From contig JNVV01000039.1 of the NCBI GenBank assembly GCA_000733355.1, forward strand, positions 360,627-424,626: a stretch of 64,000 nt of DNA. The letters are read 5' to 3'. The notes beneath the pieces are model-generated. The model ran no database searches. It was not told the DNA's origin and saw only the letters and a list, made by a program, of their open reading frames with translations. Every line of letters starts with the position of its first letter. Positions within the stretch are counted from its first letter, which is position 1. Shown one piece after another: positions 1-64,000 of the stretch. Source of the DNA: Falciphora oryzae (Eukaryota; Ascomycota; Sordariomycetes; Magnaporthales; Magnaporthaceae). Position numbers and translations under genes: made by a program.

Positions 1-3000
1 GGACGGCTGATAAGGTCGCGAGGTTGTTGGTACTTTGTGGGCTTCTTGCTTGCAAATTTAGAACGGCCCGGCGGATGGGCCACATTTGTGGAAGCCTGCA
101 TCTCTGGGTTGGCCGGGTGCCACACACCCTCTCGCCATCCCGTCTGACTGCTGAGTGGCTGGAGCCGCTGGAATGGCCTTCTCCCGACCACTCTAATTAC
201 GACGGCGGTACGGGGGAGAAATTGGCCAGATTCACTTTTTTCTTGGACTCCCGATATGGGGTTTCCGCCGCACCGATGGCACGCAGGATCGAGAATATTG
301 GCCGAGTGTAATTGTGAATACAGGTAGGTGTGTATGCTTGGTTCGCACTGCAACATTGGATTTCGTCGTATGGTGCACTAATGGTGTCCAGTCTTCGCAT
401 CCTTCGCGCAGTCTCCTGCCACCGTTTTTCTTCTCTGCCTCCGTTTCTTCCATTCATGACATGCTCGGTCCACGCCCGCAATCAATCGCACAGACCTCAT
501 CTGTTTCCTGCCTTGCCTGGTCTGTTTGTGGGGGGTTTTTCCTGCAGGGCACTGGCTCCTTAGTGCTGGCCCCTCAGCCTGATTGTTGCCGTCTCCCACA
601 CGGGCTTCCTCTTGCCAGATGCGGCAAAAAGGCGACCCCTGAAAATGCAACCAGACTTTCTTGGGGCCTGACTCTCTAGGAAACCTCGTCGTCGTTGCTT
701 TTCCATTGCGCACGGCAGACACATTTCCACGGCGTCGCGTCGGGGCGTGGAGATGGATTTTCAGGTACGTAAAAGTTTACTTGCCATCGCAGGGTGCCAG
801 TCCGCAATCAAAGTGCGACGGTCGTACTTGATCCCCCCTCTTTTTTGTTGGTGATGACTGCCGCAGCGATGTCGTTCATGTTGACACATGGGTTGTCACT
901 GTCTCAGGTGGATGTCTCGGATCGCTTCCAGATGGTGCGGGTTGATTGTCTCATGGATATCAGCCTATGTGGCAGAGAAACAACGTCTGTTACCCAAAAG
1001 GGGCTGCCATACGATGTTTGGCGTGCCATTTCAACGTGCGCCTCCCTCAGGCGGCGCAAACGCCTACGTCCCTACTTGGCGTCGATCACCAACGTCCAAG
1101 GCAGGGTTAAAAAAAAAAAAAAAAAAAAAAAAGCCTCGAGAAGAAAAGAAGAAGGCAAACACAGAAATGAGGATGACTTGCATGCAAGGGAGATTCGGAT
1201 GCCGTTCGGGGCCGCTGCACAATGACAGGCGAAGGAACTTTGCCCAGAATAAAAATAAACTTTAACGGCCACAGACAACAACAGAATGGTGGCGGGGAGG
1301 CTGTGGCATGCACTGCACCACTACGCTTCCCATGTGGCCGGAAAATAGTGCGGATCTAGATGAAGCCGATCGAGTCTTGCCAAAAGGGAGTGTGGGATCC
1401 ATGGCATCGGCGGCGCAGACTGATGCTCACTGGCTCATCCAACGCCGTTGCTGACCAGCATCCCCACCTCATCCATCATGACTGCTGCGAACGCCCCAAG
1501 ACTGACCCCTAAAATAGGCGAGATGTTAGATTTGTGTGAGCGGGAGTCGAAAAAGAAGACTTACGTACGCCCATCGCCGGCTCGCATCCTGCCTGCCATA
1601 ATCCTTCCCATCCCATATTCTGGGCCCTGTCTGCCTACCTGTCGATTAACCTAACCAGACTGTTGGGACCTGTGTCGGACGGCCGGTCATGCGCTAGCCC
1701 CGTTGAGGCGCAAACAACACAAAGTTCACATCAGAGGAAATTGAAGGACGCGACGACAGCGTCAGTGCGGAAAATCGGGTATGGAGCCTCGCAAGGACGG
1801 GGCAGTCAGTGGGTTGAATCCTGACATCCTGACAGCTGGAGGCGGCTGAGGACCCGCATGCTACCAACTCGCTGTTGGTTCTTCCCCCTGTCTCGTCTTT
1901 TTGAAATAATCCAGGCCGACAGCGGAGCAGCCCGGTCGAAAAAATCCGGCCTAATGGGCCCGGTTTCAGGGGCAACCAGAAACCTTCAATCTAGTCTTAT
2001 CACGACCACGGAAACCTCTTGGCCCTGCAGACGACACGAGGTCTCAGGCTCCTGCTGGTGTTTCGTGCACGACTAACGACTCCCATTCTGTCGGGGCACT
2101 AGGCGTTATTCTGCAAGTGCAGGTTCAAAACTGCTGGGTTTCCCCCTCGTTCCCCACAATACGTTTCGTTTCGATTGACGGTCCGTGTTTCATCTGCGCA
2201 GGCTGCGTTGCGTATTTCCCCTTTTTTTTTCTCCCCGCGTGCGCACTGATCGCCATAATCCTCTTCAAACAAGTTTGCTCCGGGCGACAGATACCAAGGC
2301 AAGAGGGGTTCCCCCAAGGTCGTAGGGCTGCTCGGCTGCCACGGCGCTGGACGCACGGAAAAGGGGATCGACAGTCATACGGATTTCTCGGCACTTGACT
2401 CCGCCGTGCCGAGGTGATGATGAGAGAGGAGTCGGACCCGGTCATCGTCCATCCTACCCGGCCTCGGGCCACCACCGTGCCCCGACAAAAGCGGGCGGGG
2501 GAGAACTCCTGCATTCTGGGCAGAAATCGCAGCCTTGTGGCAGAGCCCGGTTGCTCCTGGCCTCGCTTATGACTAGGGACCGAATTAAAGGAGTCAAGCT
2601 TTCCGGCAGAGTCACGTAAAACTCGGGGAAACTGGATTCAACCCAATGCATTCAGGATTGACTTTCGCCTCCTCGGCCGCGGCTGGTATCCTCCGCGCCC
2701 GTATTGGCCCTTCGCCGCCCCCTTTCGGCATGGCGACTGACGGCATAAAAAGTTATGCTGAACTGCGCAAGCGTTTTTTTTCTGCGGGGTCGTTCAATGC
2801 TTGGCATCTCCGGGAAGGTCCGAGCTCTCTTCTCGCTCCCACAGTCTCCCCACGTGGCCCCACCAGCTGGGGCTGCGGGTCTTTTTTCGCCTGATCCCGC
2901 CAATCGCAATCGAGACCCCCTGTGGGGACCTGGCGCTTAACAGCGCGACCACACTGGCCGAGGCCGAATGCTGCAAGCTTATTGCAACGTAACCGCGTCC

Positions 3001-5561
3001 ACCATTTTCGCTCGCCGGAGCCGAGCGGGCTTTCTTTCTTTTTGCCTTCCTCGCTCTTGTCCGCCGCCGGCTAGTTGTCTTAGACCGAGACTTGCTACGG
3101 AGTTTCCTCGCTACACGACATCGCGCTAGCGAAGGAAGCAAGGTCGCCGTGCTACCGCACCTGCATCGAGCTGCATTCTATTGCTCTGAGTCTGCGCTGC
3201 CCGCCCGTCCACTCCATTTTTTCTCCCCGCTGAGGGCTGCGGGTATGCACCCTGAGCCACCAAGCAACCTGCTTCGACACCACATCCAGACCAGTCTGCG
3301 CAGGTCGAGCGACCAAGACGTGAAGACCCCGAGATGCAAGGTGTCGACGGCAATACCACCCTGGAATCCTCCCCGTTAGTCGTGGCGGTCAATATATTGA
3401 CTGCACGTTCTTGCAGCCGACGCTGCAAGCGGGCGCTACATCGCGCTTATTGTGCGTCTCTAGCGCGATATCCCCCTCTTTGGCGCGGCAAATAGCGGCC
3501 TTGTCGGCAACCTTGGCGGACCATGCCCGGCATCTGGACTCCCGTTTTTTTTCTGAGTCCTCGCTCCCGATTGACCGGCCGTGGAAGGGCGGTCGGTCGG
3601 TGGAAGCAGGGCGCATCCCCGCTGGCAGGTGGCCGCCTTCAATGCGGCCTTTCAGACTATTGCTTCCAAGACGCAAAGTCTGTTATTCCTTACTCCCTTC
3701 GACTCGCTATTTCCTTGCGTTCACTCCCCCCTCGGTTCCATCCCCTGACGTGCTTGACTTGGGGATGAGGCGGTCAGGCGGGCTTTGGTCTTGGATAGTT
3801 CGGAGAGCCTGGGCCGGCCGCTGTCTGCGGCCCATGGCTGCACTGGCCTTGTTCAGCCACGACACATGATCCATGTGGTCAGTAGCCGAGGGACGTTGGT
3901 CGCCGTCTGGAGTTTACCGGCCGGAGTGGCTGCCAACCCATCCTCTGCCGTGCCCGTGACCCTGAATCCTGCTGCCGTTGGAAGCTGCTATCCTGGTCCT
4001 CGCCTCGCACATCGTCCACTGTGGTCCCTAGACTCTTCGTGCCTGCCGCCAACACCTGCGCAGTTGTTCCGGCGCGGTGAAACCTGTCTTGGAAGCCTTC
4101 ATACACGGCCTCATCTCCACTTCCGCGGCTCTGGCTCCGCCACGTCATTTGGAGGTCTGCCAGCTCCGGTCTTCAGGGTTTCCGCTGTTGACACAGGGTT
4201 ACTGTCACCCCCAGATGTGTCGTTCATGGCAAAATCCTTCTCAAGCCCGACCAACAAGCCGGGCGTATCGGCTAGTAGACGAAAACAAAACTGCCGCGAG
4301 AGGACGCGCGGATATCGACACGCCTGGTCCTTCATCCGCCAGCGCAGCACATCCTCTCGCTGTCAAGTGTAAGCTGCATAGACGCCGTGCATATTGGCGT
4401 CTGCAGGGCAACACATTGGGCCGACAGACATTCACACCCGTTATCCCTTTTGCAGCACTTTTTGGCAGGATCGTGAGCAGCACGACGTTGGTGCACTTGG
4501 TAATGCATCTTGTGTGTCAGACGACTGCGCACCGCAGGGTGTGAATGGTCATCCCTTGTTATTCCAACTTCTCGGGCTGCTGTGAAGGGGTTGGGGCACA
4601 ATAGATGACGGCTACAGGTCCCGTCGGTACGTGGCATACGGTACATTATGCTGGCGTTGCAGGAAATATGGGCGCTGCGTTTTTCCATGACTAGTCTCCG
4701 TTTCTTCACGGCGGTGGGCCCTGTATACTGTCAGGCGGTCACGTGTAGTCTGATATCCTCTTCGAGTCTTGTGCTGGTGACGCCCTATGAAAGCGGGTGC
4801 CAATTCTGACTAGGGCGGAAGAGGCTTGCTTTATTTATGCGCATGCCAACGGCCAAACCTGCCGACCACGGAGCCGGGCTGGTTACCATGTACCTCGCTT
4901 CCGTACTCTTCGAGAAAGATAAAGCCTAGGTTACCAGTTCCGGAAGTTTCTTTTCTTTCATCCCCAAGAAGGCTACCACCCAGGCAATTCCCTCCCATTT
5001 CTGGACCGCTTCGAGATCTATCTCTGTTCTGCAGGGTTTTATAGGCGAAGGAGCTACGGGAAGTGCCGAATACGCCACTCTTAGTAAGTGACGATCCTGG
5101 TCCAGGCTTTGTAGTAGATCAAGCGTCTACAAGGTTCCCGTGAAGCTTAATGTCCCGGCAATTAGAGGCCATCAGCGGCCCGATTCACATCGTAGAATGC
5201 GGCTCAGGTATCTCTATTCTGACCTCGGGAACGTAAACAAATCGTGCCAGGGAGTCTGCAGCTTACAAGCTGGGACACGATCCAATGGATACGCCTGCCA
5301 TAGCTGCCGAAGTCTTATCCCTGATGTTAAGGTATGACACGAAAAATGCCAAGGCCGAAGCAAACGGTATTTACATGATAATTACACACCGCGACCACGG
5401 ACTACAGTTATTCGGAGCCCTTAGCAGAAGCTGTGGTAGGCAGGCGGTCCTTGATCCACAAAGGCATGAAGACACTAAAAGAGTACACTTTGTGGATCTT
5501 GAGTAAGAACAAACGGGATCTCCAAAAGCGGCATTCACATAACTTAGACCGGACACCCTTT
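1..5561. other. Gene-free GC-rich stretch
   Basis: I find no convincing gene on either strand. The open frames are short, overlap in several frames, lack family motifs and do not join through good splice sites into a longer product. The only clear sequence feature is a 24-base A run (annotated separately). UTRs, promoters of a gene to the left, or a non-coding RNA cannot be excluded. Confidence 0.6.
1109..1132. repeat. Poly-A tract (24 A)
   Basis: Uninterrupted run of 24 A in otherwise GC-rich DNA. No retroposed gene or target-site duplication was recognised beside it, so it is called a simple homopolymer rather than a retroposon tail. Confidence 0.9.
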
Positions 5562-7045
5562 CTACGCATTGTAGATGACATAGATCTCGCCCGACGAGTC
5601 GCTCGACACGAACAGCCGGCCCTTCTTGTCAAAGTCGAGCCCGACGGGGCGGAAGCAAGCGCCGGGACAGGCACCCAGGTTCGTGTTCTCCATGACGGAG
5701 ATGGACGCCGTCTTGCTCTGCGGGCTCTCGACAGGCTGGCCATCCCGGAAGTCGAAGCGCATGACGCGGTAGCCGTCGGCGGGCCGGCGGTTCCAGCTGC
5801 CGTGGAAGGCGACGTAGGCGCGGGTGCCGTTGGCGTTGAACTTGATGTCGAGGGGCGCCGTGTGCGCGGGGAAGTGCAGGCGGCCCGTGGCGCGCGAGGC
5901 GCAGTCGGACGCGCGCGGGACGGAGTCCGGGTTGAAGAGGTCGCCGACCTTGATGCCTGGGATGGCGAGGAGCTGCGTGTCCCAGGCGGGGAAGCAGGAT
6001 GGGTCTTTTCGGGGTTAGCTTTCTTGCCGTTTTTGAGGTAAAAAGATGCCATAGGACAGGTCTCAGGGTAGGAGTAGCTTACATCCAAAGTTCAGCCCCT
6101 TGCGCGGGTTGTTGGTGCTGTTAAGCATGCCGTGGTAGTTGAGCTTCTCGGCTGGGTTCTCGTTGTGGACGTCGCGGCCGTTCAGGCGGGTGTCGTCCAG
6201 GGAGTTTTCGACAGACCACTGGAGGAGTGCATCTCATTAGTTAGCAAGTATACAACTTGTCCTAGCGTGGAAGGGTACCACTCTCGTACCACGCCACCGT
6301 CGCCTGGGTGCTCCCCCATGCCGACAATGTTCCGCAGCCCCCACGCGAGCACCTGTCCCTGCGACGCATACTGGGCGGCGGCGCTCGAGGTGCCGGAGAT
6401 GCTAAAGGTCTTGATGATGCCGCGGCCAGTCGACTGCTGGGCCGCCGTGGTGTCGATGTTGTTGTTGGCCCCGCGCGCGACCATGATGGTGTCCGGGCTG
6501 GCCTTGGAAGCGAAGATGGCGCGGGTCGGGTGCGTGCCGCCGTTGCTCATGCCCGTGATGATGGTCTTGCCCGTGCCCACCGCCCCGGTGTCCGGGTTGT
6601 AGGGGAAGGCGTACACGTTGTTGAGGTTGGACGTGAAGAGCGTCTTGCCGTCGGCGCTGAGCGCGATGCCGTGGTTGGTCTGCCTCGGGTGATGAACAAC
6701 ATTTCAGCTTCTGCCAGCTCCTGAATCTTTCGTCTTTTGCACAACTTGAGAAGAACTCACGCTCTGGGCCGGAGTGATGGCGCTGCTGGACTGGACGCAG
6801 ACGTTGCTGTTGTTTTCGGTCAGGACGAGCCGCCTCACGGACCCCGTGCCGCCCTCGGCCACCAGCAGGTTGCCGGCCGTGTCGACGACGATGTGGCGCG
6901 GAGAGCGCAGGCCCGTCGCGATGGCGTTGACCCGGTAGCCCTGCCCAACCCTCGGTTGGAACCGGCCCGTTACGGCCTGGCAGATCTGGGCCGTCGCGCC
7001 CTGCGCCAGCAGCCAGACGAGCGCTGCTGAGGATAGAAGATGCAT
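5562..7045 (-). CDS. Secreted PQQ-type pyranose/sorbosone dehydrogenase-like (AA12-like)
   Basis: Four exons on the minus strand (7045-6761, 6679-6290, 6218-6083, 6004-5562) join in frame to 417 residues; introns are 71-83 bp with GT-AG ends. A 20-residue signal peptide (MHLLSSAALVWLLAQGATAQ) predicts secretion. The body reads as a six-bladed beta-propeller of the soluble quinoprotein glucose/L-sorbosone dehydrogenase superfamily: GLRSPRHIVVD near the N-terminus, TNHGIALS, then GDGGVWSVENSLDD, NYPSCFPAWDT-like and AFHGSWNR segments, and a C-terminal GLDFDKKGRLFVSSD blade. Length matches the single-domain fungal AA12 type; the cytochrome and cellulose-binding domains found in some basidiomycete relatives are absent. 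Family knowledge suggests PQQ- and calcium-dependent oxidation of sugars outside the cell; the substrate cannot be read from sequence. The third splice site was chosen because it restores the conserved NFGYPSCFPAWD context. Confidence 0.85.
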
Positions 7046-8038
7046 GGCAGCGGCTTCTCGCGTGTTTTCTCCGGGGCTAAGACTGGGATAGAGGAAACGC
7101 GTCGTGTGAATATCGCTTGGCTAGCTGTCAAAAATACGGACTGTATCTCGCCAGCCAACGGTCTGAGTTGAAGGGGGAACAAGATAGAGCGGCAACATCT
7201 CCTTAGAGAGCAGGGCCCAGCGCCCCATGTCAAGGGCGGAAGGATCACTTTATCCATGCTTTCCTCGGGTGCTCTCAGTCAAACCGTCCTTCCTTCCCCT
7301 CCCGGCGGTATCTTTCCATACTGACGCCCCGGTGCAATTTGGGCAAATCCCAGACGTTGAGCAGTGGATGGGAGGGGAAGTGCCAGTGGGCGGGCGAGCG
7401 CAGGGTGCATTGCCGAACCGCCCCTATAGTGCCGGAACCCTCCGTCCGGCCCAATCTGGACGGCTCCGGCCCCGTGGAGACTTTTGAATTTTTGGGCAGG
7501 GGGACCGACCGCTGTAGGTGAAGTGACGCCGTTACCCTGCGACTGTCACATTGGTCCGAGGTTTGGTGGATGATTTGCAGAGGCAGGCATGTCGCGAGGG
7601 GCAGCAACGCCAAGGCGTGAAATAACCGATTAGCCACCGAATAAGGGGTGACATGGACGTCGGCCGAATATGGGGGCAATATCCCGGACTGATAAGACCA
7701 GTGATCATCCTTCGGCATTGCGCTGGGTGCCACGAGGTGACGCCTAACCATGGTTTTATTAATTCCTCACAAGTATGACGTCTTGAATGAACCTTGGCAG
7801 TTCTTGTGCCAATGATGGTAATTTTCAACTACAATATTCATAATGTCGTGTTGCTTCACTCAGGAGGTTTCTTTTACATTTTGTTTAGTCTGGTTAATCA
7901 CCACCGTGACAAGAAACAATATTGAATTTCGAAAACATCGACTGTGTAAAGGATTCTTGTTATTCTGCATGTTGTGGAAATCTTTACTAGGTCGTGTAGG
8001 TTTAGCAATATTAGTTCTTTTCCTCCGCCTTGTGGTAA
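7046..8038. other. Intergenic region between two minus-strand genes
   Basis: This holds the promoter/5' region of the PQQ-type enzyme on its left and the 3' side of the nucleoside-hydrolase-like gene on its right. Base composition drops to more AT-rich at about 7.75-8.04 kb. A 102-codon plus-strand frame at 7843-8151 overlaps the end of the neighbouring gene and has no recognisable domain, so it was not accepted. Confidence 0.6.
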
Positions 8039-9560
8039 TTAGGCAATTAGGGAAAATGAGCCGGCGTGAATATCGAGGCGCTGAAGACCTGAGCCCAGGA
8101 CTTTGCAACTTGTCTTTGGGTATTGTATCGCGTGCTTTATATGGGCTTTGAACTCGGTGCTGTTTACTGAGTGGACAAATTTGACTTGCTGTAGTCTTTG
8201 TGCCTTTGAAAGCATGGAAAACTGCTTTGGGATGATGTTTCCGTAAAAAGGGCTTGACCAGGCTGTATCGACGTCGACATAAACTGAAAACGGATTCAAT
8301 CTGGTGTCAGCTTTGTAGAATTTCAACTTGGACCTTAAGCCTCAAATTTGAATCTCAAGGTGTGTCGCTAAGATGTGTTGAGTGTCCCTCTCCTTGAAGG
8401 AATAGGAAGAGACGGTTGCACCCACGAGAAGTTGAGTTGAGAACATGATCAGGAAAAAGACCCGCAAACAGCGCAATCTCGTCCCAGAGAGGAAGGGTTA
8501 TATCGATTCGATCGTGAAAGAGCCGGGTAAAGATATTTTGGACCTCGATAGCCTCGTCCTTGAACTCCTGTGAGGGGATGAACTGATTCGCGCCGTTTCC
8601 GATGAGAGCTGATTTGGGTCAGTTCAGCTATGAGTAGTATCATTCTCGGGGACACTCAGGTGTGGGGGTTCGTACTTATGTTGGGGAAGTTGGCTGTGAG
8701 GGCAATCTTGGCGGCTTCGGGATCGATCTTCAAGTTGAGCTGCCGAGAATGTCAGAACCTACAACCTAGCCTCGAAACTAGGACAGAGTATCCGCAGGGG
8801 GGCCCAGAAACTCACATCAGAGTTGATATCAGCCTGCAAAGAGTCGCCGCTCGCCTGCAGAAGAAAGACATCCACATAGCCGCCCATAACGACCAGGCCC
8901 CTCGTGAGCGGGGCGAACTCCGGATCCATACGGACAGCCAGGGCGATGTTGGTCAGGGCGCCGCCGCTGTAGATGAGGATCTCGCCCGGGTACTTGCGGA
9001 CCTGCTCAACCATCCAAGCGGCGGCCTGGGAGCCCGCCAGAGTGCCGTTGGGGTAGCCTTCTGCAAAGGCCTCGCGCACGATGCGTTTGGGGTCGCCCGA
9101 GGTCGGGTCCCAGCCTTCGGCCTCGGCCGTCGCGTTTTCGGGCTTGAAGACGCCTTGCTTCGATATGCCGACAGGGGCCTTGTCAGCCCGAGAACAAGCT
9201 TTAGGTGTCATTGGCAAATGGATCACATACCCAAGGAAGCTCCCCGTAGTGCGCCTGCCACAGCTGGTGCAGCTCAGGGGTGTTGAGCAGGGGGTAGTCG
9301 GCGCCCTTGTGAACGGGGATGCAGGAGGACAGGTTCGCTAGCTCGACTAGGGCTAGGGCGTGGAGGCTCGACTGCAGGGCCCAGGTGTTTGCGGTATCGC
9401 CAACCAGGCCGACGACGTCCCAGCCGGCATCGAGGGCTTGCAGGAACGTGGTGAAGGCCGTCGTACTGAAGTCGTTCTCGATGATGATCTTGGGTTTGGC
9501 GGTGGCGCAGACCGCAGCGCCGCTCAGGCAGAGGGACGTGAGGATGCTGGCCGGCTTCAT
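8039..9560 (-). CDS. Secreted inosine-uridine nucleoside hydrolase-like protein
   Basis: Five exons (9560-9231, 9178-8816, 8739-8676, 8608-8426, 8283-8039) join in frame to 394 residues with a signal peptide (MKPASILTSLCLSGAAVCATA). Family marks of the IunH/nucleoside hydrolase fold are LDAGWDVVGLVGDTAN, an IYSGGALTNIALAVR strand-loop-helix followed by VVMGGYVD, QADINSD, DPEAAKIAL, LIGNGANQF and a late VDVDTAWSSPFYGN segment. The fold normally hydrolyses N-ribosidic bonds of nucleosides for salvage; secretion would fit external nucleoside scavenging. The N-terminal calcium signature of the family (DTDPGxDD) appears only as IIENDFSTTAF, losing most acidic ligands, so activity is uncertain. The last exon was found by the TTTTCAG acceptor at 8284-8290, which restores YVDVDTA; the C-terminal tail beyond IKHAIQYPK is the least certain part. 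Confidence 0.8.
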
Positions 9561-10444
9561 TGTAGCGGAAACTGCGCGGGTGAGGACTGTGTAGCCGCTT
9601 CCGCGATGATGGGATAGGTGTGGGGGCCGTGGACGTTGTCACCACGGGACGGGCCGAGAATAAGCACGAGAGAGCGTGGACGTGTCTCGCAAAGTTTATA
9701 AAGAGGAGAGAATGTCACATCGGGTTCCACGACGCATGTCGAGGTGCTACGAAGAACCTGGAATATTGGCACCTAGTGGTCCAGGCCATCGCAAGGATCC
9801 AACGGCCGGCACGCCTTGACGCCATTTTGCGATTGGGGCTTTAGCCCTCTCGTATGCACGGGTTAAGCCAGCATCGCTGGGCCCTGACAGCTGTATGATA
9901 ATGGGCTCGGGGGGAGAAAGAGAGACGCTCAGTGGCTTCGAATTTGCTATCTTGCATGTGGATGGCGTCGGAGCTCCGCTGCTGTGCATGCTTTATCGGC
10001 ACCACCCGCCAGGCGGAGTGGGATATGTGGTTCTGGACAACCAGTCGGAGCCGAGTCGGAGCCCAGGGCGGGGAGCAAGCAAGCGAGCATTGGAGCCGGG
10101 AGCGATAGGTAGCCGGCCGAAGGATAGGGGGTTGTCGCTAGACTCGCTGATACTCGACTCGACCACTTGATGACCATCAACCACGAATGCCGGCTGATAC
10201 AGTCTGCCTCAGGCTTGCCGACTTGGAGCGGGACGGCGCGCAAGGAAAAAGGGTTGCACAAATTGGGCGTGTACAGAGGCAGCTTTGATCTTTTGTTCAC
10301 GTACCCCTGAATATGACGCCGACCATGATGTACCATATCTCCGGACATCTTGAAGATCTTGGAGTCGACTTCCCGCAGAATTCTATTACCATTACGTCGT
10401 TACGTGCCCTCCGTTTATTTGCCCGACTCATCTCCCTCCCTCCA
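9561..10444. other. Intergenic region
   Basis: Upstream region of the nucleoside-hydrolase-like gene and 3' flank of the rhodopsin-domain gene. No coding sequence, RNA gene or repeat recognised. Confidence 0.6.
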
Positions 10445-13402
10445 TTAGGTGTCATTATCCGCCGGCCTCATTACACTCTTCTTCTTGGTCGGGATCCTGC
10501 TCGCCATGCTGCTCCACGAAGCGTCGCTCCCCGCAGTGCCGCTGATGTTGCGCGTCCTTTCCTGCTCCATGCCTCCTCCCGTCTCGGCCGCCGGCTCTTC
10601 GGCTGGGCCATCCTCCTCATCGTCTTGGTTTGCGGCGGCGGCGCTCCTTTCACGCCTGCTTTTGCGGAGGTACCGCAGCGGCAGGTTCGGCACGGGGGCC
10701 GCATAGTCGGCCATGCATCTCGGCCGGAAGTTGCCAAAGCTGCCACCGCGGCCCATCCCTCCGTCGCCGCCAGCGCCTCCTCCCCCACTGCGGCCGCTCC
10801 GCTGGCTCGCGTTGCTCTTTTGCGACCGCAGCGTCATGCCGCGCGGGTCCATGGCCAGACTACTACGGCTATGAGCGCCGTCGCTGCGCGGCCCGGCACC
10901 GCCCCAACCACCAAACGAGATGGCGGACACCCGCGGCGTGCTCCAGTTGAGGCGCGGCGCCTCCGAGGCCTCGGACTGCGCGTCATTATAGTTATCGTTG
11001 CTGCCGCTGCCGCCGTTGACGTAGTCCTCGTCGGCGGTGCCGTACTGCACGTGCCGACTGTGGTGGCGCGTGTACGACGGCTGGTGCTGCAGCTGCGCCG
11101 TCTGCGCACCCCAGACGCTCGAGCTGTCCGTCGTCCACGGCTGCGGCGGCGACTGCGGCGGCGACTGTTGCGACTCGAGCATCGACGTGTCGCCGTGCCC
11201 GCCGTCGTGCTCGGGCTCGGGCTGCTGCTCGTAGTCGTACTGCTGCTGCTGCTGCTCGTGCTCGTGCTCGTTGCTCTCGACCGGCTGCAGCCCGCCGCCG
11301 GCAGCCGCCAGGTTGTGGAAGGTGTCGCGCTGGTTCTTGACCTGTCAGTACTGATGAACGCCAAAAAGCAGTTGAAAGTAGCAGAGAGCAAAAAATCTTA
11401 CCTTCCAGTGCGGCGGTATGACAAACGACCCGGGCCGCGTGCCCGGCTCCGAGAGGAGGCTGGGCGTGAACAGGCTCGACACAACGAGGCTGCGCCGCTC
11501 GACGTCGTCGATCTCGCCCGCATGGCTGCGCGTGCGCGCCCCCTCGTGCCGGCAGACGTGCCCGAACGGCACGGCGTGCCGCGCCGCCTGCACGTTAAGC
11601 AACTGCGGCGCCGGGTGCGAGTCGGTCGTGCCCATGGTCGCCATCGTCTCGGGCCGGGCCGGGAACGAGCTGACGGCGGCCCTCCCGGCCGGCGGCGGGC
11701 CGCCGCGGTTGTTGAAGTTGCTGCTGCTGTTGTTGTTGTTGTCATGGTGGTGGCCGCTGTACCGGCTGGTGAAGCCGCTCTTGCGCTCGTCATCGCCGTC
11801 GTCGCCGCCGTCGTGGTGGAAGCTGCTGTGCAGGTCCGTCTCCTGGTGCTGGATCATGGGCTGCCGTATCGCCGCGGGCACGGGCGGGAGCGGCGGCGGG
11901 CTGGGGTCCCGGTCCCGCACTAGCCCCGCCAGGGCCGTCATGCCCGTCAGGCGCCAGTTGCGCTGGTCCTCGCCGCCGCCGTCGTACAGCCCGAACCCGG
12001 CCTTGCTGCCCCCTGGGGCCTCGCCGGCACCGGGGTTGTCGCCCATAATCGACCGCCCGGCACCGCTGGCGATGCGGCTGCCGCCGAGCGGCGAGAACAG
12101 CCAGCTGAGGGTGAGCGTGGGCGCGCGGGGCCGCGCGCGCCGGCCGCCCCAGAGCCCGGCCTCGGCGGCGCGCTCCGGGGGCGACGAGGGCGGGGGGAAG
12201 CGGGACCGCGGCATCCCGACGCTGCGGTGGGGGTGGTGCTGGTGCTGGCTGCGGTACTGGCCTCCCTGCTGGTGGTACTGGTGGTACTCGTCGTCGTCAT
12301 CGGCGCGGCTGGCGACGCGCTGCTCGCGCCAGGAGCGGGGGCCGCCGCCGGGCATGATGCCACCGGGGGTGCGAGGCGCGTCCGAGGGCAGGCCGGAGCG
12401 GCCACAGATGATCTCCCACAGCGGGCGCAGCGTGGCGATGGATGCGGCGATGATGCCGACGCCCGGCTCGACGGTCGACCAGATGGCGACGTCGGCCGTC
12501 GACCAGAGGAAGTCGTCGCCGACGACCAGGCGCGGGATGTAGACGGCGCGCACGATGGTGGCGGCGGACCCCACGGCGGCGAGCGAGAGGATCCCCACGG
12601 CCAGGGCGCGGGTGCGCAGTGGCAGCGACAGCGACCAGACGATGAAGAAGGGTAGGACGCCAAAGGCCCAGTCGGCGACGGCGTTGACGGTCGAGGCGGT
12701 GTAGGTCAGGGCCAGCATGAGGCGGTAGCTGAGGCACTTTCCGGCCACGCGCGGGTTCTCGTCCCAAAAGGTCGACACGGGCAGGCACTGGAAGGCCAGG
12801 ACGAAGAGGTAGGCGGTGCCGTAGAGCAGCGTCAGCACCATCAGGGCGCGGATGGTGAAGACGTGCGGCGTCTTGACCGAGATGCGCAGCAGGAAGAAGC
12901 CGACCGAGATCTTGAGCACGCAGACGCTGATCACGTAGAGCAGCTCGCTCGCGTAGATGAGCTGGATCCCCGGGTCGCCGTCAGCCAGGGGGCTCTGGGA
13001 AGGGGGCTCCTCTCTGGACCTTGTCTCGAACTGCTGACTGACCTTGAGCGCCGCCGTGTAGTCGTTTGGATCAACATCGTCGCGGTGTTTCCCAGCACCG
13101 AACTTGAGTGCCAGCAGTGTGCATATCAAGTAGCCTGTAAAAACAGCCTGCGGGTGCGAATGGGAATCGTGTTAGCGATCAGGGGCTTGCTTGGTGTTTC
13201 CACCCCGCGGTATGTTCTTTTTCTCTTCGTCGCATCTATCTCGGCCCGGCGCACTCACCAAGCTCACGACCATCAAGGAGTCGTCGACGCCGAGTGAGCG
13301 CAGCACCCAGGCCCTGCAGTACACGCGTAGGAGCACAGCAACCCAGCAGAGGACAAAGAAGAGGATGGCGACTGCCAGGGCCTCGCGACTCCGGTCCTCC
13401 AT
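10445..13402 (-). CDS. Fungal rhodopsin-domain integral membrane protein with long disordered tail
   Basis: Three exons (13402-13259, 13147-11402, 11341-10445) give 928 residues in frame; introns of 111 and 60 bp. The first ~340 residues hold about seven hydrophobic segments, starting with LAVAILFFVLCWVAVLLRVYCR and the R-x-x-x-R...DD pattern typical of the fungal rhodopsin/PTH11-like domain family, then LLYVISVCVLKISVGFFLLRI, an LTYTASTVNAVADWAFGVLP helix and a final EPGVGIIAASIATLRPLWE helix. Family members are GPCR-like plasma-membrane proteins of mostly unknown ligand. The remaining ~590 residues are low complexity (Gly, Ser, Pro, Gln/His-rich, with an EHEHEQQQQQYDYEQQPEPE tract), much longer than usual for the family. 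A 536-codon antisense frame over this gene (10313-11923) is a GC-composition shadow. Confidence 0.85.
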
Positions 13403-14761
13403 TCTGCCCCGCCGTAGCTGCGCGTCTCTCGGATGGCTTCGTTGCCGTGCTTCTCGTAGTATCTATCAAGCCGTTCTCGTTTGCTGTTATCAGGAGCTTT
13501 CTCGGCGGTGTCGTCCAAGTCCTAGTCGTCCGGGGCTCTTGCATCAAGTCATCCACCCTCTTTCTCTTGAGTATCCTTTCCAGAAGGCTTCCGGCACGCA
13601 CGCGTGTTGTGTGAACGAAAGTGTGTGAGTGAGTGGATGAAAAAAAAATCCGCTCGCCTGAAGGGAAATCACCATCCTCTGCCCAAACCAGCAAACCGGT
13701 TGCGGGCAGCGCCTGGTAATATTAAGGAAGGCCATCGCACCGACTTCACAGATCTTCCAGGGACAGCATTACCATCGCTAGCCGCCCTTCTCACGATAGT
13801 GCCGGCCCGGCCCCTTCCATTCGGGTTGGTGCCCCATCGTCAATGCAAGCGGGCACAGGTTCTAGGGCTCTCTCGCGGGTCTTAGTCGCCCCCAGCACAG
13901 TCCCACCCTCAACCTCACCCCGAGAAACAGTAAGAAGGAGGAGGAGAGAAACGGGCGGGCCGTAGTTGTGTTTGTGCGCACTATGTCGCCCGCTGGAGGG
14001 AAGTCTCGTGCGCTGAAACGGGGCTAATCCGCCGCGGCATCTTGGGCCCGGCCGTGCCTGGGGCTAGTGTCATCCTATTTGTTTGGCCAGTGCCGCTTTG
14101 GTCTTGCCAGCCTTGCCCGCTTTGAGCTTCTGGCCCCGAGATCAGGGGCGCCTCGTGCGCCCGCAGGAACTCGTCGCCAGCGCCCCCGAAGTGTACCCGT
14201 GTCGGCTGTTTGAGATAGGGGAGGCGATAGGGCCCAGTCGGACCGGGCGAGACGATTTTCTTTGATCGTGGGATCCAAATCAAAGAGCGAGGGACGCGAC
14301 GCGACCTTAGCGCGAAAGCGACGACAAGGTTCCAGAATGTTTTCCGCAAACTCCGCTGGGTCCAACTTCTAGAACAAGCGCTTTATCAACACCCAGCCCG
14401 TGCGCTTGTCCTTTCAGCCCGGGCCGCTATGTCGATCCTTTGGAGGCATGGTTTGTTCGTGGGATTCCCGCAAGCTATACCTCGGATCCCTTTGCATCGT
14501 AGCGGCTTGTCTCGAAGGTGGCGCCGGAGCCGACACCAGTGACATCTCTACCGGTCTGGATCGGCTTGTCAAGAAACATATCAGACCACAACGAGCACCG
14601 GGAATTTCGGTATGTGAAATTAGGCAGGTATCAAAGGTGGTATCTGCAAGCATCCATCCCCAACTTGGTGCTACTCACCAAACGGCCGGCTAACATGCTC
14701 AGTACTCACATGCCAGAGCATACCTCAACTTCCTCTTATCAATCGTGCGCCCTCTGGCAAC
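13403..14761. other. Intergenic region between two minus-strand genes
   Basis: Contains the 5' region of the rhodopsin-domain gene and the 3' flank of the PTR2 gene. No further gene, RNA or repeat seen. Confidence 0.6.
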
Positions 14762-16815
14762 TTAGGCGTTGGCAGTCTTTTCTTCGTCCAGCGACGAATC
14801 CCCGCGGCCCTTGTACTGAGACTCGGGCAAGGCGTTGAGCTGTTCCTCCTCTCCGTCAAGTTTACGGAAGTTAAGCCAGAACCCGATGCCGGCCGCTGCG
14901 CTGATGCAAGCAATGGTCGTGTACAGCCAGATGAGAAGCGGGTCCTTGGCCAGAAGGACAAAGGCCTGGGCGATGGCAGAGCTGAAGGCGTGCACGAACC
15001 AGAAAACACCCGTGACGAGACCGCGCATGTTCTTGGGCGCCTTGGTGAAGGCGTACTCGAGACCCGTGATGGACGCAAACACTTCGGACAGCGCAATAAG
15101 GACGTAGGCTGGCGTCTGAGTCCAAACCAGCAAATCGGGCGGGGTCTTCCGGCACTCTCGGCTCGACGCATTGGTGCCGCAAATGCTCTGCTTGTAGATT
15201 TCACTCTGGATGACAGCCGCGACCACCATGGACAGAGCCGCGCACAGGAATCCGAACGAGATCTTCCTGATGGGCGTAAAGCGGATGCCGGCCTTGGCCA
15301 GCCCCGGGTACACAAGCTTGTCGCAAATCGGGATCAGGATCAGCAGGGAGAAGGGGTTCAGGTTTGTGACGACGTCGTTGGGGATGCCGTCAAGCCTCAT
15401 GCTGGCTGCCTGGTTGATCATGTTGCTGCTCATCTGGCCATAGCTGTTTTCGTTTACAGTTAGTATTACAGCTATTGTACGATGAAAAGACACGTATAAC
15501 TCACGCAAGCCAGAAAATAGGGAACCAGAGGAACACGGTGCAAGCCTTGAGGCCACGGCGGACTTCGTCGACCCAGGCGTCGTCGATCTTGCTCATCCAT
15601 GCGGGCCTTTCCGAGGCGGGCAGGCGGCTAGGTTGGATGCGCTCCCAGAAGGAGTCGTGCCTGATCTCGCCAAAGGAGCCCTTCTTGATGCCTAGCCTGA
15701 CGAGCTTGATGGAGTTGCCGAGGACCGAGCCGGTAGGCGGTCGCTTAGCATACTGTTTGCGGGACGCGATCATAATGGCGGGGCAGAGGAAGAAGAGAAT
15801 GGTGGGCAGCAGGTACGAGAGCCAGAAGCCGACATATTTCTCCACGTACACCATACTGATCTGGCCAACAAGGGATCCGACGTTGATGAGGAAGTAGTAC
15901 CGCATATAGATGCGCGAGATGGTCATGACAGGGTCAATGATGACCTTCTCACCCGTAGGCAGCATTTCGACGGTTTGGCGCGGCTGCACCATCTCGTACT
16001 GCTCTGCAATCAGGGGTGAGATGTTGGCTTTGAACCAGCCCACGCCGATACCGAAGAGGATCAGGCCGATAAGGAACGCGGCGAGCGCGCCGCTGGTGTT
16101 GGTGATAATGGAAGGGATGGCAGCCACGATGATGAGAATATGACCGACGGTGGCAATGACGATAGCGTATTGGATCGTCAAGAATCTCCCCCAGTACGTA
16201 TCGGCCATGTAGCCACCAACCATGGGCATGACATACGACCAGAACGACTTTCGCAAGAGTTAGCTTCCCGCAAGTTGAATAATTTCGCCAGCAAAACAGG
16301 CTTGCGATCGAGGTTGGGCTTACACTGAACAGCGTGATGCTGGTGGACACCTGCTGGCCGAGTCCCAGTGCGCCGGCCTGACCATCGGTGCCACTCGCGC
16401 CCGTCGTCGAGCCCTCGGGCATCGGGAACGAGATAAAGTTGACGACTTTGAAAAGTGTGACGTTAGCAATCCGCGTTGCCCTTATCTGGCTAAGGAGAGG
16501 ATAGAATGAAACAGGCGCATGCTACTCACAAACAGCCGTAGTTCCATAATACGCAAAACGCTCAACCATCTCCACAATGCCAATGCTGTAGATCAGCCAG
16601 TTGACTTTGCCGTGGGTATGGCGGAGAGTCTGAAGCTCCTCCTCGGTGGGATAAATCTCGCCATTTGGACCCCGGAAGGACTCGACCGGCTCGATCTTCT
16701 CCGACAGATCGCCAGTGTAGGCAGCCGGCTTCTCGGCGTTGGGGATGCCCTTCTCGATCCGGGGCACGTCGCCCCTGGCCGCCTCGACTAGGTCAACGTC
16801 CGCGGCAGCAGACAT
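14762..16815 (-). CDS. ptr2: PTR2-type oligopeptide transporter (POT/PTR family)
   Basis: Four exons (16815-16530, 16445-16324, 16247-15505, 15443-14762) join in frame to 610 residues; introns 61-84 bp, the last with a clear TACTAAC branch site. The product is a 12-helix major-facilitator proton-coupled di/tripeptide importer of the plasma membrane. Key motifs: ERFAYYGTTAVF at the first helix, GGYMADTYWGRF (residues ~147-158), GIGVGWFKANISPLIAEQ, and the PTR signature YYFLINVGSLVG (~253-264). A hydrophilic N-terminus of ~75 residues and an acidic C-terminal tail (DGEEEQLNALPESQYKGRGD) are typical of fungal PTR2. Between helices 6 and 7 lies the usual cytosolic loop (DSFWERIQPSRL). The transporter would complement the secreted carboxypeptidase at 29.5 kb in peptide use, but the genes are not adjacent. 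Confidence 0.95.
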
Positions 16816-18993
16816 GCTGGGTGGTTGTAAGCGAGAGCGGAGGCTTTCTATTCAGCGCAGCGGGCCAACAAGGGGGGCTCCAGTTGCTGGACGCAAAGGG
16901 CAACAAGCCACGTGGTGAAGGAAAGGGGAAGGAACGCGGTCGGGATGGGAGAGGAAGATAGGATGGGTAATCCCAGCCTTTTGTAGCATGCGCCTGCGCG
17001 CCGGACGCAGACGTCCCGGACATGCGGTGCGACACGAGCGCGTGCCCATCGAAAAGAGTTTGCCTCCCTTGCCATCAGGAGGGACCCTCGATAGTGACCA
17101 CCTTGCGGGGTGGAGGACGACGTTACATCTCGTTCTCTTGGCGTCGGCCGATGCAAAGCGTTTCGGGCGGCCAACGGGTTGGGGAGGGGGCTTCCGAGTG
17201 CACGCCCAGAGATAGCCTATCGAGAGTGGGGAGTATCTTTTTCTTGGGCGGCGGCGAGCCAAGAGAGACCATGCCAAGAAGGATCCTGAGTGCGTGCATG
17301 TGGTTGTGTACCCAGGAGAGCTGACAGGTAGGACACGACCGACGCTGCGCCGGGAGCAATGGCAAGTGAGGTACAACTGTGCCGTCCGTCAGCTGGAAGC
17401 TTATCGGGAAGCCCTTTGTGTTTCTCGCCATGGAGAGCGAAGACTCAAGATGGCACCGGCCAGTCCTTGCTGTATGTGCTGGTTGGCAGCCGGCTCGTGT
17501 CCAAAGCATCTTGAGTGCTGGGTGGTAGGTACATCGGCGCCTCAGCAATGCAGACCTGATCTCAGGAGAAGAGCTGGAAGATTCCAGCGGGCGCTATCTC
17601 GCCCCGCCTTCTCGGATCCGCCAAACGACGTCTTCCACCAACGGTGTGCGGCACCCGCAATCTCGCATTCTTGGCCTCTTGGCCTTTCAAAACCGGAAGG
17701 CGACAAGAGGTGTCGAGGGCTTAGGTGGCCATCGCCGGCCGGGGTGGCCAGCCAATGGTGAAGTGCCGGGGGGTGCTCCGGCGCAGCTAACCGGCAACCC
17801 CAGTGACAGCCACCGCCCATCCATCCCGCGTAGAGCTGCTGCGCTGCTCTCTGCAGGACGGTCGAGTCGCCGAGTCGTAGAATGCGGGGCTGATGCTCCT
17901 CGTGTAGTGCTTGGCGACGAGATGGCGGCTGTCTTGTCTGTCTGCGTGTGCGTTGGCGATGGGCCTCAGATATTCAGCATCTGGCCTAGAGCTCTCTAGG
18001 CTTGAGCACTCGGCTCCAGGTCCGTGATCATCGTCTCTTATCGCAAGACATTCTCTCCGACCGTTGGAGTGGGAAAGATGGCGTTTGCGATTTCCCATCA
18101 AGAGCTAGACTCGCTGAAATATGTCCTGGTATGGTTCCACCCCACTCCCCCACCTCATTCTCGGCACTTGGCAGAAGTCCCTGCTAATCACAGCTCGACC
18201 ACCCCCAAGACCTCTCTCGTAAGAGCGAAGCATCGATCCTCTTCCCAAAAGTTTATTGCGCTCGTTTCCGCCCCAGCCATGTGCCCCGCGTGTCCATGTG
18301 ACGGCCGTTTCTTGCTCAATGGCGATCAGCGCATTAGTCCCCCGGACTGCTTTCTGTTCGGGGAAGGTCGCATCGGCCAAACAGAAACATCCAGCATCTT
18401 GGCTAGTTGGCGATATTGCTAAGGAGTGGATGCACGTGACATCCCTTGGCCCTCCCGGTCTGTAGCCAAGCGTGCCAGGCTCTGCAGCCCAGGCCAAGTT
18501 CTGCAGTATCTATAGACTTTCAGAGCTTGTGGCAGACTGCAGCAGCTGAGCGACGCCGCTGCCGTCTGGGCAGTCGGGACAAGTGGGATCTCTGTTGCTT
18601 CATGTTGCTTCTTCTGACTTCGAAGCTGCTGCCCTCTCTCGCTGACTACCTACTATCAGGTCCCCAAAAGATGCATGCAGTCAGCACCGCCCGACATGGA
18701 GGTCAGGCTACCAATCAAGTTGACCAACGTGTTTGCCCGATAGCCCTGAACGCGTAGGTAGGCAGACTCGCGGGCGTTCAGGCACAATCAGCACAATGAT
18801 GGAACACGGGAGTTTTTGTCTTCTTCCACCAGGCCACGAGCCTCGATTAGCACTGAAAATCGACGTTGCAATCCCCCAATTCTTCGTCCCATTCCACACG
18901 CAGCTCCCCTGATTACTTGCATCACCAACCACTTCAGGCCATATTCTTCTTGGGACCTTGCGCCTCATTCCCAGGTACTCACTCCGTGGGTCA
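16816..18993. other. Long intergenic region
   Basis: About 2.2 kb between the PTR2 start and a decayed NLR gene, including the PTR2 promoter. Open frames on both strands are short and without motifs. No repeat or RNA gene recognised. Confidence 0.55.
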
Positions 18994-20105
18994 ATGGAGG
19001 CTATCGCTGCGGTCGGTCTCGCGGCTGCGATTGTTCAGTTTGCGCAGCTCTGCCAGAGCATCATCACCGAAACACACGCCATATACTGATCCCTAGACAG
19101 CCGCTCATCGGCGACGGCCGAGGGAAGACCATGGATAATACCCACTCGAAAGATTGAGATGCTCAGGCTCATGAACTCACTAGAAGGCGCCAATGCCGAC
19201 GCAGAGCTCAACTCCCTGTGCGCCATGGCTATCGCTGTTGGCGAGGACCTGACAAAGCTTCTCGAAAAGTGCGCCTGCGGTGGCGGGGGGCTACGCCATG
19301 ACGTGAAAGGGGTAGTTCGCTCGATTCGTCTCAAGTCCGAGATAAGAGTCTTGAAGCAACGGCTGGAGCGGCTTCGTGATGACATTACGTTCTGTCTTAA
19401 ACTCCATTTCAGGTAATCATATACTGATACTTTTTATTTCATAATACGCACTTCATTTGCTCATATATGAATAAGCGCAAATGCTGCTTTTATAATTATT
19501 ACTGACGAGGCTGTTATCTCACTCCAGAATTCAGTTGAGGGCTATGGGGACGTGTCAAGAAGACTCTTTCAGGCGAGTGGAAGAGAGCTTGAACCTGCTG
19601 CAGAGAGACGTCAAGCTTTTCGCGGATCATACCGTTCAGCGCCCCAAGGAGCTGGGCTACTTCTGGGAAACCGGAAGGCTTGAAACGGATCACATTTTAA
19701 TAGATTGCGGGCTCGGGGAGGCTTTCTATCTACCGCAAGACCTTTGCGACACAGAAGAGGTGACGTTATGAAACTCTAACCTGTTGGAACCCACTGCTAC
19801 GAATTTTAAAAGACTTGGCTAACAGTGTGACAATAGACACTACAGGGTGCTCTGAGACTCAAGTTTGGCGGAAATGAGAGTCCAAACTGCCTGGCCATTA
19901 CCAAATCAGCAAAGGGCACTTGCTCTGCTACAACTGGGACGAGACAGAGGTGATTGACGACGGCACCTGTTCTATCAACGTTAGGCCAGGCAGCCGAGTG
20001 AAGCTATCTTTCGCCATGACGATGTTGTTCTGTAGACCGGCCAGCGAAAGATGCTTGCGATGCAACGAGCTCCTATCACAAAAGACCTGTCCGGCACGCT
20101 GGTGA
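18994..20105 (+). pseudogene. Decayed fungal NLR-type gene (N-terminal domain plus ubiquitin-like domain)
   Basis: The frame opens with MEAIAAVGLAAAIVQFAQLC at 18994, a typical N-terminal domain of fungal STAND/NLR proteins, and is stopped by TGA at 19087-19089 where an arginine codon CGA is the likely ancestor. The same frame resumes through MNSLEGANADAELNSLC, AIAVGEDLTKLL and SEIRVLKQRLERLRDDI. An intact-looking intron (GTAATC at about 19413 to CTCCAG at about 19527) keeps frame into DHTVQRPKELGYFWE and DCGLGEAFYLPQDLCD, which resembles the ubiquitin-like domain that often follows such N-terminal domains. After a further probable intron the continuation (LLCYNWDETEVIDDGTC, NVRPGSRVKLSF) lies in a shifted frame and ends at a stop at 20105. 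No NACHT or repeat domain remains. Stop plus frameshift argue for a pseudogene. Confidence 0.75.
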
Positions 20106-20355
20106 GGATCTACTCCTCGTTTGTCCATGACGTGAAGGATGTTTCAGGGGCGGAATAGAGGGCTAATTGGGAGCCAAATTATTCAAATTTAGCAGCTCCT
20201 GTCAGTTGAAGCTACATATAGAGCCTCCCGAGACCCTATGGACGGAAATGGTAGACACGACTTTGGGGCAGGGCCTCCCAGTGGCCTTGGGAGGTGGTGG
20301 GGCGTAGATAGAGAGAGAGCAGCCCTTCGAAAGTGCGAGTGAGACTGTCCCAGTG

Positions 20356-20976
20356 ATGGGAGAGAGCCTGCCCTCGATCGACCTGGTCTGCCACAGGCTC
20401 AGTCTCTTTTGGCGTCCCATCGTGGATCCCACGCATCGCTATCTCTTCTGTCACTGCATTATTCGGCATACCGCGCCGTCCCGCTTACATCCGGACGATG
20501 AGATGACCTTCTACATGAAGGGTGTTTGCCCCAGGCACAACACCCGGGGGATAGCCTTCCAGGATTACGGCAACAAGGACTACTACGAGGATGGCTACTT
20601 CACCAAGCACTATGGCGGCTACGACGTCTTCTGCGCCGTAATCGCTTCGTTCCGCCCCGGCATATGGCGCCGCCTCGGTGGAGAGGACTTCCCATCTGAC
20701 GACGCTGCCCGGCTGCGGGAATCCATAGAGGAAAGCGAGTTCTCTGACAAGAGGAGGAAATACGCCCACAACGTGCTCAGGGAGCAGATGCGGTTGCGCC
20801 CCAAGGGGATAAGGGACGAGAAGCTCGTCCGCCAGGACTCTCAGATGCGGGCCGAGGTCGCGCAGGTGCTTGATGGGAAGTGGGATGGAGTTCCGCACTG
20901 GAAGAAGCGTCTGGCGAGAGGAAGTGGGGAGTGTTATCCGGTACTTGCTCAATTGGCGTTTGGTGAAATCCCTTGA
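20356..20976 (+). CDS. Hypothetical protein
   Basis: Single open frame of 206 residues. From about residue 50 onward (ATG at 20503, MTFYMKG) codon choice is strongly GC3-biased and the protein is rich in charged residues (HYGGYDVFCAVIASFRPGIW, RKYAHNVLREQMRLRPKG), as expected of a real gene here. The first ~50 residues look less protein-like, so the true start may be 20503 or in an upstream exon. I recognise no family. It follows the decayed NLR gene by about 250 bp on the same strand and could once have been part of it. The antisense frame at 20485-21051 is regarded as a shadow. Confidence 0.5.
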   Translation: MGESLPSIDLVCHRLSLFWRPIVDPTHRYLFCHCIIRHTAPSRLHPDDEMTFYMKGVCPRHNTRGIAFQDYGNKDYYEDGYFTKHYGGYDVFCAVIASFRPGIWRRLGGEDFPSDDAARLRESIEESEFSDKRRKYAHNVLREQMRLRPKGIRDEKLVRQDSQMRAEVAQVLDGKWDGVPHWKKRLARGSGECYPVLAQLAFGEIP

Positions 20977-21167
20977 GATGTGGCGGTGCCCTGGCCAGGT
21001 AGGGGCTATTTGGCACAAGGCCGTGGATGCAAGCTTTGCACATATAGACATTAATTTACGACTGCTATGTGCAGCTTACGTTTCACAAAATGCTACCCCT
21101 TCCGTACATGCATCCTCATTATCATTAAAACCCCCGTCCGGCTGTTTCACGACCGCCTGCTTCCGCC

Positions 21168-22943
21168 TCACGCCCTCTTGTGCGCCTCGAGCTCCAGGAC
21201 CAGGTTGGGGACGCCGGTGAAGCCCTCGGGCATGACGTAGGTGAAATTCCAGAACTCAAAGTCGCGCAGGGGCCTGTACTGGCCGCCGTACTGGCCGGCG
21301 AAGCCGAGCGTGTAGTTGAGGTTCGCGTTGCCGCCGACCTTGACCGTGAGGCCCTGCACGTCCTCCCAGCCGTTGACCACCGTCTTGTCCCTGAACGCGC
21401 CGACGAGCAGGCTGAACTGCGAGCCGGCGCCGCCGCGCGGGTACGACAGGCTCAGCTTGCCGGGCGCGACCTCGACCTCGAGGGCCATCTCCGTGGGGTA
21501 GAGCTGCGAGGGAGAGGGGGGATGGCAGGTTAGCAACAGCGTCACCGAGGAATTAACGCTAGGTGGAGGAACTAAAAACCTACCGAGATGAAGGAAATCT
21601 CGCTGCCCGTGTCCCACTGGACGACGGCCGGGTTGAACGACTCCTGGCTGCGCGAGGGCCCGCCGACGACGATCTCGTCAAACGACTCGGCGCCGATGGT
21701 CATGTCCTCGGACATCCACGTGGTGATGTTGCGCGGCACCAGGTCGAAGGGCGGGTAGTACGTCGACGCCGTGAAGGTGTGCTCGCCCTCAAACGCCCTC
21801 AGGCGCTTCCGCGACTCCCGCGGCAGCAGCTCGTCGTTCTTGCCCGCCAGCGCCGCGAAGACAGGCGCCCACGCGTAGTCGGCCATGTGCGACATGACCT
21901 GCGGCTTCTCGATCATGGACGAGCTCTCCTTGCCGAGGATGGTCCAGAACCACAGGCCCATCAGGCTGAGGTAGCGGTTCATGTCGTAGCCGTAGGCGCG
22001 GTCCCAGGGCCCCGCCATGTTCTTCATCCGGGGGTGCCAGAGCTGCGAGACGGCCTCCCACGTGTGCCGGACCATCTTGGGGCCGTGCGAGCTCATGACC
22101 GAGTCGGCGGGGAGGTACTTTGACCAGAGGAGCAGCCCAAAGAGCGAGACGCCTGTGTAGGTGCCGCTGTTGAACTCGGAAAGTGTATTCGCGCGATCGA
22201 ACAGCTCTATGATCTCGCTTGCGTACAGCTCGCCGGACCGTGTCATGTTCTCCTCGTTGAGCTTGCGGCCCGTCCACCCCGACATGAAGGCGCGCATGAT
22301 GGCCGGGTTGCTGTACGACGGGTACAGGTTGTCCTGCTTGGGGTCGAGGTGGCCGAAGCGGTACTCGTCGCCCTTGGTGGCGTTGCGCAGCGACGAGAGC
22401 ATGAGCTGCTGCGTCGCGTCGCTCAGGAGGTGCGGGAACTCCTCCAGGCACATTATGAGCGTCGTGCCCACGAAGCCGCGCCAGTTGGGGTCCCAAGATC
22501 CGTAGATGGTCTGAAACAAAGTCAACTCCGAAGAAGCATTAGGAGGAAAAGAATAAACGTACCGGCTGGTAGTTCTTCGTCCCGACCCGCGGCTCAAACG
22601 GGTGCTGCGTGTAGTCGCCGTACCACAAGTCCTTGGGGTCGGTGTACTGGTCGTGGACGAGGTTGGTGAGGATCTTCTCGGCCTCGGCCGCGTCGCTGCC
22701 GCGGTTCCGGGCCAGCAGGCCGAAGGCGTACCAGACCGAGCTCCTGGTCTCGTAGCGGAGCGCCGAGGCCGCGCTGAAATCGTGCAGCCATCCAGCCTTG
22801 GAATCGTAGAAGCCATCCATCCAGTCCATGCCCTCGGTGAAGAGGGAGCGCGCGTTGGGCGACAGGCTCTTGACGTAGCTGGCGCCGGCGACAACATGCG
22901 CCAGGCCGGCGGCCGCAGCGGCCACGATGAAGCTTGGGCGCAT
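21168..22943 (-). CDS. Secreted helical (six-hairpin-like) protein of unknown specificity
   Basis: Three exons (22943-22563, 22510-21584, 21503-21168) join in frame to 547 residues; introns 52 and 80 bp. Starts with a signal peptide (MRPSFIVAAAAAGLAHVVAG). The central ~380 residues look like repeated helical hairpins with conserved aromatic patches: MDWMDGFYDSKAGWLHDF, RSSVWYAFGLLARN, YGSWDPNWRGFVGTTLI, NPAIMRAFMSGWTG, FNSGTYTGVSLFGLLLWSKY, GYDMNRYLSLMGLWFW. This suggests an (alpha/alpha)6 barrel like glycosidases, lyases or linalool-dehydratase-type proteins. The last exon is beta-rich (SLSYPRGGAGSQFSLLVGAF) and may form a C-terminal sandwich. Several NxS/T sites are visible. I cannot name the reaction; extracellular carbohydrate or terpene-like substrates are only guesses. 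Confidence 0.75.
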
Positions 22944-23570
22944 GCTTGCTGGCTGGCTGTCTGGTGGGTTGAAGGACGGAGGAGCGCGTTCAGCGTGTCG
23001 AGAGAACGACGAGTCGCAGTCTGGCTACTGCAACCTAGCTCGCCGAATCGGTCTAGCTAGCTTAAAGCTGAACTGGACCAGGAGTGCGTCGCTCTCAGTC
23101 GCCGCGGCGGCGGCCGAGCAAGCGGATCATCTCGGGCTTAAATGCTGCCCCAATGTCCCCAACCCCTCGCGGTGTCTCCATCCAGTCTCCATATCAACGT
23201 GAGCTATCGCGGCCCCCCAGTTTTTGCGGGCGCCATGTGAGCCTAGAACGGCGTCGTCTCCGCTGCTAATCTGTCGTCGTGTCGTTGTTTTCTCGGTGTG
23301 CCTGGGGGAAAACGAATGTCCCCGGGGGGCAGGGGACAGGGGGCCTGAGGGGAGTTGGCACGGTCCCCCGCATCTCTGTAACCCACCGGAAATGCTACCT
23401 CAGCCAGCTGATATCGGCTCCCCATATGGAGCCCCGTTCGTGTTTATCACCCTTGTTAGTGGTCACGCAAAGGGTGTGGCCCTCATCCCTGACCCGGCGA
23501 AAAATCACGGCTCGCCTCCGGGATCCAGGTCGGTGTTTGCCAGTGAGCCCTTGATGGCGGCGGCCTTCTG
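22944..23570. other. Intergenic region
   Basis: Promoter side of the secreted six-hairpin-like gene; nothing else recognised. The missing 5' part of the deaminase pseudogene to the right is not found here. Confidence 0.55.
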
Positions 23571-24040
23571 GTGTTAGTGATAGACATCAAGCCCGAGAAC
23601 ATCAACATCTTGAATAGGAACGCCCCGGACATGGATGAGGAGGGCGCTAGGCGCGTGGACAAGATCAAGGCCTGCGGCGGCATCGAGCTGTTTCTGAGCA
23701 GCGGCGGGGCCGACGGGCACATCGCCTTTGCCTGGTTGGCAGTGGGGGGAATGTGGCTTGATCAATGTGCGGCATATACTCACCACCGAAGCAGAGAAGT
23801 CGTAACGGTCGCCAATGGCGCAAGCAAGTCTGTTGCGCTCCAAAAGGCAATCGAAGGGGGCGTAAGCCACATGTGAACTCTTCGTGCCCGCAGATGCACC
23901 CCTACTCCATGACCGTGGCTGACGAGGGCGCCATGCTCTAGCTGCAGATCAAGACGATAAATCACTTCAAGAGCATCGCGGCCAGCATGACCGGCATCGG
24001 TGACGAGAAGATGCGCCTTCCCGGGAGGGAGTGCAAGCCC
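23571..24040 (+). pseudogene. Glucosamine-6-phosphate deaminase (NagB/DAM type) pseudogene
   Basis: The frame from 23571 reads DIKPENINILNRNAPD, KIKACGGIELFLSSGGADGH and IAF, which matches the central region of glucosamine-6-phosphate deaminase (normally GGxGxDGHIAFNEPG). The NEPG part and following region are missing or replaced. REVVTVANGASKSVALQKAI and EGGVSHM then match the downstream helix region. Here TGA replaces the expected tryptophan codon, and the reading shifts frame before QMHPYSMTVADEGAML, a TAG stop, LQIKTINHFKSIAASMTGIG. The N-terminal third is absent. Several independent disruptions make function impossible. In fungi this enzyme converts glucosamine-6-phosphate to fructose-6-phosphate, the last step of N-acetylglucosamine use, and its gene is often clustered with the kinase; an intact kinase-type gene lies about 1 kb downstream on the same strand. 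Confidence 0.85.
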
Positions 24041-25050
24041 AGCATGCCACTATGAAGCTCGGGCTGCGGGCGCTTTTGCGGGTTTCTTCCCACAGAGGCC
24101 GATGTTCTGAGTCTCTTAAGTCTATGAAGCGCGGCGTTCCTGAAACGCGCTGAGTCCTGATCCTCGGTTGGTGGCCGGAGATGCCCCGCGGGATCAATCG
24201 ATCTTGGGGACAGAGCCATTGCCACGGGAACAAGCAGCAGCGTCGGCACGCGGCACGGAGACGCACTGAATCCCGGCTCGGTGGCGGCTGTTGCATTTTG
24301 ACCATGGCCTGCCGTCCGCCCTGCATCGCATCTTCTGCCGCCGACAGTTGACACAAGCTTTTCACGACTTTGTGGGGGCGGGGCCGCTGGCACGCTCCTG
24401 TAGAGTTTCGGCAGCCGTCGGGTCTCTCCGGGTCTCGTGCGTGACCATTTGCTGGACGGGATGGAGGAAAGACCGGAGGTTCTTGGTCGCGTTGGGTCGG
24501 GTACGAATCTCCCGGGGTTACTAGTCTTTCGCTGTCGCGTGTCGCTGGGTCGGCGGTGAGAAGCAACCCGAAGGTCTCTTCCTCATGCTTCAAATCAAGC
24601 ATAAGTCAGGATAAGGCTTCCATAAAGCATGCCGGGACATGGTGAGTTGCTGAGATAGCGGCGCGCGAGCGGGCTAGGTCCCTATCTGCCTGACTCGATA
24701 CATGTCGTCGACGCCCTCGTCCACGAATATGAGTGGTATCAAAAGTGGGTGATGCGACCAGGGGAGGGCGCACAGCGAAGCCGGGTTTACCGAGGTTTCC
24801 AGAAGGGGCAGGTCGACATTTGATTGTCCTCTGGGGTGGAGATACACAGGTCACCTGCAGAAGAGGAGTCTGAAGAAGTGATCTCCTGGGAACTCTTTGA
24901 AGACGGGAAAACTGGCGTCCTCCAATCTGGTCCCAACGAGCCCCGAAGCCGCTAGTCGTCCCGAGATCAAGGGTCGCCGTGAGCGAGCACCTAGGATGCC
25001 ATGATAAAGCAAGATCGTGGTTTCATTTCGGTTTTATAGCCAGGTCTGCA
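24041..25050. other. Intergenic region upstream of the sugar kinase
   Basis: About 1 kb between the deaminase pseudogene and the kinase start. No relic of a deacetylase or regulator gene could be recognised; includes the presumed kinase promoter. Confidence 0.5.
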
Positions 25051-26921
25051 ATGGCGTCGAGTTCCATCGAACGGGCACGCGGCGTGCCGGCACCTTGGGT
25101 GGCCGCGGTTGTCCAACAGTTCGAGGTCACACCCTCACTGCTGCAGGATGCAACCAATTTATTTGTGCAGCAGCTCAGTAAGTGCCCATGAGCCGTGGTA
25201 ACCTCAAACATGCTAGTCTTCCCAGCCGGATGGGACGCTAACCAGTGTTGGTTGCAGGAGAGGGCCTGGCTCGGGATGGGACCTCACTTCTCCAGGTGCC
25301 GTCCTACGTGACCAAGCTTCCAGATGGAAGTGAAAAGGGGACATGCTTAGCCATCGACCTCGGCGGCACGAACCTGAGGGTTTGCTCGGTCGAGCTGCAC
25401 GGAGATTCGACGTATTCGGTGACCAAGACCAAGGCTGCAATCCCCGTTTCGTTGATGGCGGCGCCTTCGTATAAAGACCTCTTCCGCTTTGTCGCGCGGA
25501 ATATCGAGGGATTCCTGCTCGGTGGCCAGCCAGGCGGCGCCGAGGAGTGGCAGTGGCCAGATAGGATCCAAGAATGGCGAAATCTTTTGGAAGCGCAGGA
25601 TATGAATGGCGAGCTTCGTCGGAAGCATGCGCATCCCCTGGGGTTCACCTTCAGCTTCACGTTCGACCAGCACGCCATCGACCGGGGAAGCCTCCTGTAC
25701 TGGACCAAAGCGTTCACTATCAAGGACGCCGTGGGGCGCGATCCCTGCGCGATGCTCCAGGAGGCGCTGGATGAGCAGAGACTTCCGTTGGTGGTCACGG
25801 CGCTTGCAAACGATACCGTCGGGACGTTAGCTGCGCGGGCGTATTCGGCAGGTTCGTCTACAAGGCGTTGCGCCGGGGCGAAGACGGGGCCGTCTGGTGG
25901 CACGCTGTTAGGGGCCATATTCGGCACCGGGACCAACGGCGCCTACATGGAGCGTCTCGAGAGCATCACAAAGCTGCATTCCCAGGAGCAGTTTGCTGAC
26001 CCAGAGCGGAGGCGGGGCCGGTTCCAGGCTCTCAACACCGAGTGGGGAGGATTCGACAGCAAGCTGGAGGTGCTGCCGGTGACGCCCTACGACGCCGCCC
26101 TGGACCGAGATTCGGCAAATCCAGACGACCAGCATTTTGAGAAGCGCATTTCGGGCATGTACCTCGGCGAGATCATGCGGCTGGCCTTGGTGGAACGTTG
26201 TGGCCCAGGAGGCGGGCTCGAAGGATTGGGGGTGCCGCCAGCGTCGAGGTTGTTCGTCTCGAACTCGATTGACAGCTCGTTCCTGTCGGCCCTCGTGAGC
26301 GACCAGACGGCGGAACTCGATTTGGCTCGTGCCGAAATCCAGGGCGTGCTCGGCGCGAGCGACGTGACGGTGGCAGACGCTGAGGCCATCAGAGCAGTGG
26401 CAGAGGCGATCGGCCGTCGAGCAGCTAGGCTTTCGGCTATCGCGGTTGCTGGAGTTGTCATACAGTCGGGGCGAGCCAGCCAAGGAAACCAAGCGGCCGC
26501 CACGGATCCGAGCGGGGGAGGGAGCGCGGCTTGGACAATCTTGGCATCTTTCGGTGCGTTCAGAGCTGGCTTGCTCAGAATTGTCAGACGGTTCGCCTTT
26601 TGGTTGGGGCTCAACGTGATAGGCCGCCCGGTTACGCCTTCCCTATCCGCTCGAGACATCGATCCAAGACAAGGAACACGAAACCAGGAGGATAGCGGCG
26701 CTAGTGAGGAGATCGACATCGGCGTCGACGGGTCACTGTTCGAGCATTTCCCCGGGTTCGAGGACAACATGCGCGCCGCTCTGCGCGAGATCCCCGCCAT
26801 CGGGCTGGGCGCGGAGAGAAGGATCCGGATGGGAACGGCTAAGGACGGCTCGAGTGTTGGGGCAGCCCTGATTGCGTGGACGGTCAGGCAATCACGATTG
26901 GGCGGACGGGAGCTGAGCTGA
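25051..26921 (+). CDS. Hexokinase-family sugar kinase, likely N-acetylglucosamine kinase type
   Basis: Two exons (25051-25177, 25258-26921) with an 80-bp intron (GTAAGT...TTGCAG) give 596 residues. All hexokinase landmarks are present: phosphate-1 loop LAIDLGGTNLRVCSV (~73-87), sugar-binding HPLGFTFSFTF (~168-178), catalytic ANDTVGTL with Asp ~228, adenosine/phosphate-2 loop GAIFGTGTNGAY (~262-272), NTEWGGFD (Glu ~304) and SGMYLGEIMRL. The canonical LGFTFSFP has Thr in place of Pro, and there is a ~90-residue low-complexity insertion around 430-530. These departures and the neighbouring deaminase relic suggest the divergent fungal Hxk3/NAG5 group that phosphorylates N-acetylglucosamine, rather than the glycolytic hexokinase. 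Catalytic residues are intact, so the enzyme is probably active. The start was chosen because the preceding in-frame codons look non-coding. Confidence 0.85.
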
Positions 26922-27107
26922 AAATGAATGCAAGCCACGAAACGCCAACATGCAGTATCAAGCTTCATTATTGGATAGGTAATCACTGGCTGCCGGTCTC
27001 CCTTCCATGGTTAAAACTCTTTTCCCCCGAAAAACTCCTCCAACAATTGCATCACTATCCCCGCCCGTGCACACAAGCGCTCTGGCCGAGGCAGCCAAAA
27101 CGACGCC

Positions 27108-28601
27108 ATGAATCATCATCACCAACATTATCATCAACAACTCATCGCCCACGTGGCCGCCCAGGGCAACGGCAGACGCCGGCCCCGACCCCGGATAGGG
27201 CTTCAGCACAAGACTCGAGAGCCTGCGCGCCGGCCAGATGCAAACGCATCCCTTGGCGGTAGCGGGCCCGGTCCGTCGTCATCTCGGTGTTACGTCGTGT
27301 CGCGCATTTGTCCACATATGCGCCATTCCTGGTTTGCCCACGCCGGCCAGCCGCCGCCGCCGCCCGACCGCCTGGTTGCGGAAGCACGCAAGACTCTATT
27401 CGAGCTCTTCCAATGCGGCGTGCCCCAGATCAGGCACGAACCCAAGCGCAGGCCTAACAGGGCTACCGGGAGTATCCCCTGGATCCCGACCGTGCCTATG
27501 CCCCAGGTTATCTCGTGGCGGCCGATCTCTGGCACCTTCAGGGACGATGTCCCCCCGGTGCCCACCGCCTGGCCTCCGAGGCGCCACCGGTCTTACGAAG
27601 GGCAGACCCGCGACCGCGAGCAGATGCTCGAGCTCTTCGACGACGTGGTGCGCGGTGTAATCCCCTTGGCCCAAGACGCCGGTCCTGGGGGGCCGTCACC
27701 CTCGTTCGAGCTGTTCCCGAGGCTGCCAACTGAGCTGCGCCTGAAGATCTGGAGACACGCCATCGGAGGCAGAACTCTGTCGGTGGAGTGGGGCTATCCG
27801 GCGCTCAACTGCTGGAATCGCTTGGTGCCGATGCCCCTGATCGCACGAGTAAACAGAGAAGCTCGCGAGGTCGCTTTGAAGGCCGTCGGCGTCTTGGAGC
27901 AGTGGGCAAGTGGATGTACTGCGCCGCGGGCATGGGCTCTGCCTAACGACTATCTCGACATCGGGACGGAAGGTAACCTGATCAGCATGGTCAACTTCGA
28001 GCAGCACATATCCGCATTCGCCGGCGTGGCCGTTCACTTCACCCAATTTACAGAGCTTGGGCGGGAATGCTTCGAAGACAAGGCGGTGCGTAAGTGCTTC
28101 AAGCAAACTCGGCTGATCCTGGTTGTTGTCCAAAACATCCACATTACTATCGACACCGCTGGTGGCGCGGCTGAGCTCATGGAGTTTCTCGAGCTTGACC
28201 GGGACCAGCCTTTCGATTGCGAAGAGCTGGGGCCCGACGGCCCCATGGTCACCACCGACAGCGAGTTCTATCTCGACGGACATCTCGAGCGGCCCAAGTT
28301 AAGCTACGTCTCAACGGTCGTCGCCCTTTCCAACCGCGCGCGGATCGAGGAGCTTCTCGCCATCGGAACGGCTGTTGGCCAGTTTGAGGACGGCCTGCAC
28401 TCGCGGCTTCTCGCGACGGGGTCCCACTCCAACGCCTACTGTCTTGATGACTGCCTCCAACGCTGGTGGCTCAAGTGTGGGCTCCCGGCAGCTCGAGCCC
28501 GCTTGGAAGGCATCAAGACAGGCCAAGACTCGCCTATGCCCGACATTGAGCCCGCCATTCGATTCCAGATCCAATGGCCTGAAGTCCCGGCCAGTCAATA
28601 A
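27108..28601 (+). CDS. 2EXR-domain protein
   Basis: Single open frame of 497 residues from ATG 27108. Residues ~200-218 read FELFPRLPTELRLKIWRHA, the hallmark of the fungal 2EXR domain (PF20150), followed by RTLSVEWGYPALNCWN and PMPLIARVNREAREVALK. Proteins of this family are numerous in Pezizomycotina and have no established biochemical role. The first ~70 residues (His/Gln- and Arg-rich, MNHHHQHYHQQ) may be untranslated; an alternative ATG in frame lies at 27318. No signal peptide or membrane segment. Confidence 0.75.
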   Translation: MNHHHQHYHQQLIAHVAAQGNGRRRPRPRIGLQHKTREPARRPDANASLGGSGPGPSSSRCYVVSRICPHMRHSWFAHAGQPPPPPDRLVAEARKTLFELFQCGVPQIRHEPKRRPNRATGSIPWIPTVPMPQVISWRPISGTFRDDVPPVPTAWPPRRHRSYEGQTRDREQMLELFDDVVRGVIPLAQDAGPGGPSPSFELFPRLPTELRLKIWRHAIGGRTLSVEWGYPALNCWNRLVPMPLIARVNREAREVALKAVGVLEQWASGCTAPRAWALPNDYLDIGTEGNLISMVNFEQHISAFAGVAVHFTQFTELGRECFEDKAVRKCFKQTRLILVVVQNIHITIDTAGGAAELMEFLELDRDQPFDCEELGPDGPMVTTDSEFYLDGHLERPKLSYVSTVVALSNRARIEELLAIGTAVGQFEDGLHSRLLATGSHSNAYCLDDCLQRWWLKCGLPAARARLEGIKTGQDSPMPDIEPAIRFQIQWPEVPASQ

Positions 28602-29546
28602 TTGAATGGATTGGCAACATCGCTTCGGGCCGTGGTAGGCTATCCAGCGGATTTCGAGGCCAATGAGCTCAAGAAGGCTGACATGCGAGCATATGCTGAT
28701 GACGTTGCAAAGGGTGAAGAGGGCAGAAGAACATGAATGTTAGGTCTAGGGGAATTTCTCGGTCAATGTTTCCAAATATCTTAGCACACCACACTCGCTT
28801 GACTGAGTACGCGGCTGTCTCTATCGGGATTGTTTCCCCCTCCGTATCTCTCTGCATACTCTAATCATTCCCCGTTTCTCCATCTCCTTCGTTCTTCTCT
28901 CTTTTCTCGTCTGTTTGGATCGACGCTCCAACTGCCATCCTTTGGCGCCAAGACCCCAACCACACTCAAGTGCTGGGCCTCGTTACCCCGCGCCACGCAG
29001 GGCCCACGGTTATCAACAGAGGCTGGGACCTTCCGAAATAGGACTGGTTGTTTACCCGGGGCGGGTTGGATCGCTTCTTAGCTTTCAATTGAAATTGTCT
29101 TCGCAGTCCTGCCGACTTCCGGTTCCAAAATTGGGATGCCCGGCACACCGCAATCAGGCACCCGATGACCTGCCAGGGGCGCTCGCTTGGCGGCGTCACT
29201 GTGTCGCAGCGAGCTGCCCAATCGAGGGCGGGGAGCGAGATAGGAAGGATGAGTGATGTGATGTTCTGCTCTCGCGAGCTGCCTTTCCATCCCGGCCCGC
29301 ATATCGCAGCGGGCCACTGCAGCTGGCTGGAGACGACGCGCGGGAAAAAAGGGCAAGTACAGTAACAACATGCCGTCAGCGAGTGGAAGAGCTTCTTGGC
29401 AATGATTCCAAGACGCGGCGGTGATCCCTCAAAAGGGAGCCCGCACCCGCCAACGTCGATCGCGGCGTCACTCCTCGCTCTGCTCTGCACCCCTCAGCGT
29501 CGCGGCTCCCGTCCACGTCTCTACCCGGTTCGCCAGCTTGCCCATC
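28602..29546. other. Intergenic region
   Basis: 3' flank of the 2EXR gene and promoter of the carboxypeptidase. Pyrimidine-rich DNA at about 28830-28920. No gene recognised. Confidence 0.6.
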
Positions 29547-31023
29547 ATGAAGTTCACGTCAGCCTGGATGTCGCTGTGCCTCGCGCACATGGCCGGGGCC
29601 TGCCTCCTGCCCGGCGAGTCGGAGCACACTAGCCCGGAGTCGTTCCTGATCCGCCGCCAGGGCGGGAACAACGGCATCGCCATCGGCACGGGCGACAGGT
29701 TCGACGGCGGCAAGGCCTTCCCGCGCGGCCTCGGGACCCAGCCCGCGGGGACTGATCTGCAGAGCCTGCTCAGTGTTGCCGAAATTTACTCGGGCTTTGA
29801 GGGCCTGAAGCGCGAATACGGCTTCACCGCGTTCGAGGCGCCCGACAAGACGTTAGTCCGTCCCAGACACACCCCAGAAAACTGCCCTGCTCTCCTTTAC
29901 TGACACCAAGTGATGCATCTCAGGTACGAGAACAGGACGATCATCGGCGGGGCCATCGGTGGAAGCGGCGGAAACTGCTCCAGGTATGTTCCATCTGACA
30001 TCTCTCTGCTATTTCCAATGTCACATGATATACTGACCCTCATCCAGCGCCTATCACGTTTACCTCAACGGCGCCATCCACGCACGAGAGCGCGGCTCGC
30101 CCGACAACATCCTGTACTTCATTTCGGACCTGCTCTACGCCAACAAGCACAACACCGGCCTGACCTACGGCGGCCGTCAGTACTCCAACTGCGACGTCAA
30201 GCGCGCCCTGAAAACGGGCATCGTCTTCACCCCGCTGTCCAACCCCGACGGAGTCGCCTGGGACCAGTCGACCAACTCGTGCTGGCGCAAGAACCGCAAC
30301 CCCGCCTCGGCCACCCCCGGCAACCCCAACTCGATCGGCATCGACCTCAACCGCAACTTCGACTTCCTCTTCGACTTCCTGAAGAAGTTCCACCCGGACG
30401 TCGGTCCCAACGTGGCCTCGGAGGACCCGGCCGCCCAGACCTTCCACGGCACCGCCGCCTTCTCCGAGCCCGAGACCCGGGCGATCAAGCACGTGATGGA
30501 CGAGTTCGCCATCAGGTGGTACCTCGACCTGCACTCGTACACGGGCGCCCTGCTGCACAGCTGGGGCAGCGACCACAACCAGATGCGGAAGCCCTACATG
30601 AACTTTCTGAACTCGAGCTACGACAGCGTCAGGGGCCTCATGCCCGACGACCCGGCCACCGGCGCCGTCTACGAGGAGTACATGCCCAGCGACGACTGGC
30701 GGGACTCGGTCTACGCCGCCATGCGCACCGTCAACTCCATGGAGGCAGCCACCGGCCGCCACTACGAGTCCATGCAGGCCAGCCTGCTCTACCCGACCAG
30801 CGGGGCATCCGATGACTACGCCACGTCGCGCCACTTCGCCGACCCCTCGGTCAACAAGGTCTACGGCTACTGCCTCGAGTTTGGGTTCGGCAACGACCAG
30901 GCCTCTTGCCCCTTCTACCCAACGCCCGGGCAGTACCACACGAACATGCTCGAGGTTTCGGCTGGCTTGATGGAATGGGTTCTCGCTGCTTCGGACATCG
31001 GTGTTGGTGAGGGGAGGTGCTGA
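29547..31023 (+). CDS. Secreted zinc metallocarboxypeptidase (peptidase family M14)
   Basis: Three exons (29547-29851, 29924-29983, 30048-31023) join to 446 residues; introns 72 and 64 bp. Starts with a signal-like MKFTSAWMSLCLAHMAGAC. The catalytic set of family M14 is complete: zinc ligands in GAIHARE (His133, Glu136) and DLHSYTG (His284), substrate-binding Asn-Arg in IDLNRNFDF (223-224), and the catalytic Glu in YGYCLEFGFG (Glu399). HYESMQASLLYPTSGASDDY (~360-379) is the usual specificity-loop region with its tyrosine. The stretch after the signal peptide (~30-120) is short and could act as a propeptide. It removes C-terminal amino acids from peptides outside the cell or in the vacuole. 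Exon 2 is only 60 nt and encodes YENRTIIGGAIGGSGGNC. Confidence 0.93.
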
Positions 31024-31191
31024 TCTGCGTAATGTTTTGCGTAATGTCAGGGAGCTTGGGGATGGGTACGCCTCTTCCCAGTCCGTCCCCAATTAATCGA
31101 TGAATACGAGATGAATGGTTATGCCGCAACATTAGACTCGTACATGATTGGCTCAGGGGCTGCGGTGATATTACTGTACACATTTTCGAGG

Positions 31192-32640
31192 CTACGGCCT
31201 GAGCGCCCTGAGACTGTTGGCCTGGCCAGACATGCCGTCGTCCAGGCTCTGCTTTTCCCCACTAGATACATCCCGCTCCGGCCGCGCCTGGTCCGAAAGC
31301 CTCGTGTAGGCCTCGACGGCCTGGATGAGCGGTATGAGCAGAAGCATGGCCGGGATCAGCTGCCCAAACGCCAGCTCGCTCTCCTTGTCGACCTCGCCCT
31401 TCTCCATCTCGGCATGCCCGTCCGCCCTGACCGACATGGCCCAAACCACGCCCAGGAAGAACCAGACGGTCAGCTCGAGGACATGCCACAGCTCCGACGC
31501 TAGCAGGTACCAGACCGCAAGCAGCACGCTGCCCGGGATCCTGTAGACCAGGGCCCAGCGCGACGGCGGCGAGTCCGGTACGCGCCGGCCTAATCCTTCC
31601 TCCGAGTCCGACAGGCCCTGCCGGTCGATGACCAGCGGGCGCACCCTCTCGAGCCAGAAGACGCTCCCGCCCCTCCAGAGCAGGAACGTATTGAGCGAGA
31701 AATTAACCAGGATCAGCACGTAATTCGCCACCATCCACCGCAGCGGCGCCCCGCCCTTGGGGCCGGCCATGGTGCACAGCGCGGGGCAGCGCGCCTCGTC
31801 GTTCCAGCGCTCGTAGCCCGCGACGTGGCACGCGAACAGCAGCATACCCGCGAGCGCGAGCATGCAGGTCACGCGCAGCAGCCTGACGAGGCGGGCCGTC
31901 GGGCGGGCGCCGCGCCGCGCGATCGCGGACTCGCGCCCGCAGGGCCCGCGCTTGGCGCTGCCGATGCTGTGGCGCCGGATTACGAGGAGCGCGAGCAGGT
32001 GCACGTTGCCGGCGAACCAGGCCAGGTCGATGGCCATGCTGAAGTGGTAGACGTCGACGCGGCCCTCGGCCAGGGAGACCATTGCCGCTATCATTATCGC
32101 GAGGCCCGTGACGAGCATGTTGTCGGACAAGCCCCTTTTTTTTGTCCCATTAGTCACGAGATGAAAATGGGTTTCGGGGGCTTGTTTTCTTTGCTCCTCC
32201 AAGGCTCTAGACACTCACATGACAAGCTCAAAGCAGGTCCCAGCCGCCACGTCCGGGTCGCCACCACATCTGGCGACCAGCGCCCGCGCCCGCGTGCAGA
32301 CCTGCTGCCGGAGCACGCGGTCGATGGGGTTGAAGCTGCGGCAGTATTCGCGACGGCCGTCATCCGCGTCGTTCTCCCCCTTGCCGACCATGACGACGGC
32401 GCCGGCGTCGTCGGGCGCCAGCGACTTCTGCAGCACGAGGCAGGTGATGGTCGACACGAGGCACAGCGCGCCGATGGCGATGAAGCCCGTGATGACGCCC
32501 CAGCCGCCAATGCCCGGGTCGCCCTCGATGGGCGGGCAGTAGCACTCCCTGTACACCTCGCAAGTGAAGGGCCGCGCGGGCCGTCGTGGGGCGCCGGCCC
32601 AGCAGAATACCTCGTCCCCTTCGTATTCTACGCCCTCCAT
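31192..32640 (-). CDS. Multi-pass membrane protein of a fungus-specific family
   Basis: Two exons (32640-32219, 32134-31192) with an 84-bp intron give 454 residues. The acceptor at 32135 restores VMGLSDNMLVTGLAIMIAAM, a segment I associate with a common uncharacterised fungal membrane family, together with GDPGIGGWGVITGFIAIGAL in exon 1 and VDVYHFSMAIDLAWFAGNVH in exon 2. About seven or eight hydrophobic segments are visible (e.g. LRWMVANYVLILVNFSL, ELWHVLELTVWFFLGVVW, LIPAMLLLIPLIQAVEAY). Start at 32640 (MEGVEYEGDEVFC) was chosen for its good context (AACATGG); an in-frame ATG at 32745 is an alternative. Function unknown. Confidence 0.75.
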
Positions 32641-34289
32641 GTTCTTCTCCCTTTCAGCGTTGGGTAGGTTGGATCTTTTGTTCCCCCTGGGCCTCCTGCG
32701 GGTGCGGGGCCTCACGTCGTGAAATAGTCGCCTAGCTTCCCGCATCGTCGTCTCGGGCCGCACGGCATCACATGGCTTCGGCGTCTGGACATGAATGGCC
32801 AAGCATCTCGGCCTGTTTCATGGCAGCCAGGGCCTGACTGTGGTGGTCTTGTCGGGGCGATTGCCATAACATGTTGTGGCTATTATATGAGCCGCGTGGA
32901 CTGTCCAGTCAAGTCTCGAGACGAGGACGGCCTTTTGCGGCCGTCGACAAACCGAACTTTGATAGATTGCGAACGGAGATCTTTCGCCTGCCCTGAAAAC
33001 TTGGCCTGAAAGCTCGGTATGCCGCAAAGGAGATCCGAGGCAAGGAGCTCCCGGTGATATATGTTCAGACGATTGTGGTCGAACGACGTAGACCCATTAG
33101 AGAGACGATTTTGCCCCGCAGTGCATGGAGGCCGGCGAAGACGTGCCGATGTTGATTATCCTAGGTTTTGGCTGCGTCACAGCAACCACTCAGGTCCCGT
33201 CCGGAGATTTTGTTCATTTTCGCGGCTGCAGACAACAGGTCTCGACCTCAAGAGTATCGAGACGAGCAAATATGGTAGCACTATCCATTAGGTATGCATC
33301 GTGCCTTCACACGCCACGCCCCCACGCGGTCCTTTCCCTGTCCATTTAGGGCTGCGGAAATAGCGTTGATGTACTAATTAATTGCACTTTAGGGCCATGC
33401 ATTCTGATTCAGCCACACTCTTCCGTCACGACACGAACTCGATGCTTGTCATCGCCCTTCAAGATGATCGAGCCATATGATAGGAAACTTTGACTGACGT
33501 CACCAGCAGCCAAGCAACCGCAGAGTCGACCGGTGCCCAGACGGCAAGGAGTGCGATGAGCGTTCATCTTGCACCTCCTGTTTATCGTGGAGGAGACACA
33601 TGTGAGACTGCGCAGCAATCAACAGGCCGAAATGGCGTTGCAGGCTCGGACGAATACGGAACCAGGATATTGGAAGACCCAGGAGGGACTTGCGATGAAG
33701 ATACGACCCCGACCCTCGACAGTTGCCGAAGATCAGGAGCTTGCTGAGCCTGTATTAGTATGTCTTGGTGATTAATATAGGCATGAGGGATGTTGATCCG
33801 TGAAGTTGATCTTTTTCTTCGGTTCGCCGCTTCGAGGGCTTGGAGGGACGTGTCCGGTGCCAGCATCTTGACTCGTCGCAGTGCACCTATTTTAGATAAC
33901 AGCCGCGGTGGAGACGTGCGTGCCTAGCCTCTACCCAGCGCTCCGGCGTCGACCTCCCGCCACGCGCAGGCCAGAGAAGCTAGCGGGCAGAGAGCCGCAA
34001 GTGGAGCCGGGTCAAATGCTACCTATTTTCGTCGACGCGGGCAGGGTGTCGCTCGCCAGCATCGTCAAGCATGCATGGTATCTATAATTAAATGGAAGAA
34101 CAGAATAAAGGCATTTTGAGTCCTGGGATACGGGGAGCGGAAGAAAGATAGATATCTCGGTCGACGCCAAAAACACTCTTATTTTCCTTCCTAACCACCA
34201 TCATCCTCTTACATCTCTCACCACCATCCACCACCATCTCCCCCCACCCCCACTTCCGATTTTCATCGACTTGCGGCTACTGTTGCTAC
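32641..34289. other. Intergenic region
   Basis: Upstream region of the membrane protein and of the small secreted protein. Plus-strand frames at 33.5-33.8 kb are short and lack motifs. Nothing else recognised. Confidence 0.55.
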
Positions 34290-34290
34290 T

Positions 34291-34322
<32 letters not shown>

Positions 34323-34323
34323 T
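34290..34323. repeat. Poly-T tract in the presumed 5' leader of the small secreted protein
   Basis: A 34-base T run broken by a single C, about 30 bp before the ATG of the 69-residue gene. Pyrimidine tracts just upstream of starts are common in highly expressed fungal promoters; here it could be promoter or leader. Confidence 0.85.
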
Positions 34324-34353
34324 CATTTTATTCTTCTTTTCAATCAGCCCAAA

Positions 34354-34563
34354 ATGCGTTTCTCGGCCGCCCAAGCCTACCTGGTCCTGGCCGCCGCCAC
34401 CTCCCGGGTCGCCGCGACGCCCGTGCCCCGCAAGTGCACCGACGCGAACCCCTGCATAACCAGAGTCGAGGTCAAGAAGGTCAACGCCGGAACGATCTGG
34501 TTCCCCGGCGCCCCCGGTTCCAAGGAGGTCATCAAGAATGCTGTCGACAAGATCGTTGGCTAG
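34354..34563 (+). CDS. Small secreted protein (69 residues)
   Basis: Compact ORF with a clear signal peptide (MRFSAAQAYLVLAAATSRVA) and a mature part of about 47 residues with two cysteines (KCTDANPC) and TIWFPGAPGSKEVIKNAVD. Codons are strongly GC3-biased as in the other genes, and AAAATG gives a good start context. No intron. I know no family; size and secretion resemble effector-like or wall-associated small secreted proteins, but two cysteines only. The leader contains a long T tract. Confidence 0.65.
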   Translation: MRFSAAQAYLVLAAATSRVAATPVPRKCTDANPCITRVEVKKVNAGTIWFPGAPGSKEVIKNAVDKIVG

Positions 34564-35091
34564 GCGGGTTACCAACGAGGCGCCCATCGACAGCTCCAGC
34601 GAGGAACAAACCTACCCCGGCTTTTCCTTTTCTTACGTCAATGTCATTTCAGCGGGTTTCGGCAGGTTTCAGCGGGCAGGCGTTTTTTTTCTTCTTCTTT
34701 TTCTCCCATTTTGTTGGTCTAGTTTACATACAATACACATACTGGACTCCTACCTACCCATTTATGCATTCGGGGGTGCAGCGACCGCCATTCTTCTGTA
34801 CCAGTGCCGCGTTCTAACCCACTGATAGCACATGGATCTTATGTGGCTGTGCACCCAAGGAATGTAGGTCTCGTAATCGAGTTGAAAAATAAGTTTGCTT
34901 CGACAGCTCTCGTGATAGTAAAGCTTGTTTCGCTTTTGTCAGCGAGAGCGGACGGACACCGGGGTAACGAAGAAACGAGGGTGGCAGAGAAGGCTTCTCG
35001 ATGGGGGCGGTCGAGGGATGGGGAGTTCCCCCTGCCTAACCAGCAGACTCCCCGTATTTTTATCTACGCCTCCCAGGCAGCGGACCATGGC
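34564..35091. other. Intergenic region
   Basis: 3' flank of the small secreted protein gene. No gene recognised. Confidence 0.55.
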
Positions 35092-35359
35092 TTTCCCTCC
35101 TTTAGGGTCGTCCGGTGGCCGGGCCGGAAGCAGTCGTCCCAGGGCCGTCGCCGGGGCGGGCTCCTCTTGGCCATGATCTCCAGCAGGCCCCTAACGCCGC
35201 CGTACAGCACCACGTCGAACAGCCAGTTCGTCGAGCTGACCAGGGCCCGGCCCAGGCCACGCAGCCGCTCGACGTCCTGTATGCCGCTTCGGCGTCCCGC
35301 TCTAGCCGTCGCCTCTCGTCGACCTTGCTGGCCGCGTCGAGAGCGTTAAAGAACGCGGC
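35092..35359 (-). pseudogene. Relic of an unidentified protein gene
   Basis: Read on the minus strand from ~35359 the sequence gives FFNALDAASKVDERRRLERD and AEAAYR, then after a one-base shift DVERLRGLGRALVSSTNWLF and VLYGGVRGLLEIMAKRSP. This is strongly protein-like, with GC3 bias, but has no start, stop or splice context that rescues the frame. It looks like an internal piece of a once functional gene. I cannot name the family. Its right end abuts the truncated 5' end of the next gene. Confidence 0.5.
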
Positions 35360-35397
35360 CTTTTACTTCAGGGGTTCATTGTTTGACATTTCCACAG

Positions 35398-36110
35398 TCC
35401 ACGTCGGTCTGGAAGCAAATTTCGGCGAGTCGTGTCCGGCCGATACGGACGCCGTGCTCTTCTGCTTCAACCCTTCGGTGGGCCAGACATGCTACCAAGA
35501 CGGCAAGGGACGTAAGTAGTTCACGCCAGTCACCCCGGTGCCATGGTGCTCCGCCTCCCCCCTTTACCTGTGGCGAACAACAAGCACGAAGTTTGCTTTT
35601 CTTCGGGCTAATTGGTGATGCCTGGCCCAACCTCGCTAACCCTGGCTAGGTGCCTGTGGCTCCGGATATTACTGTGCCAAGGAGCCCTCGGGGCGGACGT
35701 GGTGCTGTAGAGACGTGAGCTTGACCTTTTCTTTTCTTTTTCTCTTTAGGTAGGATTTCGCCCCAGGTTTCGAGGCGTGGGGAGTTATATTTACTGACGA
35801 GCAGAGAGGGCGACGCGTGCAGGGTACAAACCTGGAGACCTGCGCCTCGCAAAACGGTATTCCGAGCCTGGCTCCGGCTCTGCTGTCCTCGACGACGACG
35901 ACCGCCACGACATCGTCGTTTTCTTCCTTCGCCCTCGTGACAACCACCATCACGCCTGTCCCCCCGCACCCGTGGCCAACTATCCCGTCGAACTCTACCA
36001 ACCAGACAATTCCTCTCGTGCCGGTTGCCGGCGCACCGGACATGTGTACAACGGAACGGGGTTTTCTCACCGTTCTAGGGGTGTTTGCTGGTGTTTGGCT
36101 GCAGATGTAG
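35398..36110 (+). pseudogene. 5'-truncated gene for a cysteine-rich, GPI-anchor-like secreted protein
   Basis: Three exons (35398-35511, 35650-35714, 35823-36110) join in frame: GESCPADTDAVLFCFNPSVG with QTCYQDGKGR, ACGSGYYCAKEPSGRTWCC, then a Ser/Thr-rich stalk and a C-terminal hydrophobic end (GFLTVLGVFAGVWLQM). The order cysteine-rich module, Ser/Thr stalk, hydrophobic tail is that of fungal GPI-anchored wall proteins. No exon with an ATG and signal peptide could be found upstream, where another gene relic lies on the opposite strand. Either a short first exon was missed or the 5' end is lost. Confidence 0.5.
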
Positions 36111-36370
36111 GGGCTCCGTGTGGGTCAATAATTAATGGTATGACAACTGTATGAGCAGAGGCATGACAAATATTGCGTGGTGATGTATCCGAGCTAAGAA
36201 GAGCTGGCTATTGGAGTGATTATTTATAGAATGTCTTCTATTCCGCTATCTTATATGCTCCATCAAAACGGATATAACGGGGTTGTATCAGGCGGACATA
36301 TGATGAATCGATAAAACGAAGCTGCAGGTCGAAAAAGTAACAAAGGAAATCCAAATACTTGGGCTGTCCC

Positions 36371-37334
36371 TCAATGTATCTCGAAGTGCTGAATTTTCTG
36401 CTCGAGCTCGGCGGGGCCGTACCGCGTGACAGCCTCGCCATCCATCTTGCCGTAGATGAAGGCCTCGCCGACGAAGACGTACTTTTCGCTGTCCTTCTCC
36501 TTGCGGCGCAGGATGACGGGGACGCTGCAGCCGAAGAGCACGACGACAAGGTCGCCCTCTTTGGTGGTCGGGGGCCCGATGCCGTAGATGGTCTCGTCGC
36601 GACCGCCCTCGCCGCCCTTTGCCTTGAGCACGACGCGGTTCCAGGTGACGGCCTGGACGCGGCGCAGGTAGCTCTGCACAAGCACGTCGCGCGGGGCCGT
36701 GGATGGCGACGGCGATGGCGGTGGCGGCGTCGCCGGCTCGCTCTGGCCCGGGCCGCCCAGGCCCGCCGGCGTGGCCGGGCCCTGCATCAGCAGCTCCTTG
36801 GTGTTGATGTGCCCGTTGGGCGTGTCGTTGACCAGGCAACGCAGGCACGCGCGCCGCAGCAGGCCCATCGGCTTGCGCCTGTCCGCCGTCCGGTCCGCGA
36901 TGAGCGTGCGCCAGACCCGGTCGTGCACGTACTGTGGCGCGTCGTCGTCGTAGATGCTGTCGCCGCCCTCGTCCTCGTAGTCGTCCTCGCCGTCGCCCTC
37001 GTCGTCGTCGTCGTCCTCGGGCGCGTGCGCGCCGGCGCCTCCACTCTCGGCTGCGAGCCAGCCGAGGCGCCGCAGCGCCTGTTTGGGGATCACGCCGTCG
37101 GCGATGGGGTCCGTCCGCCATGAGACTCTCGCCAGCTCGATCCCGGCTGCCCGCAGCCAGGTGTAGTCTCGCCTGGGCTTGCGGTGGGCTGCCGCCGCCG
37201 CCTTCGGCGGTGTTGGAGCGGCGGGATCGGCTGTCGGTCGTGTCGAGTTCGAGCTGCTTCCCGCCTGGGCGGCAGTGGCGGCTGGGGGCGGTGTTTCCAC
37301 AGCTCCGTTGGTTTGCTGTTGCTGTTGCTGTTGC

Positions 37335-37365
<31 letters not shown>

Positions 37366-39076
37366 GCTGCTGCTCCTCCTTCTGTTCTTGGTCTCTTGCT
37401 TCCTGTTCTTCTACATCAATGCCAAAGCGCACATCAGGTGTGCGTCCGTGGGAGGCGTTGTAGCAGCCTTCTCCAGGCAGCCCAACAAGACTGTCGCCAT
37501 TCTGACGCCCCCTGAAGACATCAGTCTGCCGACCAAAGGGCGACTCTGGAACCGTGCGGATCCAGCTGGGAAGCTTGCAGCGCCTTTCCGGGTATCCATC
37601 AATGTTCTTGGACTTCTTGATCTCGGGGAGGGCCCACTGCCTGCATATGATATCGAGCGAGTTGGAGTTCTTTACGGTGTACCGGACAAAGGTGGCGTAG
37701 ATATGGAACAGGTCCTTCTTGTAGTCGGGGCTGGGCGGCGGGTTATCCGGATTGACTGGCAGCCGCGGGCCGACATGAGCCCTGCACGTCTCCCTGGCGA
37801 TGTTGAGCAGGGTGAAGATTGTGTCACGAGGGTCGGTGGTATCAAAAGTCGAGAGCACGGACACCAGACTCTCGAGGCCGCGTTGAGGCTTGTACAACCT
37901 ATCCATGTCGTCCCGGTGAAACACATTGGAGAGCTCGTCAACGAGGATTTTCGCGCCGAGGGGCGAGATGTCGCTGATGACGAGCGCCTCCTCCTTGTAG
38001 CGGGCGTCCGCTGTGAGCAGGTCGCGGATTTCCTGGTAGTGCATCGAGAAGAGCCCGATGGCGTCTGAGAAGTCCTGCCAATGCACCGTCATGGAGCCGC
38101 ACTGCACGACGGCGTCGCGCGCCAGCGCCAGCTCCTGAATGACCCAGCGGCGCGAGAACCATTTGGAGCGCATCAGAAGGAGAAGATCGGCCCAGTCGGC
38201 AGCGTGCCTGCTGGTAATCAGGTTCTCCTTGATGTAATGCTCCTCGATGATTTTGGGTATGAACTTCATCGCGTTGTCCGTCCGTCCTTCCTTGTCCGCG
38301 CTGCCGAGCCAGACGAGGACGTTGTCGGCCTTGGAGTATATCTCCCACATGCGCCCGACTTGCTTCTCCTTTTCGGGGTCGCTCATCTGGTTGATGCAGA
38401 GGGCGTCCACCCATAGTAGGCACTCCTCCTTCTTGAGACGCAGCTGCCGCAGAGCATTGTAGAGGTTGGGCTTGACATGGATCCGCGGGTTGCCCAGCTG
38501 CAGGTTGCGCACGTCCTCCATTTGGCTCGCGTCGAGGTTCAGGAAGTTTGTCTTCTGGAGAAGCTGCACAACGTCGGGCATGCTCTTCTTTTTCGTGTGT
38601 CTTCTTCCAACCGAGCTTTCGGCTTCCATCTCCACGCTTGTCGGCCCTGTTCCCGTGCTGACGGGGCTACTTGGCTCGCAGACTTCATCGACGACGAAAA
38701 TGGGATTGCTCGGCTCGTAGTCGCCCCAATTGTACGACAGTGCAATGACATTGTTGCCCTCTCCTCCTTGCCCTTGCCCAAGGCTGGCAAACGGCATGGG
38801 CCGAAGCTCGACCTCGATCGCGGCTCCAGGGTCTTGGCCTGGGCGCAAGCACACGACTCGAATGTGGTCATCGGCCAAGGGCTTGTACTTGTAGATAATT
38901 TCTTGGTACTTGGTAGCGGCGCTCCATAATTTGGTCCGCAGCGAATCCCGGGCGATTGGGAGTGGTGACACGACTTCCTCTCTGTGGCCGATGCGTCGAG
39001 GCCTTTCGCGCGTGGGCCGGACTCTGGGTCGCTCCGGCCGCACTCTACCGTTGCTTGAGGCGTGAAGTCCCGCCAT
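36371..39076 (-). CDS. HET-domain (heterokaryon incompatibility) protein with polyglutamine tract
   Basis: Single-exon frame of 901 residues. ATG 39076 is the first ATG in the frame and has an ideal context (AGCATGG). The HET domain (PF06985) is shown by IRVVCLRPG, VIALSYNWGDYEPSNPIFVV and the second block KKEECLLWVDALCINQMSDP, QVGRMWEIYSKADNVLVWLG, WVIQELALARDAVVQCG. A tract of 20 glutamines (37313-37372) and a region rich in Glu/Asp (DDDDDEGDGEDDYEDEGGD) divide the domain from a C-terminal part ending in a beta-rich segment (DLVVVLFGCSVPVILRRKE) that is a frequent C-terminus of such proteins. HET domains trigger cell death or growth arrest upon non-self recognition in fungi. The gene is divergent from the NLR gene at 40713. 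Confidence 0.92.
37313..37372. repeat. CAA/CAG repeat coding for 20 glutamines
   Basis: Sixty bases of TTG/CTG triplets (plus strand) coding for polyQ in the HET protein, roughly residues 569-588. Mixed CAA and CAG codons; likely length-variable. Confidence 0.95.
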
Positions 39077-40712
39077 GCTTTGACTGGGATGGGCGCTCCG
39101 TAAGTGCGCAGGAAGCGGGATCAGAGGAGGAGCCCAGTTGGAATGAGAGCACAGACACGTGAATACAGAAGAACTCGGCGGGACATAATTCAACTGTGAG
39201 AAACAAGAAAACTACGGCGTGAACTCGGCTTTGTAGCAGAGTGGTCGTGCTTTTCCACCCTCTCAGCCCTCCTAAACCGGGGCGCTTTCAGCCGCACACA
39301 CACAGCCCCTACATCCCAACCACGGTGTATAAAACCCACCTCTGCGATGGAGGAGGTGTGTAACTAAAACCCTCTCTCAATCAGACTCGTAGACACCCAA
39401 TTAGCTCCTGCAGTACGTGGCAGGCGCACCGGGCGTCACAGAGCCACAAAGCGACGTGGAAGGGGGGAAGAGGTGGGAGAGGTCAGGCTAGCTACGGCTC
39501 CTGGATCTTGACGACTTCGCGCCTCAGCGGGACAGTCATAATTATCGGTTGCGCTCACGTCGCTAATAGAATAAACCCCGAAAAGTCCACTTTTCGGGCT
39601 ACGTTACGGCCTAAGCCTAGTATCTTCATCGAGTTTTCTTCTCCAGGGGATGTCTTGGTTGGAGGTGGTCAAACCCCAAAGATGACTTGGGGTACCATTT
39701 TGACGCCGTCTCGCTTTTCCAGAATACTCGGCGCATGCATGCCTTGATGCGCCCTGCCTAGGCGCAGCTGGGCGCAGCCAATGGGCCCTTCGAAGAGGTG
39801 TGATAGCATGGGCGAGGCATGGGACATTCTTCCTGCAGGGGGTGTGCCGCCCCAATTGTTACCTGCCCCCAGGATGAATCCCATGTGACGCCCAGATGGC
39901 CTTCCTAAAAGGAGATGGCGCAGCACCAAGAATGTAGGTCAAATGTTGCGCCCGAATTTCTTCTCTTCTGCGGTTGGCGGCCTGCCGGTTGGTCAAAAAG
40001 GGTCCAGCAGGGAGATAGCTTGCGCGCAGGAAAGGACAAGGAAATGAGAGGAAAAGCCATCCTCAACACGAGGTTATGCATATCACCCTCCATCAGACGC
40101 TGCTCGGCCACTCGCGCTTCATGGTTTGCCCGACGGTGCATAATTGTTGTCTGGCTTTATTGCCTGGCCTCAGCAGTTCGCAAATGACGTGGCGGCATGC
40201 CTGCCGCCTAAAATACCCACAGCCCGCCACCTAGCTGCAAGTAAGCAAATAGAGGTAGGTTTCATGCTGTATTACCACAGAGATCATGGAGGGTTGCTGC
40301 CAGCCTGCCCTACCAGTGGCTTGTGACCAGCGCCCAGCCCTTTCAGAATTTTTCACCGGTTTCCACAGACGCCACACAGACCGAGGTTTCCTCGCAAAAT
40401 TTGCCCGACTGCCGCCAATGACTGTCGCTTATGGATATTTCCCTCAGGTAATCCGCTCCTTCTGTCTCGCAAACTTGATGGTTCCGGGGCGCAGTCTTTT
40501 GTATTCTGGATCCTAGACATTTTTCACACAGGATGCTTCCCAAATGTGCCTCATTGGCATATCCAGGAGGCTTACAGAAGAGGCGGAGAATAGAAATATA
40601 AATTCGCAAGAGGACCATCTAGCGACCGCGCATATTTTCCCCGCTTGGCGTGCAATACCCCCGCTCTTTGGACTATTTTGGTCAAGCGGCCTGGCATCCG
40701 AGAGCCTGTATA
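39077..40712. other. Divergent promoter region between HET and NLR genes
   Basis: About 1.6 kb separating two divergently transcribed recognition genes. Open frames are short and without motifs; the shared upstream region could serve both genes. Confidence 0.6.
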
Positions 40713-43700
40713 ATGGACCCCCTCAGCATCGCGGCCTCGATACTCGGGGTCCTGCACGCTTCCAGCTCCCTTCTGTCGCTCTGCTACGAGATACGCAAGG
40801 GAATGAGCAAGGCCCCCCGTGAGCTTCTTCAAGTCACAGAAGAGATCCGTGAGGTCCGCAACATACTCGAGGCTATCCAGTTTGCGCTCGACACGCGAGA
40901 ATACGAGCCCGACGACGGCAAAGAAGTCGACGCACGCCTCGCCGACTCCATCGGATCGCCACTCTCCTCCTGCCGCCAATTGCTGGACCAACTTGAGGAG
41001 AGCCTAAAGCCTCCACAGCGCGTCCGCGGCGCATCAGGGTCCAAGAGGAAAGCGATCGTCTTTGCCCTCTGGTGGAGACAGAAGGAGCAAGTTGCCAAGG
41101 AATCCTTCGAACGGTTGAGCAGGTGTAAAGAAGCACTCAGTTTGGCAATATCCACTCGGCACTCGTATGTTTTGTTGGGATACTCTGGAATTTTCGAGGG
41201 CAGCTTTTGACTTTTGAAAAAACTCCCCTAGAGCCGCCTTGACGAAAATCGAGAGGATTACCACTGCGCTCTCCGCGAAAGCTGAAAAGACTGCATTTCA
41301 GATGGAAATGGTTACCAGGCTTCTTTCGATCTCGAAGCTCAGTCAGTGAAAGCTCACGTTAAGTTCCTCCACAGTTAGAGTATTGCTAACGGCAGCTTCC
41401 TTCTCGCCCGACACAGATGAGCAGCAGAATGCCATCATAAAATGGCTTTCACCCTTGAAACCCTGGGATAATCACGAAGCGGCATGTCAAACGCATCTCA
41501 CAGCTACCAGCGGCTGGCTAGAAAAAAACGAGAGCTTTCGAAACTGGCTTGAAGAGGAAGAGCCGTTGGTGTGGCTAACAGGTCCACGTGAGCACAACTT
41601 GATCCCCGATATTGCCAATGAGACTCAAGAGGAAGAAGGCCCTAAATTAACGGATCCTCTTTGAATACCATATAGCTGGTGCTGGCAAAACTGTAATATT
41701 GTATGTACCCCGAAGTGCACTCAAATCTGAGTTGTATAGCGCCTGTGTTTGGAAGGCTTTTGCTAATAATTACCGCAGGAATTCAGCTCGCATGCCGTTG
41801 AAACTTCGGCACACTACGTCACGTCTGGTGGGAAAAGGAGCCTCTACGGTTTGGTGTATTGCGACTTCAGGGACTCTGACTCCCAGTCCCTCTGTCACAT
41901 CCTAGGCTCTCTCCTTGGCCAACTTTGCATGCAGCTCGAGAGCTTCCCTGACGATCTGGTCGCCGAGCATGAGCGCTGCATGCGACCGGCATCCTGGAGC
42001 TCGCCGAACATCGAATTCCTAGAGAAGATTCTTGCCCAGGTCGCCGAGCGCAGACCTGTCCGTCTTTTTGTTGACGGGCTCGACGAGATTCCCGACCACT
42101 CGAGGCTCGCACAGGTTCTCCTAGGCTTGTCTTCCTCCAAGAGCGGCTCCAATTCGAGGGTGAGCGTCTTCGTCACTAGTCGCAACTTGCATGGCATACA
42201 GAGTGTGCTATGTGACGCTTGCCGCATCCGACTCGATGACCAGGTTGAAGATGTCGACGACGATATCAGGGTCTACATCAAAGACCGTCTCCAGACAGAC
42301 AAGGACCTGAACTGGCTGCCACAGAGGGTGGCATCCACGCTTTCAGAGACTCTGAGCGTAAAAGCCGCTGGAAAGTAAGTTTCAATTATTCTTTCTAACA
42401 TCTCCTCTTTTCGAAATCGCTAATATTCCTCGTGTATTAGTTTTCGTTGGGTGAAATGCCAGATGGATGAGATAGCGAAGTCAAGAACCGTCAAAGCCGT
42501 GAAAGCTTCTATGAACATGCTCCCACAGGGCCTTTACGAGACCTATGCTCGCATTCTCGGTGACGTCTCCACCCAGCAAGTCCCCATTCACCGCAAGATC
42601 CTGACCTGGCTTGCCTTCGCCGTCTTCCCCGTCCAGAGTCTGCAACTCTGGGAAGCCGTCGCTATCGAGCCAGGATCGGCTTGCGTGGACGACGAGAACC
42701 GACTGAGGAGCCCAGACGACATCCTCAGTCTGGGCAAAAGCTTGCTCAGCGTGACGCGAGACGGCTACGTCCGCTTCGCCCACCTCTCCGTTAGGGACTA
42801 CCTGATCTCTGACGCGCTCCGGCAAGGCCCGCAAGAGACCGGGCAGTTTTCACTGGAGGAATCTGATGGCCACGCAGAGATGGCGCTGGACTGTCTGACC
42901 TACCTGAGCTTCGACGAGCTTGCAAAGGGGCCGGCCGACACTGTGGAGGAATACCTAGAACGGCACCAGCGGCTTCCGCTGCTAAAATACGCCGCCAAGG
43001 CGTGGCCATATCACCTGCGCAAGGCCGGGACGGGGGAGATGGGCCGGCTCGCAAACGGGCTTGCCGCGCGGCTCCTGTTGCCAGCCCAAAGGGCCAGCTT
43101 CATGTCGTGGGTGCAGGTGCTGAACGCCGACTCGGACTTCAAATGGAACATATACCCGCGCCACGCCACGCCGCTCTACTACGCGGCCTCCTTCGGGCTC
43201 GACGACCAGCTGAGCTCGCTCCTGGAGTGCCCCGAGGCATCCGAAGTCCCGGGCTGCCCTTCCCCTAGCGGTATTCCCCAGCCGCGGCAGCGCCACCCGG
43301 ATCTCGACAGCCCCGGCAGCCGGTTCGGCGGCACGCCGCTGCACGCCGCCGCCATCCGCGGGCACGTGGCCTGCATGGCGGCGCTGCTGCGCGCGGGCGC
43401 GGACGCGGGCCGCGCCGACTTCAACGGCGTCACTCCCCTGCACAGCGCCGCGAGCCAGGGCGACGCCGCCGTCGTCGGCCTGCTGCTGGCCGGCGGCGCG
43501 CCCGCGGACGCGCGTGACCGTATGGAGGGCCTGACGCCGCTGGACTGGGCGCGCCTGAGCCGGTGTGACGAGGCCGCGGCGCTGATCGAGGCGCACGTCG
43601 CCGCCGAGGCCGCGGCGGCCGCGGCAGCCAGCGAGGGGGAGGGCAGCGGTACCGAAGCGGACGGCGAGGAGGACGCCGCGGGCGGGTGGGGCGCCAAGGA

Positions 43701-43977
43701 GCTGCTGGTCATGTGCTCCCGCATCGACGACCACAGGCGCGGCAGCAGCGATCACCGCCTCGACGCCTCGGGCCTGCGGGTTAGGCGGGGCTCCGAGGTC
43801 TGGCAGTCCGGTGGCAACGACTACTTCCCGGACTTTTACGAGCAGCGCTCCGGTCTGGCGTCGTCCGTCCTTGTGGAGTTCGAGGTTGACGGCCGCCGCA
43901 CCGCGTGCGACAACCTGACGTTTGCGCCCCGGACTTCGTACCTTGAAGAACAGCTGAAATCTTCAAGGACATGGTAG
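40713..43977 (+). CDS. NLR-like protein: fungal N-terminal domain, NACHT, ankyrin repeats
   Basis: Six exons (40713-41164, 41232-41341, 41417-41587, 41676-41700, 41787-42374, 42441-43977) join in frame to 960 residues. Start MDPLSIAASILGVLHASSSL is the classic N-terminal domain (PF17111-like). The NACHT part has Walker A GPPGAGKT (~243-250), Walker B PVRLFVDGLDEIPD (~343-356) and a sensor-like VSVFVTSRNLHGIQ. A winged-helix-like region follows (PIHRKILTWLAFAVFP, SVTRDGYVRFAHLSVRDYL). About three ankyrin repeats start near residue 744 (GGTPLHAAAIRGHVACMAAL, GVTPLHSAASQGDAAVVGLL). The third-exon acceptor could also be at 41395, adding seven residues. The 25-nt fourth exon carries most of the Walker A loop. 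Family proteins act as intracellular sensors that oligomerise and trigger defence or incompatibility. An in-frame TGA at 41347 lies within intron 2, so the gene is intact. Confidence 0.88.
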
Positions 43978-44345
43978 GCATGTCTGAAACTGGCAAATCG
44001 CCGGTTTCTTTCCCTTGTGGAGGAAGTTTCTCTAATCCAACGAGACTCGGGAGGCTTACATCAAAAGGACACAACTGGTCCTTTGGTTCGCAACCGGGTC
44101 AACTCGTGGTGCACTACAATGTATAAATTGCTTCTACTACATACAACTATGCCATAGATTTGCACTCTTTGTTTTAGTTTTTAGATAACAACAGTTTCAA
44201 AACATTCACCGAATTCCCCATGTCCCGTCTCTGAGCAACGTGACCTCCATCTGTCTCAAACACATCAAGGCACTCTGCTTTCATGGCCAGCAAGCATAAC
44301 CAGCAGACGCAGTTAGCCGTGACCGAGTATAAATTCACCCCCCAA
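43978..44345. other. Intergenic region
   Basis: Convergent 3' flank between the NLR gene and the truncated peptidase homologue; AT-richer than the genes. Nothing else recognised. Confidence 0.6.
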
Positions 44346-44910
44346 TCAGGGGAAATCCTCGCGCGCCTTGAGGATCAAATTGGTGATGGACTGGCCGTGC
44401 GAGATGAGGTTGTGCGATGTGCTGCCCGTAACCGCACCAACCGCCACACCATGGATCATGCTGCCGCTGCCCATGTTGAGCCAGACTGGGTTGCCCGGCT
44501 GGCCACCCGCGAAGTCCATGCTGCCCCTGATGGCGCCATTGAGCGGGCCGCCGCAGGTGGAGCTGGTCCAGAGCCGGAAATTGCGCTGCGCGTAGGGCGA
44601 CTGGCCGTTGGACCGGTCGCCCGGGTAGCCGTAGCTCCACCACTCGAGCGCGGCATTGCTCTGGAAGGCGCGGGACCCCATGAAGCCGCGGCCGGGCTTG
44701 CTGCCGAGCACGAAGATGGCGAAGTCGTTCTTCCGCCCGCAGCCGTTGTTGTCCTCGTTGCGGCCCGTCAGCCAGATGCATAATGCCTTGTGTTCGCGGG
44801 GTACGGCCTCGAAGTCCTGACCGGGCTCAGTGCCTCGACGCCTATTCCTCGGGGTGGCTGGATCAGGAGTGGCTCTCTTGGATACTTTGGAAATGTAGGT
44901 ATGTTAGCAC
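44346..44910 (-). pseudogene. 5'-truncated V8/trypsin-like serine peptidase homologue, nucleophile changed
   Basis: A minus-strand frame opens near 44910 without a start and runs to TGA at 44346-44348. It reads QDFEAVPREHKALCIWLTGR, CGRKNDFAIFVLGSK, EWWSYGYPGD, AQRNFRLWTSSTCGGPLNGA, FAGGQPGNPVWLN, HGVAVGA and SHNLISHGQSITNLI. This is the C-terminal half of a V8-like (S1B) glutamyl-endopeptidase fold: KNDFAI carries the catalytic Asp. The nucleophile motif, normally GGQSG, is GGQPG, so the catalytic serine is proline. The half with the catalytic histidine is missing; the sequence stops where the AT-rich repeat block begins. Either a decaying gene cut by the repeat island or the 3' exon of an inactive homologue. 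Confidence 0.6.
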
Positions 44911-45458
44911 TTCTGTCACTAATCGATTAGGAGATTTATATTAGCAGGCTAGGGGCGTTCCCAACCGTAGCAGTGTAATAGCCCCCGAGCGGCACTATGA
45001 CCCCTCCGAGGTTTCAGCGTGGCCTTTGCACTTATTGCGTATTTTGATCATTAACTCTTTTTGCGTTAATTCTTTTCTCCTGCCTCTGCTTCGGCCCCTG
45101 CTTCGATAAACGCCTTATATGCTTTACAAAACGCCTATCCAGATCCGGATCCGGATTTTTGCCGGATGGTCGCGATGGTTCTGCCATGGTTACTTGAAGG
45201 GCAGGGAAAGGTTTTCCGTTAACAAAAATGTGGCCGTGCTGGACAAATGGTAATTAGGCTAGCAGGGGTTATCCTATAGTTGGTAACGAAACGCCTATCG
45301 AAATCGCGGGTATTTCCGCGAACCTGGATCGAAGCGAAATGTTTTTTTGGTTTAAAAACAGCAATTTTACAGAAAATTTGCACTGGAAATATTTTCGCGA
45401 TTTATAATAATGTACAAAATGGTTCGCAACAGCACGTAAATTTTTTTTTTTTTTTGGC
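44911..45458. other. Transition into AT-rich repeat block
   Basis: Base composition changes abruptly here. The sequence has LTR-like scraps (e.g. TGTAATAGCCCCCGAG near 44970) and T-rich tracts but no coding sequence. I see no complete element. Confidence 0.55.
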
Positions 45459-46104
45459 TGTAACACCCCACATAGAACCATAACCAGCAGCCCTAAGGAA
45501 CGCTACCGGTAGCTTCAGGGGAGGGCTTCGGGTGGTAGCCGGAGGGGCGCAAGCCCTAACGGACGTGCGGATCAAAAGAGTTTAGCTTTATAACACGCAT
45601 GCCGGTTAACCTCCGGCCCGGTTAAAGCGCACCCAAACTTAAAACCCTAATAAAAGGACAAAGCATAACCAGCCCCGTACGGACGCTACGGAGGAGGAGG
45701 CGTACCAACGGTAACCGAAGGGCGGCCGGACGGCTAAGCATAAAAAGGGCCCGAAGGACCCCCTGTAAAGGGAGTTTGGAAGGCAAGCTATCGTTTTTCT
45801 GTTTTATTTTGTAACAAGGGGTCAAAGACGGCTTGGAGAAAGAATCTCTAGATTGCAGATAATCTTTCTATGGGCTTAAGAGATGCTTGAGGAGGGAGGA
45901 ATCTTTCGTGAAGGACATAGGAGATGGCAGGGTTTATATAAACCCTTTATAATCCGTGCGAAGTATCAAGTACATGATTTACACTGCCTTCCGACCTTTA
46001 CCGCTTGGCTTTGGGGCCGCTGACCGCCTATGCGGGTTTTCGAACCTCCGTAAAGCCGACTCGTGATGCCGACTAGTTAGGTCCACGGGGTCTTCCGTGT
46101 GACA
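45459..46104 (-). repeat. 3' LTR of Gypsy element 1
   Basis: In minus orientation the segment starts TGTCACACGG and ends GGGGTGTTACA, the TG...CA ends of a long terminal repeat (646 bp). Immediately before it (minus orientation) is a polypurine tract AAAAAAAGGAGGATAG, the usual plus-strand primer next to a 3' LTR, and upstream lies a Gypsy pol. A related LTR-type sequence occurs in the opposite orientation at ~51640-52027. Confidence 0.75.
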
Positions 46105-48370
46105 CTATCCTCCTTTTTTTAGGGCGCGTTTCGAGACCTTCCGAGGCCCGGTTAAGGGATGCGGCTGTGCCTATGTCTTGTGGCACGCGGGGGTCCCTAA
46201 GCTTATCGGGGTTGAGCCGATGAAAGGCAACAACGTGTTGCTTAGACCCGTCGGTATCGAAATGCTCCTAAGGTTCCCACGTCCAGTCCTTTTTGCGTGG
46301 GTAATCCTCCCACTGGACAAGGTAACGAACTTTCCCGCTTGTATCTATGGAATCCATAACTTTCTTTACAACGAAATCTCCTATAACTGAAGGGGCTTCC
46401 CGCAGTACTTGGTTAGGGTCAGGTCGTGCCTGCATGCTAAAGCGGTAGGGTTCGATAAGGGATACGTGGAAAGCGTTATGGATTTTCCAGGTTTTAGGCA
46501 GGGCTAGTCGTACCGCCGTGGGAGAGATAACCTTAAGGATCCGGAAGGGCCCGAGCATTTTGGCATCGAGTTTTTTGGCGGGGCGACGGGTTTTTATATG
46601 CCGGGCGTTTAATATAACGAACTGTCCTTCGGTAAGGACCGGCGAGGGGCTTCTCCTTTTGTCGGCCCAATGCTTTATTCGTTCCCGGGCTTTTTCGAGG
46701 TGTTGTTTAGCTTTTTCGTATACCTGGGTCATCCAATGCCGGTAAAGTTGGCTTGCTGGATTGCGTATTCGTCCTGGGAGAGGGGGATTATTAAAAGCTG
46801 GGTGGTACCCGTAGTTGGCGAAAAAGGGAGTAATGGAGGTATTTGCCGAAAATATATTATTATAGGCAAATTCCGCCGTAGGTAACAGCTTGACCCAGTT
46901 AGTTATTTCGTAATTTACGAAAGACCTAAGGTAGGTTTCCAGGCTTTAGTTAAACCTTTCGGTTTGTCCATCCGTTTGGGGATGGAAGGCAGTGCTTATT
47001 TTTGGCTTAATGCCTACCAAACGGAGGAAATCTTTCCACAAGTGGCTTGTAAATCTGGAATTTTTATTAGAAATAATATCCAAAGGTATACCGTGCAATC
47101 GCTAGTATTTTTTGGCGAAAATGCGGATAAAGTTATCCGATTTTTTACCCTCGATTTTGAGGGGGACGAAATGCGCTATTTTGGTAAAAGGGTTTACTAT
47201 TACCTAAATTGAATCGCACCTATCGCTTAAAGGGAGGTCCGTGATAAAGTCCATAGCTACCGTTTTCCAGGGCTGGTAATGCAGCTCCATAGGTTGTAGG
47301 GGTCCAAAGGGGGCATGCCTTAGGGCTTTATTGCGTTGGCACTTTAGGTATCCCCTTACGTATTCCTGGACTTTTGCTTCGATATTGGGCCACTAAAAGT
47401 GCCGAGTAATTAATTCGAGGGTTTTATTTATACCCATATATCCAGCGACTTTTGTGTCATAGTTGGACTTGAAAACTTCCTTTTGCAGGGCCTCCGTTGG
47501 CACCCACAATCTTTCCTTATAATAAAGGAGGCCATCCTTAACTTCTTTACCCTTTTCGGGCTTTTGGAAGCGGCCCTAATATTCGGAATCCGATATACCA
47601 GCTTGTTTAACTTTGTTAGTAAATTCCGTAGCCCACTTTAGGACTGAAATACTGCAAAGCCGGTTTGGGGATAGGAGGAAAAAAGGTGCTCTTTGCGGCA
47701 AAGCTTTTTCCATAAGGTTATTTCTTTGTCCTTCTAGGGCCGAAATTTTTACTGGGAAGTGTTTTTTTTGCAGGATCGTCGTAATCGGCTAATCCTTACT
47801 CCCCCCTTTTTTAGGCTTATGCTGGGGTAATTTCGATAGTATATCGGCCTTTTCATTTTGCTTTCCTGGCTGGTAGTTGATTATAAACCAATAACCAGCT
47901 AGTTGTTGTGCCTATTTAGTTTGCTTTCGATTAAGGACTTTGGCCGTCAGGAAATATTCGAGGTTCCGGTAATCCGTATAAACCTTTATCCGGTGCTTTG
48001 CCCCTTCGAGGTAATGCCTCCACCTAGCGAAACAGTTAACGACCGCTAAAAGTTCCTTATCGTGGATTTTATAGTTGATTTCGGCGGGCGACATTTTGCG
48101 TGAATGGAAGGCAACGGGGTGCAATTTATTGGTTTCGGGGTCCCTTTGGGATAACACCCTTCCAAGGGCAAAGTCCGAGGCGTTTATTTCGACTTGCGCC
48201 GGGAGAAACGGATTGAAATGCTAGAGTATCGGAAGCGAAACGAAAGCGACTTTAAGGGCTTCGAAGGCTTGTTCCATTTCGGGGGTCCATTGCCATTGGT
48301 TTTTTGGCAGGGCGTTGGCCGTCGTTATAGGCCTAACGATTTTTAAAAACCTGTAATAAACCGGACTACG
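46105..48370 (-). mobile_element. Ty3/Gypsy (chromovirus) pol remnant, RIP-damaged
   Basis: Minus-strand pol pieces with many in-frame stops. From right to left: end of the reverse transcriptase/connection (NQWQWTPEMEQAFEALKVAF), RNase H ([57 protein letters not shown]), integrase zinc-binding/core traces at ~47.2-47.5 kb (METHYQPWKTVAMDFITDLP-like), and a C-terminal part with MLGPFRILKVISPTAVRLAL, NAFHVSLIEPYR and the chromodomain core VRYLVQWEDYP. The RNase H reads NASD where the family has DASD, a G-to-A change. No gag or 5' LTR adjoins; the element is cut at ~48370. Confidence 0.8.
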
Positions 48371-49086
48371 GGTTGGTCGCCGGTAGGGGTTATGGTGATG
48401 TTATTCTGGAAGGTAAGGAGGAGGATGAGAGGAACTATGAGGAAGGTTGTGAGGCTCCTATATATACACGAGTTGGCTCAGGGGCCACCTTTGAGCTACC
48501 ATTTCCGTGCCCCAAGCACGGAACTATGACATAGCCGCCTCCTCCGGGCTCGGCCCCTTAGTTGTTCCGTAACTTTTTCGTTTTTGGTTCCTTTTGATAT
48601 CGCGGGTGGTCCGTTAGTTGGGGAGCTTTGTACCATAGTAGGTATTGCTCGACTCCAGGTTGGCTTCGGGGTGGGCGCTTGCGTTTTCCGTGGCTCGGTT
48701 TGGGCGTGCTTTCCCTTTTTGTTAGCGGGGGCGGCTCGCTTCCTTGTTGCTTCGTGGCTTTTGGCTGCCTCGCTCCTTCCTTCTTTTCGTTATGTTTGCC
48801 TGCGTAACTCGTTTGGCTTTTTTGCGGTCCCGTCACTGCCTGCAAAGTTTTCCCTCCCTGCCGTCGTTTCGTTTCCTATCTTTTTTTTTCCCAATTCCGC
48901 TTTCCTTCCACCCTCCTTCCTAGGTATTAACCGATAATTTCCGTCCTCCGACCGTCGCGGCTTCGTTTTCGTTTCATTTCGTCGCTATCTTTCCGCGCGG
49001 TCGCTCCTTTCCCTGGCATTTCCCTTTTTTTATTTCGGCTCCTTTCCGGTGTGGACTATCTTCCCGACTAGCGCGATCCCCACGAT
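48371..49086. other. Unassigned repeat-derived DNA
   Basis: Contains a minus-strand Lys/Arg/Pro/Gln-rich frame (48558-48845) that could be a gag-type basic tail, and pyrimidine-rich DNA around 48.8-49.05 kb. I could not assign it to a specific element. Confidence 0.4.
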
Positions 49087-50130
49087 GTCTGCTACCGTTG
49101 CCGCTTTTTTTCCGCTTCCCGGAAGCGGTGGCGACGATCCGTTTGGTCGCGTGAATTTTTTCGCTTCCGCTTGTTGTCCGTATTTAACCTATAGCGTGGC
49201 TTAGTACCAGCGCGATAAGGGCCGTCGCGCCGCCAACGCAATTAATTTAACGGGCGATTCGTTGGACGAAAAGCATGCGGCTCCCGTTTATTAAAAGTAC
49301 GGGTATAACGCGTATTTTAACAAATCCAAAATTACTGGAGTTGTGGCTTACAAAAAGTACCGGCCTAGTTAGGTTTGCGATCGTTGCCGTCGTGGGAAAA
49401 CGGCGGGTTGCAAAACCTCTAATGCTGCTTACGCTTCAAATCCTGCCCTACGCCGTGCCCAACGCGACCTTTTCGCTTTAACGATTAGCGACCGTTATAT
49501 TACCAAACCTGGTGTCCTTTTCGGCAAGGGCTCGCGTTTTATCCTTACCCGCGAGTACCTACTCGCCTACCAGCATTGGTCGCGGCTTTTTAACGAAATT
49601 AACACGAATTTTAACTAGCAGCATGTTTAAAACGCTAACCCTACGGGCGACGCTTTAGTTTTTAGCAACGCGGCTGGTACTCCCTTTCGTTACGGCAACT
49701 AAAGCCAGCAGCTTATGGATACGTTTGTCCGCGGTTTCGGTTTTATGCAAATAGCTGGCCCTTTTTTTTGTGTTTCGCGTGGCGGCGCCGCTAACCTTTT
49801 TAGCGAGCCCAAATGGAAGCGGAGCGTTGCGCCGAAACGCGTAACGCCCGGTTTATTAACGCCATCAATTAAGTGGCCGCTAACAACCGTATTTAATCCA
49901 ATGGCGATTCGGCGCGTCGTCGCCTCATTTACCGTTCCAAATCGCGTCGTCGTTCGCCCTCGCCCTCCTTTCGTGCTACTTAATACCGTAAAAAGCGTCG
50001 TTGTTATCGGGATATCCATTACAGCGGTAGCAGTTCCTTTTCCTGTTAGTTCCGTTCCTTTTCCGTATTTAAAAAGGAGACGTTTGCCGATAATGGTAAA
50101 GGTGGAAACTAGTTTTGGCTTCTTTTCGTA
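49087..50130 (+). pseudogene. Gag/ORF1-like relic of an unknown retroelement
   Basis: From ATG 49087 (MSATVAAFFPLPGSGGDDPF) the plus strand reads with several stops through DKGRRAANAINLTGDSLDEK, VCDRCRRGKTAGCK (a CxxC...C cluster), RDLFALTISDRYITKPGVLF, GKGSRFILTREYLLAYQHWS and, in a shifted frame, an Arg/Ser-rich tail (RSKSRRRSPSPSF). The order of unknown N-terminus, Cys cluster and basic RS tail suggests a gag or LINE ORF1 type nucleic-acid-binding protein. Stops are TAG/TAA at places where CAG/CAA is likely. Whether it belonged to the LINE starting at 52028 is unknown. Confidence 0.45.
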
Positions 50131-50389
50131 TCCTATGTGCGGGGTTTTTGGTTCGGGGTTGGGTGTTAGGCGTGGTGGCGGCTTATCGTGTTGGGTTTTT
50201 ATTTTTCGTTAAAGTAAAGGGTCGTGCTACTCCGCGTTTCAAGCGGCTAATGCCGTTCGCTTGCCGACTTTCTTTTAGTTCGAGGTAATATAGCCTTTGT
50301 AATGCGTCCCTTTTGTTTTTAAATTGCGGCGGCTTATTTCCTTTTGTTTCGCAACTCGGGGCCGTTATGGGTGTATGCATTTCCCTATT

Positions 50390-51540
50390 AGGCTTCGAAT
50401 TCCTTTATCGCTGCTATATCTTTAACCTTTTCCAGTGGTTCCTACGTTGTTTTATCGTATCCTACCCATTTTATTAATGCTTGTTTTTTCCCCCGTCCTT
50501 TGGCGTTTTTTATGGCCAGGATCTTTTTTACGAGCCATTTTTCGTAGAGTTCGCTATCCTCCGGTAATAGGATTAAAATGGGTCCTGAACGTATGTTTGT
50601 GTTCGTTTGTAACGGGAACGGGTCGTTTGCTGTTCGTTTTATTAGTTCGACGTAGAAGTTAAAGTGGATGCCCCTGGGTATATTTAGCGTAACATTAAGG
50701 GAATTGGAGACCGCAACCACTTCGAACTTGTCCGCTACCTAATTTAGCTTTTTGTTGGGCCGGTTTATTTTGATATTGCGGAGGGACAGCTACACTTTAT
50801 CGCCTATTTTGTATTTTTCGGCTGGGCGTTGGAATTTATTAGTTTGTGACTTTTGTTGTTGTTGTATAAATGCCGCAATTGTAGTGGCTAGTTCCAATCC
50901 TTCCCGTAGGTGAGCTAAAAAGGCGGAAGCACGCCTTTTTTCGCTTGTTTTAAGTGCGTGGTTTGGCGGTGGGTGTGTTGGGATTGGGTTGATGTCAAAA
51001 CTTAATAGTAAGCGGTTGGGGCTGTATCCCGTAATGGTTAAGTCCTTATTATTAAGCGCGAGCTGGCAGGCGTCGAGGTGTTGCGACCAGTCGGTTTGTG
51101 CGAAGGTAATAAAGCAGCGCAAATAGTGTTGGACTTTTTGGTTCGCTTTTTTTGTGCCCCCGTTTGTTTCCGGGTGAAAAAAGGTAGAAAGCAGCTGTTG
51201 AATTTGTATTTGGGAGCATAATTCCGTTTAAAATTCTCCTACCTAGTTCAAGCCCTTATCGGAGATAATGCTGTCCGGAAAGCTACGGAATTGCTACCAT
51301 GCTAATCGGAAACGTGCTGCGCATTTTTTCGCTCCCATAAAGTGTATGGCTTCGAGCTGGATGTATTTCGATAGCCTATCGGTAATGACCATTAAATATT
51401 CCGGCCCCCCTTCGGTCGCGGGAAGTTCTGTTATGAAATCTATCGAAATGCTTTTTTAAAACTGGTCCGGCACCGGGAGGGGGCGCAGTAGCCCTTGTTT
51501 GTGTAACAGGCCTCCGCCCTACTATAGCCAGCTACAGTAG
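50390..51540 (-). mobile_element. Second Ty3/Gypsy remnant: integrase and chromodomain
   Basis: Minus-strand pieces: GLLRPLPVPDQF, ISIDFITELPATEGGPEYLM, VITDRLSKYIQLEAI, FPDSIISDKGL, STFFHPETNGG-like, HYLRCFITFAQTDWSQHLDA, QLALNNKDLTITGYSPNRLL, and a chromodomain core KKQALIKWVGYD. These are integrase core (first two catalytic Asp regions visible), its C-terminus, and chromodomain of a Gypsy element. It differs clearly from Gypsy element 1. Interrupted by several stops; truncated at the right where LTR-like DNA starts. Confidence 0.8.
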
Positions 51541-51639
51541 TGTCAGGCCTGGAAAAGGGGGGTTCTCGCAGGGAGGTTTCAGAGGTTCAGCAGCTCAACA
51601 GTCGTATTCGTGCAGGGCTTAACAAGTTATGGTGTAGGT

Positions 51640-52027
51640 AGAAATAGAAACGATAGCTTGCCTTCCGAACCTCCTTCATAGGGGGTCTTTCGGGCCCTCT
51701 TTATGCTTTAGCCCTCCGTTCGTCCTTCGGCTGTCGTTAGCGCGCCTCCTCCTCCGTGGCGTCCGTTGGGGCCTGCTTTTCGGTTGTTATCGGCACACTG
51801 CCTCCTCCGCGGCGTCCGTCGGAGCCGGATGTGTTTCGTCCCTTTTAAGGTTCCGGGCCGGGCTGATCTGCGGGGGCTGATCGGCGCGCGTGTCGCAAAG
51901 TTAAACTCTCCTAATCCGCACATCCGTTAGGGCTTGCGCCCCTCCGGCTACCACCCGGAGGCCTCCCTTGTGGTTACCGGTGGCGTCCCTTGCGGCTGCT
52001 GGCCATGCTTCTGTGTGGGGTGTTACA
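51640..52027 (+). repeat. LTR-related sequence, inverted relative to the 45.5-kb LTR
   Basis: Shares long similarity with the reverse complement of the 45459-46104 LTR: CTTGCCTTCC, GCCTCCTCCTCCGT, CCGTTAGGGCTTGCGCCCCT and the terminal GGGGTGTTACA. Left boundary uncertain; a TGTCAGG at 51541 is a possible start but its neighbourhood does not match the other LTR. Probably a solo LTR or fragment inserted into the LINE. Confidence 0.6.
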
Positions 52028-52806
52028 CACCTCCGGAGGCTAACGAACTCGATAGGGGGGATACCGGCACACTCGGTACACAAAGCCGTAACAACGGTGA
52101 TAATCCCTACGGCTTTATACGGGGCCGAGGTTTGGTATAGGGGCAAGACCAAACCACACCCGTATAAGCCGGCACGTCAACAAAGTACCCGGCAAGGCCA
52201 TTTAATCGAACGGGTCGATAAAGCCCTACAAGCGTCCCTTTAGGCAGTGGTACCAGCTTGGAAAACCATACCGATAAACGCTTTGCACTACGAATCCGGC
52301 ATTCCCGGCGCTGAAGCACTTTTGGAACAAGCCCGTTTCCGTTTTGCGGCCCGCATAAAGACGGTTCCGGAGGATCACCCCCTGGCCGCAGCGGCCAAGC
52401 CGATTTTCAATGCCCGGGGGCTTAGGGCAGGCGTGCCCGGCAGGCTTACGACCTCGCTGCAAAAGACGGCCGGACTCCTTCCGGCGTGCACCCGCCCGGC
52501 TTACCTCCCTTATAAATATACGGGGCTTACGGTGGCCACACAAGAAAAGCAAGCAGCCGCTAAAGCATTTATAGCGTAGCTTCGCACCCTCCCCCCTACC
52601 GACGTTATAGTATATAGCGACGGGTCCAAAGCGGAAAACGGGGCAGTTGGTTACGGCTGGGTAATCCACCAAGCCGGCCAACGCAAACTTTCCGGGCACG
52701 GCCGGCTGGCGCATCCGGCGGAAGTATTCGACGGCGAGGCGGAAGGGGGCCGGATGGGCCTCTGCAAAGCCGTTCGGAGCTTCCGTAACTGCATTTTCCA
52801 CCTGTG
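52028..52806 (+). mobile_element. LINE (Tad-like) ORF2 fragment, left part
   Basis: Plus-strand frame reads PTALYGAEVWYRGKTKPHPY (end of reverse transcriptase), then ALHYESGIPGAEALLEQARF, AGLLPACTRPAYLPYKYTGL and the start of RNase H: TDVIVYSDGSKAENGAVGYG with HQAGQRKLSGHGRLAHPAEV and FHLCLDN. The RNase H is broken after LDN by the insertion of a 6.5-kb element and continues at 59332. Left end truncated at the LTR-like sequence. RNase H-bearing I/Tad clade LINEs are frequent in filamentous fungi. Confidence 0.85.
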
Positions 52807-52815
52807 CCTCGATAA

Positions 52816-52834
52816 TAGTCTCAGTGGCTCAGAC
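52816..52834 (+). repeat. Left terminal inverted repeat
   Basis: TAGTCTCAGTGGCTCAGAC; compared with the reverse complement of the right end (TAGTCTCAAAGGCCCAAAC) 15 of 19 positions agree, and three of the four differences are transitions. Directly follows the 9-bp repeat CCTCGATAA. Confidence 0.7.
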
Positions 52835-53119
52835 CAGATAAGGGGCGAAGGTCACACAAGTCACTTTTTCTCCACTCCCAGCCATAGCATTAATTTAACC
52901 AATCATAATCCCCACACAACTTCGCCGCCATCTGGTTTGAGGTCGGATGGTGCGAAAAGCGTCATTGATTTTCTAAATCCTACCAAACCACCAAACCACC
53001 AAAATTGCATTCTTCCATCCCCCTTACCATACCACGCGTGCAATTCGCATCTACCAGGCGATTTATTCGAATCTGCGCTTACGAAAATTAAAATTCCTAC
53101 TATTTGTGCAATCTTTGCA

Positions 53120-56100
53120 ATGTTTTCCACATCGTCTTTTTCCTATTTGCTTGCCTTCCCTTCCGGGCAGCCGCCGCAAAATGCCCCTAATGCCGCGGTC
53201 CCTACGTCGGATTTTACGATTCCCCCAACATTACCACTTCCGCCGCCGTCGTTCGAATCCGACTTTAACTCCGAATCCGACTCCAAATCCGATACGCCGT
53301 TAAACATCTTCCCCAACTTAACGCCTCGTCCGCCTGCTTCCGATTCCCCTTCCGTCGCCCAGCATCGCCGATTGCAAAACCGTCGACCAAAGGTCGCCGC
53401 ATCTTCCCACGAACCCCGCCCCCACCTCCCATTTAACGATGCCTTCGAAGCGCCCGACGAAACTAACATATTCGCCGATAATCTAGTAAACGAAATATTA
53501 AAATGCTGGCGCGCCCGTTACCATACTATCCGCGGGCAGTATCATTCTACTTTCGCACATTTTATCAAACAATAGGCGTGCTAACGCCGCAGCGACGGTT
53601 AACGCAATAAACCTCGCCTCCATTAACTCCGCGCTTCTCTGCAAAACCCCGAAATCAAAAGCGCTCTTTTCGAAACCGGCGTTAAAGTCCGATTCGATAG
53701 CGAAAGCTAACCCGCAAACGCGTACCATACCACCCTCCGCCGAAAGCTCGACAACTTTACCGCATTAACCCTTTTAACACTTTCGACCCCAAATAGTATT
53801 ATGAAAGGGAAAACCTTTGCAGCGCTAAAAACATTTGCGACGTTACCTGGGTGAAAAAAAACCTTATCCAAAGCGATACGCGCTTTTAAAAACATGCGCC
53901 TTACTTATACCAGTTGCTAACTGCTGTTATAGCCAATTCCCGCGCCGATTGGGACTTTTACGGCCCTAACCAATATACCCCTAACCCTACAATAAAAAAG
54001 GGACCGTCCCCGCCTAAAAAAAACAAAAACATTAGCCCCCGGTTTTTAATCGCGAATTTAATAGCACACGCGCGGGCGCTTAAAAAAAGCAACTATTTAA
54101 AGCGGATATTTAAGGTGTATCAAATGCAAAGCGGGGTTACTAAAAAGGTAACGAATATGCTCGCGAAATTCGAAATTAATTCGTTTTACAGGGTTACGAA
54201 AAAGCAAATAGGCGGGCTAGTAAATAGGGCCACAGTACGTATACCAGCTAAATAATATATAATTATATAATTAGTTAACTAACGTGGTTCACAAGCGAGC
54301 CGCGCACACAAGCGAGTCGCGCACTTTAAAATCCCATACTAAACGCAATTTTCGACATCTTTGCTAACTCGACCAATTTTGATCCAAATTCGATGCAATT
54401 TTGTACATAACGTTTCAATTATATACCTGATTTTATATAATTATCTTCAATTTTATAACCCTAACCCGGGTGAGATATTAAGAAATTCGCTAATTTAACC
54501 CCTGTATTTTCAATATCTTACCCGGGTTAGGGTTATAAAATTAAAGATAATTACATAAAATCAAATATATAGTTAAAACGTTATATACAAAATTGCATCG
54601 AATTTGGATCAAAATTGGTCGAGTTAGCAAGGATGTCGAAAATTGCGTTTAATATGGGATTTTAAAGTGCGCGACTCGCTTGTGTGCGCGGCTCGCTTAT
54701 AAACCACGTTATAAATATTTTATTTAAAAAAACCTTAAACGCATCGCACTCGATCCCAATCTCACCTTCGTTTACGACAATTTTAACTTTATAAACCGGG
54801 TCCAAAACTTCAGTTATAACCGCAAAAACGGTATACGGAACATTACCATTTGCTTCGCCATCGGGAATCCTAACATCGTCCGCTACACCCAATTTTAATA
54901 GCATACAACCGTACCGTTTAACGACGAATGGCTTTTAGGGCCGTATATATCCGTATCACCTTAAACTATAGCGCAATGCTCCGATTTTTTTTTCCGCCAT
55001 AAAACGATGCATCATCTTTTTAAAAGGAAACTCCCTTTTTATTTCCCAAACCGTCAGTTCCCCGAAATTGCCCGCGTTATTACGCCAAAATCCTACATCA
55101 TCCAAACCCCTACTATTATAAAAAACGAAAAGGAGCTTGGCGGCGTCCTTCGGATATACGAAAAATTATTCCAAAGATTGCTCGGCCTTAAACCGGACAT
55201 TTTCGATTACAATAACGTACTTTTCCTCCTGCATAGCGACCAAAAAACCACGTCCTTTATTAAACATATTTAATCTGCTTAATTCGAATGCACGACACCT
55301 TTCGACCGCAAGCAATGGATGCTTCCTATCCCGGCATTTTTCACGTCCAGCACAATTTTATTTATTATATTTGGAAAGAATTTTCTCCTTTGGTTAAAGC
55401 CGACGTATTGGGCCTAAATCGCACCCAAAAACTTTCGGTTGCCAAACTAAAGTTTTACTATACGATTTAATTACTCCAAAACGCCTACCGCGCACGCGTC
55501 CTCGCTATAATTATATACGTACTGCAACAGGACGACAAACTTCCCAAAGGTTAAAACCTCACCCTTTTTGCGGTAAAGGATGCATTTGCTACGGCGCCCC
55601 CAAATTACATAAACCAAACATTAGCCAAAATACACATTAACGCATTTTCTTAACGTACTACTACTAATTTGTACCCAAATACACCTGGACTTATTAACAT
55701 CCCTTTCCGGTTACAATATCGGTACCTCCAAATTATACAACTTTTTTGGACTATTAACGAAGCTATACGCCGGGGAAATTTCGGCGTCCTTCAATAGCAT
55801 ATCCCTTTCCTTATATTTTTTTTTACGGATGTAAAACCAAAAACTATGGGCTAAAAATGCTGTATCTGGTTTGGCTTTTGCATCCAAAAGTTACAAACGA
55901 GCCGCTTCGTACGGGTATCTTTCGGTTAGGTCTCGTCCGCTATATTACAGCCGGCAACGGGTTTAAACCTATCAACCTTACCATCAAACACCTTAATAAA
56001 GCATTTTCGCTCGATATCCAAACCAATAAAAACTTTACCTATAATATGTGGGCTACTTTTAAAAACTATGCCGCTTTCGAACCGATAAAAGCAGTTATTC

Positions 56101-56570
56101 GGAAGGTATTGGAAATATAATTTAGCTAATACAATAATGCTCGATACATAATAGCATTAACTAAGCAAAACGTCCTGCAATATACTTACCTGCTTATTAA
56201 TAACGGGAATGGGAGCAGGTACGACAAAGTGAATTAAAACGCCGAATTCGATACCCCGCCGCTTTTCCAAAAAGGAATAAAGCATATGCTTAATAGCAAA
56301 TTAAATACGTTTAATCGAACCATTATCCGGCCCATCAACGTATATTATTAGCAAGGTTTAGCAATAGCAGAAAAGGGAGTAGCCGATCTAGTCATCGAAA
56401 ATAAAAAGGGCGAGCGTGAATATTTTTTAAGGGACGACGACGATAGCAGGGCTGAGGCGTAAATGCTGGGTTTATCCCGGAGTTCCGCAACGCTAAATAA
56501 GGACCTCCCTAATATCCTCCGTCGGCCCACTGCACCCGTTATCGTCTTTTCGGCGGGGTTAACTGCTTAA
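53120..56570 (+). pseudogene. DUF6589-like protein gene, decayed and interrupted
   Basis: From ATG 53120 (MFSTSSFSYLLAFPSGQPPQ) the plus strand can be followed for about 1000 codons with many stops. Landmarks: NLVNEILKCWRARYHTIRGQ; ISPRFLIANLIAHARALKKS and YQMQSGVTKKVTNMLAKF; after the foldback insert TFVYDNFNF; then VITPKSYIIQTPTIIKNEKE, FDYNNVLFLLHSDQKTTSFI, FDRKQWMLPIPA, FHVQHNFIYYIWKEF; and a charged tail (FLRDDDDSRAEA). From memory this is the architecture of fungal DUF6589 (PF20231) proteins, often found in repeats. The Asp residues in YDNF and HSDQK could belong to an RNase H-fold (DDE/D) active site; that is inference. The gene ends convergent with the helicase, overlapping by about 30 bp. 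Confidence 0.65.
54280..54711. mobile_element. 432-bp foldback/MITE element
   Basis: Two 200-bp arms (54280-54479 and 54512-54711) are inverted copies around a 32-bp loop. Ends are TAACGTGG...CCACGTTA, so the target was probably TA. Arm differences, where I compared them, are C/T or G/A only. Inner arm ends carry AACCCTAACCCGGG, containing the telomere-like CCCTAA. It has no coding capacity and interrupts the DUF6589-like gene, so it inserted after the host element. TA target and long arms fit a Tc1/mariner-type non-autonomous element. Confidence 0.85.
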
Positions 56571-58740
56571 AAACTCTAAATGCCCTTATATTCCATTTCT
56601 TTCGCCCGTTTAAACCAGCACCAGCAAGCTGGAACGCTTTAGCCCTACGGTTAGCCTTATCTTTTTCCCTCCACGTATAATATGCTACTATGCCCCTAGC
56701 TTTAATATCCTCGCATTTTTGCACTAACAGTTGGCCGTATGGAACGAGCTAATGCTTGCATGTACTTTAGCTAATAGCCTTTACCCGCCGGCACAGGTCG
56801 TTAACGTCCTAAATGAGCCTATCGGTTAATTTAAAATCAAGCGAAAACTGTACCGCAATTTCGGGCTTTAACATCCATTCGCCAAACAAATCAAGCCATC
56901 GCCACTCGTCGGGGCTAATAACGTATATAGCAAAATAAAACGCATATTTTATTAACTCTTAGTAAATAAACCATTCCATCGTACGTACGCGTACAATAAA
57001 ATCCTTCGATTTTTCAACCACCGTTAGAAGAAATCGCCCGAACTTATAGTAGCATACGTTGCAGCATTTAATATGCTCGATTAACGAAGGATTCACTTTT
57101 TGCAACAAGTTAAATGTCGCTTACCTAAAGCATTTGGCATTAGCGAATTCGTACATTTCGGGATGCGCCTTTTAAAATTTTCCGCGTCGGCGGATGTCGT
57201 CGTTTATCCATTTTTCGTATTATTTCCTGGAAAAAATACCTAATTCCAAATCAAATTCGCTACCAATTACCGATATTATTTAGCTGCCGGCCATACTGGA
57301 TTCCACGTCGAAAATGGAAAATCGGGCTTAAAAATAGTCCGACCCTAACAGTTAAAAATCGTTTGCCTTTACAGACGCACCGAAAACGGCTATTCCAAAC
57401 CGCAAACTACTAAATACCGTAAAAGTATAAGTTTTTTTCAAACCACGTTTAGGTTTAACTGGTTTAGGGATATTAATCCCTATAGTATCGAAATACCAAT
57501 AGGGGGCAAAAAAATAAGCTATACCCTGCCCCACAACGGACCGGAACGCTTTACCGAACCGCTGGACCAAATCCGCCATATCTAATAAAATCGGTGCTTT
57601 AAATTGTACCACGCGCATTACATCTAAAATATCTATGCACATACCCAGCGATACAATAGCTAAAATAAATCGAATCGTAAAATCGGTACGCCGGAATATG
57701 TTATAAATAATGCGCTAATCCGTCGATGGTGTTAAGGAATAATAGGTCATAATAGTGCGGGCAACGGTATTTTTATCGACCCTTTTCAACGTTAAATAAT
57801 AGAGGAATAAATAACGAGCGTTAACGAGTTCCGATTTATTATTTATATAAATAATAGTTTTAGGAATAAATTAAAAAGGTGTGTCCGGTTGGACGTTAGC
57901 GAAAAAAAACAGCAATAAATTGTAATTTTTTTGCAATTTCTTCCTTACTAACGCTTGGAAAACGATAGTAATATCTAACCGGTTAATAAACGTACGTATA
58001 ATCCGGAACTAGTGCACGCCTAAACCGAATTGCCGGAAACCGGTATAAAATAATACGAAAGCTTTTGCTTTTGCGGTTAAAGTGGCAATACACCCAAAAA
58101 AAGGAATAAATATAGGGATAGCAAACCGGATTAGGTAAAAATTGGGGTAAAAAATGCGGAATTTTTTCCATTAATAAACCGTATGGAGTTCGTTAATGGC
58201 AATAAACGCAATGTGCTAGTTAAATTCAATATAGCGGAGGAAAGCGAAAAACCGCGCATTTGTGGCTTGTTTCGGACCCAGGAGGATGTGGGTGTATTGC
58301 GTGGCTTTTTATGCGTTCCAAATATTGGCATCCTATTATTTATATATTAGTATTTATTACTTCCATTAATTTAACCGCGTAAAGGAGTACTTTGCGTATA
58401 GTTTGGTTAATAAAGATGGGGTTAGCAAAAGGGAACCTAACAACCATTTCGGCTTATTTTTCCCCCAATTTGCTTAAAGGGATAATCTGGATAGTAATAT
58501 GCCTGTTTTTAATAACAAACATTGCTTGGAATACGATGCTTTTACCGTATCCAATTTTAGCAATAAGTATCGTATTTCCTAATTAGTAAATAATACGCCG
58601 GATGCACTCAATTTAATCGGGTTTAAAATAACGGGGTTCCTAGCCTGCTAGCGTTTCCTGGTTAAAAAAAAACGTAATAACAGCTTTTATAAACTGTTTC
58701 TGCATATCGAAATCGTTTGCGTATGCGGAATACTCATACA
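56539..58740 (-). pseudogene. RecQ-like DExH helicase gene, decayed
   Basis: Minus-strand reading with several stops: ECIRRII then NTILIAKIGYGKSIVFQAMF (motif I; GYGKS Walker A) and ITIQIIPLSKLGEK (motif Ia); THILLGPKQATNARFFAFLR; HIAFIAINELHTVY (motif II, with Asn where DExH needs Asp); IFIPFFGCIATLTAKAKAF (motif III); IDILDVMRVVQFKAPILLDM and ADLVQRFGKAFRSVVGQGIA (motifs V-VI, QRFGR changed to QRFGK), then FFAPYWYFDTIGINIPKPVK. The order and spacing are those of RecQ-family DNA helicases. The C-terminal part to 56539 has CxxC-like and basic segments. Asp-to-Asn and Arg-to-Lys changes are G-to-A on the coding strand, as expected from RIP. Confidence 0.75.
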
Positions 58741-59303
58741 ATTCTGAAATAACCTAACGGAAAGGCACGGTTTAAACCTGCTTTCCAACCAAATTTTTAC
58801 TGCCAACGATAGCAAAAAGCAAAAACGCAACACGGGGGGCGCGAGCTATTAGCCCAGCCATATTCGGCTCTAAATTTGGAGCCGGTACTAAACCTGGTGG
58901 TCGATTTGACATAGGGGTAGCTGGGTAAAGCTATTCCCAAAGTGTAAGAAATTGCTCCTCCTCGATCAGCAAACCTATTTCTAATCCGAATACCGAACAC
59001 AAAAAAATATCATTGGATACAAAACATTAAGCTTACCCCCAACGTTTTATTTTTAAACCCAAATAAATTGGGTCAAATAGCGAAATTTTGGAGTAAAGTT
59101 TGTGGGATTTTTATATTGTATGGGCGATCCCAAAGTGTAAGCCCGAAAATCACCATGCGATCCCAAACTTAAACCACAAAAAAACCCCAGCCCCACAATA
59201 CATCTGCACGGACCAGTAACTCGAGCGTAAGCCACATCGTAAGCCACAACCCACCGGAGGTGGGTCGCTTACTAAAGGTGGGTTCCCTTTTTGTGGGCTT
59301 TAA

Positions 59304-59322
59304 GTTTGGGCCTTTGAGACTA
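59304..59322 (-). repeat. Right terminal inverted repeat
   Basis: Reverse complement TAGTCTCAAAGGCCCAAAC mirrors the left end. Just inside are short subterminal motifs, including a hairpin ACCCACCGGAGGTGGGT (~59245-59262) and repeated GTAAGCCAC units. Followed by the second CCTCGATAA. Confidence 0.7.
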
Positions 59323-59331
59323 CCTCGATAA

Positions 59332-60250
59332 CACTTCGGCGGCCAACGGCTTCCTAAGCACGGCCCCTAACAGTTTATAAGGGGCTTTTAAAGAGGTCCA
59401 TTTCTTTATGGACAAACACCGGGTACACGTCCGTTGGTCCCCGGGTTATACGGGAATCCCCGGAAACGAAGAGGCCGATGCCGAAGCAAAGCTGGGATCG
59501 GCTTTGCCGATACCCCAACATTCCAAGCCAACGGTGGCCGGAGTAAAGGCTTTAGCCCGGAAAATGGCCCGGGACGCCCGAAACGCCTGGTACGAAAACA
59601 ACCTACCGGACCGGTATAAGGCTATAGGCCTCCCGCCGGCACCACGGCCCGCACCCGAAGCTTTACAGCTGCACCGGAAAGTGTTACAGCGGCTAATAGC
59701 CGCACGCACGGGGCATGGGGACTTCGACTGGTACCACCGAAAGTACCAGCACGAAAACGATAACCCGTGCCGTTGCGGAAGAAACAAGTCCCCCTCCCAC
59801 CCTGTATATTACAGGCTGGCTAAGGCGGCAGAAAACAAGTGGCCTATAACGGACCCCTTCCCGGCTTTTAATAGGCCCAGATATTGGAAACGGCTATTGC
59901 AAAAGCCTTTCCTTTTTGCTTCGTTCGTTGAAGCTACCAACTATTACACTATCGCTAGGCGATAGTAACAGGGCCTAAGTAGCCCGTATATAACCTTTTT
60001 TCCTTTTTCCTTTGCATTTTTCACTTTTCCTTTGTACTATTAGGATTAGCAGTAAGCTCGTTAGTCCCCCGCACCTCCGGCCGGGCCCAGGGGAGGTCCC
60101 GAGGACCCCCCCGCCCAACCCGGCCTTACCCCTTTTCCGGCACACCCGCCGGCCGACAGCACCATTACCACTCGCAGCGCTTCACAACGCCCCGGCGTAT
60201 ACACATACGCCCTACCGCCGATCGCCCGCTCACTAACAAGGAGCGCCGGA
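59332..60250 (+). mobile_element. LINE (Tad-like) ORF2 fragment, right part and 3' end
   Basis: Continues the interrupted RNase H: TSAANGFLSTAPNSL, a TAA stop, then VHVRWSPGYTGIPGNEEADA (the conserved RNase H end HxxxGxxGNExAD) and a C-terminal domain with HGDFDWYHRKYQHENDNPCR and CGRNKSPSHPVYYR (zinc-knuckle-like CxC...H), ending at a stop near 59965. About 280 bp of 3' untranslated DNA follow. Fewer stops here than in neighbouring elements. Confidence 0.8.
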
Positions 60251-60942
60251 ACGCGGCCCGACTTCCGTGTGCTTACGGGTTTAATCTGCTAGCCGCCTTA
60301 ATAGCAACATGTAGCCTAGTGTTAAGCTTAGGTAGCGCTAGCACGTCATATGCCCCTTGGGAGGCAGGGACTGGTAGATCTCGATATAATGACGTTAAAT
60401 ATACTCTCTCTCTCTCTCCCCTATGTTTGGCATCGCTTTTCGTCCTTGCCGCGGTGACACGCTTGCGCGCCGGCCTCGGCGTCAGGAAAGGGCCCGATGT
60501 GCCAGGATTAAACAAAAAAGTTTTGACGCCTTCAATCTTTGGCGGACATATCGTTAAGCGGAGTCAGTCGGTTTCTTGGGGCCTTGGTGTCGAGTCGTGA
60601 AGACGCCGACACACCACGGAAAGACACTGGAACGGTGTCCTGAGAGCTTTCTGCCACATTTTGTTTGCTGGTCTGTCGGTTTCCGCCACATCTTGTGTGC
60701 TGGTCTGTCGTGTGTTGCGGTTTGCTTAATTACCTATCTTCTATTTTTTGTCTGCATAGCCTCATGCAAAGAAGGACTCGTGTCCGGCATAACCCGCCAA
60801 CGGCCGGACAGAGCCGAGGCACTGCCATCGCATTGCAGTCCGGACGACTCGATTGCCAAGTACATATAGAAATAAGGACAAACCTTCAGCACAAAGAGCA
60901 CAAGGCGCATAACGTCGGGTGGCAGGTTCGGGTGGCCAGAGG
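60251..60942. other. Unassigned DNA between LINE and Copia LTR
   Basis: GC-richer than its surroundings and little damaged. It includes a short CT microsatellite at 60404-60418 and TCTCGATATAATGACG just before it, but no gene. Possibly part of another LTR or 3' UTR. Confidence 0.4.
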
Positions 60943-61259
60943 TGTCACAAACCAAAAATCAGCCAAATACACAAAAGTGCAGGCACCTGCTCGAATCATG
61001 CAAATGGGACCCCATTATCTATTGCGATAAGAGGGGCCTCAACAGGACCCCACTTGCAGCCCGGCGATGCCTCTATTGCATAGCGTAATAACCAAAGATA
61101 ATCTGACGTAATTGTTAATTGATTCCGTTCTGCCCTGTTATGTCCCTCTCAACGAACGGTCTGCAAAATTTGCACTAAACGCGTCTACGGCCACACAGCT
61201 CGTGCACCATTACTAATCAAAATTACACGTAACCGAACAAACTTGCACATGGTGCAACA
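60943..61259 (-). repeat. Putative 3' LTR of the Copia element
   Basis: In minus orientation it starts TGTTGCACCATG right after a purine tract TTTGAGGGGGTG at the end of the Copia pol, and the first good TG...CA end is GGTTTGTGACA, giving 317 bp. The partner LTR lies outside the window, so the left boundary is provisional. Confidence 0.55.
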
Positions 61260-64000
61260 CACCCCCTCAAATAACGCCCAACGGGCGTTGCCTGGCCTCA
61301 ATTCCTTTTAAGGGTGCCTTTTAGGGCTGCGATATCCTCTAGGCCGGCCTCTCCGCCGGGAAATGTCTCTTCCCTCTCCTTTAGGTCGATTTCCGTCCAT
61401 TTCGCCTGCTAAATTAGCTGGGAAACGTCGACAAATCCCATCTGCCGTAAAAAGTCATTCCATTTGTGCCTAAATAGGGCTTTGGTTAGGCCATCGGCCA
61501 ATTGGCAGTCCGTTGGCACGTACTCCACGGAAATCTTATTCATCCGCACCGCTTCCTTTACCCAGCAGTTATATATATCCACGTGCTTAAACCGAAAGTT
61601 TATGCGGGCTTTTCCAGGCGTAACGACTCGGATAGTTAACGTGTTATCACATAGGATCCGAATGGTCCAAATGTCCAAATCGACCAGGTTAAAGTCAACG
61701 GGTAAAGTTGGGTATAACTTTTGCAGTAGGCGAGTAATAAAAATGCCTTTTTTAGCACTTTAAAAAAGTGCCAGGAGCTCCGTTTCGCAGGTAAAGGTAG
61801 CCACTATAAGCTGCTTGTTCGCTTTCCAGCCAATAATCCCTCCATATAGCTTAACCACGTATCTTTAAAAACTAACCCGGTTTAGGGTATTATCCACGTA
61901 CGAGGCGTTTATATACACTACTAGGCCATCCTGGCCACTAAACGATAGCCCGAAATCCCGCGTGCTTTTTAAATAATGCAGGATTCGGTTAGCGGCTTTA
62001 TGGTAGGCTATAAAGGGATTAGTGTTAAACCGGCTTAATTTTAAAACGGCGAAAGCCACGTCCGGGCGGGCCGTAATTGCTGCATATAGCAGCGAGCCGA
62101 TTTTGCGCTAATAGCTCCGGATTATAGTAACGGATGCCCGCTTTTCCGCCGGAAGTAGCTTTGTGGCTGTTATAAACGTATTTGGAAGTTAAAAAAGTAT
62201 CGGCTCGTTTGCTAAAGCGGCTATCTTATCGATATAACCGGCCTAGGATAAATAAATACGTTTATTTGGCCTGTCTTTAAGGATTTGCATCCTTAAAAAC
62301 TATTGCAATGGATGCCCTCCGGTTATAGCGTATTTTTCCTTAAGGCCGGCGACAACGGATTTGGCTTTTATACGGGCAGCTCGCGGGTAAACGACCAGGA
62401 GGTTGTCCACATAAACAAAAATTATAACGTTCCCTTTCTGGAAAACGCATAGTTCGTTTTGGAGGGGTTAGAAGCCCAATTTTTGGAGCCTGCCTTTTAG
62501 GTTTTCCTGCTAAAGTAGCGGGGACTTACGCAAGCCGTATAACGCTTTCCTAAGCCTGCAAACCTTGCCGGGGATTCGGAATCCGTTTGGCATCTTTATA
62601 AACGTTCTTTTGCGCAAAAGGGCGTGGACGAAAGCGTTAGTAACATCGTACTGGTCCACCTCCCAATCGAAAGTCGCTGCGAATGCTAGCAAAATTTTAA
62701 AAAAACGCGCAACGAGGGTGGACGCGTAAATAGACTTTCCCGATGCCACCTTTTGCTAATCACCCCGAATAACAAATCGTGCTTTAGCCTTTTGGAAACG
62801 GCCGTATTTATCGAATTTATGCACGAATACCCACATGCAATCGAACACCTATTTTCTATAAGCCTTTATTTTATTTATTACGTCCCATAAATGCATTTGC
62901 TAATGGCTTTGGATATGGGCTCGTTATGCTGCTCGATAAAGTGCTTCAAATGGGTGGTTATTTAAATCCCATTAACTTTTCGGCGGATTTGGCGTATTCC
63001 GTCGGTGCAAACGGTTTTCGAATGCGAGCTTATAAATCTCTTTAGTTAATAATGTTTATTATAGCTCGCTAGGGCGTCGTAAACGCCCAAAACGTGCTTT
63101 CCTTACCATCGAGGCCTTAGTTTGTGGACGCCCGTTCACGTTACCCGCACCCCCTAAAACGCGGCCCGCCTTAAAAGCTACCATCCACTTTTGGGGTACC
63201 GCTTAGGCCAAACTTCTCTGGGTCTCTTTCACCCCCTCGGGCATCGTTAAAGCGGTAAATGCACTGGGAGATTGGACCGGATTATGCTCGGGGCTCGGAT
63301 AGGCTTGCATCATTGGATCGGCCAAAAGGTGATCAGTCTTTAACACTGCGTTACAATCCGCGCCCCCCTAAAAATGCTCAATAAGGGCCCACGTTTGGGT
63401 ATCCTCCTTTCCGATTATTCCTTTGCCCAAATCCGCCCACCATCTTCCAACGGTGTCGTCCTCTATAAGCTGGTCATTTGTTTCGGGGTTCGGATCCGGC
63501 ACGGAATCGAGCCTCGAGGAGGCATCCACTAGTAATTTTTGGAAACGTATAGCAATCTTTTCCAATGTTAGCGAAATTTCTTTAAACGTACCTATTGCAT
63601 AGTCTTCGGGTTTTCCGGAATAAACTTTTATTTCGTCGAAAAGTACGTCTTTTACGCGTATAACTTTGCCTATTGCAAGTGCCTAAACCCTGTAGATATT
63701 AATAAAGTCGTATCTAACGAAAAAGCCTATCATCGCTTTAAATTTAACCTTATCCTTTTTTCGGGCCATAGTACGGGCTGCCGGGGTAAGGATAAAAACC
63801 TGGCAGCCGTAGGCACGCAAATGCGTCTAACGCGGTTGTTTTGCAAACGTTGCATGCCTATTTCAGTTTGCCAAATAGCCAAAAAAACGCTCGTATAGGG
63901 ACTGCTAATGGTATTTCTGTTTGGGCAGTTTATTATTAAGATAAGTAGCCGCGGAAGCAGCTTCGGTTCAAAGGTCTCGGGGAAGGTTGGCATAAAGTAA
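61260..64000 (-). mobile_element. Ty1/Copia pol, RIP-damaged, cut by window end
   Basis: Minus strand, 5' part outside the window. From right to left: integrase core end (NCPNRNTISSPYTSVF, AKKPRLTHLRAYG-like), linker, reverse transcriptase (STLVARFFKILLAFAATFDW, EVDQYDVTNAFVHALLRK, MPNGFRIPGKVCRLRKALYG, FVYVDNLLVVYPRAAR), then FIAYHKAANRILHYLKSTRD, LSFSGQDGLVVYINASYVDN, and RNase H (CDNTLTIRVVTPG, KHVDIYNCWVKEAV, VPTDCQLADGLTKAL). The YVDD active site reads YVDN (G-to-A). Stops occur throughout. The order integrase before RT is diagnostic of Copia. Confidence 0.88.

Follow-up and report, generated by a model that had tools for sequence, protein, structure and literature searches.

A repeat-decayed fungal DNA transposon that pairs a DUF6589 gene with a RecQ-family helicase gene, a probable element of the AcademH kind

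Among the described DNA transposons that bear on the present locus is AcademH, a lineage of the Academ superfamily that was reportedly defined in Kojima 2020 (Mob DNA 11:15). PMC3627910 refers to a 'RecQ Helicase in Academ', and PMC10045372 presents AcademH as a helicase-bearing Academ lineage, with duplications of 9 or 10 bp as against 3 or 4 bp in AcademX, a difference that this source ties to the presence of a helicase versus a nuclease. Low copy numbers of AcademH in Basidiomycota, Ascomycota and Mucoromycota are noted in PMC10799480. KolobokH, known only from fungi, also carries a RecQ helicase (PMC9587614), and this source gives TTAA duplications for Kolobok and a C/DxxH signature common to Kolobok, hAT and P. 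For hAT elements, PMC12730594 gives duplications of 8 bp as a rule, with 5-, 6- and 7-bp exceptions.

The window analyzed here, a stretch of 64,000 nucleotides of Falciphora oryzae DNA (C39:360627-424626 of the 50.2-Mb, 123-contig genome G000), contains the 9-bp sequence CCTCGATAA at positions 52807-52815 and 59323-59331 (left and right target site duplications, no strand assigned). The two copies bracket a 6507-bp segment (52816-59322, plus strand) with the ends TAGTCTCA...TGAGACTA; flanks, segment and ends lie exactly at the positions that the original prediction had given. The chance of any given 9/9 match is 4^-9, approximately 4e-6. When the flanks are joined with one copy of the repeat, they read ...IFHLCLDNTSAANGFLSTAPNSL*GAFKEVHFFMDKHRVHVRWSPGYTGIPGNEEADAEAKLG in a single frame, the RNase H reading of a LINE that itself contains one stop farther along. 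Among the 41 genomic matches listed for the 480-bp joined flanks (40 of 98 candidates scored), 40 cross the junction and 32 extend over the full stretch from base 1 to base 480, with identities of 89-96%; such matches represent paralogous empty sites. The joined flanks are thus in the LINE frame and are crossed by genomic matches at the junction, and therefore the insertion was precise, which bears out the claim that excision restores the LINE reading. The LINE with this reading extends over 52580-52815 and 59332-59965, stop included, and occurs at approximately 40 genomic places among the candidates scored.

The inverted-repeat ends recognized earlier are present and extend further than had been claimed: TAGTCTCA is just the outermost 8 bp of a terminal inverted repeat of ~19 bp (left, 52816-52834, plus strand; right, 59304-59322, minus strand). 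Across five copies compared, the two ends pair at 15/19 positions in the window copy, 17/19 in L010 and L024, and 18/19 in L018 and L031, a terminal-inverted-repeat feature shared with AcademH. Further inward, the left end contains a subterminal inverted repeat (52828-52839, plus strand; inner partner 52930-52941) that can also be recognized by eye at the left of L010, L018 and L031, and the right end contains the subterminal inverted repeat AACCCACC/GGTGGGTT (59248-59284, plus strand; halves 59248-59255 and 59277-59284) along with an additional 23-nt pair, 87% complementary, at 59162-59184 and 59288-59310.

Searches of the genome with a 760-bp left-end query and a 623-bp right-end query yielded at least 31 and at least 32 matches, respectively, the window included in both and some of the matches being parts of one copy. 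We examined 26 loci, namely the window and 25 others, and found element-gene sequence in 25 of them. Left-end identity separates the copies into a close group of eight, with values of 90-96% relative to the window copy; a second set, at ~69-74% in cases where the query matched over most of its length; and a third group consisting of L030, L031 and L033. The copies examined have the same ends, a point on which differing ends would have spoken against the original prediction. Both ends are readable in 19 copies, and 15 of these have 9-bp duplications, 12 of them perfect (the window, L009, L010, L011, L017, L018, L019, L024, L026, L027, L029 and L031) and three with one mismatch (L015, L016 and L023). 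The 9 bases are unmatched in the remaining four (L014, L020, L021 and L025); in two of these, L020 and L021, an imperfect match of 7-8 bp can be made out by eye at a shifted position. The ends of L023, L026, L027 and L029 are 14 to 58 kb apart, presumably due to nested insertions, and were paired partly via the duplication itself, so that four of the 15 duplications rest in part on the pairing, that of L027 being a simple CGA repeat; minus these four, the remaining 15 copies comprise nine at 9/9, two at 8/9 and four unmatched. There is no obvious common motif among the 9-bp duplications of the copies.

The window copy is decayed by C-to-T and G-to-A mutation, and the natural copy L010 was used as its reference. 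L010 is 6084 bp long, has a 9/9 duplication and contains two genes that are both free of stops and consist of two exons each with a short intron (intron borders read by eye), with just ~300-400 bp outside the two genes at either end. Of 6075 aligned bases, 682 differ between the two copies; 661 of the differences are C-to-T or G-to-A, and in 564 of these 661 the changed base belongs to a CpA or CpT dinucleotide or to the complement of one. The GC content is 0.406 in the window copy and 0.516 in L010. Such a mutation pattern is the signature of repeat-induced point mutation (RIP) and, because the window copy shows it against L010, we read the two decayed frames as RIP products.

On the plus strand, exon 1 of the first gene corresponds to 53120-54234 (tblastn with L010 exon 1, 75% identity; intron border by eye from L010) and exon 2, which carries PF20231, the predicted transposase core, to 54728-56462 (76% identity to L010 exon 2), both decayed. 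The second gene lies on the minus strand, with decayed exon 1 (motif I side) at 58391-58912 (82% identity to L010; borders by eye from L010) and decayed exon 2 (motifs II-VI and a cysteine cluster) at 56539-58332 (76% identity). Pieces of the window match Pfam DUF6589 on the plus strand (E 1.9e-5 and 9.2e-4) and Helicase_C on the minus strand (E 2.8e-4), all under Pfam's cut-offs, in agreement with the two convergent decayed genes predicted. In L010, exon 2 of the plus-strand gene is DUF6589 (PF20231) with E 1.6e-53, past the Pfam cut-off.

For the minus-strand gene of L010, the matches to Helicase_C (3.9e-12) and DEAD (6.2e-6) pass the Pfam cut-offs, TIGR00614 is matched with E 3.3e-22, which is below the model's cut-off, and chains of WRN and RecQ are matched in the PDB. 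The protein contains AKTGYGKS, DELH and GCTATLT, which we take to be motifs I, II and III, respectively, and a cysteine cluster, CFR...CCNAC, that looks like the RecQ zinc-binding subdomain. Judged by sequence, this gene is a RecQ-family helicase, as originally recognized.

Copies with a single gene are not the rule, a point that the original prediction had singled out: both genes are found, convergent each time, in 17 of the 26 loci, the DUF6589 gene alone in eight, the helicase alone in none and neither in one (L032). In three of the DUF6589-only loci (L023, L026 and L027) the right end is beyond the fetched stretch and in L028 the contig end is reached; in the other four (L012, L013, L022 and L030) there is no helicase within ~9.6 kb of the left end. 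Comparison of L010 with L018 gives dN/dS of 0.08 and 0.26 for exons 2 and 1 of the DUF6589 gene, respectively, and of 0.21 for exon 1 of the helicase gene, with saturation of synonymous sites in four of seven comparisons with L031; as far as substitution ratios go, these values show both convergent genes to be under constraint.

Protein searches identified 33 relatives of the DUF6589 protein and 39 of the helicase. Seven DUF6589/helicase pairs share a source and an equally long longest contig, for example, in Annulohypoxylon truncatum (7473), Achaetomium macrosporum (14770) and a JGI contig (97513), compared with no pair in 14 and one pair in two of sixteen shifted control comparisons. These results, judged from equal contig sizes alone, suggest that the two genes occur together on seven further contigs in public data. 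Hosts commonly possess RecQ helicase genes of their own, and the helicase might accordingly be a captured host gene with no role in transposition; this seems quite improbable, given its low dN/dS, its unchanging place and orientation across three subfamilies (17 of 26 loci) and the seven pairs on equally long contigs elsewhere.

The DUF6589 protein is probably the transposase of the element, as judged from predicted models. Both of two models match the Hermes transposase and one (model 1) also matches the P element; the fold call needed a second aligner and a second model, Foldseek alone being too weak. In the predicted RNase H core, as in those of hAT (Hermes) and the P element, helices are inserted ahead of the final acidic residue, and a conserved D, D and E, the candidate residues D17, D171 and E421, are located at RNase H-fold positions in the models, where they would act in catalysis. 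A hAT-like catalytic fold is predicted by both models, and the resemblance to the P element is confined to model 1; the listing for model 2 is without rows for RAG1, Transib and the P element, which proves nothing either way. The RNase H-like DDE core that the original prediction had proposed to look for is in keeping with these matches, and the reading of the element as a DDE cut-and-paste transposon agrees with the shared ends, the 9-bp duplications and the predicted transposase fold.

Unlike the fold, the sequence of the protein revealed no similarity to hAT (Hermes) or the P element, either in a PDB profile search, where the DUF6589 profile retrieved two unrelated rows, or in Pfam searches with the members of alignment A1. 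This alignment comprises the 33 members (P0032 and P0034, which have no Pfam domain, were excluded), which have no common Pfam family apart from DUF6589 and show no match to MULE or hAT families at E <= 0.1, although a remote relationship to MULEs could lie beyond this threshold. A search of a viral fold library produced no match at E <= 0.001. From 7995 scored candidates, a distant-relative DUF6589 profile aimed at an XPG-bearing Academ protein retrieved 36 rows, each of them with DUF6589. No second transposase gene was noticed in L010 among the frames looked at.

A Mutator-like (MULE) or hAT element with the two genes as passengers would agree with the MULE duplication length of ~9 bp or with the likeness of the predicted fold to hAT Hermes. 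We consider it very unlikely because the 33 aligned members match no MULE or hAT Pfam family at the above threshold and because three subfamilies have retained the two genes, which, judged from equal contig sizes, also occur together in other species. The 9-bp duplications are also unlike the 8-bp rule for hAT (PMC12730594). Transposons of the hAT and P element kinds are not known to carry a RecQ gene. RAG-like and Transib elements differ from the present one in the helper gene, and their ends and duplication length differ as well.

KolobokH resembles the element as a fungal DNA transposon with a RecQ helicase, and the C/DxxH signature of Kolobok is also present in hAT and P, while model 1 resembles Hermes and the P element; according to PMC9587614, however, Kolobok makes 4-bp TTAA duplications and the KolobokH helicase is downstream of the transposase domain, whereas the present copies have duplications of 9 bp and varied sequence (15 of 19 copies) and an opposite-strand helicase in 17 of 17 two-gene loci. 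That this is a Kolobok transposon with a RecQ helicase is hardly credible.

The likeness to AcademH is more extensive: a fungal DNA transposon with a helicase gene inside the element, RecQ and DUF6589 being together in the 17 two-gene loci, and duplications (12/19 at 9/9, 3/19 at 8/9 and 4/19 without) that compare with the 9 or 10 bp given in PMC10045372. Because the published helicase and 9-10 bp duplications of Academ/AcademH fit and Kolobok makes TTAA, we file the element as new AcademH families, matched by the description of AcademH and not by its transposase sequence. Unlike AcademH as described, the transposase here is tied to Pfam DUF6589. Taken together, we assign a probability of approximately 0.84 to the reading that the segment is a copy, decayed by RIP, of an autonomous AcademH-type DNA transposon in which DUF6589 is an RNase H-fold DDE transposase and the RecQ helicase is part of the element. 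It is strongly suggested that DUF6589 is the AcademH transposase, which would place the protein in the same lineage as the Academ transposase. The original inference of a transposase family with its own RecQ helicase holds with regard to the shared ends, the 15 of 19 duplications and the 17 of 26 loci with both genes; its hint that a superfamily with this pair is undescribed does not, since PMC3627910 and PMC10045372 already print it.

Alternatively, the DUF6589 transposases might form a separate superfamily that is not Academ and that acquired the RecQ helicase and the 9-bp duplications independently. The 33 aligned relatives are without any common Pfam family besides DUF6589, and nobody in the literature library searched links DUF6589 to Academ in print, both of which would accord with this possibility. 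A fungal host, a RecQ helicase and a 9-10 bp duplication are, however, already what is printed for Academ/AcademH, and it would take a coincidence for another lineage to unite all three. We regard such a superfamily as unlikely and, to the same degree, its extended version, namely a DUF6589 superfamily outside Academ whose members, in fungi and in metagenomic lineages alike, have a dedicated RecQ helicase, so that a DDE transposase would have been combined independently for a second time with RecQ and a 9-bp stagger.

With the element read as AcademH, the DUF6589 protein would bind the 19-bp terminal and the subterminal repeats, excise the element and insert it with a 9-bp stagger, giving rise to the 9-bp duplication. 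The RecQ helicase would unwind DNA 3' to 5'. This step might take place at the transposon ends; more likely, it would assist the homology-templated repair of the gap left at the donor site. In flies, gaps left by P elements are repaired from a template in a step that involves BLM, a RecQ helicase of the host. To a role in donor-gap repair we give roughly even odds; end unwinding is possible and clearly less probable, and some other role appears less probable still.

The assignment gives a Pfam family of unknown function, DUF6589, a proposed function, that of the transposase of helicase-bearing Academ elements. No paper on DUF6589, nor any that pairs PF20231 with a transposase, was found in the literature library searched and, within that library, naming DUF6589 as the transposase of this kind of element may be new in print. 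If the assignment is correct, fungal proteins annotated as 'DUF6589 domain-containing' and 'P-loop containing nucleoside triphosphate hydrolase' become recognizable as halves of one transposon, and L010, with both genes stop-free, makes it testable why some transposons carry a RecQ helicase.

Several further observations concern individual copies. A plasmid collection searched with the element gave no match. L032, found via ~127 bp of left end that are 73% alike, was rejected as a full member on account of its lack of both element genes; the largest of its frames correspond to an oligopeptide transporter and to a double zinc ribbon frame in which the match to a resolvase falls below the threshold, and its left end, perhaps a relic or a non-autonomous relative, is located within some kilobases of the transporter gene. 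The close copies L014, L015 and L016 have ~300 bases more than L010; the extra stretch separates the two genes in L014 and L015 and lies within DUF6589 exon 2 in L016. At L029/L037 (G000 C69:68920-126704), left and right ends of the second subfamily are 57.8 kb apart, both flanked by GGGATAAAG, and the right end of another copy, inverted, follows after 144 bp; this copy appears to have taken nested insertions, one from its own kin. In the window copy, the intron of the DUF6589 gene contains a nested 428-bp palindromic MITE-like insertion (54282-54709, plus strand) that is missing from L010 and has, by eye, a TA duplication at 54280-54281 and 54710-54711. The two strands of this fold-back MITE align with each other at 91%, and the palindrome is repeated in the genome, with at least 104 match rows (40 of 339 candidates scored), many copies being listed once per strand.
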